Made by a program: the position numbers and the translations under genes. Below the pieces are notes generated by a model. That model was not told the DNA's origin. It saw only the letters and a program-made list of their open reading frames with translations, and ran no database searches. From the NCBI RefSeq assembly GCF_040838345.1, contig NZ_JBAKFF010000001.1:62001-126000 (forward strand): a stretch of 64,000 bases of DNA. The letters run 5' to 3'. This document shows positions 1 to 64,000 of this stretch, one piece after another (position 1 is the stretch's first letter; the number at the start of each line of letters is the position of its first letter). The stretch is from Spiribacter sp. 1M189 (GTDB lineage Bacteria > Pseudomonadota > Gammaproteobacteria > Nitrococcales > Nitrococcaceae).

Positions 1-126
1 CTGCGCATCCTCAAGGCCGGGTTCCGGGCCGGAGACAATGCGCCGATGGCATTTGTGGAGCTGGTGGACCGGCCCATGGCGGAAGCGCCCGAGGAAGCCG
101 ACGAAGAAGTCGCCGAGGCCTCCTGA
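1..126 (+). CDS. rplQ: 50S ribosomal protein L17, C-terminal end (partial)
   Basis: The window opens inside this gene; only the last 41 codons are present, ending at TGA 124-126. The core [20 protein letters not shown] followed by LVDR is the typical C-terminus of bacterial L17, which binds 23S rRNA in the large subunit. An acidic tail rich in Glu and Ala follows it. rplQ is normally the last gene of the alpha operon behind rpoA, and the strong hairpin just downstream fits an operon end. The start lies outside the window. Confidence 0.9.
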
Positions 127-177
127 GGTCCCGGGACAGTCCGGGCAGGGCGCTGACGACCGCGAACCGCGCAAGAC

Positions 178-203
178 AAGGCCACCTCCGGGTGGCCTTT
201 TTC
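178..203 (+). terminator. Rho-independent terminator of the rplQ operon
   Basis: Perfect 9-bp stem AAGGCCACC / GGTGGCCTT (178-186 and 191-199) with a TCCG loop, running into a TTTTT tract. It sits 51 bases after the rplQ stop and upstream of mdh, so it should end the ribosomal-protein transcript. Confidence 0.85.
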
Positions 204-273
204 ATGTGCTAGACTTCGCCGAATTGCGGCGGTGCACCAGTGCCGGCGCGCTGACAACAATGGAGGGGGTTCC

Positions 274-1254
274 ATGAAAGCACCTGTACGCGTAGCGGTA
301 ACCGGCGCCGCCGGCCAGATCGGTTACAGTCTCCTTTTCCGTATCGCCTCGGGCGACATGCTGGGGCCGGATCAGCCGGTCATCCTCCAGCTCCTGGAAG
401 TGCCGCCGGCGATGGACGCCGTACAGGGCGTGATGATGGAGCTCGACGACTGCGCCTTCCCGCTGCTGGCGGGGCTGCAGGCCAGTGACCAGGCCGAGGA
501 GGCGTTCAAGGACGCCGACTACATCCTGCTGGTGGGCGCCAAGCCGCGTGGCCCCGGCATGGAGCGCAAGGACCTCCTTGAGGCCAACGCGGCCATTTTC
601 TCGGTGCAGGGCAAGGCCATGAACGCCGTGGCAAGCCGCGATGTGCGCGTGCTGGCGGTGGGCAACCCGGCCAACACCAATGCCCTGATCGCCCAGCGCA
701 ATGCGCCGGACCTGGACCCGCGCTGTTTCACGGCCATGACGCGGCTTGATCACAACCGGGCCCTGGCGCAGCTCGCCAACCGCACCGGCACCCATGTCAC
801 CGATATCCAGAAGCTCACGGTCTGGGGCAATCACTCCGCCACCCAGTATCCGGACATCAGCCACGCCGTGGTCGACGGCAAGGCCGCCAGCGACCTGGTC
901 GACCAGGCCTGGCTCGAGGAGAGCTTCATCCCCACCGTGCAGCAGCGCGGCGCCGCCATCATCAAGGCCCGTGGCCAGTCCAGCGCGGCCTCGGCGGCCA
1001 GCGCGGCCATCGACCACATGCGCGACTGGACCCTCGGGACACCGGAGGGTGACTGGGTGAGCATGGCGATCCCGTCGGATGGCAGCTACGGCATCGCCGA
1101 GGGGATCATCTACTCCTTCCCGGTACGATGCAGTGGCGGGCGCTACGAGATCGTCCAGGACCTCAGCATCGACGACTTCTCCCGCGAGCGCATGAGCGCC
1201 ACCGAGCAGGAGCTGGTCGAGGAGCGCGACGCGGTCCAGCACCTGCTGCCCTGA
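274..1254 (+). CDS. mdh: Malate dehydrogenase
   Basis: Oxidises malate to oxaloacetate with NAD in the TCA cycle (cytoplasm). The 326-residue length and motifs fit the cytosolic-type (type 2) bacterial MDH rather than the 312-residue enteric form. Seen: the Rossmann loop [12 protein letters not shown] near the N-terminus, the [17 protein letters not shown] loop, [12 protein letters not shown], the DHNRA segment, and [11 protein letters not shown] with the catalytic His. The start is ATG 274, because a strong GGAGGGGG lies just before it. An in-frame extension to 232 would encode unconserved residues. The gene stands alone between two terminators. Confidence 0.95.
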
Positions 1255-1294
1255 TCCCGATGGCCGGTGCCCACGCCGGTCGCCGGGTCCGCTG

Positions 1295-1327
1295 AAGGCC
1301 GATGACCCGCCCGGGCATCGGCCTTTT
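1295..1327 (+). terminator. Rho-independent terminator of mdh
   Basis: Stem AAGGCCGATG / CATCGGCCTT (1295-1304 and 1316-1325) continues inward with CCC/GGG pairing and is followed by TTTTT. It lies between mdh and the convergent end of uvrA. A T-tract is present only on the + side, so it serves mdh. Confidence 0.85.
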
Positions 1328-4168
1328 TCATTGCTGTCCAGCGCGCTCCAGCAGCGGTTCCAGGTATCGCCCGGTATGCGAGTGCGGATCGGCGGCGATC
1401 TGCTCTGGTGTGCCGGTGGCCACGATCCGCCCGCCACCGGCGCCGCCCTCCGGGCCCAGATCGATCAGCCAGTCACAGGTCTTGATGACATCGAGGTTGT
1501 GTTCGATGACCACCAGGGTGTTGCCCTCATCGCGCAGCCGGTGCAGCACCTCGAGCAGCTGGGCGATATCGTGGAAATGGAGCCCGGTGGTGGGCTCGTC
1601 GAGGATATAGAGCGTCTGCCCGGTACCCCGGCGCGAGAGCTCCCGGGCCAGTTTGACCCGCTGGGCCTCGCCGCCGGAGAGGGTGACGGCGTTCTGCCCC
1701 AGGCGGACATAGCCGAGGCCCACGTCGATCAGGGTCTGGAGCTTGCGCGCCAGCGCCGGGATGCTGGAGAACACCGCCAGCGCCTCGGCCACACTCATGT
1801 CCAGCACCTCGGCGACGTTGTAGCCCCGGTAGCGGATCTCCAGGGTTTCGCGGTTGTAGCGCGCCCCCCGGCAGGTATCGCAGGGGACGTAGACATCGGG
1901 CAGGAAATGCATGGCCACCCGGATCACGCCCTCTCCCTGGCAGGCCTCGCAGCGCCCGCCGCGGACGTTGAAGCTGAACCGCCCCGGGCCATAGCCACGG
2001 GACCGCGCCTCGGCGGTGGCGGCGAAGAGCTCGCGAATGGGCGTGAAAAGCCCCGTATAGGTGGCCGGGTTCGAGCGCGGGGTCCGGCCGATGGGGCTCT
2101 GGTCGATATCCACGACCTTGTCGAAGTGCTCGAGGCCGTCCACTGCCTCGCAGTCCGCCGGGGTCAGTTCGGCGCCATTCAGGGCCGCGGCGGCGGCGGG
2201 ATAGAGCGTGTCGTTGATGAGGGTCGACTTGCCCGAACCGGAAACGCCGGTGACCCCGATCATCAGACCGGCGGGGAAGCGGGCCTCTACCGCCTGGAGG
2301 TTGTGCCCGCGCGCGCCGCGGATATGGATGGCGCGGGCGTCATCGGCGACAAGCCGTTCCGCCGGCACGGCAATGCGGCGGCGCCCGGCCAGGTAGTCGC
2401 CGGTCAGCGAATCCTGCGCGTTCATGATCGCCTCGGCGTCGCCCGCCGCGATCACCGCGCCCCCCTCACTGCCGGCCCCCGGGCCCATGTCGACGATGTG
2501 GTCGGCGGCGCGGATCGCCTCCTCGTCGTGCTCCACCACGATGACCGTGTTATCGAGATCACGCAGATGCCGGAGGGTGTCCAGCAGCCGGTCGTTGTCG
2601 CGCTGATGCAGCCCGATGGAGGGCTCGTCGAGCACATACATCACGCCCACCAGTCCGGCGCCGATCTGGCTTGCCAGGCGGATGCGCTGGGCCTCGCCGC
2701 CGGAGAGGGTCTCGGCGCTGCGCTCAAGGCTCAGATAATCCAGGCCCACATTCACCAGGAAACGCAGGCGCTGGTCGATTTCCCGCAGGATGCTCTCGGC
2801 GATGGTGGCCCGGGCCCCGGTCAGATCCAGTGCGCCCATGATGCGGGCCGCCTCGGCGATGGACAGCGCGTTGATCGCCGGCAGCGTCCAGTCGGCCACG
2901 GTGACATGCCGGGCGGCGGCATTCAGGCGGCTGCCGCCACAGTCGGGGCAGGTCCGGCGGGTGAGATAGCGGGCCAGCTCGTCGCGCACCGCCGCCGAGT
3001 CGGTCTCGCGGTAGCGGCGCGACATGTTGTTCACCACGCCCTCGAAGGGATGCTCGCTGGCCTGGCCACTGCCGCGTCGGGCGCCGGCGTAGTGAAACCG
3101 GATCATCTCCTCGCCGCTGCCGTAGAGCACCACCTCGCGGATGGCGGCCGGCAGATCTCGCCAGGGCGTATCGACGTCAAAGTCGTAGTGGGCGGCCAGG
3201 TCGTTGATGATCTGGCCGTAATAGGCGTTGCGCCGGTCCCAGCCGCGCACCGCGCCAGCCGCCAGCGAGAGTTCCGGGTGGGCGACGATGCGTGCCGGAT
3301 CGAAGAACTGCTCCACGCCCAGTCCGTCGCAGGTGGGGCAGGCCCCCTGGGGGTTGTTGAACGAGAACAGCCGCGGTTCGAGCTCGCTCAGCGAATAGCC
3401 GCATTCGGGGCAGGCGTAGCGCGCCGAGAACACCAGTTCCTCGCGCGTGGCATCGTCCATGTCCGCGAGCCGGGCGACGTCGTCACCCAGCGCCAGACAG
3501 GTCTCCAGCGAGTCGGCGAGCCGGGTCGCGAGATCCGGTCGGACCCGGAAGCGATCCACCACCACGTCGATGTCGTGGCTGCGCTGCGGGTCCAGCGCCG
3601 GCACCTCGTCCAGGTCCACCACCTCGCCGTCCACCCGTGCCCGGACAAAGCCCTGGTTACGCAGGTCGGCGAAGACCTCGCGGTGCTCGCCCTTGCGTCC
3701 GCGGATGCGCGGGGCCAGCAGCATGAATCGCCGTTCATCCGGCTGGGCCAGGATCTGGTCGACCATCTCGCTGACGCTCTGCGCCTCGAGTGCATGGCCG
3801 TGGGTGGGGCAGTGCGGCGTACCGGCGCGGGCGAAGAGCAGACGCAGATAGTCATGGATCTCGGTGACCGTGCCTACGGTGGAGCGCGGGTTGTGCGAGG
3901 TCGACTTCTGCTCGATGGCGATCGCCGGCGACAGGCCCTCGATATGGTCGACATCGGGTTTGTCCATCATCGACAGGAACTGCCGGGCATAGGCCGACAG
4001 CGACTCGACGTAGCGGCGCTGTCCCTCGGCGTAGAGCGTGTCGAAGGCAAGCGATGACTTGCCCGAGCCGGACAGGCCGGTGATGACGATGAGCTTGCCG
4101 CGGGGCAGGGTCAGATGCAGGTCGCGCAGGTTATGGGTACGCGCGCCCTCGATGACGATGGCGTCCAT
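1328..4168 (-). CDS. uvrA: Excinuclease ABC subunit A
   Basis: DNA-damage recognition ATPase of nucleotide excision repair; dimerises and loads UvrB. 946 residues, the usual family length. Two ABC ATPase modules are visible: the first Walker A is [12 protein letters not shown], the second [12 protein letters not shown]. Both have LSGGEAQR signatures. Zinc-finger cysteine pairs are present ([19 protein letters not shown] region; CEACQGEG and [10 protein letters not shown]). The N-terminus aligns with the classic DKIEVRGARTHNL start, so ATG 4168 is preferred over an in-frame TTG at 4183 that lacks a ribosome site. No CTGT-N8-ACAG LexA box is visible upstream, so SOS control is not evident. Confidence 0.97.
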
Positions 4169-4183
4169 GGACTTCCCGGTCAA

Positions 4184-4231
4184 AACAATTTGTTAGTATA
4201 CCGCCCCTGCGCAACTCAGACCGACAGGGGC
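4184..4231. promoter_or_regulatory. Divergent uvrA / MFS promoter region with an RBS-masking hairpin
   Basis: For uvrA (minus strand) a good -10, TATACT, lies at 4200-4195, about 27 bases before its ATG; its -35 is weak. For the rightward gene an extended -10 (TG-T-TAGTAT, 4191-4199) overlaps the same bases. An 11-base dyad AACAA-T-TTGTT (4184-4194) overlaps both. Further right, GCCCCTG 4203-4209 can pair with CAGGGGC 4225-4231. The second arm contains the AGGGG Shine-Dalgarno of the MFS GTG start at 4236, so the hairpin could mask translation. Confidence 0.4.
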
Positions 4232-4235
4232 AAGC

Positions 4236-5474
4236 GTGCACGGCAAAAAGGGATCCGGCGCCGGGCCGATGAACAGCGACGAACGCCGGGCCACGGCGGG
4301 GCTTTCCATCATCTTCGGCCTGCGCATGCTGGGGTTGTTCCTGATCCTTCCGGTCTTTGCCCTCTATGGCAGCGATCTGCCCGGCGCCACGCCGGCACTG
4401 GTGGGGCTCGCCATCGGTGCCTACGGCCTCACCCAGGCGATCCTGCAGATCCCCTTCGGCATGCTCTCCGATCGCATCGGCCGGCGCCCGGTGATCATCT
4501 TCGGCCTGCTCATCTTCGCCGTTGGCAGTGGCCTCGCCGCCGAAGCCGAGAGCATCTACGGGGTGATCCTCGGTCGGGCACTGCAGGGCTGCGGTGCCAT
4601 CGCCGCGGCGGTGATGGCGCTGGCGGCGGATCTCACCCGCGACCGGCAGCGCACCAAGACCATGGCGCTGATCGGCATCAGCGTGGGCGTGGCCTTCATG
4701 GTGGCGCTGGTGGCCGGGCCGGCGATTGCCGCCTGGGCCGGGCTGCCCGGCGTGTTCTGGGCCACCGCCGGTTTTGCGCTGGTGGCCATGGTGCTGCTCT
4801 ATGGCCTGGTGCCGGCGGGTGGCGAGCGGGTCTTCCGGCCCGAGGTCAATGCCCGCGCCGGCGGACTGCCCGTGGTGCTGCGCCAGCCCGATCTGCTGCG
4901 CCTCGACTTCGGGGTGCTGGTGCTGCATCTGATCCTGACCGCGAGTTTCGTGGTACTGCCCGTGGTGCTGGAGTCGCGACTGGGTATCCCGCGGGGGGAT
5001 CACTGGATGGTCTATATCCCGGTGCTGGTGCTCTCGGTGGCCGGCATGGCCGTGCTCATCGGCATCGGCGAGCGGCGCCGTATCCTGCATCGCCTGCTGG
5101 CGGGGGTGGCGGGCATCGTGATCGTCGCCGACCTGGTCCTGGCGGGTTTCAGTGCCTGGCTGCCCGGCATGCTCATCGGCCTGTGGCTCTTCTTCGTCGG
5201 CTTCAACACCCTGGAGGCGAGCCTGCCCTCGCTGCTCACGCGCTTCGCGCCGGATGGGCTGCGGGGCACCGCGCTCGGGGTCTACTCCACCGCGCAGTTC
5301 CTTGGCGCCTTCTTGGGTGGGGTGTTCGGCGGCATCATCCAGGGCGCCTTCGGCGTGAGCGGGGTATTCATCTTCTGCGCCATCGCGGCGGGACTCTGGC
5401 TGCTGACGGCCGTGGGGCTCAGCGCGCCGGCATCCTACCGCGAGGCCGCGGCAACCGAAGCGGAGACAACATGA
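4236..5474 (+). CDS. MFS transporter, YajR-like
   Basis: Major facilitator superfamily integral inner-membrane protein of 412 residues with about 12 hydrophobic helices. The TM2-TM3 loop carries the MFS signature GMLSDRIGRRPVI. The motif order (FGLRMLGLFLILPVFALYG, GLAIGAYGLTQAILQIPFG) matches the YajR-type proton-driven exporters often found beside uvrA and ssb in gammaproteobacteria. The C-terminal extra domain of E. coli YajR is absent. The substrate is unknown. GTG 4236 has AGGGG five bases upstream; ATG 4269 is a possible alternative. The stop overlaps the start of the sulfurylase gene (ATGA), so the two are probably co-translated. Confidence 0.88.
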   Translation: MHGKKGSGAGPMNSDERRATAGLSIIFGLRMLGLFLILPVFALYGSDLPGATPALVGLAIGAYGLTQAILQIPFGMLSDRIGRRPVIIFGLLIFAVGSGLAAEAESIYGVILGRALQGCGAIAAAVMALAADLTRDRQRTKTMALIGISVGVAFMVALVAGPAIAAWAGLPGVFWATAGFALVAMVLLYGLVPAGGERVFRPEVNARAGGLPVVLRQPDLLRLDFGVLVLHLILTASFVVLPVVLESRLGIPRGDHWMVYIPVLVLSVAGMAVLIGIGERRRILHRLLAGVAGIVIVADLVLAGFSAWLPGMLIGLWLFFVGFNTLEASLPSLLTRFAPDGLRGTALGVYSTAQFLGAFLGGVFGGIIQGAFGVSGVFIFCAIAAGLWLLTAVGLSAPASYREAAATEAETT

Positions 5475-7195
5475 CGGATCTCATCCCGCCCTATGGCGGC
5501 ACCCTCAAGGATCTGAGGCTCGACGCCGAGTCGGCCCGGGCGGCCAAGGACGCGGCCGTGGACTACCCCAGCTGGGATCTCACCGAGCGCCAGCTCTGCG
5601 ATCTGGAACTGCTTGCCAACGGCGGTTTCTCTCCGCTGGAGGGCTTCATGGGCCAGGCCGACTACGAGCGGGTGGTCACCGACATGCGGCTCGCCGACGG
5701 TACCCTCTGGCCGATGCCGGTGACACTGGATGTGAGCGAGGCCTTCGCCGAGGGCATCGCCGCCGGCGACCGGGTGGCGCTGCGCGATCCCGAGGGGGTG
5801 ATCCTCGCGATCCTGACCGTCTCGGATACCTGGCGGCCCGACCGCGAGGTGGAGGCGGAGCAGGTGTTCGGCACCACCGACCCGGGTCACCCGGCGGTGG
5901 CCTGGCTGCGGGAGCAGAGTCATCCGGTTTACGTGGGCGGTCGTATCGAGGCGCTGGATCTGCCGGTGCACTACGACTTCACCCACCTGCGCCTGACGCC
6001 GGCCGAGCTGCGCGAGCGCTTCCGGCGCAATGGCTGGCGGCGGGTGGTGGCCTTCCAGACCCGCAATCCCATGCACCGCGCCCATGTCGAGCTCACCTTC
6101 CTGGCCGCGCGCCAGGCCGAGGCCAACCTGCTGATCCACCCGGTGGTGGGCATGACCAAGCCCGGCGATGTCGATCACTACTCGCGGGTGCGCTGCTACG
6201 AGCATGTGCTGAAGAAATATCCCGAGCAGACCACGGCGCTCTCGCTGCTGCCGCTGGCCATGCGCATGGGCGGGCCGCGCGAGGCCGTCTGGCATGCCAT
6301 CATCCGCCGCAATTACGGCTGCACCCATCTCATTGTGGGGCGCGATCATGCCGGCCCCGGCAAGGACAGCCGCGGTGAGGAGATCTACGGCCCCTACGAC
6401 GCCCAGGATCTGGTCACCCGTCATGCCGACGAGCTGGGCATCGAGATGGTGCCGTTCCGCATGATGGTCTACGTTCAGGAGCGGGCCGGCTATGCGCCCA
6501 TCGACGAGGTGGACGAGGCCGCCGAGACGGTGATGAACATCTCCGGCACCGAGTTCCGGCGCCGCATGCGCGAGGGACTGGAGATTCCGGACTGGTTCGG
6601 TTATCCGGAGGTGGTCCAGGAACTGCGCAAGACCTATCCGCCGCGGGCGCGGCAGGGCTTTACCCTGTTCTTCACCGGGCTGTCCGGCTCCGGCAAGTCC
6701 ACCATCGCCAATGCCGTGATGGTCAAGCTCATGGAGCGCGGTGGCCGGCCGGTCACCCTGCTCGACGGCGATGTGGTGCGTAAGCATCTGTCCAGCGAGC
6801 TGGGCTTTTCCAAGGACCACCGCGACCTCAACATCCGCCGCATCGGCTTTGTGGCCGCCGAGATCACCCGCAACGGCGGTGTCGCCATCTGTGCCCCCAT
6901 CGCGCCTTACACGGCCACGCGCGGCGCGGTTCGGGAGATGGCCGAGGCGGCCAACGGCGGGTTCATCGAGATCCATGTCGCCACGCCACTTGAGGAGTGC
7001 GAGCGGCGCGATCGCAAGGGGCTCTACGCCAAGGCCCGGGCCGGGCTGATCAAGGGCTTCACCGGCATCGACGACCCCTACGAGGCCCCCGAGGCGCCGG
7101 AGCTGCGCATCGATACCACCGACTGCACGGTGGAGGAGGCCGCGCAGAAGGTCCTGCTCAAGCTCGAGGGCCTGGGCTTCATCGATCTGCGCTAG
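5471..7195 (+). CDS. sat-cysC: Bifunctional sulfate adenylyltransferase / APS kinase
   Basis: Single 574-residue chain that would convert sulfate and ATP to APS and then to PAPS for assimilation or sulfation. Residues 1 to about 385 are an ATP sulfurylase of the Sat (not CysDN) family, with QTRNPMHRAH near 195 and GRDHAGPGKDSRG near 290. The C-terminal part from about 395 is APS kinase: Walker [10 protein letters not shown] near 402, DGDVVRKHLS, GFSKDHRDLNIRRIGFVA and GLYAKARAG. ATG 5471 has GGAGA upstream and overlaps the MFS stop by four bases. No other sulfate-assimilation gene is nearby. Such fusions are known, so the enzyme is not new; the transporter pairing is less usual. Confidence 0.93.
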   Translation: MTDLIPPYGGTLKDLRLDAESARAAKDAAVDYPSWDLTERQLCDLELLANGGFSPLEGFMGQADYERVVTDMRLADGTLWPMPVTLDVSEAFAEGIAAGDRVALRDPEGVILAILTVSDTWRPDREVEAEQVFGTTDPGHPAVAWLREQSHPVYVGGRIEALDLPVHYDFTHLRLTPAELRERFRRNGWRRVVAFQTRNPMHRAHVELTFLAARQAEANLLIHPVVGMTKPGDVDHYSRVRCYEHVLKKYPEQTTALSLLPLAMRMGGPREAVWHAIIRRNYGCTHLIVGRDHAGPGKDSRGEEIYGPYDAQDLVTRHADELGIEMVPFRMMVYVQERAGYAPIDEVDEAAETVMNISGTEFRRRMREGLEIPDWFGYPEVVQELRKTYPPRARQGFTLFFTGLSGSGKSTIANAVMVKLMERGGRPVTLLDGDVVRKHLSSELGFSKDHRDLNIRRIGFVAAEITRNGGVAICAPIAPYTATRGAVREMAEAANGGFIEIHVATPLEECERRDRKGLYAKARAGLIKGFTGIDDPYEAPEAPELRIDTTDCTVEEAAQKVLLKLEGLGFIDLR

Positions 7196-7213
7196 CCGCT
7201 CGTCGGCCGGCAT

Positions 7214-7241
7214 TTGGCATGGCGGCCGGAAGGCGTAGAGT
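7214..7241 (+). promoter_or_regulatory. Probable sigma-70 promoter of ssb
   Basis: TTGGCA (7214-7219), a 16-base spacer and TAGAGT (7236-7241) lie in the 103-base gap between sat-cysC and ssb. The predicted RNA would start near 7249 and carry the ribosome site ACGGAGG just before ATG 7299. Call rests on matches to consensus only. Confidence 0.4.
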
Positions 7242-7298
7242 GCGAATTACCAGCGCGGGCCGCAGCGGCCCGCGCGCAACCCGTCAACGGAGGCAGTC

Positions 7299-7757
7299 AT
7301 GGCGCGAGGAGTCAATAAGGTCATTCTCATCGGCAATCTCGGGGCCGATCCCGAGGTGCGCTATTCCGCTGCTGGCAGCGCGGTCACCAACGCGCGGCTG
7401 GCCACCACCGATCAGTGGAAGGACCGTCAGACCGGCGAGCAGCAGGAGCGCACGGAGTGGCACCGGCTGGTGTTCTTCGGCCGCCTGGCGGAGATCTCGG
7501 GCGAGTACCTGAAAAAGGGCTCCAAGGTGTTCGTCGAGGGCCGTCTGCAGACCCGCAAGTGGCAGGGTCAGGACGGCCAGGATCGCTACACCACCGAGGT
7601 GGTGGTCAATGACATGCAGATGCTCGACGGCGCCGGCGGTGGCGGTATGGGCGGCGGTAACGGCGGCGGCATGAACCAGGCGGCGCCCGCGTCCACTGCC
7701 GAACCCGCGCCGCAGACCGCCCCCGCGGACGACTTCGACGACGACATCCCGTTCTAG
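7299..7757 (+). CDS. ssb: Single-stranded DNA-binding protein
   Basis: Homotetrameric ssDNA-binding protein for replication, recombination and repair. 152 residues. The N-terminal OB fold (about 1-108) contains [54 protein letters not shown] and the YTTEVVV strand. A Gly-rich then Ala/Pro-rich linker leads to the acidic tip DDFDDDIPF, the docking peptide for partner proteins. The uvrA-MFS-ssb neighbourhood is common in gammaproteobacteria. Its TAG stop shares a CTAG palindrome with the stop of the convergent ATPase gene. Confidence 0.97.
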
Positions 7758-10354
7758 GCGCGCAGCGCCAGGGCGAGCCGCCGCAGCTCGCCGATCATCA
7801 GCGGCACCAGGCTGGCCGCGATCACCAGCAGCCAGCCGGCGCCGCCGATGGGGGCGGTGCCGAGGATCCGGTCGAGACCGGGCAGATGAACCGCCGCCGC
7901 CAGCAGCACCCCGCAGACCGCCAGCGACACCCAGATCCATGGATTGCCGGCAACGGTGCCCCGCCAGGGCGCCGTTGCCGGCTCCCGCAGTGCGAACACG
8001 AACCAGAGCTTGCTGAAGCCCAGCGTCAGGAATGAGACGGTCACGGCGCTGGCCTGATCGAGGCCCAGCGCGGTGAGGGCCAGGTAGAGCACTCCCAGGA
8101 TGGTCGCGGCGATGACCGCGCTCCAGGCCCCGATGGCCAGCCAGTGGCGGCGCGTGAGAATCGCCTCGCCGGCGGGCCGTGGCGGTTGCTGCATGACGTT
8201 GGCCGGCGCCGCGCCCACGGCGAGCGCCAGGGCCGGGAAGACGTCGGTGAGCAGGTTGAGATACAGGATCTGCAACGGCAGCAGCGGCAGCGGGGCGCCG
8301 GCGAGGGTCGCCAGGGCGACACTCGCCACCTCGGCGAAGTTGGTGCAGAGCATGAACATGAGCGAGCGGCGGATGTTGGCAAAGATCCCACGGCCGTGCC
8401 GGATCGCCGTGACGATGCGCTCGAACCGGTCGTCCTGCAGGATGATATCCCCCACCTCGCGGGCGGCATCGGTGCCGCGCTGGCCCATGGCGATGCCGAT
8501 ATCGGCTTTCTTGAGCGCCGGCGCGTCGTTGACGCCATCGCCGGTCATGGCGACCACATAGCCGGCATCCTGAAACGCGGTGACGAGGTCGAGCTTCTGG
8601 GCCGGCGTGACCCGGGCGAACACCTGCGAGTCGGTGATCGCGGTAGCATCGGCCCGGGCGCCGTCCTCGCCGCGCTCGCCCAGATCCTGGCCCTCGAGGA
8701 CATGCAGGTCCTCGGCCCGGCCGATGCCCACCGCCGCGGCGATGGCCCGGGCGGTGGCGGCCTGGTCGCCGGTGACCATGATCACCTGCACGCCGGCGCG
8801 CTGGCAGGCCGCCACGGCATCGGCGACGCCCGGCCGCGGTGGATCCATTAACCCGGCAAGGCCCACCGGCGTCAGGGCCTGGTAGAGCTGATCCGCATCA
8901 TCCGGCACGGCATTCATGGTCCGCTCGGCCAGCAGCAGCGGGCGCAGCCCGCGGCCGGCGAGTTCCTCCACCCGTGCCCGCCATTGGTCACGCCCGGCCT
9001 CGTCCAGCTCACTCGCCGCCAGTACCGCCTCGGGCGCGCCTTTCACCGCGACACGCAGGCCCGCATCGGCTGTCTCGTGGCAGGTGGCCATCATCATGCG
9101 CTCGGCATCGAAGGGCTGTTCGTAGACCTCGGGCCAGTCGTCGATCAGCTGCCTGCGGTGCATTCCGGCCTCCCGGCCCGCCTCCAGCAGGGCGATCTCC
9201 ATGGGATCGCCATGATCGGCGCCGTCGTCGCTGTCGGCGGCCAGCTCGGCGTTGCTGCAGAGCACGCCGATGGCCAGTGCCCGCTGCCGTGCCGCCGTCT
9301 CGTCCTCCACGTCCGGTGGCAGCATCAGCGTCTCCAGATGCATGCGGTTGGCGGTGAGTGTGCCGGTCTTGTCGGTGAGGATGATGCCGGTGGAGCCCAG
9401 CGTCTCCACCGCTGCCAGGTGGTTGATGAGGGCATTGCGCCGCGCCATCAGCCACATGCCCCGGGCCAGCGCCAGGGTGGCGACGATGGGCAGGCCCTCG
9501 GGGACGGCGGCGACGCCCAGGGCGATGGCCGTTTCCACCATCACCAGCATGTCGCGGCCGGTCAGTAGACCCAGGGCAGCGAGTCCCAGGGCCACTCCCA
9601 GCACCACCCAGGCCAGTCGGTGGCCGAGCCGGTCGAGCCGGGCCTGCAGTGGCGTGGCGCTGGACCGGGCCGAGGCGGTGAGATCGGCGATGGTGCCGAG
9701 CTCGGTGTCCATGCCGGTGGCCGTCACGAGGGCGACTCCGGCGCCACGGGTCAGTGTCGTGCCCTTGTAGAGCATGCCGTGGCGCTCGGCGAGCGGCGTG
9801 TCCGCCGCGACGGCATCGGCGGTCTTGCTGACCGGCACCGACTCGCCGGTCAGGGCGGCCTGATCGCACTGCAGACCCTCGGCCTCCACCACGCGGGCAT
9901 CGGCGGGCACCAGGTCGCCCTCGCTCAGCAGCAGCACATCCCCGGGGACCAGCTCGGTCGCCGCGATCTCTTCGCTGCGGCCCGCCCGGCGTACCCGCAC
10001 CCGGTCTGCCTGCAGACCCTGCAGTGCCGCCATGGAGCGGGCGGCCCGCCATTCCGAGAAAAAGCCGATCAGTGTGTTGATGACGACCACCGCCATGACG
10101 GCGGCGGCCTCCACGCGATGGCCCAGCAGCAGGGCCAGCAGTCCGGCCACCACCAGCACGAGGATGACGATGCTGCGGAACTGTCGCAGGAGGATGCGCA
10201 GGGGATGGCGCTGCTGGCGACCGGCCAGGCGGTTGGTGCCGTAGCGGCTCCGCCGGCGCACGACGGTCGGCTGATCGAGGCCCTTTGCCGGGTCGACCTC
10301 GAGTTGCCTGGCGACGGTCTCGGGAGAGCGCTTGTGCCAGGCGGAATCGGTCAT
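7754..10354 (-). CDS. P-type Ca2+-transporting ATPase (type II, SERCA/PMCA-like)
   Basis: Inner-membrane cation pump, 866 residues. Seen: N-terminal cation-ATPase domain, actuator loop LTGES (168-172), VPEGLPI in TM4 (284-290), phosphorylation site [10 protein letters not shown] (Asp328), and the hinge [21 protein letters not shown] near 600. Ion-site residues known from SERCA appear preserved: Glu of PEGL (E309), Asn and Glu in CTNFAEV of TM5 (N768/E771), and Asn, Thr and Asp in NLLTDVFP of TM6 (N796/T799/D800). Ca2+ export is therefore the best guess, although related pumps move Na+ or Mn2+. ATG 10354 overlaps the stop of the upstream ligase gene (ATGA); it is the last gene of that operon. 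Confidence 0.9.
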
Positions 10355-12981
10355 TCGTTGGATCGGTCCTCGTCGCCCAGGGCATTCAGGGCACTGCCCA
10401 CGCATTCCACGATATGCCGCCGGTCATCGCCATACTCACTTGGGTTGATCGGCGGGCCGATGCGGATGCGGATGGCGCCGCGGCGCGGGATGACGTGGCC
10501 GATGGGCAGAACATGCTGGGTGCCCTCGATCCAGACCGGGACCACCGGGACCGGATGGGCGGCCAGCAGCAGGCCGATCCCCGGCCGCAGCGGCTGCAGG
10601 GCCTGATCCGTGGCGCGCTGGCCCTCCGGGAACCAGACCAGCGAGTGGCCCCGCTCCAGGGTGGCCGCGGCCAGCGCCAGGCTGCGTCGGGGCGCGGCGC
10701 CGGGGTCGATGGGCAGAATCCGGGCGACCCGGCTGAAGGCCCGCCGCCAGGCCGAGGAGAACAGCAGCCCGGTCCAGCCGGCCCAGAACAGCGGCTCCAT
10801 GCGCTCGCGCGAGAGCGCCGCGGTCAGGGCGATCGGGTCGTAGGCGCTGGCATGCCGAGGGGTGATCAGATAGGGCCCGCCCTCGGGCCATTCGCCGTCG
10901 ATCTCGATGCGCGCGAACAGCCGGTTGAGGAGCCGGCAGCCGCCCAATGCCAGGCGGGCCGCGCCGTGACGCAGCGGCCCGCGGGGGGCGAGGGCCCGGC
11001 GGTCGGCATCGCCGAGCAGCGCTTCCGGCGACTGCAGGGCCTGGATCAGGGACTGGCCGGCGCGATCATCATCATCGCCCATGGCCAGATCGGCCTGGAT
11101 CACCTCCTGGAGCAGGTCGCGGACCGTCTCCACGCGACCGATGGCCTCATCACCGAGCTCGACGCCGGCGCGCTCGCGCAGGGCGATGCCCATGTCCACC
11201 CAGCTCAGCGAGTCCAGGCCCAGATCGCGGCTCAGGCGGCTGTCGGGGGTCAGGCGATGCTCGGCAAAGCGCTCGGTCAGGTACTGCAAGGTGGCGGCGG
11301 CGGTGGCATCGGCGAGCAGCGCCTGGTCCTCCGGGGCCATGTCCTCGGGGTCGATGGGGCGCTGCTCCACCCGCCGCGTGCCGGCGCGGAGATCCTCGTA
11401 GAGACGTGCCAGGTGAGGTCGCCGGAGTTTGCCGAGGCGCGTGCGCGGCAGCGGGTCGGCGCTGAACTGCACATCCCCGAGGGCATGGTGTCCGGGCAGT
11501 TCGCCCTGCGCCGCGTCCACCGCCGCCTCGGCCTCTGCCTGCGGATCGCCCTCGGAATCCGGCTCGGGGACCACCACGGCGGCCAGGCGTCCGTTGGTCT
11601 CCAGCACGCCGGCCTCGCGGATCGCTGTCTGCGCGTTCAGCACCCGCTCGATGCGCTCCGGATCGATGTTCTCCCCGCCCGGCAGCACGATGGTCGAGGA
11701 CAACCGGCCGGCGAGATGCAGATAGCCGTCGTCATCGATCCGCCCGGCATCACCGGTACGGAACCAGCCCTCGGCATCGAAAACCTCGTCGGGATCGACG
11801 GGATTGTTCCAGTAGCCGGCGAAGACGTTGGGCCCCCGGGCCCGGACCTCGCCGTCGACGATGCGCAGCGCGACCCCGGGCAGCGCGCGACCGGCGGTGT
11901 CCAGACGCGCCTCGCCGGGCGCGTTCAGGGTGAGGATGGGTGAGGTCTCGGTGAGCCCGTAACCGGTGGCCACGGTCCAGCCCAGCGCCTCCAGGCGGGC
12001 GCCGACGGCGGGATCAAGGGCGGCGCCGCCACTCACCGCCAGGCGCAGGCGCGGGGCCAGTCGCTTCATCACCGGCCGGAACAGCCAGCGCCCGGGCTGA
12101 TGCCCGAGCCTCGTCTGCAGTGTGGAGCATAGGCCGATGACGCCGTGCAGCAGTCGTCGGCGTCCGGCCTTGCCACCGGTCAGGCGGCTCTCCAGGCGGT
12201 TCCAGAGCGCCTCGTAGAGCCTTGGCACCCCCAGCAGGATGGTCGCCTCGCCTTCGCCCAGGGCCTCGGCGATGCGTGGGCCGACCAGCGAGCGGGGCAT
12301 GATGAGTGTCGCGCCCACCGTGAGGACCGTGAGCAGGCCGATGCTGAAGGGGTAGACGTGGTGCAGGGGCAGCGGCAGCAGGACGCGGTCATCGGCGCCG
12401 GCGATGCGCTCTTCCAGTAGCGCCTGGACATTGCTTGTCAGGTTGGTATGGGTGAGGGGCACGCCTTTGGGCGGGCCGGTGGTGCCGGAGGTGTAGAACA
12501 CGGCGGCCACGTCCTCCGGCGCCACGGCAGCCTCCGTCGTGGCATCGGGCATGGCGTTGGCGGGTGCGTCCGGGGCCGGCAGCGTCAGGGTGTCGAGCTC
12601 GATGATGCGGGCCGGGAGGCTCGCCGGCAGCGCCTGGCGCAGCGCGGCGGTGGTGTAGACGCGCGCCGGGTCGGCATCCGCGAGCACATGGGCGAGGTCG
12701 GCGGCGCCCATCTGCGCGTCCACCGGCACCAGGATGCTGCCGTTGATCAACGTGGCGAGGGCGATCACGACCCACTCGACGCTGTTGGGCGCCTGGATCA
12801 TGATCCGGTCGCCCCGGCCCAGGCCGGCGTCCCGGAACGTCCGTGCCAGCTGGGTGGCGGTATCCAGCAGCTCGCCACGGCTCAGTCGGCGCAGTCCGTG
12901 GGCGGTGAAGGCGAGCAGCGCGGTCTGATCGCGGCTCACCTCGGCGGCGCGGATCAGGGCCGGTACGCTCGTCGTCTGCAT
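10351..12981 (-). CDS. Fused acyl-AMP ligase / acyl carrier domain / PlsC acyltransferase
   Basis: 876 residues with three domains in order. (1) AMP-dependent acyl ligase, about 1-520: adenylation loop FYTSGTTGPPKGV (162-174), TGYGLTETSP, WFRTGDAGRID and the C-terminal catalytic-lysine motif PRTRLGKLRR. (2) Acyl carrier domain, about 545-630, with GLDSLSW; Ser591 would carry phosphopantetheine. (3) PlsC-type acyltransferase, about 680-870: HASAYD (H-x4-D, 710-715) and FPEGQR (784-789). This suggests fatty acid activation, loading on the in-cis carrier and transfer to a lysophospholipid-like acceptor. E. coli Aas has similar activities in reverse domain order and without an internal carrier. 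ATG 12981 follows the HAD stop by one base. Substrate unproven. Confidence 0.88.
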   Translation of the reverse strand: MQTTSVPALIRAAEVSRDQTALLAFTAHGLRRLSRGELLDTATQLARTFRDAGLGRGDRIMIQAPNSVEWVVIALATLINGSILVPVDAQMGAADLAHVLADADPARVYTTAALRQALPASLPARIIELDTLTLPAPDAPANAMPDATTEAAVAPEDVAAVFYTSGTTGPPKGVPLTHTNLTSNVQALLEERIAGADDRVLLPLPLHHVYPFSIGLLTVLTVGATLIMPRSLVGPRIAEALGEGEATILLGVPRLYEALWNRLESRLTGGKAGRRRLLHGVIGLCSTLQTRLGHQPGRWLFRPVMKRLAPRLRLAVSGGAALDPAVGARLEALGWTVATGYGLTETSPILTLNAPGEARLDTAGRALPGVALRIVDGEVRARGPNVFAGYWNNPVDPDEVFDAEGWFRTGDAGRIDDDGYLHLAGRLSSTIVLPGGENIDPERIERVLNAQTAIREAGVLETNGRLAAVVVPEPDSEGDPQAEAEAAVDAAQGELPGHHALGDVQFSADPLPRTRLGKLRRPHLARLYEDLRAGTRRVEQRPIDPEDMAPEDQALLADATAAATLQYLTERFAEHRLTPDSRLSRDLGLDSLSWVDMGIALRERAGVELGDEAIGRVETVRDLLQEVIQADLAMGDDDDRAGQSLIQALQSPEALLGDADRRALAPRGPLRHGAARLALGGCRLLNRLFARIEIDGEWPEGGPYLITPRHASAYDPIALTAALSRERMEPLFWAGWTGLLFSSAWRRAFSRVARILPIDPGAAPRRSLALAAATLERGHSLVWFPEGQRATDQALQPLRPGIGLLLAAHPVPVVPVWIEGTQHVLPIGHVIPRRGAIRIRIGPPINPSEYGDDRRHIVECVGSALNALGDEDRSNE

Positions 12982-12982
12982 G

Positions 12983-13582
12983 TCAGCGCAGTCCCCGGTA
13001 GACCGGGTGGTCGGCCAGTGCCAGCATCTCGGTATCTCCGCGGCTGTCCCCGTAGGCATGAATCGGGTGGTAGGCGTCGGGGTCGAGCACTTCCTTGAGA
13101 CGTCGGACCTTCTCCGGGCCGCGGCAGTTCGTGCCGGCCAGGTTGCCGGTGATGCGCCCGTCCCGGCGCTCCAGCTCGGTGGCGATGAGCTCGATGCCCA
13201 TCGACTCCGTCCAGGGCCGGATCCATTCGCTCACCGACGCGGAGATCACGATCACCCGGTGACCGGATGTGCGGTGCCAGTCGAGTTGCTCCCGGGCCAG
13301 CGGTCGCAGCAGCTCGTGCAGGTTGTTGAGGGCGTACTGCCGGCCCATGGCCGTGAACTCCGCCTCGGTGAGCCCGCCGAAGAAATGCCGCAGGACGTGC
13401 ACCTTGGCGGTGTCGCGATGGATGACGCCCGTCGGCACGCCCAGCAGCCAGGGTGACAGCCGCACGCCCGCCGCCACACAGCGCCCGAGGCCGAACTGAT
13501 GCAGCAGCAGGTCACTCAGCGTATCGCGCCGGGTGAGCGTGCCATCGAGGTCAAAAAGCGCCAGGGGGCGGGTGGTTGTCAT
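12983..13582 (-). CDS. HAD-superfamily subfamily IB hydrolase (phosphoserine-phosphatase-like)
   Basis: 199-residue soluble phosphatase. Motif I is FDLDGTLT (nucleophile Asp11, acid Asp13), motif II is ISAS, a Lys follows in GPEKVRRLKE, and motif III/IV is YGDSRGDTEML. The helical cap and size match HAD-IB (TIGR01490-like) enzymes, some of which are fused to PlsC acyltransferases in other bacteria. It leads the operon, and its stop sits one base before the ligase/acyltransferase start. This suggests the phosphatase handles a substrate or product of that enzyme. Not SerB itself: the N-terminal regulatory domain is missing. Exact substrate unknown. Confidence 0.85.
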   Translation of the reverse strand: MTTTRPLALFDLDGTLTRRDTLSDLLLHQFGLGRCVAAGVRLSPWLLGVPTGVIHRDTAKVHVLRHFFGGLTEAEFTAMGRQYALNNLHELLRPLAREQLDWHRTSGHRVIVISASVSEWIRPWTESMGIELIATELERRDGRITGNLAGTNCRGPEKVRRLKEVLDPDAYHPIHAYGDSRGDTEMLALADHPVYRGLR

Positions 13583-13658
13583 GAAAATTACTCACAAGAG
13601 TGAACCCTGCATTCTGCCGCCAGTCCGGCGGGGATGCACGCCGGCGCCGGTTGGCGAC

Positions 13659-13687
13659 TGGTCAGCACCGCGTCGACTCAGTAGAGT
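13659..13687 (+). promoter_or_regulatory. Probable sigma-70 promoter of deoD
   Basis: TGGTCA (13659-13664), a 17-base spacer and TAGAGT (13682-13687), followed by an AAGGAGC ribosome site at 13719-13725 before ATG 13734. It lies in the 151-base gap between the divergent HAD gene and deoD. Consensus match only. Confidence 0.4.
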
Positions 13688-13733
13688 TCCGGGTCGCGAA
13701 CACCAGAGACAACGGGACAAGGAGCTGACCCTC

Positions 13734-14447
13734 ATGGCCACCCCCCATATCAGTGCCGAGCCGGGCGATTTTGCCGAGACCGTCCTCATGCCGGGCGATC
13801 CCCTGCGTGCCAGGGTCATCGCCGAGAACTACCTGGAGGATGTGCGGGAGGTCACCAGCACCCGCAACATGCTCGGCTTCACCGGCCGCTACGGCGATAC
13901 ACCGGTCTCGGTGATGGGCTCGGGCATGGGCATTCCGTCCATGTCGATCTACGCCTTCGAGCTGTTCAACGAATACCGGGTCGAGAAGATCATCCGCGTC
14001 GGCACCTGCGGCGGCGTCCGCCCCGACGTGGAAGTGCGCGACATCATCATCGCCATGGGCGCCTCCACCGACTCCAGCGTCAACCGCACGCGTTTCGGGG
14101 GCTGTGACTTCGCCGCGATCGCCGACTACGGCCTGCTCGAGGCCACCGTCGGTGCCGCCCGTTCCGCCGGCATCGCCCCGCGCATCGGCAATGTCTTCTC
14201 CTCGGAGCTTTTCTACAACCCGACGCCGTCGTTCTTCGACATGATGAAGGCCCACGGCATCCTGGCCGTGGAAATGGAGGCGGCCGGGCTTTATGGTGCC
14301 GCGGCCGAGGCCGGCAAGCGGGCGGTGAGCGTGCTCACGGTGAGCGATCACGTGGTCACCGGGGCGTCCACCAGTGCCGAGGAGCGCCAGAACAGCTTCC
14401 AGGACATGATGAAGGTGGCGCTTGAGGCCGCCGTGAACGCCGACTGA
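13734..14447 (+). CDS. deoD: Purine-nucleoside phosphorylase, DeoD type
   Basis: Hexameric cytoplasmic enzyme that splits purine (deoxy)nucleosides with phosphate, for salvage. 237 residues, family-typical. Seen: MPGDPLRA phosphate loop, TRNMLGFTG, GSGMGIPSMSIY, RVGTCGG, VEMEAAGLYG with the ribose-binding Glu, and LTVSDHVVTG with the catalytic Asp. ATG 13734 sits nine bases after AAGGAG; upstream in-frame codons are unconserved. Only 18 bases separate it from ugd, so it may be co-transcribed with the nucleotide-sugar genes, although the pathways are unrelated. Confidence 0.95.
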   Translation: MATPHISAEPGDFAETVLMPGDPLRARVIAENYLEDVREVTSTRNMLGFTGRYGDTPVSVMGSGMGIPSMSIYAFELFNEYRVEKIIRVGTCGGVRPDVEVRDIIIAMGASTDSSVNRTRFGGCDFAAIADYGLLEATVGAARSAGIAPRIGNVFSSELFYNPTPSFFDMMKAHGILAVEMEAAGLYGAAAEAGKRAVSVLTVSDHVVTGASTSAEERQNSFQDMMKVALEAAVNAD

Positions 14448-14465
14448 CGGCGTCGGGGGAAGACG

Positions 14466-15821
14466 ATGAGAATCACCATTTTCGGCACCGGGTATGTCGG
14501 CCTGGTGACCGGGGCCTGCTTTGCCGAGGTGGGCAACGACGTCGTCTGCGTCGATGTGGATGCGGACAAGATCGCCGCGCTCAACCGCGGCGAGATCCCC
14601 ATCTACGAGCCGGGCCTGGAGGGCATGGTGGTGCGCAACCGCGAGGCCGGCCGGCTGCGCTTCACCACCGACGCCGACACCGCCGTCCATCATGGCCAGT
14701 TCCAGTTCATCGCCGTGGGCACGCCGCCCGACGAGGATGGCTCCGCCGATCTGCGCTACGTGCTGGCGGTGGCCGACACCATCGCCACCTGGATGGAGGA
14801 CGACAAGGTCATCGTCGACAAGTCCACGGTGCCGGTGGGCACGGCCGACCGGGTCCGCGAGACGGTGGAGCGGCGGCTCGCCGAGCGCGGCGTCGCGGTG
14901 CCCTATGCGGTGGTCTCCAACCCCGAGTTCCTCAAGGAAGGCGCCGCGGTGGAGGACTTCATGAAGCCCGAGCGGGTCATCGTGGGCTGCGATGACGCCG
15001 TGGCCCGCGAGAAGCTGCACGCGCTCTATGCGCCGTTCAACCGCAACCACGACCGGCTGATCAGCATGGACGTGCGCTCGGCGGAGCTCACCAAATACGC
15101 CGCCAATGCCATGCTCGCCACCAAGATCAGCTTCATGAACGAGCTCGCCAATATCGCCGACCGGGTGGGCGCGGACATCGAGCGGGTGCGCATCGGCATC
15201 GGCTCGGACCCGCGTATCGGCTATCACTTCATCTACCCCGGCGCCGGCTACGGCGGCTCGTGCTTTCCCAAGGATGTCCAGGCGCTGGCGCGCACCGCGC
15301 ATGACGTGGATTACGTCCCGCAACTGCTGCAGGCGGTGGAGGAGGTCAACGACCGCCAGAAGCACTACGTGTTCAACCGCATCCGCGACCACTACGCCGG
15401 TGCGCTCAGCGGCAAGCGTTTCGCGCTCTGGGGGCTGTCCTTCAAGCCCAACACCGACGATATGCGCGAGGCGGCCAGCCGGCGGCTGATGGAGTCGCTC
15501 TGGGAGGCCGGGGCGGCGGTGCAGGCCTTCGACCCGAAGGCCATGCCGGAGACCCGGCGCCTGTATGGCGACCGCTCGGCACTCACCCTCTGCGACAGTC
15601 CCGAGGCGGCCCTGGCGGGAGCCGATGCCCTGATCATCATGACCGAGTGGAACCTCTTCCGCAGCCCGGATTTTGAGCTGATCCGCGAGCGTCTGGCCGC
15701 ACCGGTCATCTTCGACGGGCGCAATCTCTATGACCCGGCCATCCTGGCCGGGCTCGGCTTTCACTACTACGCCATCGGCCGGCCGCCGGTGGCGCCGGGC
15801 GACGGAGGGCCCGTGACATGA
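14466..15821 (+). CDS. ugd: UDP-glucose 6-dehydrogenase
   Basis: Oxidises UDP-glucose to UDP-glucuronate with NAD, for polysaccharide or LPS building blocks. 451 residues. N-terminal Rossmann domain ([19 protein letters not shown]), [27 protein letters not shown], the central helix with [17 protein letters not shown], the catalytic-Cys loop YGGSCFPKD, and [15 protein letters not shown] in the C-terminal domain. GGGGAAG precedes ATG 14466. The stop overlaps the manC start by four bases, so UDP-GlcA and GDP-mannose synthesis are probably coordinated. No glycosyltransferase cluster is adjacent. Confidence 0.95.
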
Positions 15822-17254
15822 GCAGCAGCGAGGCAGGCATGCCGGTCCATCCGGTGATTCTCTCCGGTGGCGTGGGGTCTCGGCTCTGGCCGCTGTCCCG
15901 CGAGCGCTACCCCAAGCAGTTCCTGGACGTCGCCGGCGGGGGCAACACGCTGGTCCAGCAGACCGTGGCGCGGCTCGAGGGCGTCGCCGGCCTAGACTCG
16001 CCCATGGTGGTCTGCAACCAGGAACATCGCTTCCTGGTGGCCGAGCAGCTGCGCGACAACCCGCTCGGCGCCGCCCGGATCCTGCTCGAGCCGGTGGGCC
16101 GCAACACCGCCCCGGCGGTGGCCGCGGCGGCCCTGCAGGCCCTGCGCGAGTCCGAGGATGCCGTCCTGGCGGTGTTCCCCGCCGACCATCTGGTGGGTGA
16201 ACCCGGGGCGCTGCGCGCGGCCATCACCGATGCCGTGGCCGCGGCGCGGGCCGGTTATCTGGTCACCTTCGGCATCGTTCCGACCCGCCCGGAGACCGGC
16301 TATGGCTACATCGAGGCCGGCGAGGCCGTCGACGGCGGCCCGGCCCATGCGGTGCGGTGCTTTGTCGAGAAACCCGACGCCGCCACCGCCGAAGCGTATC
16401 TAGGATCTGGGCGTTTCTACTGGAACTCGGGCATGTTCGTGATGCGCGCCTCGCGCTATCTCGAGGAGCTGCAGCGCCATGCCCCGGCCATCGTCGAGGC
16501 CTGCGAGGCGGCCCTGGCCGGCGCCGAGGAGGATCTCGACTTCATCCGCCTCGCGGAGGCGGCCTTCGCGCGCTGTCCGTCGGATTCCATCGACTATGCG
16601 GTCATGGAGCATACCGACGCCGCCGTGACCCTGCCGCTGGATGCCGGCTGGAGCGATCTGGGCTCGTGGGCGACGCTCATGGAGGCTGGCGAGCGCGATG
16701 CCGAGGGTAATGTCCTGCTGGGTGATGTCATCGCCGAGTCGAGCCGCAACAACTATGTGCGCGCCGAGAGTCGTCTGGTGGCCACGGTGGGCCTCGAAGA
16801 CCATGTGGTGGTGGAGACCGCCGACTCGGTGCTGGTCGCCCCGCGCGACCAGGTGCATGCCGTCAAGCAGATCGTCCAGCGCCTTCAGGATGGTGGGCGC
16901 ACCGAGGCGGTGGAGCATCGCCAGGTGCACCGGCCCTGGGGCAGCTATGAGGGCCTGGTGCGGGCCGAGCGCTTCCAGGTCAAGCGCATCGTCGTCAATC
17001 CCGGCTGCCGGCTGTCGCTGCAGATGCATCATCACCGCGCCGAGCACTGGGTGGTGGTGCGCGGGACCGCGCGGGTGACCTGCGGCGAGGAGGAGTTCCT
17101 GCTCGGCGAGGATCAGTCCACCTATATCCCGCTGGGGACGGTCCACCGTCTTGACAACCCCGGAATGATTCCGCTGGAGCTGGTCGAGGTGCAGTCGGGC
17201 AGCTATCTGGGCGAGGACGACATCACCCGGCTGGAGGATGTCTATGGCCGCTGA
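15818..17254 (+). CDS. manC: Mannose-1-phosphate guanylyltransferase / mannose-6-phosphate isomerase
   Basis: Bifunctional (type II PMI/GMP, AlgA/ManC family) enzyme of 478 residues making GDP-mannose for exopolysaccharide or LPS. The N-terminal nucleotidyltransferase has [22 protein letters not shown] and [11 protein letters not shown]; the centre has [12 protein letters not shown] and [10 protein letters not shown]. The C-terminal cupin isomerase part contains [19 protein letters not shown] and [17 protein letters not shown] 15818 overlaps the ugd stop (ATGA). No phosphomannomutase gene lies in the window. Confidence 0.94.
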
Positions 17255-17262
17255 TCGGTGGA

Positions 17263-17298
17263 TTGTCCGCCTGCGGCGGCCCTAGTATTCTGCCCGCC
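17263..17298 (+). promoter_or_regulatory. Possible miaB promoter giving a leaderless transcript
   Basis: TTGTCC (17263-17268), a 17-base spacer and TATTCT (17286-17291) lie directly before miaB. The expected RNA start, about seven bases after the -10, falls at or next to ATG 17299, and no Shine-Dalgarno is visible. Supported by motif spacing only. Confidence 0.35.
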
Positions 17299-18665
17299 AT
17301 GATGCAGAAGGTTTACGTGCGCACCCACGGCTGCCAGATGAACGAGTACGACTCGATCAAGATGGTCGACGTGCTGGCTGCCGAGGGCGATTACGAGCGG
17401 GTGAAGACGCCGGAAGAGGCGGACGTCATCCTGCTCAACACCTGTTCGATCCGCGAGAAGGCGCAGGAGAAGGTGTTCTCCGAGCTCGGTCGCTGGCGGG
17501 CCCTGAAGGAGACGCATCCGGGGCTGCTGATCGGCGTCGGCGGCTGCGTGGCGAGCCAGGAAGGGGCGGCCATCGTCGAGCGGGCGCCGTTCGTGGACAT
17601 GGTCTTCGGCCCGCAGACACTGCATCGGCTGCCCGACATGGTCAGCCGTGCCCGCGAGTCGGGCCGGGCCGTGGTGGATGTGAGTTTTCCCGAGATCGAG
17701 AAATTCGATCGCCTCCCCGAGCCCCGCGCCGAGGGGCCGACGGCGTTCGTCTCGATCATGGAGGGCTGCAGCAAGTACTGCAGCTTCTGCGTGGTGCCCT
17801 ACACCCGGGGCGAGGAGATCAGCCGGCCGTTCGAGGACGTGCTCGCCGAGTGTGCCGAGCTCGCCGAGCAGGGGGTCCGCGAAGTCACCCTGCTGGGGCA
17901 GAACGTCAATGGCTATGCCGCCGAGGGACCCTCCGGCGAGGCCGCCGACCTGGCCCTGCTGATCCACTACATCGCGGCCATCGACGGCATCGACCGGATC
18001 CGTTTCACCACCTCGCATCCGTTGGATTTCAATCAGGCCCTGGTGGATGCCTACGCCGAGGTGCCGGAGCTGGTCAATCACCTGCATCTGCCGGTCCAGA
18101 GCGGCTCCGACAATATCCTGGCGTTGATGAAGCGCAATCACACGCGGGCGCACTTCCTCGAACTGGTGGAGCGGCTCAAGGCGGCCCGCCCGGACATCAC
18201 CCTGTCATCGGACTTCATCGTCGGCTTCCCCGGCGAGATGGATCGCGACTTCGAGGACACGATGGATCTGGTCGAGCAGGTCGGCTTCGACCAGTCGTTC
18301 AGTTTCATCTTCTCGCGCCGGCCCGGCACGCCGGCCGCCCAGCTCCCCGATGCCACCAGCCGCGAGGCCAAGAAGGCCCGGCTGCAGCGCCTGCAGGCCC
18401 TGCTCGATCGCAACGCCCGGGCCATCAGTCAGGCCATGGTGGGACGGGTCGAGTCGGTGCTGGTCGACGGGATCTCGCGGCGTGATGCCACCGAGATCAA
18501 GGGCCGTACCGAGAACAACCGGGTGATCAACTTCCCCGGCAACCCGCGGCTCATCGGCCGGTTCGTGAAGGTGCGCATCACCGAGGCGCTGGCGCATTCC
18601 CTGCGCGGCGAGCTGATCGACATCGATACCGAGCGTGAGCCCGAGCTCGCGCGGCTGGAGTCGGC

Positions 18666-18669
<4 letters not shown>
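17299..18669 (+). CDS. miaB: tRNA-2-methylthio-N6-dimethylallyladenosine synthase
   Basis: Radical-SAM methylthiotransferase modifying A37 of tRNAs that read UNN codons. 456 residues. The N-terminal UPF0004 domain has the conserved cysteines in [20 protein letters not shown] and GGCVASQ. The radical-SAM CxxxCxxC is [11 protein letters not shown]-terminal TRAM domain follows ([13 protein letters not shown]). ATG 17299 (or the next ATG at 17302) aligns with family N-termini; an in-frame extension to 17263 would cover the putative promoter. First gene of miaB-ybeZ-ybeY-corC-lnt, an order shared with E. coli. The stop overlaps a TTG start of the next gene. Confidence 0.96.
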
Positions 18670-19685
<1,016 letters not shown>

Positions 19686-19692
19686 TTCCGAC

Positions 19693-20136
19693 ATGCCCGA
19701 TCTCGACCTGCAGTGCGCCAGCACGGCGCCGGTACCCGACGCCGACGACTTCCATCACTGGGTGGCGGCCGCCCTGGCCGGGCGGCGTGATGACTGGGAG
19801 CTGGCGATCCGGCTGGTGGACGAGGACGAGAGCCGCCTGCTCAACCGCGACTACCGCGGCCATGATCGCCCCACCAACGTGCTCTCGTTTCCCGCCGAGC
19901 TGCCCGCCGACGTGGCCCTGCCGCTGCTGGGCGATCTGGTGATCTGTGCGCCGGTGGTGATCCGCGAGGCCGCCGGACAAGGTAAGACCGAGCGCGCGCA
20001 CTGGGCCCATCTGACCATTCATGGTGTCTTGCACTTGCTTGGCTTTGATCATATGACTAGCGTGGAGGCGGAGTGCATGGAGGGCGAAGAGCGGGCCATC
20101 ATGGCGCGGCTCGGCTGGCCCGACCCGTATGCATGA
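19693..20136 (+). CDS. ybeY: Endoribonuclease YbeY (rRNA maturation)
   Basis: Single-strand endoribonuclease for 16S rRNA 3' processing and late 70S quality control. 147 residues. The zinc motif H-x3-H-x5-H is [11 protein letters not shown] near residues 113-123. The upstream [17 protein letters not shown] segment is also diagnostic. ATG 19693 lies seven bases after the ybeZ stop. Followed by an 87-base gap holding a long inverted repeat before corC. Confidence 0.94.
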
Positions 20137-20157
20137 GCCCGGGGGTGGACCGCGAAT

Positions 20158-20198
20158 CGATCGGTTAGGGCGCTGCCGGCCAGCGCGCTAACCCATCG
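20158..20198. repeat. Long inverted repeat between ybeY and corC
   Basis: Two 18-base arms, 20158-20175 and 20181-20198, are reverse complements except at two positions and flank a 5-base loop CCGGC. It starts 21 bases after the ybeY stop and ends 25 bases before corC ATG. There is no T-tract, so it is not a classical terminator. It may be an RNA-processing or stabilising hairpin, a Rho-linked attenuator or a REP-like element. A smaller dyad, CGACC-GACA-GGTCG, follows at 20197-20210. Confidence 0.7.
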
Positions 20199-20223
20199 AC
20201 CGACAGGTCGCCAACCGAGGCAC

Positions 20224-21123
20224 ATGAAGAGAAGCATGAACGACGACCAATCCGGGAGTACCGGCGCCAGCCAGGGCAACTGGCTGGAGCGCATCGGCCG
20301 GGCGCTGGGCGGACAGGAGCCGCAGGACCGCGAGAGCCTGATCCAGATCCTGCGCGGGGCCCACAAGCGCAGCATTCTTGATGCCGACGCCCTGTCCATG
20401 TGCGAGGGCGTCCTGCATGTCGCGGAGCTGCAGGTGCGGGACGTGATGATCCCGCGCTCCAAGGTCTCGCTGCTGCGTCGCTCGGAGTCGGTCTGGGACC
20501 TGCTGCCGACGATCATCGAGAGCGGCCATTCGCGCTTTCCGGTCACCGGCGACAGCCGTGACGATGTCATCGGCATTCTCATCGCTAAGGATCTGCTGCC
20601 GTACCTCGACCCGCAGCACCAGCGCGAATTCCATCTGCGCGAGCTGCTGCGCCCGGCGCTGTTCATCCCCGAGAGCAAGCGCCTGGATGCCCTGCTCAAG
20701 CTCTTCCAGGAGAGTCGTAATCATCTGGCCATCGTGGTGGATGAGTACGGTGGCCTGGCCGGTATCGTCACCATCGAGGATGTCATCGAGCAGATCGTCG
20801 GCGAGATCGATGACGAGCACGATCTCGACGAGACCTCGTGGATCCTCAACCGCACCGAGGATGGTCGGACGGTGGTGAAGGCCCTCACGCCCATCGACAC
20901 CTTCAACGAGCACTTCGGCACGCGTTTCAGTGACGAGGAGTTCGACACCATCGGCGGGCTGGTGGCCAACGGCTTCGGTCATGTCCCGCGCCGCGGCGAG
21001 CATCTGCTGCTTGATGACCTGCGCTTCGACGTGGTCCGCGCCGACAGCCGCCGGGTGCACCTGCTCATGGTCACGCCCGAGCCCGGCGCCGGCACCTCGG
21101 TGGACGGTGATGACGACGTCTGA
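20224..21123 (+). CDS. corC: CBS-domain transporter-associated protein CorC/YbeX
   Basis: 299-residue cytoplasmic protein of the CorC/HlyC family, linked to Mg2+/Co2+ resistance and, in E. coli YbeX, ribosome metabolism. Two CBS repeats are visible: [11 protein letters not shown] through [11 protein letters not shown], and the second ending in [25 protein letters not shown]. The C-terminal CorC_HlyC domain includes [26 protein letters not shown] 20224 is chosen because CGAGG precedes it; ATG 20239 is an alternative. The stop is six bases from lnt. Confidence 0.93.
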
Positions 21124-21129
21124 GCCTGC

Positions 21130-22620
21130 ATGGCGCGACTGACCGGGCCGGCCCTGGCGCTGGCCGCGGGGCTGCTGATGGCCCTGGGGCTGGCGCCGTT
21201 CTCGTTCTACTGGGCGCCGGTGCTGGGCCTCGGGGTGGTCTTTGCGCGGGTGGCCCGCCTCGGCCGCGCCCGGGCGGTGCTTGGCCATGGCTATCTCTTC
21301 GGCCTGGGCTACGCCGGGCTCGGCGTCTACTGGATCTATCACAGCATCGCCGACTACGGGGGCGGGCCGGTGGCGGCGGTGCTTGCCACGGGCATCCTGG
21401 TGGCGCTGTTCGCGCTGATTCCAATGATCGCCCTGTTCATCGGTTGGTGGGCGGGCGCCGGCCGCGCCGGCCGCCGCGCGCTGCTGGCACTGCCGCTGGC
21501 CTGGCTGCTGGTGGAGTGGGTGCGCAGCTGGCTTTTCACCGGAGCGACCTGGCTCAGCGTGGGCTACAGCCAGATCGATACGCCGCTGGCGCATTTCGCG
21601 CCGCTATTCGGGGTCTACGGGCCCGGACTGGTGGTGGCCCTGCTGGGCGGCACCCTGGCCTGGTGGCTGCTGCGGCCGCGCTCGGCGCGGATTGCGCTGC
21701 CGCTGGGCGCGACGCTGGGGGTGACGGTGATCGGCGTCGTTCTCGAACGCGACTGGACGCGGCCCGTGGACGAGCCCGTGACGGTGGCGATGCTCCAGGG
21801 CAACATCGCCCAGGATCGCAAGTGGGATCCGGACGAGCGGGGTGCCATTCTGGCGGAGTACCTGCGCATGAGCCGGGCCGAGTTCGGCCAGGACCTCATT
21901 GTCTGGCCCGAGACCGCCCTGCCGGTGTTCTACCATCAGGGCCGCGAGTGGCTCGACCAGCTGGCGGAGCAGGCCGCGGCGGCCGGCAGCAGCATTGTCC
22001 TCGGCGCGCCGGTGGCGGCAGAGGACGGGCTCTATAACGCCGTCGCCGTCCCCGGTGAGACGCCGCAGTTCTACTATAAACGCCACCTGGTGCCGTTCGG
22101 TGAATACGTACCGTTCCGGGATGTCGCCGGCGGGGTGCTGGATTTCGTGGGCACCCCGCTGGGCGACTTCAATGCCGGCACCCGGGCCGATCCGCTGCAG
22201 GCGGCGGGCCATGCCCTGGGTGTGAGCATCTGCTACGAGGTGACCTTCGGTGACGAGGTGGCGGATGCGCTGCCCGCGGCGGAGATCCTGCTCAACGTCA
22301 GCAACGACGCCTGGTTCGGGGCCTCCACCGCGCCCTGGCAGCATCTGCAGATGGCCCGCATGCGGGCGCTTGAGACCGGCCGCCCGATGATCCGGGCGAC
22401 CAACACCGGCATCTCGGCGCTGATCGATGCGAAGGGGCGGGTGCAGGTCAGAGGGCCGCTGTTCGAGCGTACGGTGGTGCGCGGCTCGGTCCAGCCCCAT
22501 GCCGGCACCACCCCCTACCTGCACTGGCGTGATTGGCCCATGGCGCTGCTCGCGCTCGCCGGTACCGGACTGCTGCTCGTGCTGCGCTGGCGCGAGGCGT
22601 GGCCACATCGTCGCCGGTGA
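21130..22620 (+). CDS. lnt: Apolipoprotein N-acyltransferase
   Basis: Inner-membrane enzyme that N-acylates the lipoprotein N-terminal Cys, needed for Lol sorting. 496 residues: about seven hydrophobic segments in the first 210 residues, then a nitrilase-fold domain. The catalytic triad is readable: Glu in IVWPETALP, Lys in YYKRHLVPFGEY and Cys in GVSICYE. NVSNDAWFG and the final hydrophobic anchor are also present. Ends the miaB-ybeZ-ybeY-corC-lnt group. Lipoproteins encoded in this window (LptE, RlpA, MltB) are candidate substrates. Confidence 0.96.
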   Translation: MARLTGPALALAAGLLMALGLAPFSFYWAPVLGLGVVFARVARLGRARAVLGHGYLFGLGYAGLGVYWIYHSIADYGGGPVAAVLATGILVALFALIPMIALFIGWWAGAGRAGRRALLALPLAWLLVEWVRSWLFTGATWLSVGYSQIDTPLAHFAPLFGVYGPGLVVALLGGTLAWWLLRPRSARIALPLGATLGVTVIGVVLERDWTRPVDEPVTVAMLQGNIAQDRKWDPDERGAILAEYLRMSRAEFGQDLIVWPETALPVFYHQGREWLDQLAEQAAAAGSSIVLGAPVAAEDGLYNAVAVPGETPQFYYKRHLVPFGEYVPFRDVAGGVLDFVGTPLGDFNAGTRADPLQAAGHALGVSICYEVTFGDEVADALPAAEILLNVSNDAWFGASTAPWQHLQMARMRALETGRPMIRATNTGISALIDAKGRVQVRGPLFERTVVRGSVQPHAGTTPYLHWRDWPMALLALAGTGLLLVLRWREAWPHRRR

Positions 22621-22666
22621 TTATTAGCGGGTAGACTGGGGGCAGACACGGATCAGGAGTCAGGCC

Positions 22667-23194
22667 ATGAGCGAGAAAGACAACCCGCGCGAGCACGAGG
22701 TCCACGGTTACGAGCGCATGCTTGAGCGCCTGCGCGAGCGGCTCGAGGAAACCGGCGAGGCGGTGGAGCACGGCTTCAGCGAGGCCCTGGATGCCGTGCG
22801 CGAGCGCAGTGTGGCGCTCGGCGAGCTCACCCGCGAGGAGGCCGACCGAGTGGCCACCTGGCTGCAGCGCGACCTGGAGGATGCCGCCGAGTACGTGGAG
22901 AAGGCCCGAGGCACCTATTCCGACTGGCTGCACATGGACCTGCAGCTGGTGGAGAACTGGATCTGGGACCGCTTCTCGTCGGTGGCCGATCAGACGCGGC
23001 TGCAGTGGCAGGCCTTCAACCGCGAGCTGCAGGCCGCGGCCCGTTATCACACCGGCGAGATCACCGGTCCGGGGACGCTGGTCTGCCGGGATTGCGGTGA
23101 GGTCCTGCATTTCAAGCGCGCCGGTCATATCCCGCCGTGCCCGAAGTGTCATGGCAGCCGATTCGAGCGGGCAGTCCGCCAGCGGAGCGACTGA
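22667..23194 (+). CDS. Zinc-ribbon protein, YbeL-like (DUF1451)
   Basis: 175-residue soluble protein of unknown function. The first 130 residues are charged and helical with coiled-coil character ([20 protein letters not shown]). The C-terminus is a zinc ribbon with CRDC and CPKC knuckles. Length and layout match the YbeL/DUF1451 family, which in E. coli also lies near leuS. CAGGAG precedes ATG 22667. It ends 44 bases before leuS. It may have a regulatory or adaptor role, but nothing in the sequence specifies it. Confidence 0.8.
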
Positions 23195-23200
23195 TCGAAG

Positions 23201-23238
23201 GTGCAATCGCGCCCGGCGCCGGGGTATCCTCTCGCGCC
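23201..23238 (+). promoter_or_regulatory. Possible leuS promoter close to the start codon
   Basis: A -10-like TATCCT (23225-23230) ends eight bases before ATG 23239, and there is no Shine-Dalgarno in the interval. The best -35 is weak (GTGCAA, 23201-23206). If used, the mRNA would be leaderless or nearly so. Confidence 0.25.
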
Positions 23239-25830
23239 ATGGAAAAGCATTACGATCCCGCCCGACTGGAGACGGACGCGCAGGCCTACTGGGAGGACCA
23301 GGGCTGCTTCCGGGTCAGCGAAGACCCCGAGCGCGAGAAATACTACTGCCTGTCGATGCTGCCGTACCCCAGCGGCCGGCTGCACATGGGGCATGTGCGC
23401 AACTACACCATCGGCGATGTCATCAGCCGCTATCAGCGCATGCAGGGCCGCAACGTGCTCCAGCCCATGGGCTGGGACGCCTTCGGCCTGCCCGCCGAGA
23501 ATGCCGCCATCAAGCGCGGCGTGCCGCCGGCGCAGTGGACCTACCAGAACATCGACCACATGCGCCGCCAGCTCCAGCGCATGGGCTATGGCTATGACTG
23601 GACCCGTGAGGTCACCACCTGCGATCCGGCCTATTACCGCTGGGAGCAGCTCATGTTTACCCGGCTCCTGGAAAAGGGGCTGGTCTACCGCGCCCGGGCG
23701 ATAGTGAACTGGGACCCGGTGGACCAGACCGTGCTCGCCAACGAACAGGTGGTGGACGGCCGCGGCTGGCGCTCCGGGGCGCTGGTGGAGCGACGCGAAA
23801 TCCCACAGTGGTTCGTGCGCATCACCGATTACGCCGACGAGCTGCTGGACGGGCTGGACGCCCTGCCGGGCTGGCCGGATGCGGTCAAGACCATGCAGCG
23901 CAACTGGATCGGCCGGTCCGAGGGCGTCGAGCTCGACTTCGCCCTCGCCGATGGCGGGCGGCCGCTGCGCGTCTACACCACGCGGCCGGACACGCTCTTC
24001 GGGGCCACCTATATGGCCGTTGCCGCTGATCATCCGCTGGCCCTCGAGGCGGCGGAGCGGGATCCCGCCATTGCCGCGTTCCTCGATGAAATCCGCAAGG
24101 GCGCGGTCACCGAGGAGGCGCTGGAGAAGCTTGAGAAAAAGGGCATGCCGCTGGGTGTGGAGGCGATCAATCCGCTCTCCGGCGAACGCATCCCGGTGTG
24201 GGTGGCCAACTTCGTACTGATGGGCTACGGCACCGGCGCGATCATGGCCGTGCCCGCCCACGATGCGCGCGACCATGAGTTCGCCACCCGCTTCGGGCTG
24301 CCGATCCGCCAGGCGGTGGGGCCCGCCGACGGCAGCACCGTGGACGTGCAGGCCGAGCCCTGGACGGCCAAGGATCAGCTGGTCACGGTGAACGCCGGGA
24401 CGTTCACCGGCATGGACTTCCCGACCGCCTTCAATGCCATCGCCGACTATCTGGAGTCGAAGGGCATCGGCGAGCGCACGATCAACTACCGCCTGCGCGA
24501 CTGGGGTGTCTCGCGCCAGCGCTACTGGGGCTGCCCGATTCCGGTGATCCACTGCGCCGATTGCGGCGCCGTGCCAGTGCCGGATGACGACCTGCCGGTG
24601 ACGCTGCCCGAGCAGGTGACCTTCACCGGCCTGCAGTCACCGCTCAAGACCGATCCCGAGTGGCGCCGCACCCCCTGCCCGCGCTGTGGCGCCGAGGCCG
24701 AGCGCGAGACGGATACCTTCGATACCTTTGTCGAGTCATCCTGGTACTACGCCCGCTACTGCAGCCCGGATGCCGAGGCCATGCTCGACGAGCGGGCCAA
24801 CTACTGGCTGCCAGTGAACCAGTACATCGGCGGCATCGAGCATGCGGTGATGCATCTGCTCTACTTCCGCTTCTGGCACAAGCTCATGCGCGATCTCGGC
24901 TACGTGGACAGCGATGAGCCCGCCACCAACCTGCTCTGCCAGGGCATGGTGCTGGCCGAGGCCTACTACCACGACAGCGAGGATGCCGGCCGCGAGTGGA
25001 TCGCCCCCGGCGAGGTGGAGGTCGAGCGCGATGGCAAGGGGCGGATCGTGCAGGCCCGGCGCCGGAGCGATGGGGCCGAACTGGTCGCCACCGGCTGGAC
25101 CACGATGTCCAAATCGAAGAACAACGGCGAGGACCCGGAAAGCCTGGTCGATCGGTTCGGGGCCGATACCGTGCGGCTTTTCACCATGTTCGCCGCGCCT
25201 CCGGATCAGGCCCTGGAGTGGCAGGATAGCGGTGTCGAGGGGGCCTCGCGCTTTCTGCGCCGGCTCTATGCGCTGGTCTACGATCATGTCAGCGCCGGGC
25301 CGGTACCGGCACCCCGTGCCGGCGATCTCGACGGGGCGGGCGTTGACCTGCGCCGCAAGCTCCACGAGACCATCGCCAAGGTGAGTGATGACATCGGCCG
25401 CCGCTATACCTTCAACACCGCCATCGCTGCGGTCATGGAGCTCTGTAACGCCCTCGGGCGCTACCCGGCCGACACCGGGGCCGCCCGCGGCCTGCATCAG
25501 GAGGCCCTGGAGGCGGTGGTGCTGATGCTCCAGCCCATCACGCCGCATTTGAGCCACGGCCTGTGGAACGCCCTGGGGCGCGACGGGGCGGCGGTGGATC
25601 AGCCCTGGCCGGTGGTGGATGAGGCCGCTCTGGTGCGCGATGAGGTCGAGCTCGTGGTGCAGGTCAATGGCAAGCTGCGCAGCCGCATCGCCGTGCGGGC
25701 GGATGCCGGCGAGGACAGTATCCGCGAACAGGCCCTGGAGGATGCCAATGTCCAGCGATTCATCGACGGCAAGACGGTCCGCAAGGTCATTGTCGTGCCG
25801 GGCCGGCTGGTGAACGTGGTGGCCAATTGA
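23239..25830 (+). CDS. leuS: Leucine--tRNA ligase
   Basis: Class I aminoacyl-tRNA synthetase of 863 residues. Seen: [20 protein letters not shown] (HIGH motif as HMGH), [13 protein letters not shown], the CP1 editing domain with the [14 protein letters not shown] threonine-rich region and the conserved Asp in [20 protein letters not shown], and [13 protein letters not shown] (KMSKS). A cysteine-bearing insertion ([19 protein letters not shown]) precedes [11 protein letters not shown] 23239 begins [11 protein letters not shown], matching family N-termini; upstream in-frame sequence overlaps the zinc-ribbon gene. leuS-lptE-holA-nadD synteny is conserved in gammaproteobacteria. Its TGA overlaps the TTG start of lptE. 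Confidence 0.97.
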
Positions 25831-26330
25831 TCCGGCCCGTCCGGCATCTTGCCGTCGTCGCCCTGGCGCTGTTGCTGGCCGCCTGTGGCTGGCAGCTGCG
25901 GGGGGCGGATGGCGGCGGTTTCGAGGCGGTGCCGGTGGCCGTCGAGGGCGCGGTGGGCAACCGCCTGATCGAGCAGGTGGCCGCCAGGCTGCGCGATCTC
26001 GGTGCCGATGTGGTGCCCTCCGCCGCCGATGCCCGCGTGGTCATCAATGTGGCCGAGGCCGACAGCCGTCGGCGCACGGTGGCCACCGACGCCGACGGCT
26101 TTGCCAGCGAGTACGAGCTGCGCTACCGACTGCGCTTCAGTGTCACCCCCGGTGGCGAGGCCGGCCCGGATACACGGGGCATCGCCAGCCAGACCGTGCA
26201 GACCACGGCCAGCTATCCCGCCAACCCACAGGATCTTCAGGGCCAGGATGCCGAAGAGGCCTTCCTGCGCCGGGACCTGCGCGATGATGCCATTCAGCTC
26301 CTGCTCTCGCGGGTCGGCCGGCAGCTCTAG
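25827..26330 (+). CDS. lptE: LPS-assembly lipoprotein LptE
   Basis: Outer-membrane lipoprotein that plugs and matures the LptD barrel during LPS delivery. 167 residues. Signal peptide with lipobox LLLAACGW (Cys20), then CGWQLRG, the usual LptE opening, and the strand pattern ending [21 protein letters not shown]. The start is TTG 25827 overlapping the leuS stop; no ATG or GTG fits the signal peptide better. Sequence is poorly conserved in this family, so position after leuS carries much of the call. Its partner LptD is encoded at 40824-43061. Confidence 0.9.
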
Positions 26331-26342
26331 GGCGGCGGCGCC

Positions 26343-27380
26343 ATGGCCGAGATCCGCTTCGACGAACTACCTGCCCGCATCGACCGCGGGCTTGCCCCCA
26401 TTTATCTGATCGCCGGCGAAGAGCCCTTGCTGATCGAGGAGGTCCTCGATCGCCTGCGGGCCCAGGCCCGTCGTGAGGGTTTCGGCGAGCGCGAGGTGCT
26501 GCACGCCGACGGCAGCTTCGACTGGAGCCGGCTGGCCGCCACCACCGATAACCTCTCGCTGTTCACCCAACGGCGCCTGATCGAGCTGCGCCTGCCGGGA
26601 GGCAAGCCTGGCCGCGAGGGCAGTGCGGTGCTCAAGGCCCGCGCGGCGGCGCCGGATGCCGATAATCTGCTGGTGGTCATCTGCGGGCGGCTTGAGCCGG
26701 CGCAGCGCAGATCCGCCTGGGCCAGCGCCATCGCGCGGGCGGGGGTCATGAGCTATGCCTGGCCGCTGCGCCGCACGGATCTCGCTGACTGGACCCGGCG
26801 CCGGGCGAGCGACCGCGGCCTGGCGCTGGATGCCGAGGTGGCGGCGCTCCTGGCCGAGCGCAACGAGGGCAACCTGCTGGCGCTGGCCCAGGAGATCGAA
26901 AAGCTGGCATTGCTCGCCGACGATGGCCGGGTGAGCCTGGACACCGCCCGCGAGGCGGTCGGTGACAGCGCCCGCTTTGCCATCTTTGATCTGCCGGAGG
27001 CTGTGCTGGCCGGCGATGTGGCCCGGACCCTGCGCATCCTCCAGCGGCTGCGGGCTGAGGGCGAGGAGCCGGTGCTGGTGCTCTGGGCGCTGGCCCGCGA
27101 CATCCGCGTCCTGGCCGATCTGCAATCGGCGCTGGCCGGCCGTGGCGCTGTCGCCGAGGTGATGAGCCGGCATCGGGTTTGGAAGAACCGGCAGAGCCGC
27201 CTGCAGGCCATCGCCCGCGGGACGAAGCCGGGTGCCTGGGCCCGGATGCTGAACCGCGCCGCCGGCGTGGACCGGGTCGTCAAGGGCGCCGAATCCGGGC
27301 GCCCCTGGGATGAATTGCTAGAATTATCGACGAGGGCAGCCCGTGGTGCTGCCACCGTGAATCGCAGGGAGAGACATTGA
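26343..27380 (+). CDS. holA: DNA polymerase III subunit delta
   Basis: Clamp-loader delta subunit that opens the beta clamp. 345 residues. N-terminal [17 protein letters not shown], then [17 protein letters not shown] and [20 protein letters not shown] in the central region, consistent with the DnaX-like fold without a functional ATP site. Located in leuS-lptE-holA-(proA)-nadD. ATG 26343 is 10 bases after the lptE stop. Its TGA overlaps the proA ATG by one base. Confidence 0.93.
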
Positions 27381-28663
27381 TGAGTGCCAACGAGCCGGCG
27401 GTCAGCATCAACGTGACCGACTACATGCGTGGCCTTGGCCGGGCCGCGCGCGATGCCGGGCGTCGCCTGGCGGCCACCGAAAGCGGGCCGCGCAACGCCG
27501 CGCTGCAGGCTATCGCCAGACGCCTTCGGGCCGGCGAAGCGGCCCTGCGTGAGGCCAACGAAGCCGATCTGGCGGCGGGTCGCGAACAGGGGCTCGACGC
27601 CGCCCTGCTCGATCGCCTGGCGCTGACCGAGGCGCGGATCGAGGCCATGGCCGCCGGGCTCGAGCAGATCGCGGCGCTGCCCGACCCGGTGGGCGCGGTG
27701 AGCCACCTCGATCCCATGCCGAGCGGCATTCGGGTGGGGCGCATGCGGGTGCCGCTGGGTGTGGTCGGCATCATCTACGAGTCCCGCCCCAACGTCACCG
27801 CCGATGCCGCCGGCCTCTGCCTGAAATCCGGCAACGCCTGCATCCTGCGCGGGGGGTCCGAGTCGCTGCGCTCCAACCGGGCCATTGCCGCCTGCATTAC
27901 CGAGGGACTGGCCGAGGCCGGGCTGCCGGAGACCGCGGTGCAGGTGGTGGAGACCACCGACCGGGCCGCCGTTGGTACGCTCATCACCATGGACGAGTAC
28001 GTCGACGTGCTGGTGCCCCGCGGGGGAAAGGGCCTGATCGAGCGCATCATGCAGGAGGCCACCGTGCCCATGATCAAGCACCTCGACGGGGTCTGCCATT
28101 GTTTCGTGGACGCCGACGCGGATGCGGACATGGCCGAGCGCATCGTGGTCAATGCCAAGACCCAGCGCTACGGCACCTGTAACACCCTGGAGACCCTGTT
28201 GCTGGACGAGGCCATTGCGCCGTCGCTGCTGCCGCGACTGAAAGCGGCCTTTGACGGCCATGGCGTCGAGCTTCGCGCCTGCGAGGCGAGTCGCGCCCTG
28301 GTCGACGGGCTCACGCCGGCCGAACCCTCCGACTGGGACGCCGAGTACCTGGCCCCTATCCTGGCGGTGCGGGTGGTGGATGGCCTTGATGCGGCCATGG
28401 CCCATATCGAGCGCCACAGCTCCGGCCACACCGAGGCCATCGTGACCCAGGATTATGCCCGGGCCCAACGCTTCCTGCGCGAGGTCGACTCCAGTTCGGT
28501 GATGGTCAACGCCTCAACGCGCTTTGCCGATGGCTTCGAGTATGGTCTCGGTGCCGAGATCGGCATCAGCACCGACAAGCTGCATGCCCGGGGCCCGGTG
28601 GGGCTGGAGGGACTGACCACGCAGAAATACATCGTCCTCGGCGAGGGGCATATCCGCGAATGA
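27380..28663 (+). CDS. proA: Gamma-glutamyl phosphate reductase
   Basis: NADPH-dependent reduction of glutamyl-5-phosphate to the semialdehyde, the second step of proline synthesis. 427 residues of the aldehyde-dehydrogenase fold: [29 protein letters not shown]-type segment ([16 protein letters not shown]), [10 protein letters not shown], and the catalytic-Cys segment [18 protein letters not shown] 27380 has GGGAG eight bases upstream; a TTG one codon earlier is less likely. No proB is in the window. Overlaps holA by one base and nadD by four. Confidence 0.96.
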
Positions 28664-29364
28664 CCGCGGGGCAGGGGGCGCCGGTGGCGCTGCTGGGTGG
28701 CACCTTCGACCCGGTACACTACGGCCATCTGCGCCCCGCCATCGAACTGCTGGAGGGGCTGGGCCTGTCGGAGCTCCGTCTGGTGCCCGGTCATGTGCCA
28801 CCGCATCGCCCGCAGCCACGGCTCGATGCCGCGATGCGCTGCGCACTGCTGGAGACCGCCGCGGCCGATATTCCGGGGCTGGTGGTGGATCGCCGCGAGC
28901 TGATGCGCTCGGGGCCGTCCTATACGGTTGACACCCTCGCCGGCCTGCGCCGTGAACTCGGTCCTGATCGACCGCTGTGCTTTGTCATGGGCAGCGATGC
29001 ATTCCGCGGGCTCATGCAGTGGCATCGCTGGCGCGAACTCATCGGTGAGGCCCATCTGGTGGTGACCACCCGCGGCGGTGACACTGCCCCCATGCCGGAG
29101 GCGCTTGCCGAATGGCTGGCGGCGCGCCGCGCCCGCCACCCCGGCGAACTGCGTAATGCGCCGGCCGGGCGGGTGTGGTTCCATCCGGTCTCGCGGCTGG
29201 AGATTTCCGCCACCGCCATCCGCGGCCTGCTGGCCCGCGGCTTTTCGGTCCAGGGGCTCACGCCGGATACGGTCTGGCAGCGCCTGGCCGCCACTGGACT
29301 CTATGGTTATCCCCAGGCATCACGGGCCACCGGGCCCGGGAGGTTGCACCCGCACTATGACTGA
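28660..29364 (+). CDS. nadD: Nicotinate-nucleotide adenylyltransferase
   Basis: Adenylates nicotinate mononucleotide to deamido-NAD in NAD synthesis. 234 residues. Nucleotidyl-transfer motif [15 protein letters not shown], then [27 protein letters not shown] and the C-terminal [10 protein letters not shown] (ISSTxxR motif). ATG 28660 overlaps the proA stop by four bases, and its end overlaps rsfS by eight. The C-terminal tail after LYGYP is about 15 residues longer than usual and is what creates that overlap. Confidence 0.95.
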
Positions 29365-29707
29365 AACCGCTGTTTCACCCCAGGCCCTGCGTGACCAGGT
29401 GGTCGAGGCCCTGGACGACATGAAGGCCGTCGACCCGCGCATCATTGATGTCCAGGGCCGTACCGCCATTACCGATTTCATGGCCTTTGCCACCGGCAAC
29501 TCGCGTCGTCATGTCCGTGCCATCGCCGATGCGGTCATCGACGCCGCCCGCGAGCTGGGGCTGCGGCCCACCGGCGTCGAGGGACTGGAGGGCAGCGAAT
29601 GGGTGCTGGTGGACCTGGGGGACGTGGTGGTCCACGTGATGCTCGAGGATGTCCGCGATTTCTATCGTCTGGAGCGCATCTGGGGTGTTGACGAGGCGGA
29701 GGCCTGA
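29357..29707 (+). CDS. rsfS: Ribosomal silencing factor RsfS
   Basis: Small protein that binds L14 and blocks subunit joining in stationary phase or starvation. 116 residues: DVQGRTAITDFMAFATGNSRRHVRAIAD and GVEGLEGSEWVLVDLGDVVVHVM, then FYRLERIW, all diagnostic. ATG 29357 is inside the end of nadD (8-base overlap). rsfS-rlmH adjacency is near-universal. Confidence 0.95.
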   Translation: MTETAVSPQALRDQVVEALDDMKAVDPRIIDVQGRTAITDFMAFATGNSRRHVRAIADAVIDAARELGLRPTGVEGLEGSEWVLVDLGDVVVHVMLEDVRDFYRLERIWGVDEAEA

Positions 29708-29713
29708 GGCGGC

Positions 29714-30181
29714 ATGCGCCTCGATCTGATCGCCGTGGGCCGGCGGGCGCCGGAGTGGATCAGTAGCGGCGTGGACGAGTTCGCCACCCGCATGCCACGG
29801 CATCTGCCGCTGGCGGTCCGCGCGGTCAACGCCGGCGAGGCGCGGCGCAGCGGGGATGTGCCACGGGCCCGCGGCCAGGAGGCCGATGCCCTGCTGGGCG
29901 CGGCCGGTGATGCCCGTCTGATTGCCCTGGATGAAAAAGGCCGGTCCTGGCGGACCCGGGATCTGGCAAACTACCTTGATGACGCCATGCAGGAAGGCCG
30001 TGACCTGGCTTTTCTGATCGGCGGTGCCGACGGGCTGCATCCGCGCTGCCTGGAGGCAGCGGAGCGCCAGTGGTCGCTCTCCGCGCTCACGCTGCCCCAC
30101 ATGCTGGTCCGCGTGATCGTGGCCGAACAGCTCTATCGCGCCTGGACGCTGCTCTCCGGGCATCCCTACCATCGGGGCTGA
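29714..30181 (+). CDS. rlmH: 23S rRNA pseudouridine1915 N3-methyltransferase
   Basis: SPOUT-family methyltransferase acting on the assembled 70S ribosome. 155 residues. Seen: N-terminal MRLDLIAVGRR, LDEKGRSWRTRDLANYL, the knot glycine loop FLIGGADGLHP and the C-terminal LPHMLVRVIVAEQLYRAWTLLSGHPYHRG. Six bases after rsfS. In E. coli and Pseudomonas rlmH is followed by the PBP2 gene; here it is followed by maf. Confidence 0.96.
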   Translation: MRLDLIAVGRRAPEWISSGVDEFATRMPRHLPLAVRAVNAGEARRSGDVPRARGQEADALLGAAGDARLIALDEKGRSWRTRDLANYLDDAMQEGRDLAFLIGGADGLHPRCLEAAERQWSLSALTLPHMLVRVIVAEQLYRAWTLLSGHPYHRG

Positions 30182-30206
30182 GCCGTCCCGCTTTCAGGAG
30201 GCTGCA

Positions 30207-30833
30207 ATGACCGACGCCCAATCCGATGCCACCGATCCCGATATCTTTCTCGCCTCGGCCTCGCCGCGGCGCGCCGAGCTCCTCGAGCGCATGGGCGTGC
30301 GTTTTCGCACTGTGCCCCAGGCGGTGGATGAGCGGATCGAACCCGACGAGACCCCGGAGGTCTTTGTGATCCGCCTGGCCCTGGAGAAGGCCCGGGCCGG
30401 ACTGCGTGCCCGCCCGGCCGGGGCGACGGCTCCCGTACTGGGTGCCGACACCGCCGTGGTCATTGATGACGAAATCCTCGGCAAGCCCGCGGACCGCGAT
30501 CAGGCGCTCACCATGCTCGACCGGCTCGCCGGCCGCACGCATCGGGTGGTGACCGGCGTGGCCCTGCTGGACGAGGATCGCGAGGTGACCCGGCTGTCGC
30601 TGAGCATGGTGACGCTGCGTGAACTCGCGGGCGCCGAGAAGACGGCCTACTGGCAGAGCGGCGAGCCCGCCGACAAGGCTGGCGCCTATGCCATCCAGGG
30701 CAGGGGTGGCGTGTTCATCGAACAGCTTGAGGGCAGCTATTCCGGCGTCATGGGGCTGCCTCTGTTCGAAACCCACGACCTGCTCGGCGAGTTCGGCATC
30801 GACTACCAGTCACGCTGGCCGGCGGGTCAGTGA
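30207..30833 (+). CDS. maf: Maf-family nucleotide pyrophosphatase (dTTP/UTP type, YhdE-like)
   Basis: House-cleaning pyrophosphatase of non-canonical and pyrimidine NTPs. 208 residues. Motifs: FLASASPRRAELLERMG, VLGADTAVVIDDEILGKP with the catalytic Asp, and AGAYAIQGRGGVFIEQLEGSYSGVMGLPL, which matches the YhdE subgroup rather than YceF. A strong AGGAGG lies before ATG 30207. maf-rng-yhdP-nit order is as in Pseudomonas. Its stop overlaps the GTG of rng. Confidence 0.93.
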   Translation: MTDAQSDATDPDIFLASASPRRAELLERMGVRFRTVPQAVDERIEPDETPEVFVIRLALEKARAGLRARPAGATAPVLGADTAVVIDDEILGKPADRDQALTMLDRLAGRTHRVVTGVALLDEDREVTRLSLSMVTLRELAGAEKTAYWQSGEPADKAGAYAIQGRGGVFIEQLEGSYSGVMGLPLFETHDLLGEFGIDYQSRWPAGQ

Positions 30834-32296
30834 GTCAGGAGCTGCTGGTCAACATCACCCCGCAGGAGACGCGGGTGGCGGTGCTGGACAATGGCAGTGT
30901 CCAGGAGATCCATATCGAGCGCTCGCGAAGCCGCGGGCTGGTGGGCAACATCTACCTCGGCGAGGTCTCGCGGGTATTGCCCGGCATGCAGGCGGCCTTC
31001 ATCAACGCCGGGCTGCAGCGCACGGCCTTTCTGCACGCCTCCGACATCAACGCCGGTCAGGCGGTGGTGGAGGGTGCGCCGCGCGAGCAGCCGCCCATCC
31101 AGCAGTTGCTGCGCGAGCAGCAGCGTATCATGGTCCAGGTCCTCAAGGACCCGATCGGCAGCAAGGGCGCACGGCTGACGACCCAGATCGCCATTCCGTC
31201 GCGCTATCTGGTTCTGCTGGTGGACAATCCCGGACTTGGCGTGTCGGCGCGCATCGAGAGCAATGCCGAGCGTGAGCGGCTGCGGGAGATCGGCCTGTCG
31301 CTGCTCGGCGAGGACAGCCCCAACGGCTGCATTCTGCGCACCGCCGCCGAAGGGGTCCCGGAGGCTGCGCTGACGCGTGACTGGGCGTTCCTCCAGCGGC
31401 TCTGGGCAGCGGTGCGCGAGCGCGCCGAGGAGGCCCAGCCCGCCACGCTGCTGCACGAGGACCTGCCCTTGATGCTGCGGGTGCTGCGCGACCTGGTGGG
31501 CGATGACGTGGAGCGGGTCCGGATCGACTCGCGGGAGTGGCATGAGCGCATGATCGCCTTCAGCGAGGCCTTCCTGCCGGATGCCCGCTCACGCCTCGAG
31601 CACTATCCCGGCGAGCGGCCGATCTTCGATCTCTACGGCGTCGAGGATGAGATCCAGCGGGCGCTGCAGCGCCGGGTCACCCTCAAGTCCGGTGGGTATC
31701 TGATCATCGATCAGACCGAAGCGCTGACCACCATCGATGTCAATACCGGGGGCTATGTCGGTCACCGCACCCTCGAGGAGACCATCTTCAAGACCAACCT
31801 CGAGGCGGCACAGGCCATCGTCCGCCAGCTGCGCCTGCGCAACCTCGGCGGCATCATCATCGTCGACTTCATCGACATGGCCGATGCCGAGCATCGCCGG
31901 CAGGTGCTGAGAGCCCTGGACAAGAGCCTGGAGCGGGATCATGCGCGCACTCAGATCAGCGAGGTCTCGGCCCTGGGGCTGGTGGAGATCACCCGCAAGC
32001 GCACGCGGGACTCGCTCCAGCACCAGCTCTGCGAGACCTGCCCCACCTGCAGTGGGCGGGGCTATCTGAAAAGCGCTGAGACGGTGGTCCATGAGATCAC
32101 CCGTGAGATCCTGCGCGAGGCGCGGCAGTTCGAGATCACCCGACTACTGGTCCTGGCGTCGCAGGAGGTGGTCGACCGGGCGTTGGAGGAGGAGAGTGAC
32201 AGCTTCGCCGAACTGGAGGCCTTCGTCGGCAAGCCCATCGAATTCCAGGCCGAGCCGCTCTACAACCCCGAGCAGTTCGATGTGGTGCTGATGTAG
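30830..32296 (+). CDS. rng: Ribonuclease G
   Basis: Endoribonuclease for 16S rRNA 5' maturation and mRNA decay; 488 residues, lacking the long C-terminal scaffold of RNase E. Seen: S1 domain region GLVGNIYLGEVSRVLPGMQAAFINAG, RGLIV-type catalytic core with TTIDVNTGGYVGHRTLEETIFKTN and GGIIIVDFIDM (metal-binding Asps), and the zinc-link CETCPTCSGRGYLKS. GTG 30830 overlaps the maf stop (GTGA). Ends two bases before yhdP. Confidence 0.95.
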   Translation: MSQELLVNITPQETRVAVLDNGSVQEIHIERSRSRGLVGNIYLGEVSRVLPGMQAAFINAGLQRTAFLHASDINAGQAVVEGAPREQPPIQQLLREQQRIMVQVLKDPIGSKGARLTTQIAIPSRYLVLLVDNPGLGVSARIESNAERERLREIGLSLLGEDSPNGCILRTAAEGVPEAALTRDWAFLQRLWAAVRERAEEAQPATLLHEDLPLMLRVLRDLVGDDVERVRIDSREWHERMIAFSEAFLPDARSRLEHYPGERPIFDLYGVEDEIQRALQRRVTLKSGGYLIIDQTEALTTIDVNTGGYVGHRTLEETIFKTNLEAAQAIVRQLRLRNLGGIIIVDFIDMADAEHRRQVLRALDKSLERDHARTQISEVSALGLVEITRKRTRDSLQHQLCETCPTCSGRGYLKSAETVVHEITREILREARQFEITRLLVLASQEVVDRALEEESDSFAELEAFVGKPIEFQAEPLYNPEQFDVVLM

Positions 32297-32298
32297 GC

Positions 32299-35200
32299 AT
32301 GACCGTCGGGGAGAGACTGCATCGCTGGATCTGGCCGCAGCGCGGTGAGCGGCTGAAGGCGGCTTTTGTCTACACGCTGGTCACGCTGGTGATCTCGGCG
32401 GCGGTGCTGCTCACCGGTGTGCGCCTGCTGTTTGCCGCCGCCCCGTCGCTGACCGGTCCAGTGGGCCAGCTGGTCTCGACACAGCTGGGCGTTCCGGTGG
32501 CCATTGGCGGGCTCGATGCGCGGCTGCAGGGGCTGCGCCCGGGGCTGGTCCTGCGCGATGTGCGTATCGGCGCGGCGGACGAGTCCGAACCCCTGCGGCT
32601 CGCCGCCATGACCCTGGCGGTGGCGCCCTGGGAGTCGCTGCGTGCCGGTGGGCTGCGACTGCATGCCCTCTCGGCGCAGGGGATGGACGTCACCCTGCGC
32701 CGTCGTGCCAGCGGCAGCTGGCAGGTCTCCGGACTGCTGCCCGGACCGGAGGAGGCCACACCGGCCTCGTTCCTGGTCGCGCTCCAGGGCCTGCCCGTGG
32801 ACCGGCTGCTGATCCGCGATTCGCGACTGACGCTGATCAACCATGATGCCTCGGCGCGCATCGACTTCTCGCCGGTGGCCCTGCGCTGGCGCCGCGAACC
32901 CGACGGGCAGTGGCGGTTTGCCCTGGACGCCCGTCATGCTGACGAGCAGATCCAGGGGCGGTTGGAGCTCGGTCCGGGCCAGCCGGCCAGTGCCCGCGGT
33001 CTGGTGGAATTCCAGGCCGTGAAGGCTGAACGGCTTGCCGCCTGGGCGCCGCGCCTGCGGGCCGCGCCATCGCCGGATGGCACGCTGTCCGGCCGGCTCT
33101 GGCTGGATCTGGCCGCCGATGGTGCGATGCACATGACCACCGAGCTCGAGGCCCGGGGTGTGGGGCTGCTCGAGGGCGGCGTGCAGTCCGTGGAGGCGCT
33201 GGCGACGCTGGCGCGTGAGAACGGCGGATGGCGGGGGCGGATCCAGCCCGGTGAGGTCGGACTCGCCAACGGGCAGGTCCTGACCCCCGGGCCGTTGAGT
33301 GTTGGGCGATCCGCCGAGGGCATATGGCGCCTGGCGATGAGCCGGCTACCCCTCGAGCCGCTGGCGGCGCTGCTGCCATCGGACGCCGTGGATCCACCCC
33401 GGACGCGGGGCGAGGCGGAGCGCCTGGCGCTGGTCTGGCGGGACGCGGCCAACTGGCGGCTGACCGCCGATCTGGCCGCGGTCGGTGTCAGCGGCCCGAT
33501 ACCCTGGCCTCGGCTCGAAGGGGGCGATGTCGAGCTGATCGCCGGACCGCGCGGTGGTCAGGTGACGTTCCGCGGGTTAGAGGCCACCACCCGGCTGCCC
33601 GATCTGCTCCGCAATCCCGCTGATCTCACGACCCTTCGCGGCGGACTGCGCTGGTGGCAGGGCCCGGCGGATGGCTGGCATCTGGCGCTGGATGACTGGC
33701 GCGGCGACTGGGCGGGTACACCCGTCGCGCTGGATGGCCAGGTCTGGCTGGCGCCAGGACGCTCGCCGTTTGTCGATCTGCAGGCCTCAACGGGTGCTGC
33801 CGACGCGCGACGGGTGATGCGTCATCTGCCGGTGGGCGTGATGGACCGGCGGCTGGTGGACTGGCTCGACGGCGCGGTCGGGGCCGGCGAGATGCGTCAT
33901 GCCAGTCTGCGGCTGTTTGGACCACTGCAGGATTTCCCGTTTGATAACGGCACGGGGCTGTTCGATCTACGCACCCGCCTTGCTCCGCTTGAGTTCCGGT
34001 TCCGCCCGGACTGGCCCGGCTTCGAGCAGGTCGATGCGGAGCTGCGCTTTCGCAATCGCGGCATGATCATCGACGCTGATGCCGCTCGCATCGCCGGTGT
34101 CCTACTACTCGGAGCGACGGCGCGCATCGACGATCTGTGGACGCCACGGCTGCGCATCGACGGCCGGTTCCGGGGCGAAGTGCAGGCCATGCAGGACTTT
34201 CTGCTCCGCTCGCCTCTGCTACCCGAGACCAGTCCACTGGCGGGTGTCCGCTGGCAGGGCGATGGTGAGCTCGACCTGGGGTTGTATTTCCCGTTCCAGC
34301 AGCGGCCATTGCAGGTGGATGGCGCATTGCGTCTGGACGGCGCCGAGGTGGCCGCCCCGGCGGGTCCCGGACTGGCACTGGAGGATATCCGTGGCGACAT
34401 CGGCTTTGACGAGCAGGGAGTGAACTGGGAGGGGTTGCGGGCACGCCTTGCCGGTCGCCCGGTGGTGTCTCGTGCAACCACCACCGGCGAGGGCGCCGAT
34501 GCGCGTATCAAGGTCACGGCGGATGCCCGCCTGGCGGTGGCCGACTGGCCGGGTCTTGCCGGGATGGCCGGGCGGGCCGAGGGCGTTGGCGCCTGGCGGC
34601 TGCGCTGGGAGCGGCCAGGGTTTGCCGTCGCCAGCGGCCTCCGGGTCGCGCAGCAACTCACGGTTCGCTCGGCACTGGAGGGGATCCGGCTCGACCTGCC
34701 GCTGGGGCTTGGCAAGCCGGCCTCCGATCCAGCGCCGCTGCGGCTTGACTGGTCGGCTCAGCCCGACGGGCGGCAGCAGTTGCGGCTTGCCTATGATGAG
34801 CGCCTGCAGGTCCGGGTTCGGGACGCCGGCGATGGCGACCGCCGGGCCGCCGTGCATTTCGGTACCGCGCCGCCGTCACTGCCCGTCGAGCCCATTACCC
34901 GGGTCACCGGCCGGCTGCCGCGACTGGACCTGACCGGATCGGCCATGGGCGGTGGCGATGAGGCCGGCGAAGGCGGGGTCCTTGATGCCCTGCCGCCGGT
35001 GCGGGCCGTCGATCTGACGCTGGCCGGCGCCGATATCAGCCGCTGGCGGTTGGCCGAGACCCGCATCCGCGGTGGTAGGGAGGCGGTTGGCTGGGCGCTG
35101 GATGTCAGCGGAGCGGCGGATGGCAGGCTGAGCCAGTCGGATGAATCGGCGCCCTGGCTGGTGCGGCTGGACCGCCTCGCGCTTGCGACCCGTGAGGCCG

Positions 35201-36108
35201 ACGAAGCCGTCGTTGATGCGGACAACGTGGCGGACACCGATACCGATCAGCCGCCCGAGCCGACAGCGGCCGGTCCGGACATCGATCTGGTCGCCGATGA
35301 GCTGGTGGCGGACGGGACCTCACTGGGACGTCTCGAATTCAGTCGCGTCAATGCCGGCACGCCGACGGGGCGGGGGCGACTGACGTTGAAAGGCGAGGTG
35401 GTGGATCTGCAGGCGCGGATCGAGGCCCATGCCGATGCCGCTCCCGGCAACCGCCTGCACTTCGATCTCTACACGCGGGATGCCGGTATGCTGCTGCGCG
35501 CGCTCGGCATGGCGCGGGTCATGGACAAGGGCGAGGGCTCGGTCAGTGGCGATCTGAGCTGGCTGGGTCCGATGTTCTCGCCGCGCTTGCCGACGCTGGC
35601 CGGCGACATCAACATCGATCTGCGCAACGGTGGGCTGCCCGCCGTGGAGCCCGGTGCCGGACGGGCCCTGGGGCTTTTCAGCCTGTCGGTGCTGCCGCGC
35701 CGCCTCGGGCTCGATTTCTCGGATGTCGTTGGCGAGGGCCTCAGCTACGATCGCATGGAGGGGACCTGGCAGATCCGTGCCGGGCAGATGCAGACCGATG
35801 GCTTGAGCGTGACGGGCCCGTCGCTCAACCTGATGCTGCGCGGTCGTACGGATTTAGTCCGGCAGCGTTACGATCAGACGGTGACGGTGACGCCGCGGCT
35901 GTCCTCGGCGCTGACTTTCCTCGGCGGGCTCGCCGGCGGCCCGGCGGCCGCCGTCATGCTGTTCTTTACCCGTGGCATGATCGAGCCCGGGGTCGAGCGG
36001 CTCACCGAATTCACCTATCGTATTGAGGGGCCTTGGGCCGATCCGCAGTTCCGGATGATCTCGCCGATGGCAGTGGCTCCCGGCAATGGAGAAGACAATG
36101 GGCAGTGA
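32299..36108 (+). CDS. yhdP: YhdP-family (AsmA-like) envelope protein
   Basis: 1269-residue inner-membrane-anchored periplasmic protein. One N-terminal transmembrane helix (about residues 20-48), a very long beta-rich body, and the C-terminal AsmA_2-like region (GLFSLSVLPRRLGLDFSDVVGEGLSYDRMEGTW, then the FLGGLAGGPAAAVMLFF segment). In E. coli YhdP and relatives move phospholipid to the outer membrane as rod-shaped bridges. An acidic stretch (EAVVDADNVADTDTDQP) near residue 970 is probably a loop. It follows rng as in E. coli and Pseudomonas. Confidence 0.93.
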   Translation: MTVGERLHRWIWPQRGERLKAAFVYTLVTLVISAAVLLTGVRLLFAAAPSLTGPVGQLVSTQLGVPVAIGGLDARLQGLRPGLVLRDVRIGAADESEPLRLAAMTLAVAPWESLRAGGLRLHALSAQGMDVTLRRRASGSWQVSGLLPGPEEATPASFLVALQGLPVDRLLIRDSRLTLINHDASARIDFSPVALRWRREPDGQWRFALDARHADEQIQGRLELGPGQPASARGLVEFQAVKAERLAAWAPRLRAAPSPDGTLSGRLWLDLAADGAMHMTTELEARGVGLLEGGVQSVEALATLARENGGWRGRIQPGEVGLANGQVLTPGPLSVGRSAEGIWRLAMSRLPLEPLAALLPSDAVDPPRTRGEAERLALVWRDAANWRLTADLAAVGVSGPIPWPRLEGGDVELIAGPRGGQVTFRGLEATTRLPDLLRNPADLTTLRGGLRWWQGPADGWHLALDDWRGDWAGTPVALDGQVWLAPGRSPFVDLQASTGAADARRVMRHLPVGVMDRRLVDWLDGAVGAGEMRHASLRLFGPLQDFPFDNGTGLFDLRTRLAPLEFRFRPDWPGFEQVDAELRFRNRGMIIDADAARIAGVLLLGATARIDDLWTPRLRIDGRFRGEVQAMQDFLLRSPLLPETSPLAGVRWQGDGELDLGLYFPFQQRPLQVDGALRLDGAEVAAPAGPGLALEDIRGDIGFDEQGVNWEGLRARLAGRPVVSRATTTGEGADARIKVTADARLAVADWPGLAGMAGRAEGVGAWRLRWERPGFAVASGLRVAQQLTVRSALEGIRLDLPLGLGKPASDPAPLRLDWSAQPDGRQQLRLAYDERLQVRVRDAGDGDRRAAVHFGTAPPSLPVEPITRVTGRLPRLDLTGSAMGGGDEAGEGGVLDALPPVRAVDLTLAGADISRWRLAETRIRGGREAVGWALDVSGAADGRLSQSDESAPWLVRLDRLALATREADEAVVDADNVADTDTDQPPEPTAAGPDIDLVADELVADGTSLGRLEFSRVNAGTPTGRGRLTLKGEVVDLQARIEAHADAAPGNRLHFDLYTRDAGMLLRALGMARVMDKGEGSVSGDLSWLGPMFSPRLPTLAGDINIDLRNGGLPAVEPGAGRALGLFSLSVLPRRLGLDFSDVVGEGLSYDRMEGTWQIRAGQMQTDGLSVTGPSLNLMLRGRTDLVRQRYDQTVTVTPRLSSALTFLGGLAGGPAAAVMLFFTRGMIEPGVERLTEFTYRIEGPWADPQFRMISPMAVAPGNGEDNGQ

Positions 36109-36922
36109 TCGCGTTCGCGCCGCCGTGATACAGATGGTCTCCAGCGATATCGTGCCGGATAACCTGCGCGATGCCGGCGCATGGGTCGATGCGGCGGCGG
36201 GTGACGGCGCCGAGCTGGTGGTGCTGCCGGAGAATTTCGCCTTCCTCGGCCGGCACGAGCGGGCGGCACTTGAGGTTGGCGAGCCCGATGGCGCGGGGCC
36301 GATCCAGGATTTTCTGGCCACCACCGCGCAGCGCCTCGGCATTACGCTGGTCGGCGGGAGCCTGCCGATGCAGGGCGATGAACCGGATCGGGTGCGTTCG
36401 GCCTGCCTGGTCTACGGGCCCGATGGCCGGCGTATTGCCCGCTACGACAAACGTCATCTATTCGATGTCTCACTGCCCGGCGGTGAGGGTTATCGCGAGT
36501 CGGCCACCTTCGCACCAGGTGATGAGATCGTCGTGGCGGATACGCCGGCGGGCCGTCTGGGGGTGTCGATCTGCTACGACCTGCGCTTCCCGGAGCACTA
36601 CCGGGCCCTGGTGGATGCCGGTGCCGAAATCCTACTGGCACCGTCGGCGTTCACCGCGACCACCGGCGCGGCGCACTGGGCGGTACTGGTGCGGGCCCGC
36701 GCCGTCGAGAACCTCTGCTTTATGCTCGCGGCGGATCAGGGCGGGCTGCATGCCAACGACCGCCGGACCCATGGTGAGAGCCTGATCATCGATCCGTGGG
36801 GCGAGCGTCTCGCGGCCTGTCCGGTGGGCGGTGGCCCGGGCATGGCGGTGGCCGACCTCGACCGGTCACAGCAGGTGGCACTGCGTCAGCGCCTGCCGGC
36901 GCTTGGCCACCGACGCGGCTGA
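36098..36922 (+). CDS. Carbon-nitrogen hydrolase (Nit family; likely deaminated glutathione amidase)
   Basis: 274-residue nitrilase-fold amidase. Catalytic triad visible: Glu in LVVLPENFAF, Lys in RYDKRHLFDV, Cys in GVSICYDLRFPEHYR. The RHLFDV context and length fit the Nit1/NIT2-like group that repairs deaminated glutathione; omega-amidase activity is the other possibility. ATG 36098 is preferred because GGAGAAG precedes it; it lies inside the end of yhdP (11-base overlap). An ATG at 36086 is possible. tldD, which often follows in related genomes, is absent here. Confidence 0.88.
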   Translation: MGSDRVRAAVIQMVSSDIVPDNLRDAGAWVDAAAGDGAELVVLPENFAFLGRHERAALEVGEPDGAGPIQDFLATTAQRLGITLVGGSLPMQGDEPDRVRSACLVYGPDGRRIARYDKRHLFDVSLPGGEGYRESATFAPGDEIVVADTPAGRLGVSICYDLRFPEHYRALVDAGAEILLAPSAFTATTGAAHWAVLVRARAVENLCFMLAADQGGLHANDRRTHGESLIIDPWGERLAACPVGGGPGMAVADLDRSQQVALRQRLPALGHRRG

Positions 36923-36955
36923 CGACGCTGCGGAATCAGCTCGGCTGCAGCGTCG
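36923..36955. terminator. Hairpin at the nit / apaH convergent junction
   Basis: Perfect 9-base arms CGACGCTGC (36923-36931) and GCAGCGTCG (36947-36955) with a 15-base loop. It begins right after the nit stop and covers the apaH stop. No T-tract on either strand, so intrinsic termination is unproven; it may protect both 3' ends. Confidence 0.35.
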
Positions 36956-37769
36956 CGGGGCAGTCGAGCTGCGTGAATACCGGTGCTGTCGAGTCAATCC
37001 GCATGGCCGTCAACTGGCCGCCCCACAAGCAGCCGGTATCCAGTGCCGCGTAGCCGGGTCCCTGCCGGCAACCCAGCCTGGACCAGTGGCCACTGATGAC
37101 TGTCGTCTCCTCGGCTTGCAGGCGCCTGCCCGGCGTCTCGTACCACGGATAGAGCCCGTCCGGCGCCTCCTCAGGCGGGCCATTGTCGCTAAAGTCGAGG
37201 CGTCCGTCGGCCCGGCAGAAGCGCATCCGCGTGAAGGCGTTGATGATGAAGCGAAGCTTCGGCCAGCCGCTCAGCTCTGCCGACCAGGACGCCGGTTCAT
37301 TACCGTAGAGATTGGCGAAGAGGGTGTCTGACGCCTCGCCCCGGAGCTGGTTTTCGGCCTCGCGGGCGCACTGCCGGGCGGTGGCCAGATCCCACTGGGG
37401 CGGAATGCCGGCATGCACCAGTGCCAGTCCGCGCTCTGGTTCGGTCAGCAGCGGCCGATGGCGTAGCCAGTCGAGCAGATCCACTGCATCCGGCGCCTCC
37501 AGTAGCGGCTCGAGCCGGTCATTGCGCCGCCGTCGGCCATGACCGGCGGCCACGGCGAGGCAGTGGAGGTCGTGGTTGCCGAGCACGCTCTCGGCGGCTT
37601 CGCCGAGATCGCGAATGAACCGCAGCGTCTCCGCTGCCTGGGGCCCGCGCCCGACGAGATCGCCGGTGAACCAGAGCCGATCGCGGACAGGATCGAACTG
37701 CAGACGCTCAAGAAGCCTGCGCAGGGGGTCCAGGCAGGCATGGACATCTCCGATGGCATAGTCGGCCAT
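36936..37769 (-). CDS. apaH: Symmetrical bis(5'-nucleosyl)-tetraphosphatase
   Basis: Metallophosphatase that hydrolyses Ap4A to two ADP (and removes Np4 caps from RNA in E. coli). 277 residues. Motifs: GDVHAC (residues 7-12; the usual GDVHG has Ala in place of Gly), TGDLVGRGP, VLGNHDLH, LVHAGIPPQWD and NAFTRMRFC. Last gene of lptD-surA-pdxA-ksgA-apaH, the same order as in E. coli. Starts nine bases after ksgA. Confidence 0.95.
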   Translation of the reverse strand: MADYAIGDVHACLDPLRRLLERLQFDPVRDRLWFTGDLVGRGPQAAETLRFIRDLGEAAESVLGNHDLHCLAVAAGHGRRRRNDRLEPLLEAPDAVDLLDWLRHRPLLTEPERGLALVHAGIPPQWDLATARQCAREAENQLRGEASDTLFANLYGNEPASWSAELSGWPKLRFIINAFTRMRFCRADGRLDFSDNGPPEEAPDGLYPWYETPGRRLQAEETTVISGHWSRLGCRQGPGYAALDTGCLWGGQLTAMRIDSTAPVFTQLDCPATLQPS

Positions 37770-37777
37770 AGCGGCTC

Positions 37778-38575
37778 CTAGTCGGCGGAATCGTGATGCT
37801 CGAGGATTCGGGCCAGCCGGCCGTAGCCGGCCAGATCCACCTGCTCGGCCCTGATGGCGGGATTGATGTCGGCCGCCTCGATGGCCGCCGCATCCAGCAG
37901 CCCGCGCAGAGCATTGCGCAGGGTCTTGCGGCGCTGCCCGAAGGCCCGCGCCACGACGCGGCTCAGACAGTCGTCATCGACATCCCCCAGCGGGCGCTCG
38001 CGATGGGGGATAAGGCGCACGAAGCGCGAGGTGACCTGCGGCGGCGGCGCGAAGGCGCCGGGCGGGACATCGAGTAAAGGCTCCACCTGGCAGCGGGCCT
38101 GCAACATGACTGACAGCCGGCCATAGGTCTTGCTGCCGGGGGCCGCTGCCATGCGATCCACCACCTCCCGCTGTAGGAGCAGATGCAGATCCCGGATGCC
38201 CGCACGGGGGGTGGTGAGATGGAAGAGCAGCGGCGTGGAGAGGTTGTAGGGGAGGTTGCCGACGATGCGCAGCGTCTGGTCGGCCTGGTCGATCAGCGGC
38301 GCCAGAGGCAGGGTCAGGGCATCATCCTCGATGACCTGCAGTTGTCCGGCCTGCGCCGCCGGGTAACGCCGCAGGCCGGTGGCGAGGTCGCGGTCGATCT
38401 CGATGGCTGTCAGCTGCACGCCATGATCCAGCAGCGGCCGCGTGAGGGCGCCCTGGCCGGGGCCGATCTCCAGGAAAAACTCCCCCGCCCGTGGTGATAT
38501 GGCGACGATCATCTGCTGGATGATCGTTCGGTCATGGAGGAAATTCTGTCCGAATCGGCGCCGGGCGCGGTGCAT
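37778..38575 (-). CDS. ksgA: 16S rRNA dimethyladenosine transferase
   Basis: Dimethylates A1518 and A1519 of 16S rRNA late in 30S assembly. 265 residues. SAM motif LEIGPGQGALT, acidic TAIEIDRD, catalytic NLPYNLSTPLLFHL and FxPPP-type segment GAFAPPPQVTS. N-terminal RARRRFGQNFLHD is diagnostic. Three bases after pdxA, nine before apaH. Confidence 0.96.
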   Translation of the reverse strand: MHRARRRFGQNFLHDRTIIQQMIVAISPRAGEFFLEIGPGQGALTRPLLDHGVQLTAIEIDRDLATGLRRYPAAQAGQLQVIEDDALTLPLAPLIDQADQTLRIVGNLPYNLSTPLLFHLTTPRAGIRDLHLLLQREVVDRMAAAPGSKTYGRLSVMLQARCQVEPLLDVPPGAFAPPPQVTSRFVRLIPHRERPLGDVDDDCLSRVVARAFGQRRKTLRNALRGLLDAAAIEAADINPAIRAEQVDLAGYGRLARILEHHDSAD

Positions 38576-38578
38576 GGA

Positions 38579-39541
38579 TCAGCCGCCGGCCCGGCTCATG
38601 CGGATTGCCTCGCGGATGGCCGCCTGCAGGCTGCCCGGCTCGGCCACACCCTGGCCGGCCAGATCGAGTGCGGTACCGTGATCCACCGACGTGCGGATGA
38701 TCGGCAGCCCCAGGGTGATGTTCACGGCATGGCCGAATCCGACATGCTTGAGCACCGGCAGGCCCTGGTCGTGGTACATGGCCAGCACCGCGGCGGCATC
38801 CGCCAGATGCCGGGGTGTGAACAGCGTATCCGCCGGCAGCGGACCGCTCAGATGCAGCCCCTCGCCGCGCAGACGCTCCAGCGCCGGGGTGATGACCTCG
38901 ATCTCCTCGTGGCCCAGGTGGCCGGACTCGCCGGCGTGGGGATTGAGCCCCGTCACCAGGATATGCGGGCGGGATAGGCCGTAGAACCGTGCCAGGTCGT
39001 TATGCAGGATGCGAAGAATGCGGCAGAGTCGCTCATCGGTGATCGCATCCGGCACCGCCCGCAGCGGCAGATGTGTCGTCGCGAGGGCGACGCGCAGGGT
39101 ATCGGCGGCCAGCATCATCACCGGCATTGCGGCGCCGGTGCGTTCTGCAAGGAACTCGGTGTGTCCGCTGAATGGCTGCCCAGCCTCGTTGATGATCCCT
39201 TTGTGCACCGGGCCGGTGACCATGGCCTGGAAACGGTTATCCAGGCAGCCGTCGACGGCGATGCGGAGCGTTTCCAGCACATAGGCCGCATTGGCCGGAT
39301 CGAGCACACCCGGAGTGACCGGGGCGCCCAGCGGGACCGGCATGATCTCCAGGTGGCCCGGCGCCGGATCGGCGGACGGCTCAAACGGCGTCACCGTGGC
39401 GCCGGCGTTTTCCATCAATGCCGGATCAGCAATGGCTACCAGCCGCGCCTCGGGAAACGTCTCTCCCAGACCGGCTACCAGCTCGGGGCCGATCCCCGCC
39501 GGCTCGCCCGGTGTGATGGCGACGCAGGGTCGGGAGCTCAT
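38579..39541 (-). CDS. pdxA: 4-hydroxythreonine-4-phosphate dehydrogenase
   Basis: NAD-dependent oxidation in pyridoxal 5'-phosphate synthesis. 320 residues. ITPGEPAGIGPEL at the N-terminus, ATGPVHKGIINEAG-like segment (VTGPVHKGIINEAGQPFSGHTEFLAE), LNPHAGESGHLGHEE with metal His, and MYHDQGLPVLK with the third metal His. ATG 39541 overlaps the surA stop by four bases. In-operon position between surA and ksgA is as in E. coli. Confidence 0.96.
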   Translation of the reverse strand: MSSRPCVAITPGEPAGIGPELVAGLGETFPEARLVAIADPALMENAGATVTPFEPSADPAPGHLEIMPVPLGAPVTPGVLDPANAAYVLETLRIAVDGCLDNRFQAMVTGPVHKGIINEAGQPFSGHTEFLAERTGAAMPVMMLAADTLRVALATTHLPLRAVPDAITDERLCRILRILHNDLARFYGLSRPHILVTGLNPHAGESGHLGHEEIEVITPALERLRGEGLHLSGPLPADTLFTPRHLADAAAVLAMYHDQGLPVLKHVGFGHAVNITLGLPIIRTSVDHGTALDLAGQGVAEPGSLQAAIREAIRMSRAGG

Positions 39542-40818
39542 CCACCGGCCCCGAGGCGTGACTCGACGTAGGCCTCCTCACGTAGCTCGCGCAGCCAGAG
39601 CTCGGTTTCCTCCTCGCTCTTGCGCTGCCGGATGGCCGACTCGGCCTCTTCCCGGGCGATGGTCTCGCTGGCATCGCGCTCGCGCCAGTCGATCACCTCG
39701 GCGATATGCCAGCCGCCGCGGGTGCGGAAGATTTCGCTGACCTCGCCGGGCTCGAGGGATTCTACCGCGGTTCGGAAGCCGGGCGGCAGGTTGGTCGGAT
39801 CGATCCAGCCCAGCTCGCCGCCATCGCTTGCCGAGGCCGGGTCGTCCGAGTTGGCCCGGGCCAGGTCGGCGAAGTCGCTGCCCCCCATGATCCGTTCGCG
39901 GAGGGCCTGCAGCCGCATGCGTGCGTCGGTGTCGGTGACCACCTCGTTGGTCTGGATGACAATATGACGGAGGTTGGCCTGCCGGACCATCTGTTCGTCA
40001 CCGCCGCGGGTCTCCCGCAGCCGATAGATCTGGAATCCCGCCGGGGTGCGCAGCGGTGAGGTGTACTGGCCGGGCTCGAGCTCGCGGATGGCATCAGCGG
40101 CCGCCTGAGGCAGCTGCGAGGCGGGTCGCCAGCCCATGTCGCCGCCCTCCAGCGCATTGCGCGCGTCCGATTCAGACGTCGCCACCCGGGCAAAGGACTC
40201 GCCGGCATCCAGTCGCTCGACAACCGCATCGGCACGTTCCCGGGCCTCGGCGATGGCGTTCGCAGAGGCGGCCTCGGGCACGCTGATGAGGATCTGCTCC
40301 AGGCGGTATTCGCGATCGAGGCTGCTGTTGCGCTCAATGAACTGGCGGATCTCCTGTTCAGTGACATCCACGCGCTGGTTCATCACCTGCTGGCGCAGTC
40401 GGCTGATGATGATCTCGCGGCGCAGCTGGTCCCGGAAGCGGGCCATATCGAGGCCCTGGCCCTCGAGGGCGTCACGCAGCCCGGTGAGGCTGAGGCCGTT
40501 GCGCTCGGCGACCCGGCGCACCGCCGCGTCGAGGGTGGCCGAGTCCACGCGGATCCCGCGACGCTCGGCCTCGTTGAGCTGCAACGTCTGCATGATCAGG
40601 CGCTCGAGGACCTGCCGGCGCAGTTCCTCGGCGGGGGGCATGCGCACATTGCGCTGCTCGAGATTCTGGCGAACCGAGATCAGCTCGGCTTCCAGCTCCG
40701 AGGCCAGGACGACGTCGTCATTGACCAGAGCGATGATGCGCTCCAGCACCTGCTCCTGGGCTTGAGCAATGTTGAGGGAGAGCAACAGCAGCAGCGTAGC
40801 GAGTAGTCGTCTTGCCAT
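39538..40818 (-). CDS. surA: Periplasmic chaperone/peptidyl-prolyl isomerase SurA
   Basis: Escorts unfolded outer-membrane proteins, including LptD, to the BAM complex. 426 residues: signal peptide ending NIAQAQE (about 22 residues), a helical N-domain (LVNDDVVLASELEAEL), then two parvulin domains (EYRLEQILISVPEA..., and LRHIVIQTNEVV... ending GGWHIAEVIDW) and a C-terminal helix. Five bases downstream of lptD, its major client in E. coli. Confidence 0.95.
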   Translation of the reverse strand: MARRLLATLLLLLSLNIAQAQEQVLERIIALVNDDVVLASELEAELISVRQNLEQRNVRMPPAEELRRQVLERLIMQTLQLNEAERRGIRVDSATLDAAVRRVAERNGLSLTGLRDALEGQGLDMARFRDQLRREIIISRLRQQVMNQRVDVTEQEIRQFIERNSSLDREYRLEQILISVPEAASANAIAEARERADAVVERLDAGESFARVATSESDARNALEGGDMGWRPASQLPQAAADAIRELEPGQYTSPLRTPAGFQIYRLRETRGGDEQMVRQANLRHIVIQTNEVVTDTDARMRLQALRERIMGGSDFADLARANSDDPASASDGGELGWIDPTNLPPGFRTAVESLEPGEVSEIFRTRGGWHIAEVIDWRERDASETIAREEAESAIRQRKSEEETELWLRELREEAYVESRLGAGG

Positions 40819-40823
40819 CGATT

Positions 40824-43061
40824 TCAGCGCCCCGGGTCGTAGCCGTCGATTTCGTCGCGAAGATAGGGCCGGATTCTATCACCGATACCGCCCAGCCCCC
40901 GGAGTTCCAGCTCCAGCATGAAGGACCGCTCGAGCCGGGCGTCGTCCCGGTCGGGATCGCGCTGCAGCGACTCACGACTGACCAGCCGCCAGGCATGACA
41001 GCAGCCGGCCTGCTCGATGCCCAGAAAGCGTTCCCGGGCGTCACCGCCCTGCAGATCCTGCAGCAGCCCACCGAACAGCCGCCAGCCGGTGCCGACCGGG
41101 ACGGTGAACGAGGCCTCCGCCTGATCGAGGGTGGTGTCGCCGTCGCGCTCGCGCTGGCGCAGCCCCAGATTGACGATGCGCTCGTCCCGCCCCTGCCAGC
41201 GCAGCAGTGCCCGCAGACTGCGGTTGCCGCTATTCTCCGGGTCCCAGCGGTAGTCGGTGCTGGCGCTGAAGCCCCGGGGCAGATCCAGGCGCAGCTCGGT
41301 GATGATCTCGGATTGATTACGGGCCGGATCCCCGTCGGCCGCCACCTCGCGATCGCCGAAGTAGTGGATCTGACCCACCGACGCCCGCAGATACTCCCGG
41401 CCGCTGCGCTCGTCGACGAATCGGGTGGTCACGCCCGTGGTCAGGCGCTCGCCGTCCTCGATGCGGTCGGGGCCGCTGAAGGTGGTCTCGCGGAACATGC
41501 CACTGTAGGTGAGCGTGGTGGCCGCACTGTCGAAAACCGGGAGGTCGGACTGGTCGCGGCGTGGCGCGTAGCGGTAGAAGAGCCGCGGTTCGAGGGTCTG
41601 GTAGACGCCATCGAAGAGCGTCCCGGGGCGCTCCAGGAAAAGCCCGGCGTCCAGCGTGTAGATTGGCATGGAGCGGCTCGGTGTGGCGTTATCTCCGGGC
41701 AGCGAACCCTTGAGGTCGTATTCCGTATATCGCCAGGTGACCGCGGGTTCCAGATAGTAGCCAAGCCGGCGCCAGGGCAGGGCGACGCGCGGTGCGACGT
41801 CCACTCGCCGACCGCGGGTGCGCTCGCTGAGCGGATGGGTGAACTCGGTGACCTCTGCATTGAAGGCGTAATCCAGCGGGCCGATACCGTCGAGCGGGTT
41901 ATAGCCAAGCTGGAGTCGCGGTTCGCGGGCGTAGGGCTGGTCATTGTCCCGGATCGCCTGGTCGATCTGCTGCCAGTACTGGGTATCCACCGAAGCGGTG
42001 AAGCCTTCCCGGGCCCAGGCGAGGCTCGCCTCGCTCTCCAGGAAGGCGGCCGATCGGGTGTCGAAGTCGTTGCTGAAGTCGTCGGTGTAGAGTGGATCGC
42101 TCACGCGCTGCTGGTGCAGCCGGCCGCGCAGCGAGCCGCCGATGGCCAGGCGGTGATCCTGGTCGATGGACCAGCGGTCCTCGCCGAAGGCGTCGTCGTT
42201 GGGCAGATAGCTGCCGGCGGCTTCGCCCTCTACCCAATCCTCCAAATAGCGGAATTCACCGCCCAGCATCAGACCGCGCTTGCCATAGACGGTGGGTGTG
42301 ATGGTCGCGTCGCGATCGGGAGCGATATTCCAGTACCAGGGCAGCGCCAGGGTGGCGCCGTTCGCCTGTGATTGGCCGATGGTCGGTGCCAGGAAACCGC
42401 TGAGGCGCTCATCTCCCACAGGGAATTGCAGATAGGGCGTGTAGAAGACGGGGAGTCCGCCGATGGCGAGCACGGCATCCCGGGCGCGCCCCTGCCGCGA
42501 TTCCGTATCGATCTCGGCGCTGCCGGCGCGCAGGGTCCAGAACTCGCGGCCGGGCAGGCAGGTGCTCAGGGTGACGCCCTCATAGCGGCTACGGGTCGGT
42601 CCTTCGCGGATGACGCGCTCGGCCCGGCCCTGCAGATGGCCAGCCGCGATGCGGTACTCGCTGACCCCCTCAAAGCGGCCGCGCTCCGGGGCCAGCCAGT
42701 AGCGCGCGCGCTCGCCGGCGATGAGCAGACCGGACTCGCGCAGCCGGATGGCGCCATCGGCCTGTATCTCACCGGCCCCGGTGTCGTAGCGCAGTTGCTC
42801 ACCGGTAAAGGTCTGGTCGCCACGGCGGAGCATGACATCGCCGGTGAATTCGTAGACCGGCGGGACATCGCTCACGCTCGCCTCGTCGGCGCTGATGCGT
42901 ACCGGTGTCTCACCGGTCGAGCGCTGCTCCGCATCACCCGCCACCGGCTCGAGCAGAGGCGCGGCGCAGAGGGCCCAACGGCCGTTGTCCTGTGCCGCAG
43001 CGGTGCTGCAGGCCATGGCCAGAAAAAGGGCGGTCAGTAGCTTTCGTGGTGTTCGCTGCAA
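40824..43061 (-). CDS. lptD: LPS-assembly protein LptD
   Basis: Outer-membrane beta-barrel that inserts LPS into the outer leaflet. 745 residues from TTG 43061. This start gives a compact signal peptide (LQRTPRKLLTALFLAMACSTAAAQ) and puts the first mature Cys at residue 32, next to Cys31 of the E. coli precursor. The other three family cysteines are also visible (STCLPG and the adjacent pair in AGCCHAW), so the disulfide-switch set is complete. The jellyroll domain (EFTGDVMLRRGDQTFTGEQLRYD) precedes the barrel. ATG 43121 or 43157 would give an unusually long signal-peptide n-region. First gene of the lptD-surA-pdxA-ksgA-apaH operon, divergent from amgK. Confidence 0.93.
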   Translation of the reverse strand: MQRTPRKLLTALFLAMACSTAAAQDNGRWALCAAPLLEPVAGDAEQRSTGETPVRISADEASVSDVPPVYEFTGDVMLRRGDQTFTGEQLRYDTGAGEIQADGAIRLRESGLLIAGERARYWLAPERGRFEGVSEYRIAAGHLQGRAERVIREGPTRSRYEGVTLSTCLPGREFWTLRAGSAEIDTESRQGRARDAVLAIGGLPVFYTPYLQFPVGDERLSGFLAPTIGQSQANGATLALPWYWNIAPDRDATITPTVYGKRGLMLGGEFRYLEDWVEGEAAGSYLPNDDAFGEDRWSIDQDHRLAIGGSLRGRLHQQRVSDPLYTDDFSNDFDTRSAAFLESEASLAWAREGFTASVDTQYWQQIDQAIRDNDQPYAREPRLQLGYNPLDGIGPLDYAFNAEVTEFTHPLSERTRGRRVDVAPRVALPWRRLGYYLEPAVTWRYTEYDLKGSLPGDNATPSRSMPIYTLDAGLFLERPGTLFDGVYQTLEPRLFYRYAPRRDQSDLPVFDSAATTLTYSGMFRETTFSGPDRIEDGERLTTGVTTRFVDERSGREYLRASVGQIHYFGDREVAADGDPARNQSEIITELRLDLPRGFSASTDYRWDPENSGNRSLRALLRWQGRDERIVNLGLRQRERDGDTTLDQAEASFTVPVGTGWRLFGGLLQDLQGGDARERFLGIEQAGCCHAWRLVSRESLQRDPDRDDARLERSFMLELELRGLGGIGDRIRPYLRDEIDGYDPGR

Positions 43062-43155
43062 GGAAGCGCCTGATTCAGTCGATGGGCGGAACCACAAGTC
43101 CCGAAAGGGTACCCTATGCATTCCATCGGGACCACGCTGGAGGACGCCGGGCATC

Positions 43156-44148
43156 ATGGACGGGCAGACAGAGGATCAGCGCGACCGGGCCATGGCCGAC
43201 TGGCTGCGCCAGCGGGGGGTGGAGCCGGCGGGGCTGCGTCCGCTGGGGGGCGACGCCAGCGGACGCCGCTATTTTCGGGTCACGGGCCCGGCGGGTGATT
43301 GCGTGGTGATGGATGCCCCGGCGCAGGCCGCGAGCTGTGAGGCCTTTCTACGCGTCCAGCGCCTGATGGCCGCTGCCAGGCTGCATGTGCCGCGGATCGA
43401 GGCAGCGGATAGCGCGCGGGGGTTCATGCTGCTCGAGGATCTGGGCGATGCCGACTACCTCGCCAGGCTGACCGGACCGGACCGTGAGCTATTGCTGGAT
43501 GACGCCGTGCACGCCCTGGTGCGCTGGCAGGCGGCAACCCGCCCCGGGGCATTGCCCTTCTACGACGCTGAGCACCTCGCCGCCGAACTGGCGCTGTTCC
43601 CGGCCTGGTACGTGGAGCGCCACCTGGGGGTCAAACCCGATGCCGATTGGTGGCGGCGCTGGCAGGCCGCCAGCACCGCATTGATCGAAGCCGCCATGGC
43701 GCAGCCGCAGGTGTGGGTGCATCGGGATTTCATGGTCCGGAATCTGCTGGTCAGTGATCCCAATCCCGGCATCATCGATTTCCAGGATGCCCTCCTGGGC
43801 CCCGTGACCTACGACCTGGCGAGCCTGTTGCGGGATGCCTTTTTCAGCCTCGAACCGGCGGAGGAGGCGAGCTGGATCGGCATCTACCGTGAACGGGCGG
43901 CGCGGGCCGGGATTGCACTGCCGGATGATCCGGTGCGGGCGCTGGATCTGATGGCCGCCCAGCGTCATTTGAAGGTGCTGGGTATTTTCGCGCGCCTCTG
44001 CCATCGCGACGGCAAACCGCGCTATATCGCGGATGCGCCCCGGTTTCTCGCCTACCTCGATCGGGAGCTGCGGCCCTATCCGGCCTTCCATGACCTGGCG
44101 GCACTGGTGGCGGCCCTCCCGTCCCCGCCCGCGGTGACCACGGCATGA
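43156..44148 (+). CDS. amgK: N-acetylmuramate/N-acetylglucosamine kinase
   Basis: Anomeric sugar kinase of the peptidoglycan recycling bypass that makes UDP-MurNAc without de novo synthesis (known from Pseudomonas). 330 residues of the aminoglycoside-phosphotransferase fold: GGDASGRRYFRV near the N-terminus, VWVHRDFMVRNLL (catalytic HxD) and PGIIDFQDALLGPVTYDLASLLRD (metal Asp). GGAGGA precedes ATG 43156; an ATG at 43192 is also possible. Divergent from lptD and overlapping murU by four bases, the same set as in Pseudomonas. Wall-recycling genes of this type confer intrinsic fosfomycin tolerance there. Confidence 0.9.
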   Translation: MDGQTEDQRDRAMADWLRQRGVEPAGLRPLGGDASGRRYFRVTGPAGDCVVMDAPAQAASCEAFLRVQRLMAAARLHVPRIEAADSARGFMLLEDLGDADYLARLTGPDRELLLDDAVHALVRWQAATRPGALPFYDAEHLAAELALFPAWYVERHLGVKPDADWWRRWQAASTALIEAAMAQPQVWVHRDFMVRNLLVSDPNPGIIDFQDALLGPVTYDLASLLRDAFFSLEPAEEASWIGIYRERAARAGIALPDDPVRALDLMAAQRHLKVLGIFARLCHRDGKPRYIADAPRFLAYLDRELRPYPAFHDLAALVAALPSPPAVTTA

Positions 44149-44837
44149 ATGCCATGATCCTGGCGGCCGGTCGCGGCGAGCGCATGCGTCCGCTGACCGA
44201 TCACTGCCCCAAGCCCCTGCTCACGGTGGGCGGCAAGACCCTGCTCGACTGGCACCTGGAACGCCTGGCCGGCGCCGGCTTTGAGCGCGTGGTGATCAAC
44301 GTGGCCTGGCTTGGCGAGCTGATTCGCCGCCACCTGGCCTATCACGCACCCCCCAGGCTGGACATCCGCCTGTCCGATGAGGGCGACCAGGCCCTCGAGA
44401 CCGCCGGCGGCATCGCCCGCGCTCTGCCGCTTCTGGGCAGCGAGCCGTTTGTAGTGATCAACGCGGATGTCTGGACCGATATCGATCTGGCCAGCCTGCC
44501 GGTGGCGCCCGAGGGACTCGCGCATCTGGTGCTGACCGACAATCCGCTCCACCACCCCGATGGCGACTTCTGTCTATCGGCAGACGCCGTGACGACGCAC
44601 GGGCCGGGTACCTGGCTGACCTACACCGGCCTCGGCTGTTACCGGCCGGAGCTCTTCGCCGGCGTGGGGCTCGAGGTGGCCCCGCTGGCGCCGCTGCTGC
44701 GTCGGGCCGGCGAGCGGCGCCAGCTCACGGGTCAGTATCATCGTGGCGAGTGGCATGACATTGGCACACCGGCGCGGCTGGCGGCCCTGGATGCCCGTCT
44801 CAGCGCCGGTCAAGACCCGCCCGCAGACGCGCCGTAA
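44145..44837 (+). CDS. murU: N-acetylmuramate alpha-1-phosphate uridylyltransferase
   Basis: Nucleotidyltransferase converting MurNAc-1-phosphate to UDP-MurNAc, following AmgK. 230 residues. [21 protein letters not shown] signature, [17 protein letters not shown] and [11 protein letters not shown] with the metal Asp. Starts with ATGA overlapping amgK. Its last 38 bases overlap the end of convergent lipB, so no terminator fits between them. Confidence 0.92.
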
Positions 44838-45417
44838 GCCCGTCAAAGGCCGCCGCCATCGGGCAGTCGACACCCAGTGAGGCCAGGTCGGTGACCGGCA
44901 TGCCGGCATAGCCGCAGGGGTTGATTCGCTGGAACGGTGCCAGATCCATGGCGATATTCACTGCCAGGCCGTGATAGCTGCAGCCGCGGCGGATCCTCAG
45001 GCCCAGCGCGGCGATCTTGGCCTCGCCGACGTAAACGCCGGGGGCGTCCGGCCGTGGCGCCGACTCGATGCCGTGGCCAGCCAGCCAGTCGACCACGGTC
45101 TGTTCCAGCAGGGTGACCAGACGGCGGGCCCCGAGGCCATGGCGGCGCAGGTCGAACAGGGGGTAGAGAACGGCCTGACCCGGGCCGTGATAGGTCACCT
45201 GACCGCCGCGGTCGGTCTGCACCAGCGGGATGTCGCCGGCATCCAGCACATGCTCAGTGCGGCCAGCCTGACCCAGGGTGAAGACGGGGAGGTGTTCCAC
45301 CTGCCAGATTTCATCCGCCGCATCGGCATCGCGCTCGTCGGTGAACCGGCGCATGGCGCGCCAGACCGTTTCGTAGTCGCTACGCCCCCAGTCGCGGACC
45401 CGGATGGCATCCATCAT
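44800..45417 (-). CDS. lipB: Octanoyl-[acyl-carrier-protein]:protein octanoyltransferase
   Basis: Transfers octanoate from ACP to lipoyl domains, the first step of lipoate synthesis. 205 residues. [14 protein letters not shown] (residues 68-81), catalytic Lys134 in GEAKIAALG and Cys168 in NPCGYAGM. Two adjacent ATGs (45417, 45414) exist; the first overlaps the ybeD TGA. Last gene of the mre-to-lip operon; lipA is not in the window. Confidence 0.95.
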
Positions 45418-45692
45418 CAGAGCGTGGCGAGCACACCGTCATGGGCCTGCAGATCGGCATAGATGGCATCAAGCTGGTCCCGGCTCCGGGCGGTGATGGT
45501 GACGGTCACCGACATGAAACGCCCGCCGCTGCTCTGAGCGGTATGAAGGTGCGCCTCGGAGATCTCCGGTGCATGCTGCGAGACGATGTGCCGGACGGCC
45601 TCGGGCAGGCCGCTGTCCACCGGCCCCATCGCCTTGACGGGGAACTCGCAGGGGAAAGTCAGGCCTTCTGGTTGATCGTTCAGTTCATCCAT
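45417..45692 (-). CDS. ybeD: DUF493 / YbeD-family protein
   Basis: 91-residue ferredoxin-like-fold protein of unknown function, nearly always between dacA and lipB. Seen: [37 protein letters not shown] and a terminal VLATL. Genetic context suggests an accessory role to lipoate or wall metabolism, not demonstrated. Its start lies within dacA (13-base overlap). Confidence 0.9.
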
Positions 45693-46825
45693 AGCATCAG
45701 GCTATCAACGGTACGGGATACCAGTCCTCCCTCGGGGACCGACTCCAGGGCGACGATATCGCGCCGGGTCACCGGCTCGCCATCCAGCGAGACCTGCAGC
45801 TCCCCCAGTGCCTGACCGAACTCGACCGGCGCCTCGAGTCGGTCGGCGATGGTCATTTGCGCATCCAGACGCTCATAGGAGCGAATCGGGACGGTGACAT
45901 AGATATCCTCGGTGACCCCGACGGGCAGGTTATCGACGTTGCCCTTCCAGATGCGCGGGGTGTCGATGGCCTCGTCGGCGGCATACAGGCGGTGGGTCTC
46001 GAAGAAGCGATAACCGTAGTTGAGCAGGGCCTTGGACTGCTGCACGCGGCTCTCCGGGGTGCCAGCGCCCATGACCACCGAGATCAGGCGCATTCCGTCG
46101 CGGTTGGCGGAGGTGGCCAGGCAGTAGCCCGCGGCCTCGGTGTAGCCGGTCTTGACGCCGTCCACTGAGCTGTCCTGCCAGAGCATGCGGTTGCGGTTGA
46201 ACTGCTCGATGTCGTTCCAGGTGAAGGCGCGCTCCGAGTAGAAGTCGTAGTACTCGGGGAAGCGGGCGATCAGGGCGCGCACCAGCCGGGCGGTATCCTC
46301 CGCCGAGGCATAGTGATCGGGGTCGGGCAGACCGGCGGCGTTGGTGTAGTGCGTGTTGTCCATGCCGAGTTCAGCGGCGTACTGATTCATGAGCGCGGCG
46401 AAGGTCTCTTCACTGCCGGCGACATGCTCGGCCAGCGCCACACTGGCGTCGTTACCGGACTGGATGATCATGCCGCGGAGCAGGTTCTCGACCGTGATGT
46501 GATCACCGACCTCGATGAACATGCGGGATCCAGGGGCCCGCCAGGCCTTCTCGCTGACCAGGACTTCCTCGTCGAGGGCGAGATTGCCGGATTTCAGCTC
46601 GCTGAAGACCACGAAGGCCGTCATGACCTTGGTCAGGCTGGCCGGGTCGCGCTGCAGGTCGACATTCTTCTCGGCCAGGATTTCGCCGCTATGGAAGTCC
46701 ATGAGGATGTAGCTCTCCGCGCCCAGCGCCGGCGGGGCGGGAATGGGCATGGGCTGGGACTGCGCCATGGCCTGGGAGCCGAGGAGCAGGGTGAGCAGCA
46801 GGACGGTCAAACGAAGCAGCGTCAT
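45680..46825 (-). CDS. dacA: D-alanyl-D-alanine carboxypeptidase (PBP5/6 family)
   Basis: Trims the terminal D-Ala of pentapeptide stems in the periplasm. 381 residues. Cleavable signal peptide ending QAMAQ, SxxK in DPASLTKVM, SGN in IQSGNDAS, KTG in VDGVKTGYT. The C-terminal beta domain ends in a short amphipathic segment (VDSLMLWMN), the usual membrane tether. ATG 46825 is 11 bases after rlpA. Confidence 0.95.
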   Translation of the reverse strand: MTLLRLTVLLLTLLLGSQAMAQSQPMPIPAPPALGAESYILMDFHSGEILAEKNVDLQRDPASLTKVMTAFVVFSELKSGNLALDEEVLVSEKAWRAPGSRMFIEVGDHITVENLLRGMIIQSGNDASVALAEHVAGSEETFAALMNQYAAELGMDNTHYTNAAGLPDPDHYASAEDTARLVRALIARFPEYYDFYSERAFTWNDIEQFNRNRMLWQDSSVDGVKTGYTEAAGYCLATSANRDGMRLISVVMGAGTPESRVQQSKALLNYGYRFFETHRLYAADEAIDTPRIWKGNVDNLPVGVTEDIYVTVPIRSYERLDAQMTIADRLEAPVEFGQALGELQVSLDGEPVTRRDIVALESVPEGGLVSRTVDSLMLWMN

Positions 46826-46836
46826 GGGCGATGGTC

Positions 46837-47667
46837 TCAGTCAGCGGTGGCGGTTTCATCCGGAATAATGACATGCCCGGGCGAAAAACGGGCACGCTGA
46901 AGTTCGGCGCTGATGCGATCGACCGCGGCCACATCGGGCAGCGGCCCCACCCGCACGCGATGCAGGCCGTCATCGCCGCGGTGGATCCGGGGCGCGGCGG
47001 AGAGTCCGGCGCCGTTCAGCTCCGCGGCCAGCTGCCGGGCGTTGGCCGCCTGGCTGAAGGCGGCGAGCTGAATCCAGTAGGCCGGTTCATCGCCCGCCGG
47101 TTCACCGGCATCGATCGGTGCGGCGGCGGTGCGCACCCGGCCGGGCGTCGGCGTGGTGTTGTCCGGCGTCACGGTGCGGATCTCCACGGGGGCGGTACCG
47201 GTGCCGAGCATGCCCAGTTTGGCCGCCGCGGCGTAGGAGAGGTCGATGATGCGGTTATCGGCGAAGGGCCCGCGGTCGTTGACCTTGACCACGATGCGGC
47301 GGTCGTTGCCGAGGTGCCGTACTTCCACCCAGGTCGGCAGGGGGAGGTGCTTGTGGGCGGCGGTCATGGCGTACATGTCGTAGGGCTCGCCGCTGGAGGT
47401 CCGGCGTCCGTGGAACTTGCTGCCGTACCACGAGGCGATGCCGCGCTCGCGATGCCCACTGGCCGTCTCCATGACCTGGTAGCGTCTGCCGAAGACTTCG
47501 TAGCTCTCCGGGTTGCCATATCGGCTGCGCGGCGCGTCCTGCGGCACGGCATCGGGGATCGCCATGGGATTGTCGATGACCCGCCCGGGGCCATCGCCGG
47601 GCTCCGGCGCCAGGCTGCTGCAGCCGGCCAGCACCAGGGTGACGACCAGTACCGCCAGTGCCCTCAT
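46837..47667 (-). CDS. rlpA: Septal-ring lipoprotein / lytic transglycosylase RlpA
   Basis: Outer-membrane lipoprotein of 276 residues. Lipobox LVLAGC (Cys16). The double-psi beta-barrel has GIASWYGSKFHGRRTSSGE and VKVNDRGPFADNRIIDLSYAAA, with the catalytic Asp of DRGPF kept. A C-terminal SPOR domain (YWIQLAAFSQAANARQLAAEL... VRVGPLPD) would bind denuded septal glycan. In Pseudomonas the enzyme cleaves naked glycan. ATG overlaps the mltB end by four bases. Confidence 0.94.
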   Translation of the reverse strand: MRALAVLVVTLVLAGCSSLAPEPGDGPGRVIDNPMAIPDAVPQDAPRSRYGNPESYEVFGRRYQVMETASGHRERGIASWYGSKFHGRRTSSGEPYDMYAMTAAHKHLPLPTWVEVRHLGNDRRIVVKVNDRGPFADNRIIDLSYAAAAKLGMLGTGTAPVEIRTVTPDNTTPTPGRVRTAAAPIDAGEPAGDEPAYWIQLAAFSQAANARQLAAELNGAGLSAAPRIHRGDDGLHRVRVGPLPDVAAVDRISAELQRARFSPGHVIIPDETATAD

Positions 47668-48668
47668 TGCCGGGCCTCGCGGATGGCGGTGGCGAGCTGA
47701 TGGACGGCCATGGCGTAGAGCGCACTATGGTTGTAGCGCGTGATGGCGTAGAAATTCTCCAGCGTTACCCAGTACTCGGTGCCGTCCTCGAGTTCAAGGG
47801 CCAACAGCCGGGCGCTTTGGCCGCCATCCAGCGGCTGCCAGGGCTGTACGCCCGCCTGTTCCAGCTCATCCACGGTGTCCACCGGCTCCAGGGGCGTTCG
47901 CAGGAAGGCCTGCCAGGCGCTCCCATCGACCCGGGCGGGGACGGCCACCGGCGCGCCGGGCTGCCAGCCATGGATCGCCAGGTAATGGCCGACGCTGCCG
48001 ATGGCGTCGGCGGCCTCGGAGAATAGATCACGCCGGCCGTTCTCATTGAAGTCCACGGCATAGGCGCGGTAGCTGCTGCTGATGAACTGCGGCACGCCCA
48101 TGGCACCGGCGTAGGAGCCCAGCGGTGTGGTCGGGTCCATGCCCTCCTCGTCGGCGAGCACCAGGAATTCCTCGAGTTCGGAGCGGAAGAAGTCCGCCCG
48201 GGGGGGATACGCGAAACCCAGCGTGCGCAGGGAATCGATCACCCGATGGCGGCCGCGGTAGCGGCCATAGAGCGTCTCCACGCCGATAATCGCCACCATC
48301 ACTGCCGGTGGCACCCCATAGCGTGCCTGCGCGGCGTCCAACCACTCGGCATGCTCATTCCAGTAGTCGACGCCGGCAGCGATGCGATCCTCGGTGAGGA
48401 AAATCCTGCGATACCGGTACCAGGGCAGTGCCTCGGCGGGGTTGCTGATCGCCTCGATAATCTCGGGCTGATGACGGGCCTCGTCGCGGATCAGGCGTTC
48501 CACCGCGTCCGCGTCCATGCCATGGCGGGTGGCCATTGCCTCGGAGAAATCCCGCAGCGCCTGTGGATCGGCGGGGTCTTCACCGTGGGCGGTGACACTG
48601 CAGGCCGACAGGGTGATGAACCCCAGGCAGAGAATCAGCAAAGACAGGACAGGACGAGCGGTGTTCAC
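47664..48668 (-). CDS. mltB: Membrane-bound lytic murein transglycosylase B
   Basis: Lipoprotein of about 334 residues that cleaves glycan strands to 1,6-anhydro products. Lipobox ITLSAC near residue 23. Catalytic Glu in AIIGVETLYGRYRG, then SYAGAMGVPQFISSSYRAYAVDFN and the C-terminal segment with LENFYAITRYNHSALYAMAV, all typical of the SltB/MltB family. GTG 48668 overlaps the rodA stop (GTGA); an in-frame GTG at 48677 is equally possible and neither has a clear ribosome site. Location between rodA and rlpA matches Pseudomonas. Confidence 0.92.
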   Translation of the reverse strand: MNTARPVLSLLILCLGFITLSACSVTAHGEDPADPQALRDFSEAMATRHGMDADAVERLIRDEARHQPEIIEAISNPAEALPWYRYRRIFLTEDRIAAGVDYWNEHAEWLDAAQARYGVPPAVMVAIIGVETLYGRYRGRHRVIDSLRTLGFAYPPRADFFRSELEEFLVLADEEGMDPTTPLGSYAGAMGVPQFISSSYRAYAVDFNENGRRDLFSEAADAIGSVGHYLAIHGWQPGAPVAVPARVDGSAWQAFLRTPLEPVDTVDELEQAGVQPWQPLDGGQSARLLALELEDGTEYWVTLENFYAITRYNHSALYAMAVHQLATAIREARQ

Positions 48669-49801
48669 GATGACCACATGCGGCGGTGGGTATGGGTAGC
48701 CATGAGAATACCGAACCCCGCGAGAAGCGTCACCATGGATGATCCGCCGTAGCTCACCAGGGGCAGCGGCAGGCCCACCACTGGCAGGAGCCCCGAGACC
48801 ATACCGATGTTGACGAAGCAGTAGACGAAGAAGGTCAGGGTGAGTCCGCCGGCGAGCAGGCGCGAGAAATTATCCTGGGCCTGATGGGCGATCCAGAGCC
48901 CTCGGGCGATGATGGCGAGGTAGACCGCGAGGGTGAGGATCACGCCGAGCAACCCGAACTCCTCGGCCATCACTGCGAAAACGAAGTCGGTATGGCGTTC
49001 GGGGATGAACTCCAGATGGGCCTGGGTCCCATTCAGCCAGCCCTTGCCGCTGACACCGCCGGAGCCGATGGCGATCTGTGACTGGATGATGTTGTAGCCG
49101 GCGCCCAGCGGGTCACGCTCCGGGTCGAGGAAGGTCAGCACGCGCTGGCGCTGGTAGTCCTGCATGCCGAAAAACCACAGCAGCGGGGCCGCCGCCGAGA
49201 CCAGCACCGCCATCACCCCCATGAGCCGCCAGCCGATGCCACCGAGGAACAGCACACTCGCCCCGGCGGCGGCTACCAGGACGGCGGTACCAAGGTCGGG
49301 TTGGGCGCCGATCAGGCCCACCGGCACGGCGATCACCAGCACGGCGATGGCGGTGCGGCCCAGACTCACCGGCAGAGGGCCCCTGGCCATGAGCCAGGCC
49401 ACCATCATCGGCAACGCCAGTTTCATGAGCTCGGAGGGCTGGAACCCGATCACGCCCAGATCCAGCCAGCGCCGGGCGCCGCCGCCGATCTGGCCGGCCA
49501 CCAGTACGGCGATCAGCAATAGCAGGACGACGCCGAAAACCCACGGCGCCAGTCGGGCCAGGCGCCAGGGCGGGACCTGAGCCGCCACCACCAGCACCCC
49601 GAGGCCGATGCCCAGGCGGATGAGGTGATCATGAACCGGCTCGATGCGCCCACCGAAGGCGCTGTAGAGCACCACGACGCCAAGGCCGGCCAGTAGTGCC
49701 AGCAGCGCCAGCAGCACGCCGTCCAGGTGCAGGGCACGCTGCAGCAGGCCACCGGTGGCGCGCCGCGCCGCTGCGTTAACGCCACCCGCGGGCCAGTTCA
49801 C
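48665..49801 (-). CDS. rodA: Peptidoglycan glycosyltransferase RodA
   Basis: SEDS-family inner-membrane glycan polymerase working with PBP2 in the elongasome. 378 residues with about 10 transmembrane helices. Seen: FQPSELMKLALPMMVAWLM, AQPDLGTAVLV with the essential Asp, SGKGWLNGTQAHLEFIPERHTDFVFAVMAEEFGLLG and LPLPLVSYGGSSM. The start is GTG 49801, with GGAGG six bases upstream; it lies inside the end of mrdA (26-base overlap). Confidence 0.95.
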   Translation of the reverse strand: MNWPAGGVNAAARRATGGLLQRALHLDGVLLALLALLAGLGVVVLYSAFGGRIEPVHDHLIRLGIGLGVLVVAAQVPPWRLARLAPWVFGVVLLLLIAVLVAGQIGGGARRWLDLGVIGFQPSELMKLALPMMVAWLMARGPLPVSLGRTAIAVLVIAVPVGLIGAQPDLGTAVLVAAAGASVLFLGGIGWRLMGVMAVLVSAAAPLLWFFGMQDYQRQRVLTFLDPERDPLGAGYNIIQSQIAIGSGGVSGKGWLNGTQAHLEFIPERHTDFVFAVMAEEFGLLGVILTLAVYLAIIARGLWIAHQAQDNFSRLLAGGLTLTFFVYCFVNIGMVSGLLPVVGLPLPLVSYGGSSMVTLLAGFGILMATHTHRRMWSS

Positions 49802-51632
49802 CCTGTGCCTCCAGTTGTTGCATCCAGGCCTCGATCACGCGGCGTGCCATGGGGGCTGCCGTGGTGCTGCCACTGCCGCCGTTCTCCACCACCACGGCGA
49901 CGGCAATACGCGGCGAGGTGGCCGGTGCGAAGGCGGTGAACAGGGCATGATCGTGAAAGCGCTCGTCGATGGCGTCCTCGTCGTATTCCTCGTCCTGGGC
50001 GATGCCGATGACCTGGGCGGTACCGGTCTTGCCGGCGATGCGGTAATCCAGGTCCTCGCCGATGGCGCGCGCCGTCCCCCGCGGACCGTGGACCACCTCG
50101 ACCATGGCGTCGATGGCGGTCTGCCAGAGGGCCTCGTCGTCAAGCGTCAGTGGCTCGACGAGCGGCGGTTCGATGGCCTCGCTATCGACTGGCTCGAGCA
50201 GATGTGGCCTGACCGGCGCGCCGCGGTTGGCGAACATGGCGGTGGAGGTGGCCAGCTGGATCGGCGTGGCCAGGGTGAACCCCTGACCGATGCCGGTGTT
50301 GACGGTCTCGCCCTGATACCAGGGCTCGCCCAGGTTGTCGCGCTTCCACTCGCGGGAGGGCATGACGCCTTGCCGTTCGCCGGGCAGATCAACACCGGTC
50401 TCAAGGCCGAACCCGAATCGGGTCATCCAGTCGTGCACGGCATCAATGCCCATCTGATAGGCGAGGTCGTAGTAGTAGATGTCGCAGGACTGGGCCACCG
50501 ACTGGATGAGATCGACATGACCGTGGCCCTGGGGCTTCCAGTCACGCCAGGTGCGGGAGACGTTGGGCAGGTGGTAAGTGCCGTTGCAGAAGACGGTCTC
50601 GTCGGGGTCGACATGGCCCGAAGCGGCACCGGCCAGCCCCAGGAAGGGCTTGACCACGGAACCCGGCGGGTAGCGTCCGCGCAGCGCGCGGTTGAAAAGC
50701 GGCTGATCGGGATGACCGCGCAGTGAACGGAACGCCTGGCGATCGAGGCCGCGCGAGATGGCGTTGGGGTCGAATCCGGGTTGGCTGGCGAGGGCGAGGA
50801 TGCCGCCGGTTCGCGGATCCATGGCCACAATGGCGCCGCGGTGCTCGCCGAGCGCCGCTTCGGCTACGCCCTGCAGCTCGATGTCCAGGGTCAGCCGGAT
50901 GTCATCGCCCGGTATGGGCGGTTCGCGATCGATGATCGAGAGCGGCCGCCCGAGGGCATTGGTCTCGATCCGCTCGAGACCCATTTCGCCGCGCAGTCGA
51001 TTCTCGTAGGCGCGTTCCACGCCGGTCTTGCCGATCATGCTGGTGCCGCGGTACCGGCGTCGATCACGGTCGCGCAGCTCCGATTCGCTGATCCGGCCGA
51101 CATAGCCGATGGCATGCGAGCCGATCTTTCCGTACGGATAGTGACGCGTGAGGTGCGGACGGACCTCCACCCCGGGGAAGCGATGGCGGTTGACCGCAAG
51201 CCGGGCCACGTCGGCATCACTCAGCTGGAGTTTGAGCGGAATTTCCTGAAAGCCCCGGGCCCGTCGGCGCGCCTCCTCAAAGGCGTTGATCTCCTCAGGG
51301 GTGAGATCGATCAGGCCGTTCAGTGCTTCCAGCAGTGCATCCATGTCGCCGACTTGCTCGGGGATGACCGTCAGGCGGAAGGCGGGACGGTTCTCGGCGA
51401 GGATGCGTCCGTCGCGGTCAAGGATGAGCCCCCGGGTGGGCGTGACCGGTGCGAGACGCACCCGATTGTCCTGGGACTGCGCCGCGAAGTGGTCATACTG
51501 GGCGATCTGCAGGTAGGCGATACGCCCCACCAGGACGCTGAACAGGAGCGCCGCGAGGACGCCGGCGGCCAGCAGCCTGCCGCGCACCACGCGGCGTTCA
51601 CCGGTCTTGTCACGCAGCAGATCGAGGCTCAT
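49776..51632 (-). CDS. mrdA: Penicillin-binding protein 2 (elongation transpeptidase)
   Basis: 618-residue class B PBP cross-linking glycan for lateral growth. One N-terminal membrane anchor (about 22-42), pedestal domain beginning RLAPVTPTRGLILDRDGRILAEN, transpeptidase SxxK in PPGSVVKPFLG (about 325), the SxD-type motif in AQSCDIYYYDLAY (about 380) and KTG in IAGKTGTAQV (about 533). ATG 51632 is one base after the mreD stop (TGACATG). In E. coli and Pseudomonas the gene instead follows rlmH. Confidence 0.96.
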   Translation of the reverse strand: MSLDLLRDKTGERRVVRGRLLAAGVLAALLFSVLVGRIAYLQIAQYDHFAAQSQDNRVRLAPVTPTRGLILDRDGRILAENRPAFRLTVIPEQVGDMDALLEALNGLIDLTPEEINAFEEARRRARGFQEIPLKLQLSDADVARLAVNRHRFPGVEVRPHLTRHYPYGKIGSHAIGYVGRISESELRDRDRRRYRGTSMIGKTGVERAYENRLRGEMGLERIETNALGRPLSIIDREPPIPGDDIRLTLDIELQGVAEAALGEHRGAIVAMDPRTGGILALASQPGFDPNAISRGLDRQAFRSLRGHPDQPLFNRALRGRYPPGSVVKPFLGLAGAASGHVDPDETVFCNGTYHLPNVSRTWRDWKPQGHGHVDLIQSVAQSCDIYYYDLAYQMGIDAVHDWMTRFGFGLETGVDLPGERQGVMPSREWKRDNLGEPWYQGETVNTGIGQGFTLATPIQLATSTAMFANRGAPVRPHLLEPVDSEAIEPPLVEPLTLDDEALWQTAIDAMVEVVHGPRGTARAIGEDLDYRIAGKTGTAQVIGIAQDEEYDEDAIDERFHDHALFTAFAPATSPRIAVAVVVENGGSGSTTAAPMARRVIEAWMQQLEAQGELARGWR

Positions 51633-51633
51633 G

Positions 51634-52122
51634 TCAGTTGACTCGGTAGGCGCGGCGCAGGAAGCGCAGCAGCAGGAAAACCGGCGGCCAGATCAGCGTG
51701 CTGGTGAGCACCGGGAGCCAGAACTGCCAGTCGAGTGCCGGTGCGTTCATCAGGCTTCGCGTCGTGAACAGCGCACTGCGGACCAGGAGGAGCAGCAGCA
51801 GCACGGTCAGGGCCTGTTGCCAGACCGGGAAGTTGCGGATGCGCTGGTAGAGCTGAATGGTCAGATAGGCGGCCAGGGCGAAGGCGAGGGCGTGCGAGCC
51901 GAGCGGCGTTGCCTGAAGGACGTCCTGCAGCAGTCCCACCAGCCAGGCGATGCCGACGCCCACCCGTGAGGGCAGGGCGAGGCTCCAGTAGATGATGACC
52001 AGCATGGTCCACTCCGGCCGCCACGGCTCAACGGCCGACGGTAACGGCAGCACGGTGAGCACCAGCGCCAGCAGGATGGTGAGCGCGATCAGCCAGCGCC
52101 CGTGTGGCCGCGCGTCATTCAT
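51634..52122 (-). CDS. mreD: Rod-shape-determining protein MreD
   Basis: Small polytopic inner-membrane protein (162 residues, about five hydrophobic helices) of the elongasome. RPEWTMLVIIYWSLALPSRVGVG and GLLQDVLQATPLGSHALAFALAAYL are characteristic. ATG 52122 overlaps the mreC end by eight bases. An in-frame extension further upstream would be antisense-quality, Arg/Ser-rich sequence and is rejected. Confidence 0.93.
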   Translation of the reverse strand: MNDARPHGRWLIALTILLALVLTVLPLPSAVEPWRPEWTMLVIIYWSLALPSRVGVGIAWLVGLLQDVLQATPLGSHALAFALAAYLTIQLYQRIRNFPVWQQALTVLLLLLLVRSALFTTRSLMNAPALDWQFWLPVLTSTLIWPPVFLLLRFLRRAYRVN

Positions 52123-52990
52123 CGTCCGTTTCCGTGCCTGATTCATCAGGCAGATCCATCGCGGCCGCGGCATCGCCCCGCTCGATGAGCAGCACCTCCT
52201 GGACGCGGCCCAGCGCGCCGAGCGGTTCCACCTCCACTTCCGAGAATTCCCGCCCTGGGTTGGTGGTGACGCTGCGCACCTCGCCGACCGGATAGCCCGC
52301 CGGAAAACGCCCGCCCAGCCCCGAGGTGACGAGCAGATCACCGGCGCGGATGTTGGCGTTGTTGGGCAGGCTGCCGATGGTCAGCGTATTGATCCGACCG
52401 GTGCCAAACGCGACGCTGCGCAGGCCGTTGCGATTGACCTGCACCGGAATGCCGTGGCTCGGATCGCTGATGAGACGGACGGTGGCGGTGAATGGCGAGA
52501 CGCGTTCGACCTGGCCGATCACGCCGTCGGCGTCGATGACCGGTTGCCCGACATGGATGCCATCCCGCAGACCCTTGTCGATCTGGATCAGGTGGCTGAA
52601 CGGGTCCAGGTCAACGGCGACCAGCTCGGCGATCAGTACCGGTCGTTCCAGTTCGTAGGAGGAGTCCAGCAGGCTGCGCAGGCGGATGTTCTCCACCTCC
52701 AGGGCGTCAAGACGCTGGAGCCGGGCCTCGTAGATGCGCTGGCGATCCCGCAGGCGCTGGTTTTCGGTGACGAGCTCCCGGCGGCTGGTCAGGGATTGAT
52801 CGGTGAGGCTGGCCAGCCGGTCGGGCAGTCCGGCAATCGCTCGAATCGGGTGGACGGCGGCAGAGAGGGTCTGCCGCGCCGGCTCCAGCAGCCCCTGGCG
52901 GTGATCGACGGCGAGGAGCGCGATCGACAGCAGAGCCAGCAGCACGAACCGTACCGTGGTCGATGGAGCCTGTGTGAATAGTGGTTTGAT
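52115..52990 (-). CDS. mreC: Rod-shape-determining protein MreC, probable ATC start
   Basis: Periplasmic bitopic scaffold of the elongasome. One N-terminal membrane helix (FVLLALLSIALLAV), a coiled coil (SRRELVTENQRLRDRQRIYEARL), then two beta domains ending VTSGLGGRFPAGYPVGEV. In frame, the reading begins IKPLFTQAPSTTVRF, where the family has MKP-[LI]-F. The Ile codon is ATC at 52990-52988, with a perfect GGAGGA (53005-53000) nine bases upstream. The first ordinary start, GTG 52945, has no ribosome site and would remove the cytoplasmic N-terminus. So ATC initiation is my preferred call, giving 291 residues; a sequencing error (ATG to ATC) is the alternative. Confidence 0.88.
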   Translation of the reverse strand: MKPLFTQAPSTTVRFVLLALLSIALLAVDHRQGLLEPARQTLSAAVHPIRAIAGLPDRLASLTDQSLTSRRELVTENQRLRDRQRIYEARLQRLDALEVENIRLRSLLDSSYELERPVLIAELVAVDLDPFSHLIQIDKGLRDGIHVGQPVIDADGVIGQVERVSPFTATVRLISDPSHGIPVQVNRNGLRSVAFGTGRINTLTIGSLPNNANIRAGDLLVTSGLGGRFPAGYPVGEVRSVTTNPGREFSEVEVEPLGALGRVQEVLLIERGDAAAAMDLPDESGTETDDE

Positions 52991-53087
52991 GGCCTGGCGT
53001 CCTCCAGCGAATCGCGTAATGCCAAAAGCCTAGCGAGCGCTCGGTCAAGCCCTCAAGCGCCTCTGCCTCCGGCCCGACCCGCTGGGC

Positions 53088-54161
<1,074 letters not shown>

Positions 54162-54163
54162 CT

Positions 54164-54192
54164 AATCTATCAACCGCCGGGGGTTTGGGCAA
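54164..54192 (-). promoter_or_regulatory. Probable sigma-70 promoter of the mreB operon
   Basis: Read leftward: TTGCCC (54192-54187), 17-base spacer, TAGATT (54169-54164). RNA would start near 54157, about 26 bases before the mreB ATG. The -35 overlaps that of the rightward gatC promoter. Confidence 0.5.
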
Positions 54193-54244
54193 GCAGGCCG
54201 GTGTGGTAGCTTAACCCGCTTGACGCTTGATTCTCGAGGTGATC
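54185..54244 (+). promoter_or_regulatory. Probable gatCAB promoter and very strong ribosome site
   Basis: TTGGGC (54185-54190), 16-base spacer and TAGCTT (54207-54212). The ribosome site GAGGTGATC (54236-54244) is complementary over nine bases to the usual 16S rRNA 3' end and lies four bases before ATG 54249. Confidence 0.45.
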
Positions 54245-54248
54245 CCGC

Positions 54249-54536
54249 ATGTCCATCGACGCCGATGAAGTGGCGCAGATTGCGCATCTGGCCCGGCTCG
54301 CCGTGAATACCGAAGACGGCCAGGCCCACGCGCAGAACCTGTCCGAGATCCTCGCCTTCGTCGAGCGGCTCGGTAACGTCGATACCCGGGGCGTAGAGCC
54401 GCTCGCCCATCCGCTGGAGATGACTCAGCGGCTGCGTCCCGACGAAGTCATCGAAGGCAACGAGCGCGAGCGCTTTCAGGCCATCGCCCCGCTGACCGAG
54501 GATGGTCACTACCTCGTTCCACGCGTCATCGAATAA
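54249..54536 (+). CDS. gatC: Asp/Glu-tRNA amidotransferase subunit C
   Basis: 95-residue small subunit that wraps GatA and GatB. IAHLARLAVN, LSEILAFVERLGNVDTRGVEPLAHPLEMTQRLRPDEV, and the ending PLTEDGHYLVPRVIE (FxVPKVIE motif) are diagnostic. Presence of GatCAB implies that Gln-tRNA or Asn-tRNA is made by transamidation. 39 bases before gatA. Confidence 0.95.
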   Translation: MSIDADEVAQIAHLARLAVNTEDGQAHAQNLSEILAFVERLGNVDTRGVEPLAHPLEMTQRLRPDEVIEGNERERFQAIAPLTEDGHYLVPRVIE

Positions 54537-54575
54537 TCCCGCCCGACAGGGCCCCGGCTCAGGATTCGACCGACC

Positions 54576-56033
54576 ATGCATGACCGGACCATTGCCGAAC
54601 TCGGCGCGGCGCTCGAGCGCGGCGAGTGTTCCAGCGTCGAGCTGACCCGCTCGGCGCTCAATGCCATCGAGCAGGCCGCCGAACTCAACGCCTTCATCAC
54701 GTTGACCCCCGAGACCGCACTGGCCGAGGCGGCCGCCGCCGATGCGGCACGGGCCCGCGGCGAGGCCGGCCCGCTGACCGGCGTGCCCATCGCCCACAAG
54801 GACATCTTCTGCACCGAGGGTACGCGCACGAGCTGCGCCAGCCGCATGCTGGATGGTTTTGTCCCGCCTTATGATGCCTTCGTTGTCAGTCAGCTGCGGG
54901 CCGCCGGCGCGGTCAGCGTCGGCAAGACCAATATGGACGAATTCGCCATGGGCTCGTCCAACGAGACCAGCTGGTACGGTTCGGTGCGAAACCCCTGGGA
55001 CACGAATACCGTGCCCGGCGGGTCATCCGGTGGCTCCGCCGCGGCGGTGGCCGCGCGCCTGGTCCCCGGCGCGACCGGTACCGACACCGGTGGCTCCATC
55101 CGCCAGCCCGCGGCGCTCACCGGTATCAGCGGCCTCAAACCCACTTACGGACGGATCTCCCGCTACGGGATGATCGCCTTCGCCTCCAGCCTCGATCAGG
55201 CGGGGCCCATGGCGGCCACGGCAGAGGACCTGGCGATCATGCTTGAGGCCATGGCCGGGTTTGACCCCCGCGATTCGACCTGTGTGGATCGGCCGGTGCC
55301 GGATTATCGCTCGGCGCTGGGCAGTGGCAGCCTGAGTGGACTGCGCGTCGGCCTGCCGCGGGAGTACTTCGAGGCGGACGGCGTCGACAGCGAGGTGACC
55401 CGGGCCGTCGAGGCCGCGGTGGACACGCTGCGGGAGGCCGGCGCCGAGATCCGAGAAATCTCCCTGCCCAACACCAGCCTCGCGGTGCCGGTCTACTACG
55501 TGATCGCGCCGGCGGAGGCCTCGTCCAACCTGTCGCGCTTTGATGGCGTCCGTTATGGCCACCGCTGCGATGACCCGACCGATCTCGAGGATCTCTACAA
55601 GCGCAGCCGCGGAGAGGGTTTCGGCGAAGAGGTCAAGCGCCGGATCATGGTAGGCACCTACGCGCTGTCGGCCGGTTACTACGATGCTTATTACCTGAAG
55701 GCCCAGCAGGTCCGGCGCATGATCCGCGACGATTTCGCCCGGGCGTTCGAAGAGGTGGATGTCATCGCCGGTCCCACGGCGCCCTCCACGGCCTTTGCCC
55801 TGGGCGCGAAGTCGGACGACCCGGTGCAGATGTACCTCTCGGACATTTTCACCATTGCCGTCAATCTGGCGGGGCTGCCGGCCCTGTCCGTTCCCGCGGG
55901 CTTTGGCGGCGGGCGGCCGGTGGGGCTTCAGCTCATCGGCAATCATTTCGACGAGGCGCGCCTGCTCGGCGCCGCCCACGGCTACCAGCAGCTCACCGAC
56001 TGGCACATGCGGCGGCCGTCGCTGGAGGGATAG
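54576..56033 (+). CDS. gatA: Asp/Glu-tRNA amidotransferase subunit A
   Basis: Amidase-signature subunit releasing ammonia from glutamine. 485 residues. Catalytic Ser-cisSer-Lys: Lys in [22 protein letters not shown], and [13 protein letters not shown] with the nucleophile Ser. Also [25 protein letters not shown]. Six bases before gatB; ATG 54576 aligns with family starts. Confidence 0.97.
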
Positions 56034-56039
56034 CGGATC

Positions 56040-57473
<1,434 letters not shown>

Positions 57474-57480
57474 GCCGGGC

Positions 57481-58362
57481 ATGAGCGATCGACTCCACCG
57501 CTTTCTGTTCGAGCATGCCGATGTCCGTGGCGAGGTGGTGCAGCTGGACGATGCCTTCGCCGAGATAGTCCGGCGCACCGACCACGAGCCGGCGGTCGAG
57601 CGCCTGATCGGTGAGGGGCTGGCGGCGGTGGCGCTCCTCGCCGCCACGCTCAAGTACCCCTGCGCCCTGACCCTCCAGCTCCAGGCCCGCGGGCCGCTGA
57701 CCCTGCTATTGGTGCAGGCGGCCAGTGATGGTTCGCTGCGGGCGATGGCCCATGCCCGGCAGCCGGTGCCCGATGATGCCCCGCTGGAAGCTCAGGCCAG
57801 TGATGGCACGCTGGCCATCACCATTGAGCCGGAGTCCGGTGGTGAGCGCTATCAGGGCGTGGTGGACCTGGCCGGTGGCAGCCTGTCGGCCGCGCTGGAA
57901 CACTACTTTCGCGAATCCGAACAGCTGCTGACCCGGGTCTGGCTGTCCGCCCGGGAGGATCACGCCGCCGGCATGCTGATCCAGCGCCTGCCGGCGAGCG
58001 AGGCGGCTGATGGGGATGCCGACGCCTGGTCGCGGGCCGAGCAGCTCGCCGCCACCATCACCGGCTCCGAGCTTCGCGAGCTGGCGCCCGGGGAGGTCAT
58101 CCGGCGGCTTTTCCATGAGGAGGATATCCGGCTCTTCGACCCGATGCCGTTCCGCTTTCGCTGCCGATGCTCGCGGGCACGGGTGGCGGCCATGCTCCAG
58201 GGGCTGGGCGAGCAGGAGATGCGCGAAACGCTGGAGGAGCAGGGCCAGGTGGAGGTTCACTGCGATTTCTGCAACGAGCCCTATCGCTTCGATGCGGTGG
58301 ATATCGAGGCGCTTTTCACCGACCCCGCCGTCCGTTCACCGGGCAGCGACGAGTCTCACTGA
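57481..58362 (+). CDS. hslO: Redox-regulated chaperone Hsp33
   Basis: Holdase activated by oxidative unfolding. 293 residues. The C-terminal zinc centre is CRCS followed by CDFC (CxC...CxxC). N-terminal substrate region contains GEGLAAVALLAATLKYPCALTLQLQARGPL. ATG 57481 is chosen; an earlier in-frame start would lie inside gatB. It overlaps the end of convergent moeB by seven bases. gatCAB-hslO linkage is not general, so co-transcription is inferred only from the 7-base spacing. Confidence 0.94.
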   Translation: MSDRLHRFLFEHADVRGEVVQLDDAFAEIVRRTDHEPAVERLIGEGLAAVALLAATLKYPCALTLQLQARGPLTLLLVQAASDGSLRAMAHARQPVPDDAPLEAQASDGTLAITIEPESGGERYQGVVDLAGGSLSAALEHYFRESEQLLTRVWLSAREDHAAGMLIQRLPASEAADGDADAWSRAEQLAATITGSELRELAPGEVIRRLFHEEDIRLFDPMPFRFRCRCSRARVAAMLQGLGEQEMRETLEEQGQVEVHCDFCNEPYRFDAVDIEALFTDPAVRSPGSDESH

Positions 58363-59108
58363 GCGCTTGGTGCGCCACAGACGGGGCACTGCGGATCACG
58401 GCGCAGATTGAGGCGCCGCCACTGCTGGGTCAGGGCATCCACCACCAGCAGGCGACCGGCCAGGGGTTCGCCGAGCCCGGTCAGCACCTTGACCGCTTCC
58501 ACGGCCTGCAGGCTGCCGATCACGCCTGTGAGCGGGCCCAGGACGCCGGTTTCGCTGCAGCTCTGCGCCTCCTCGCCGGTGTCGGCGTAGACGCAGCGAT
58601 AGCAGGGGCCGCCCTGGTCGGGCCGGAAGACCGCCACCTGGCCGTCCATACCGATCACCGCCCCCGATACCAGCGGCCGTCCGACGGCGACACAGGCGGC
58701 ATTGACGGCGAAGCGGGTGGCAAAGTTGTCCGACCCGTCGATGACGATATCGACGTCCCGTACCACCGCGGCCAGATGGTCGGCGGTGATCCGCTCCGCC
58801 AGGGTGTCCACATGGACTTCCGGATTGAGCGCGGCGATCCGGTCGCGGGCCGACGCGGTCTTGAGGCGGCCCAGGTCGTCGGTGCCATGGAGGATCTGGC
58901 GCTGCAGATTGGTCAGTTCGACCCGGTCGAAGTCTGCCAGAACCAGATGCCCCAGGCCGGCGGCGGCCAGGTAGAGCGCCACCGGCGAGCCAAGCCCGCC
59001 CAGGCCAATGATCAGCGCGCGGCTTGCCAGCAATTGTTCCTGGCCGGCCAGATCCAGCCCCGGCACCATGATCTGCCGGCTGTAGCGGATGAGCTGTTCG
59101 TCGTTCAT
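58356..59108 (-). CDS. moeB: MoeB/ThiF/HesA-family adenylyltransferase
   Basis: E1-like enzyme adenylating the C-terminus of a sulfur-carrier protein (MoaD or ThiS type). 250 residues. IIGLGGLGSPVALYLAAAGLG nucleotide loop, DFDRVELTNLQRQILH, and paired zinc cysteines CYRC and CPVC. Carrier partner not in the window, so MoeB versus ThiF cannot be settled; the length and prfA-hemA-prmC-moeB linkage known in enterics and pseudomonads favour the MoeB-like call. ATG overlaps the prmC stop by four bases. Confidence 0.88.
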   Translation of the reverse strand: MNDEQLIRYSRQIMVPGLDLAGQEQLLASRALIIGLGGLGSPVALYLAAAGLGHLVLADFDRVELTNLQRQILHGTDDLGRLKTASARDRIAALNPEVHVDTLAERITADHLAAVVRDVDIVIDGSDNFATRFAVNAACVAVGRPLVSGAVIGMDGQVAVFRPDQGGPCYRCVYADTGEEAQSCSETGVLGPLTGVIGSLQAVEAVKVLTGLGEPLAGRLLVVDALTQQWRRLNLRRDPQCPVCGAPSAQ

Positions 59109-59947
59109 GCCGGACGCTCCAGAATGCCGCCGCTCACGCGTTCATGCCCGGCCAGGTCGCGACGGGTCTCGATGGCCGTGAAACCCTGCTCGGCAAGCCG
59201 CCCTCGCACGGCAGCGCCCTGCCCGTACCCATGCTCGAGCCAGATCCGGCCGCCCGGGTCGAGGTGCCGCGGTGCCGCGGCGATGATGAACTCCAGTGCT
59301 TCCAGGCCGGTGGCGCCGGCGCGAAGCGCGCCGCGCGGCTCGAAGCGGGCGTCGTCGCGATCCGGTTCGGGTTCGTCGTCGGCGATGTAGGGCGGATTGG
59401 CGATGATCAGCCCGAAGCGATTGCCCGCGACCGGGGCGTACCAGTCACCCGCGAGAAAACGGACCGAGACGGCGCCAAGGGCCTCGGCATTGCGTGAGGC
59501 TACCGCCAGCGCGTCGCTTGAGCGGTCGACGGCGTCGATGCGGGCGCTCGGCCAGGCGCGGGCCAGCGCGATGGCGATACAGCCACTGCCGGTGCCCAGT
59601 TCCAGTACCCGGTCGGCGGGCTGCGCCAGGGCGGCCTCGACCAGGTGTTCGGTTTCGGGGCGGGGGATGAGGACCGACGGCGTCACGGCCAGTTCGAAGT
59701 CCATGAAGCCCCGTCGCCCCAGCAGATAGGCCACCGGTTCGCCATCCCGCCGACGCCGCAGGGTGGTCCTGAAACGCTGCCAGGCGGCAGGTTCGATCGA
59801 GGCCTCGGGCCAGGCGCGCAGCTGCACCGGCTCAAGGCCGGTGGCGGCAGCGAGCAGACAGTCGGTGTCGATCGCCGCGCTGGGGCTCGTCTCGGCAAGC
59901 TGATCGATCCCCCAGCGCCGGGCCTCGGCCAGCGTGGCGGGATCCAT
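59105..59947 (-). CDS. prmC: Peptide chain release factor N5-glutamine methyltransferase
   Basis: Methylates the GGQ glutamine of RF1 and RF2. 280 residues from ATG 59947. Motifs: LIPRPETEHLVE (96-103 region), SAM loop VLELGTGSGCIAIALA and the catalytic NPPY (184-187). A GTG one codon earlier (59950) is an alternative. It overlaps the stop of the Trm112-like gene. Its substrate gene prfA lies 2 kb away, separated here by the DAHP synthase and dksA genes; in E. coli prfA-prmC are adjacent. Confidence 0.95.
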   Translation of the reverse strand: MDPATLAEARRWGIDQLAETSPSAAIDTDCLLAAATGLEPVQLRAWPEASIEPAAWQRFRTTLRRRRDGEPVAYLLGRRGFMDFELAVTPSVLIPRPETEHLVEAALAQPADRVLELGTGSGCIAIALARAWPSARIDAVDRSSDALAVASRNAEALGAVSVRFLAGDWYAPVAGNRFGLIIANPPYIADDEPEPDRDDARFEPRGALRAGATGLEALEFIIAAAPRHLDPGGRIWLEHGYGQGAAVRGRLAEQGFTAIETRRDLAGHERVSGGILERPA

Positions 59948-60213
59948 CACTTCAGGCCGGCGGCCCGCAGATTGATGGCCCGTTCCTCGAGCATGACCGG
60001 TATGCCGTCGTCGACGCGGTAGACGCGTTCCTCGTTGGCGGTGATCAGGCCCTCCTCGACGGGGGACTCCACCGGCGTCTCATCCTGGTAGTACACCTCG
60101 CCGCCGGCAATGCGTTCGTTGAGCGATTTCAGCTCCGCTCGGGCAAGGGCGCGGACCGGTTGTTTGGTCACCGGGCAGCAGAGAACGTCGAGGAGTTTGC
60201 GGTCGATGGCCAT
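59947..60213 (-). CDS. Trm112-like small protein (YcaR family, divergent)
   Basis: 88-residue protein. DRKLLDVLCCPVTKQPV and the C-terminal YRVDDGIPVMLEERA are the Trm112/YcaR hallmarks. It differs from E. coli YcaR: the CPxC knuckle reads CCPVT and there is no second cysteine pair, so classical zinc binding looks lost, and a roughly 25-residue acidic insertion sits in the middle. In eukaryotes and archaea Trm112 activates methyltransferases, including the Mtq2 enzyme related to PrmC. Here it is directly coupled to prmC by overlapping stop and start (TGATG). Partnership is inferred. Confidence 0.82.
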   Translation of the reverse strand: MAIDRKLLDVLCCPVTKQPVRALARAELKSLNERIAGGEVYYQDETPVESPVEEGLITANEERVYRVDDGIPVMLEERAINLRAAGLK

Positions 60214-60349
60214 GGCGACTCGGCTGATTGGGCTTATTGCTCAGGATATCAGAATGTCCGTTCGGCGGTCCTTGTCGTGGAGAAATTCGCCGGCGCGGGC
60301 TACCATGGAAAGACTATTCGTCAACGGAACTGCGGGTTTGGAAAACGCC

Positions 60350-61423
60350 ATGAGTGAAGCGCCCATCGATAATCTGAACGTCCTCGCCCAGGAGCCCCTG
60401 CCCACGCCGATGGAGATCAAGACGCGACAGCCGCTCTCCGAGCGTGGTCGCGAGACGGTGGAGGCCGGTCGCAAGGCGGTGGAAGCCATTCTGGACGGTC
60501 AGGATCCCCGGTTGCTGGTCGTGATCGGGCCCTGTTCCATCCACGATCTGGAGGCGGCCAAGGACTATGCGCGGCGCCTCAAGGCCCTGCATGACGAGTT
60601 GCAGGATTCACTGTTCATTGTCATGCGCGTCTACTTCGAGAAGCCCCGCACGACGGTGGGCTGGAAGGGGCTGATCAACGACCCCTACATGGACGACAGC
60701 TTCGATATCGAGGAAGGACTCGGTCGCGCGCGCGACCTGCTGCTCTACCTGGCCGAACTGGGGCTGCCCGCCGGCACCGAGGCGCTGGATCCGATCACAC
60801 CCCAGTACCTCGGCGACCTGATCAGCTGGACGGCGATCGGTGCCCGGACCACCGAGTCGCAGACCCATCGCGAGATGGCCAGCGGCCTGTCCACCGCCGT
60901 GGGCTTCAAGAACGGCACCGACGGCAGCCTGGACGTGGCCATCAATGCCATGCGCTCGGCCTCCAGCCCCCACAGTTTCCTGGGGATCACGCAGCAGGAT
61001 GGGCGCTCGGCGATCATCCGCACCGCCGGCAATCGCTACGGCCATGTCGTGCTTCGCGGCGGTGATCAGCCCAATTACGATTCGGTGAGCATTGCCCTGT
61101 GCGAGAAGGCGCTGGCCGATGCCGGCCTGCCGGCACGGCTGATGGTGGACTGCAGCCATGCCAATTCCAGCAAGGATCCTGGCCTGCAGCCACTGGTGAT
61201 GGAGAATCTGGTCAACCAGATCATCGAGGGCAACCGCTCCATCGTCTCGGTGATGATCGAGAGCAACATCGGCTGGGGTAATCAGAAACTGGGCAATGAT
61301 CCGGCCGCCCTGGACTATGGGGTGTCCATCACCGATGGCTGCATCGACTGGGAGACCACCGAACGTGTGCTTCGGGATGCCGCCTCCAGGCTCTCCCAGC
61401 CACTGCTCGCCCGGACCGGCTGA
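60350..61423 (+). CDS. aroG: 3-deoxy-7-phosphoheptulonate (DAHP) synthase, class I
   Basis: First enzyme of aromatic amino acid synthesis, condensing PEP and erythrose-4-phosphate. 357 residues. RLLVVIGPCSIHD (metal Cys), MRVYFEKPRTTVGWKGLINDP, ARTTESQTHREMASGLS, VGFKNGTDG, and DCSHANSSKD with metal His. ATG 60350 (MSEAPIDNLNV) aligns with AroF/G/H starts; ATG 60305 would add 15 unconserved residues. Feedback specificity (Phe, Tyr or Trp) cannot be assigned by eye, so the symbol is generic. Confidence 0.93.
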   Translation: MSEAPIDNLNVLAQEPLPTPMEIKTRQPLSERGRETVEAGRKAVEAILDGQDPRLLVVIGPCSIHDLEAAKDYARRLKALHDELQDSLFIVMRVYFEKPRTTVGWKGLINDPYMDDSFDIEEGLGRARDLLLYLAELGLPAGTEALDPITPQYLGDLISWTAIGARTTESQTHREMASGLSTAVGFKNGTDGSLDVAINAMRSASSPHSFLGITQQDGRSAIIRTAGNRYGHVVLRGGDQPNYDSVSIALCEKALADAGLPARLMVDCSHANSSKDPGLQPLVMENLVNQIIEGNRSIVSVMIESNIGWGNQKLGNDPAALDYGVSITDGCIDWETTERVLRDAASRLSQPLLARTG

Positions 61424-61444
61424 CGGTAGGGAAGAAATTGGGGC

Positions 61445-61496
61445 TTGACCGTTTCGACGGCGAAGGGTTGAATCAGCCCTCGACCTAACGGAGGTG
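61445..61496 (+). promoter_or_regulatory. Probable dksA promoter and ribosome site
   Basis: TTGACC (61445-61450), 17-base spacer, TTGAAT (61468-61473), then a strong GGAGGTG (61490-61496) before ATG 61501. The -35 is good, the -10 moderate. Confidence 0.45.
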
Positions 61497-61500
61497 CACT

Positions 61501-61932
61501 ATGACCGACAAGGCTTCACTGCCCGTTCGGGGGATTGAGCCCTACCAGCCCGCCGAGGGCGAGGAGTACATGAACGAGGCTCAACTGGCGCATTTTCAGG
61601 CCATCCTCGAGGCGTGGAAACGGCAGCTGCAGGAAGAGGTGGAGCGCACGGTCAGCCACATGCGTGATGACGCGAATCATTATGCGGATCCGGCCGACCG
61701 CGCCACCCAGGAAGAGGAGTTCGCCCTGGAACTCCGCACCCGGGACCGGGAGCGCAAACTGATCCGCAAGATCGATCAGACCATGGAGCGCATCCGCAAG
61801 GATGACTACGGGTTCTGTGACCAGTGCGGGGTGGAGATCGGGCTGCGACGTCTGGAAGCCCGACCCACGGCCACGCTTTGCGTGGATTGCAAGACGCTCG
61901 AGGAAATCCGCGAAAAACAGCGGGTCGCCTGA
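61501..61932 (+). CDS. dksA: RNA polymerase-binding transcription factor DksA
   Basis: Secondary-channel regulator acting with ppGpp on rRNA and amino-acid promoters. 143 residues. The coiled-coil tip keeps DPADRA (Asp63 and Asp66, equivalent to the E. coli DxxDxA tip). Zinc finger cysteines are Cys106, Cys109, Cys127 and Cys130 (CDQC, CVDC). The coil has charged TRDRERKLIRKIDQTMERI. Own promoter and strong ribosome site suggest independent, high expression. Confidence 0.97.
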   Translation: MTDKASLPVRGIEPYQPAEGEEYMNEAQLAHFQAILEAWKRQLQEEVERTVSHMRDDANHYADPADRATQEEEFALELRTRDRERKLIRKIDQTMERIRKDDYGFCDQCGVEIGLRRLEARPTATLCVDCKTLEEIREKQRVA

Positions 61933-61949
61933 CTGGAGCGGCCCTGACG

Positions 61950-61977
61950 GCGGGGGGCGGTTCTGCGCCGCCTCCGC
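61950..61977. terminator. GC hairpin between convergent dksA and prfA
   Basis: GGCGG (61956-61960) pairs with CCGCC (61968-61972), and after a small internal bulge GCGG (61950-61953) pairs with CCGC (61974-61977). It occupies the 52-base gap between the two stops. No T-tract on either strand, so it may be a weak bidirectional terminator or only a 3'-end stabiliser. Confidence 0.35.
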
Positions 61978-61984
61978 GTCGATC

Positions 61985-63073
61985 TCAGCCTTCGGCTGCC
62001 AGCGCGGCCAGCTGGTCCGCCTGGTACTCGCTGATCAGCGGATCAATCACCACGTCCAGATTGCCCATCAGGACGTCTTCCAGCTTGTAGAGCGTCAAGT
62101 TGATCCGGTGGTCGGTCACCCGGGCCTGCGGGAAGTTGTAGGTGCGGATCCGCTCCGAGCGGTCGCCACTGCCCACCAGCAGACGACGGGTTTCGGTGCG
62201 CTCCGCGACGGCGGCGTCCCGCTGCTGGTCCATGAGTCGGGCCTGCAGCAGTGACAGCGCTTTGGCGCGGTTCTTGTGCTGCGAGCGTTCCTCCTGGCAT
62301 TCCACGACCACGCCGGTTGGCAGGTGGGTGACCCGTACCGCCGAATCGGTCTTGTTGACGTGCTGACCGCCGGCGCCGGAGGCGCGGAAGGTGTCGATGC
62401 GAAGGTCCGATGGGTTGATATCGATCTCGTCGAGGGCCTCGGCTTCAGGGAGCACCGCAACGGTGCAGGCGGAGGTATGGATGCGGCCCTGGGATTCGGT
62501 CGCGGGGACGCGCTGGACTCGATGGGCGCCGGACTCGAACTTCAGCCGCGAGTACACGCCCTGACCCGCCACCCGCGCCACGACCTCACGGTAGCCACCC
62601 TGTTCGCCGTGGCTCTCGCTGAGGATCTCGGTGCGCCAGCCCTGCTGCTCGGCATAGCGCAGGTACATGCGCAGCAGATCACCGGCGAACAGCGCGGCCT
62701 CATCGCCGCCGGTTCCGGCGCGGATCTCGAGGAACGTGTTGCGCGCGTCGTTGGGATCCTCGGGGATCATCAGGACCTTGAGGGCCTGCTCCAGATCCGC
62801 GAGGCGATCCCGTGCATCGGCGGCCTCATCCTCGGCGAGTGCCCGCATGTCGGCGTCACCCTCGGTGGCCATCTCTTCGGCCGCCGCCAGATCCGCCTCG
62901 GCGGCCTCGAAATCGTTCAGGGTGCGCGCCACCGGCTCCAGCCGGGCGTACTCCCGCGACAGGCGCGTGAAGGTGGCCGAGTCGCCGATGATGTCCGGGT
63001 CGGCCAGCAGTTGCTCGATTTCCTCGTGCCGCTCGACCAGGCTCTGGAGTTTGCGGCGCAGGTTGTCATTCAT
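61985..63073 (-). CDS. prfA: Peptide chain release factor 1
   Basis: Terminates translation at UAA and UAG. 362 residues. N-terminal coiled domain ([20 protein letters not shown]), [18 protein letters not shown], the GGQ loop in [19 protein letters not shown] (target of PrmC), and [13 protein letters not shown]. The start overlaps the hemA stop (ATGA), the usual hemA-prfA coupling. Confidence 0.97.
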
Positions 63074-64000
63074 TCGTTGTCGTCATCTCTGCGGTCGTCG
63101 AGGCCCAGCAGGCGGTGGCTCTCCCGGATGGTCTCCGGATCACCACTACGGGCTGCCTCGCGCAGCCCCAGCGTGGGCAGATGCAATAGCTTTCGGGTCA
63201 GCCGATGGGCCAGGGCCTCGAGCACCTGCTCGGGGGGCTGGCCGGCGTTGAGCTGCCGACGGGCCTGGTCCAGCGCGTAGTCGCGCTGGCGCTCGCCATG
63301 CTGGCGATAGCGGCGGATGGCGCTGACCGCGTCCAGCGTCCGCACCCAGTCCATGAACCGGTCGGCCTGGTCGGCCACCAGGCGTTCGGCCTCGTCCGCG
63401 GCTTCCGCTCGCGACCGCCGGTTGCGGTCGATCACGTCGCGCAGATCGTCGACAGTGTACAGGTAGACGTCCGCCAGATCCTCGACGCTGGGCTCGATGT
63501 CGCGGGGCACCGCCAGGTCGGCCATGAAAACCGGCCGATGTCGCCTTGCCTTGAGGCTCTGACGCACGGCATCGCGGCGCAGCACGGGCTCAGTGCTTGC
63601 CGTACAGGAGATCACGATGTCCGCCCTCGGCAGATTGGCCTCCACCTCATCCAGACCCAGGGCCTGCCCGTCGCACAGTCCGGCCACCCGCTGGGCACGA
63701 TCGCGGCTGCGGTTGGCCACCATCAGGCCGCCCATGCCCTGTTCCTGGAAGTGTCTTGCCGTGAGTTCGATCATCTCACCGGCACCGATCAGCAGCGCCT
63801 GCCGCTCGCCAAGATCGCCAAAGATCTGGCGGGCGAGGGTCACCGCGACGAACGCCACCGAGACCGGATGCGCGCCGATGTCAGTCTCGGTCCGCACCCG
63901 CTTGGCCACCGAGAAGGCGTGCTGGAAGAGCCGGTCGAGAATCTGCCCCAGAAGTCCCGCCCGCGAGGCGGAGTGATAGGCCACCTTGGCCTGGCCCAGT
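63070..64000 (-). CDS. hemA: Glutamyl-tRNA reductase, C-terminal three quarters (partial)
   Basis: First committed step of tetrapyrrole synthesis: reduces Glu-tRNA to glutamate-1-semialdehyde. The gene runs off the right edge; about 310 codons are present, beginning [13 protein letters not shown]. Seen: [15 protein letters not shown] (NADPH loop), [32 protein letters not shown], and the C-terminal dimerisation helix. The catalytic-Cys N-terminal domain lies outside. The neighbouring prfA overlap matches most gammaproteobacteria. Confidence 0.95.

Follow-up and report, generated by a model that had tools for sequence, protein, structure and literature searches.

The mreC gene of Spiribacter sp. 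1M189 raises the question of where translation of a core cell-shape protein begins when the codon at the expected start is ATC. In the analyzed window, a stretch of 64,000 nucleotides taken from a 1.95 Mb genome, family matches place the genes for MreB, MreC and MreD side by side on the minus strand, and gene order alone points to a mreB-mreC-mreD operon. The operon control gene mreB (53088..54131) starts with ATG, as does mreD (51634..52122; ATG at 52122-52120, MreD family match). The identity of MreC followed from a match to TIGR00219 (184.9 bits, curated cut-off 92.75). Its coding sequence of 291 amino acids runs from ATC to TGA (52115..52990) and is separated from mreB by an intergenic leader (52991..53087). 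Read in the mreC frame, the minus strand shows an in-frame TAG (53032-53030, 14 codons 5' of the ATC), then AFGITRFAGGRQA, and then ATC AAA CCA CTA TTC from position 52990 downwards. The first-pass annotation had placed the initiator at this ATC (52990-52988), preceded at nine bases by a perfect GGAGGA (53005-53000), and had reported no ATG, GTG or TTG between that Shine-Dalgarno (SD) sequence and a GTG at 52945. Coordinates, frame and spacing were all borne out, and the absence of a standard codon proved to extend back to the TAG. The GTG (52943..52945, minus strand, codon +15) is the earliest in-frame standard start.

For a single genome this is weak evidence, because a stretch of 29 codons will lack a standard start codon by chance in about one gene in four [(61/64)^29]; significance has to come from conservation across the order. 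A protein search recovered mreC in 58 of 59 genomes, including that of the window itself. The order set consisted of 54 genomes, 52 of which were readable (G021 was unmatched and G033 yielded just a fragment): 42 exact pattern matches, nine genomes read at the same codon, and G040, in which an ATT lies one codon earlier than in the other order genomes. Three loci missed by the start motif (L008, L009 and L095) had their start regions read separately. The codon is ATC in 35 of the 52 genomes, ATT in 17 and ATG in none. The expectation that close relatives would keep ATC, ATT or ATA (AUH in the mRNA) was thus clearly confirmed, and a sequencing error at the ATC is ruled out by the same conservation. 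Moreover, in 42 of the 52 genomes there is no standard codon anywhere between the in-frame stop and the AUH codon. Within the genus, nine genomes have in common the ATC or ATT and the purine-rich site that precedes it, and many flanking bases are variable.

The association extends well beyond the order. We used a profile built from 14 MreC proteins on an even draw from the class, mostly with one genome per family, and matched mreC in 137 of 149 genomes. From these, 133 start regions were taken, of which 132 were readable, that of L351 being masked; two fragments (G113 and G086), a weak match (G083), a match at a contig end (G076) and a second match in G119 were left out. In 56 of the 132 genomes an ATC, ATT or ATA lies at most two codons from the aligned start, with no ATG, GTG or TTG from -15 to +12 codons, and in 51 of these 56 it coincides with the aligned position. 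Another 38 of the 132 have a standard start close by, which in 17 of the 38 falls on the aligned codon itself; the AUH codon is therefore not needed everywhere. The other loci have both kinds of codon nearby (17), a standard codon further off only (14), AUH together with a far standard codon (6) or none of these (1). When 12 of the 17 and 6 mixed loci are assigned to AUH, which was done by hand and mainly on the strength of the SD, the number of class genomes with an AUH start comes to 68 of 132; the other 11 mixed loci, the 14 and the single locus make up the 26 that belong to neither group.

A class-wide pattern search matched 53 of 370 genomes, several of which are chance matches outside mreC (e.g. 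L045, L049, L050, L052, L053, L057, L059, L074 and L077). A scan of named genomes for K-P-x-F-x-Q-G-P-S, which is biased by its own pattern where the profile draw is less so, gave 107 ATH, 5 ATG, 2 TTG and 4 other codons among the 118 matches listed, including some that are not mreC or are too short to judge (L113, L123, L139, L173, L182, L215, L217 and L218). The mreC of E. coli starts with ATG. In a draw from the phylum mreC was matched in 49 of 60 genomes, and six mreC loci from other classes have a different N-terminus, with a standard codon at most four codons from the aligned start.

A conserved isoleucine inside a longer protein would also appear as ATH, in which case translation would start at a non-standard codon further upstream or enter the frame by frameshift. 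Such an explanation could appeal to the 10 of 52 order genomes that do have an in-frame standard codon upstream of the AUH codon, within 15 codons in five of them. We nevertheless consider it very improbable. An in-frame upstream stop was located for 55 of the 56 class genes that have only AUH, and in 19 of the 55 it lies a mere two to six codons away with no standard codon in between. Where the stop is two codons ahead, the intervening codon differs from genome to genome (ACG, GCC, ACC, GCG). In an alignment of 128 AUH mreC genes, the main conserved upstream feature is the SD at -12 to -8, and strong conservation begins at the AUH codon itself. Finally, ATG, TTG and GTG substitute for AUH at this very position.

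These substitutions were mapped onto a tree built from 83 MreC proteins, a deliberately chosen and AUH-rich sample (74 AUH and 9 standard; L382 and L383, two of the eleven standard-start proteins picked, are absent) that consequently gives no rate of change to AUG. At the same codon ATG occurs in one clade of six, which contains E. coli, Vibrio and Alginatibacterium, TTG occurs twice (L193 and L253) and GTG once (L279). Branches with good support require the start codon to have changed at least four times; the tree was rooted at its midpoint only, which leaves the ancestral state undecided. AUC, AUU and AUA are exchanged for one another within clades, and the codon stays AUH across much of the class. 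In L253 a TAA directly precedes the TTG. The TTG codons of L193 and L253 are separate replacements inside branches that are otherwise AUH, and would make useful natural controls. Taken together, the comparison strongly supports the ATC at 52990 as the initiator of mreC, that is, an initiator other than AUG, GUG or UUG at the conserved N-terminus of MreC.

A start further downstream, at GTG 52945 or within the part that encodes the membrane helix, would yield a protein without its cytoplasmic tail. The GTG is, after all, the first standard codon in frame, an ATG at +25 is frequent in the mreC genes of relatives, and the published numbering of the Pseudomonas aeruginosa protein begins at the equivalent of +16. 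Among relatives, however, the position of the first standard codon ranges from +12 to +156 (plus-strand loci only), and the ribosome site at the GTG is poor: the predicted anti-SD pairing energy is -3.0 kcal/mol there versus -9.3 kcal/mol at the ATC. The shortened protein would also lose the conserved cytoplasmic tail, part of the membrane helix and five residues (K2, P3, F5, P9 and S10) that 14 diverse MreC proteins all share. A downstream start is accordingly a most improbable reading.

The P. aeruginosa numbering appears in fact to be a case of the shortening that the first-pass annotation had foreseen for mreC in pipelines restricted to ATG, GTG and TTG, an outcome that follows directly from an AUH start. 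In three Pseudomonas-like loci (L374, L375 and L377) the codon at the start position is ATC, and in L374 a TAG lies four codons upstream and the first standard codon is a GTG at +16. The crystallized P. aeruginosa fragment 6ZM0 is designated MreC 97-258 (PMC8137920), and residue 2 of its chain aligns with position 112 of the L374 protein counted from the ATC. If the chain of 164 residues has two vector residues ahead of residue 97, then residue 97 corresponds to position 113, an offset of 16, and residue 1 of the published protein would correspond to the GTG at +16. The same paper assigns to the first 14 residues the cytoplasmic part as well as the membrane region (PMC8137920), for which 14 residues is short. 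Judging from the numbering, published P. aeruginosa MreC therefore seems to begin 16 codons late. By implication many MreC proteins in the databases lack the cytoplasmic tail, apparently including the one behind this structure numbering.

With the ATC as the start, translation of mreC would begin at 52990, guided by the strong GGAGGA, and the initiator tRNA would presumably be used, so that the first residue is formyl-methionine. AUC is a near-cognate start codon that is discriminated against by initiation factor IF3. From the general behaviour of AUH starts, initiation at the mreC AUC is expected to be slower than at an AUG with the same site. The strong SD partly offsets the weak start codon. 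AUH mreC genes in general carry a strong SD at a suitable spacing: the mean pairing energy is -7.20 kcal/mol for the 56 AUH genes versus -3.52 kcal/mol for the 38 genes with a standard start (p = 6e-8, related genomes being treated as independent), and a value of -5 or lower is reached by 48 of the former and 11 of the latter. Since the lineages with a standard start have the weaker SD, the pattern suggests that selection acts on the total rate of initiation and not on the codon itself. AUH with a strong SD and a standard codon with a weak SD may be two designs with perhaps a similar output, and such natural pairs would allow a test of whether start codons set stoichiometry.

We found mreB in 150 of 178 loci, some of which share one genome, and all 150 have a standard start when called by the nearest-codon rule (139 ATG, 10 TTG and 1 GTG). 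The distance from the mreB stop to the mreC start has a median of 95.5 bases (132 loci). At its other end mreC overlaps mreD, in the window by 8 bases (52115-52122, the TGA at 52117-52115 lying beyond the mreD ATG at 52122-52120); this length is supported by the MreD family match, where the rule of taking the leftmost ATG gave 32 bases. Among 128 mreC genes, 118 loci were resolved and 95 of these show an overlap, of exactly 4 bases in 67; with mreD starts taken as the leftmost ATG, overlap lengths other than 4 bases are unsure. Because of the overlap, a single weak initiation event could limit both proteins and might keep MreC as well as MreD low relative to MreB.

The likely reason for such an arrangement is dose. 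MreC turns on the PBP2-RodA synthase, and a surplus of it misshapes E. coli cells. Excess MreC makes these cells shorter and wider, and MreD counteracts the shortening (PMC7793260). We regard it as likely that the start of mreC is conserved, is discriminated against by IF3 and restricts MreC and, via the overlap, MreD relative to MreB. The weak start codon probably holds the dose of MreC down, and both this effect and control by IF3 would follow by analogy with known AUH starts. An unlikely but more serious competitor accepts AUH as the start and regards it as kept by drift or inertia, slightly weak, compensated and without regulatory value. The strong SD does compensate, and several lineages have a standard start in place of AUH. 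Neither the persistence of AUH while AUC, AUU and AUA interchange within clades, with AUG a single base change away, nor the weak SD of the standard-start genes is easily explained in this manner; the latter is what one would expect if the output were constrained.

To our knowledge, few conserved non-standard start codons have been described, and the present one belongs to a core cell-shape gene. A close parallel is infC, which encodes IF3 itself and shares with mreC a conserved AUH start and a strong SD, but differs in being autoregulated by its product; any control of mreC by IF3 would run one way, as MreC is not known to take part in initiation. The host genome has such an infC (L238, G000:C1:943940-944146), which starts at ATC in the order SD, TGA, AGC, ATC. 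Of 27 infC loci from relatives, 26 have the ATC where it is expected, L235 being the exception, and the infC of L232 has an additional ATG two codons past the ATC. E. coli pcnB resembles mreC in its AUU start. The sigR gene of Streptomyces resembles mreC in having a non-standard start within an operon, an extensive SD and misannotation in databases, and its start holds one protein at a lower level than the operon partner (PMC5472188). It differs in that the codon is GTC or GTT, kept in 34 of 34 Streptomyces examined, whereas the mreC codon is AUH over a class, and in that repression of the GTC start by IF3 has been demonstrated (PMC5472188), whereas for mreC it is predicted. The genes ccpN (AUA) and cvfC1 (AUU) of Staphylococcus likewise combine a conserved AUH start with an extended SD, and the ccpN start is common to S. 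aureus and B. subtilis (PMC13009471). These are other genes in another phylum, and there the output was measured: in S. aureus the output of AUA and AUU starts with an extended SD was about 10% of that of AUG when the medium was poor, and the ccpN start reached up to 30% of AUG in rich medium (PMC13009471). The titles and abstract openings of the best literature matches, among which few subscription papers were covered, contained no report of a non-standard start for mreC.

A wider reading is possible but doubtful. Beside infC, mreC might be a class-wide gene read by IF3, such that the supply of the elongasome activator MreC, and of MreD coupled to it, follows the condition of the initiation machinery and ties wall elongation to translation capacity. 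As part of the same tentative reading, the clade of E. coli and Vibrio would have swapped AUH for AUG together with a poor ribosome-binding site; if so, the AUH start of mreC would have gone unseen in the main model organism.

The leader between mreB and mreC matched no Rfam family that might indicate control by a leader RNA, and its folding (z = -1.17) gave no significant structure. Folding around the mreC start shows no difference from 101 other genes, which gives no sign that low structure compensates for the codon.

The composition around the start has some further peculiarities. In the 128 AUH mreC genes the start codon is ATC, ATT or ATA with shares of 0.54, 0.23 and 0.23, versus 0.68, 0.27 and 0.05 for later isoleucine codons of the same genes, and ATA is thus over-represented as a start (23% of AUH starts versus 5% of later isoleucine codons). 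Just upstream, C is preferred at -2 and -1; at -2 it is found in 75% of these AUH mreC genes, and in a second count in 66% of AUH mreC genes versus 29% of standard-start mreC genes and 47% of other genes. At codon 4, which in the window is the leucine codon at 52981-52979, 90 AUH mreC genes have leucine and 59 of them use CTA or TTA for it, versus 7.3 expected from later leucine codons of these genes; in the 101 other genes these two codons account for 18.5% of 54 early leucine codons. This bias is a constraint at the level of the bases just past the mreC start.
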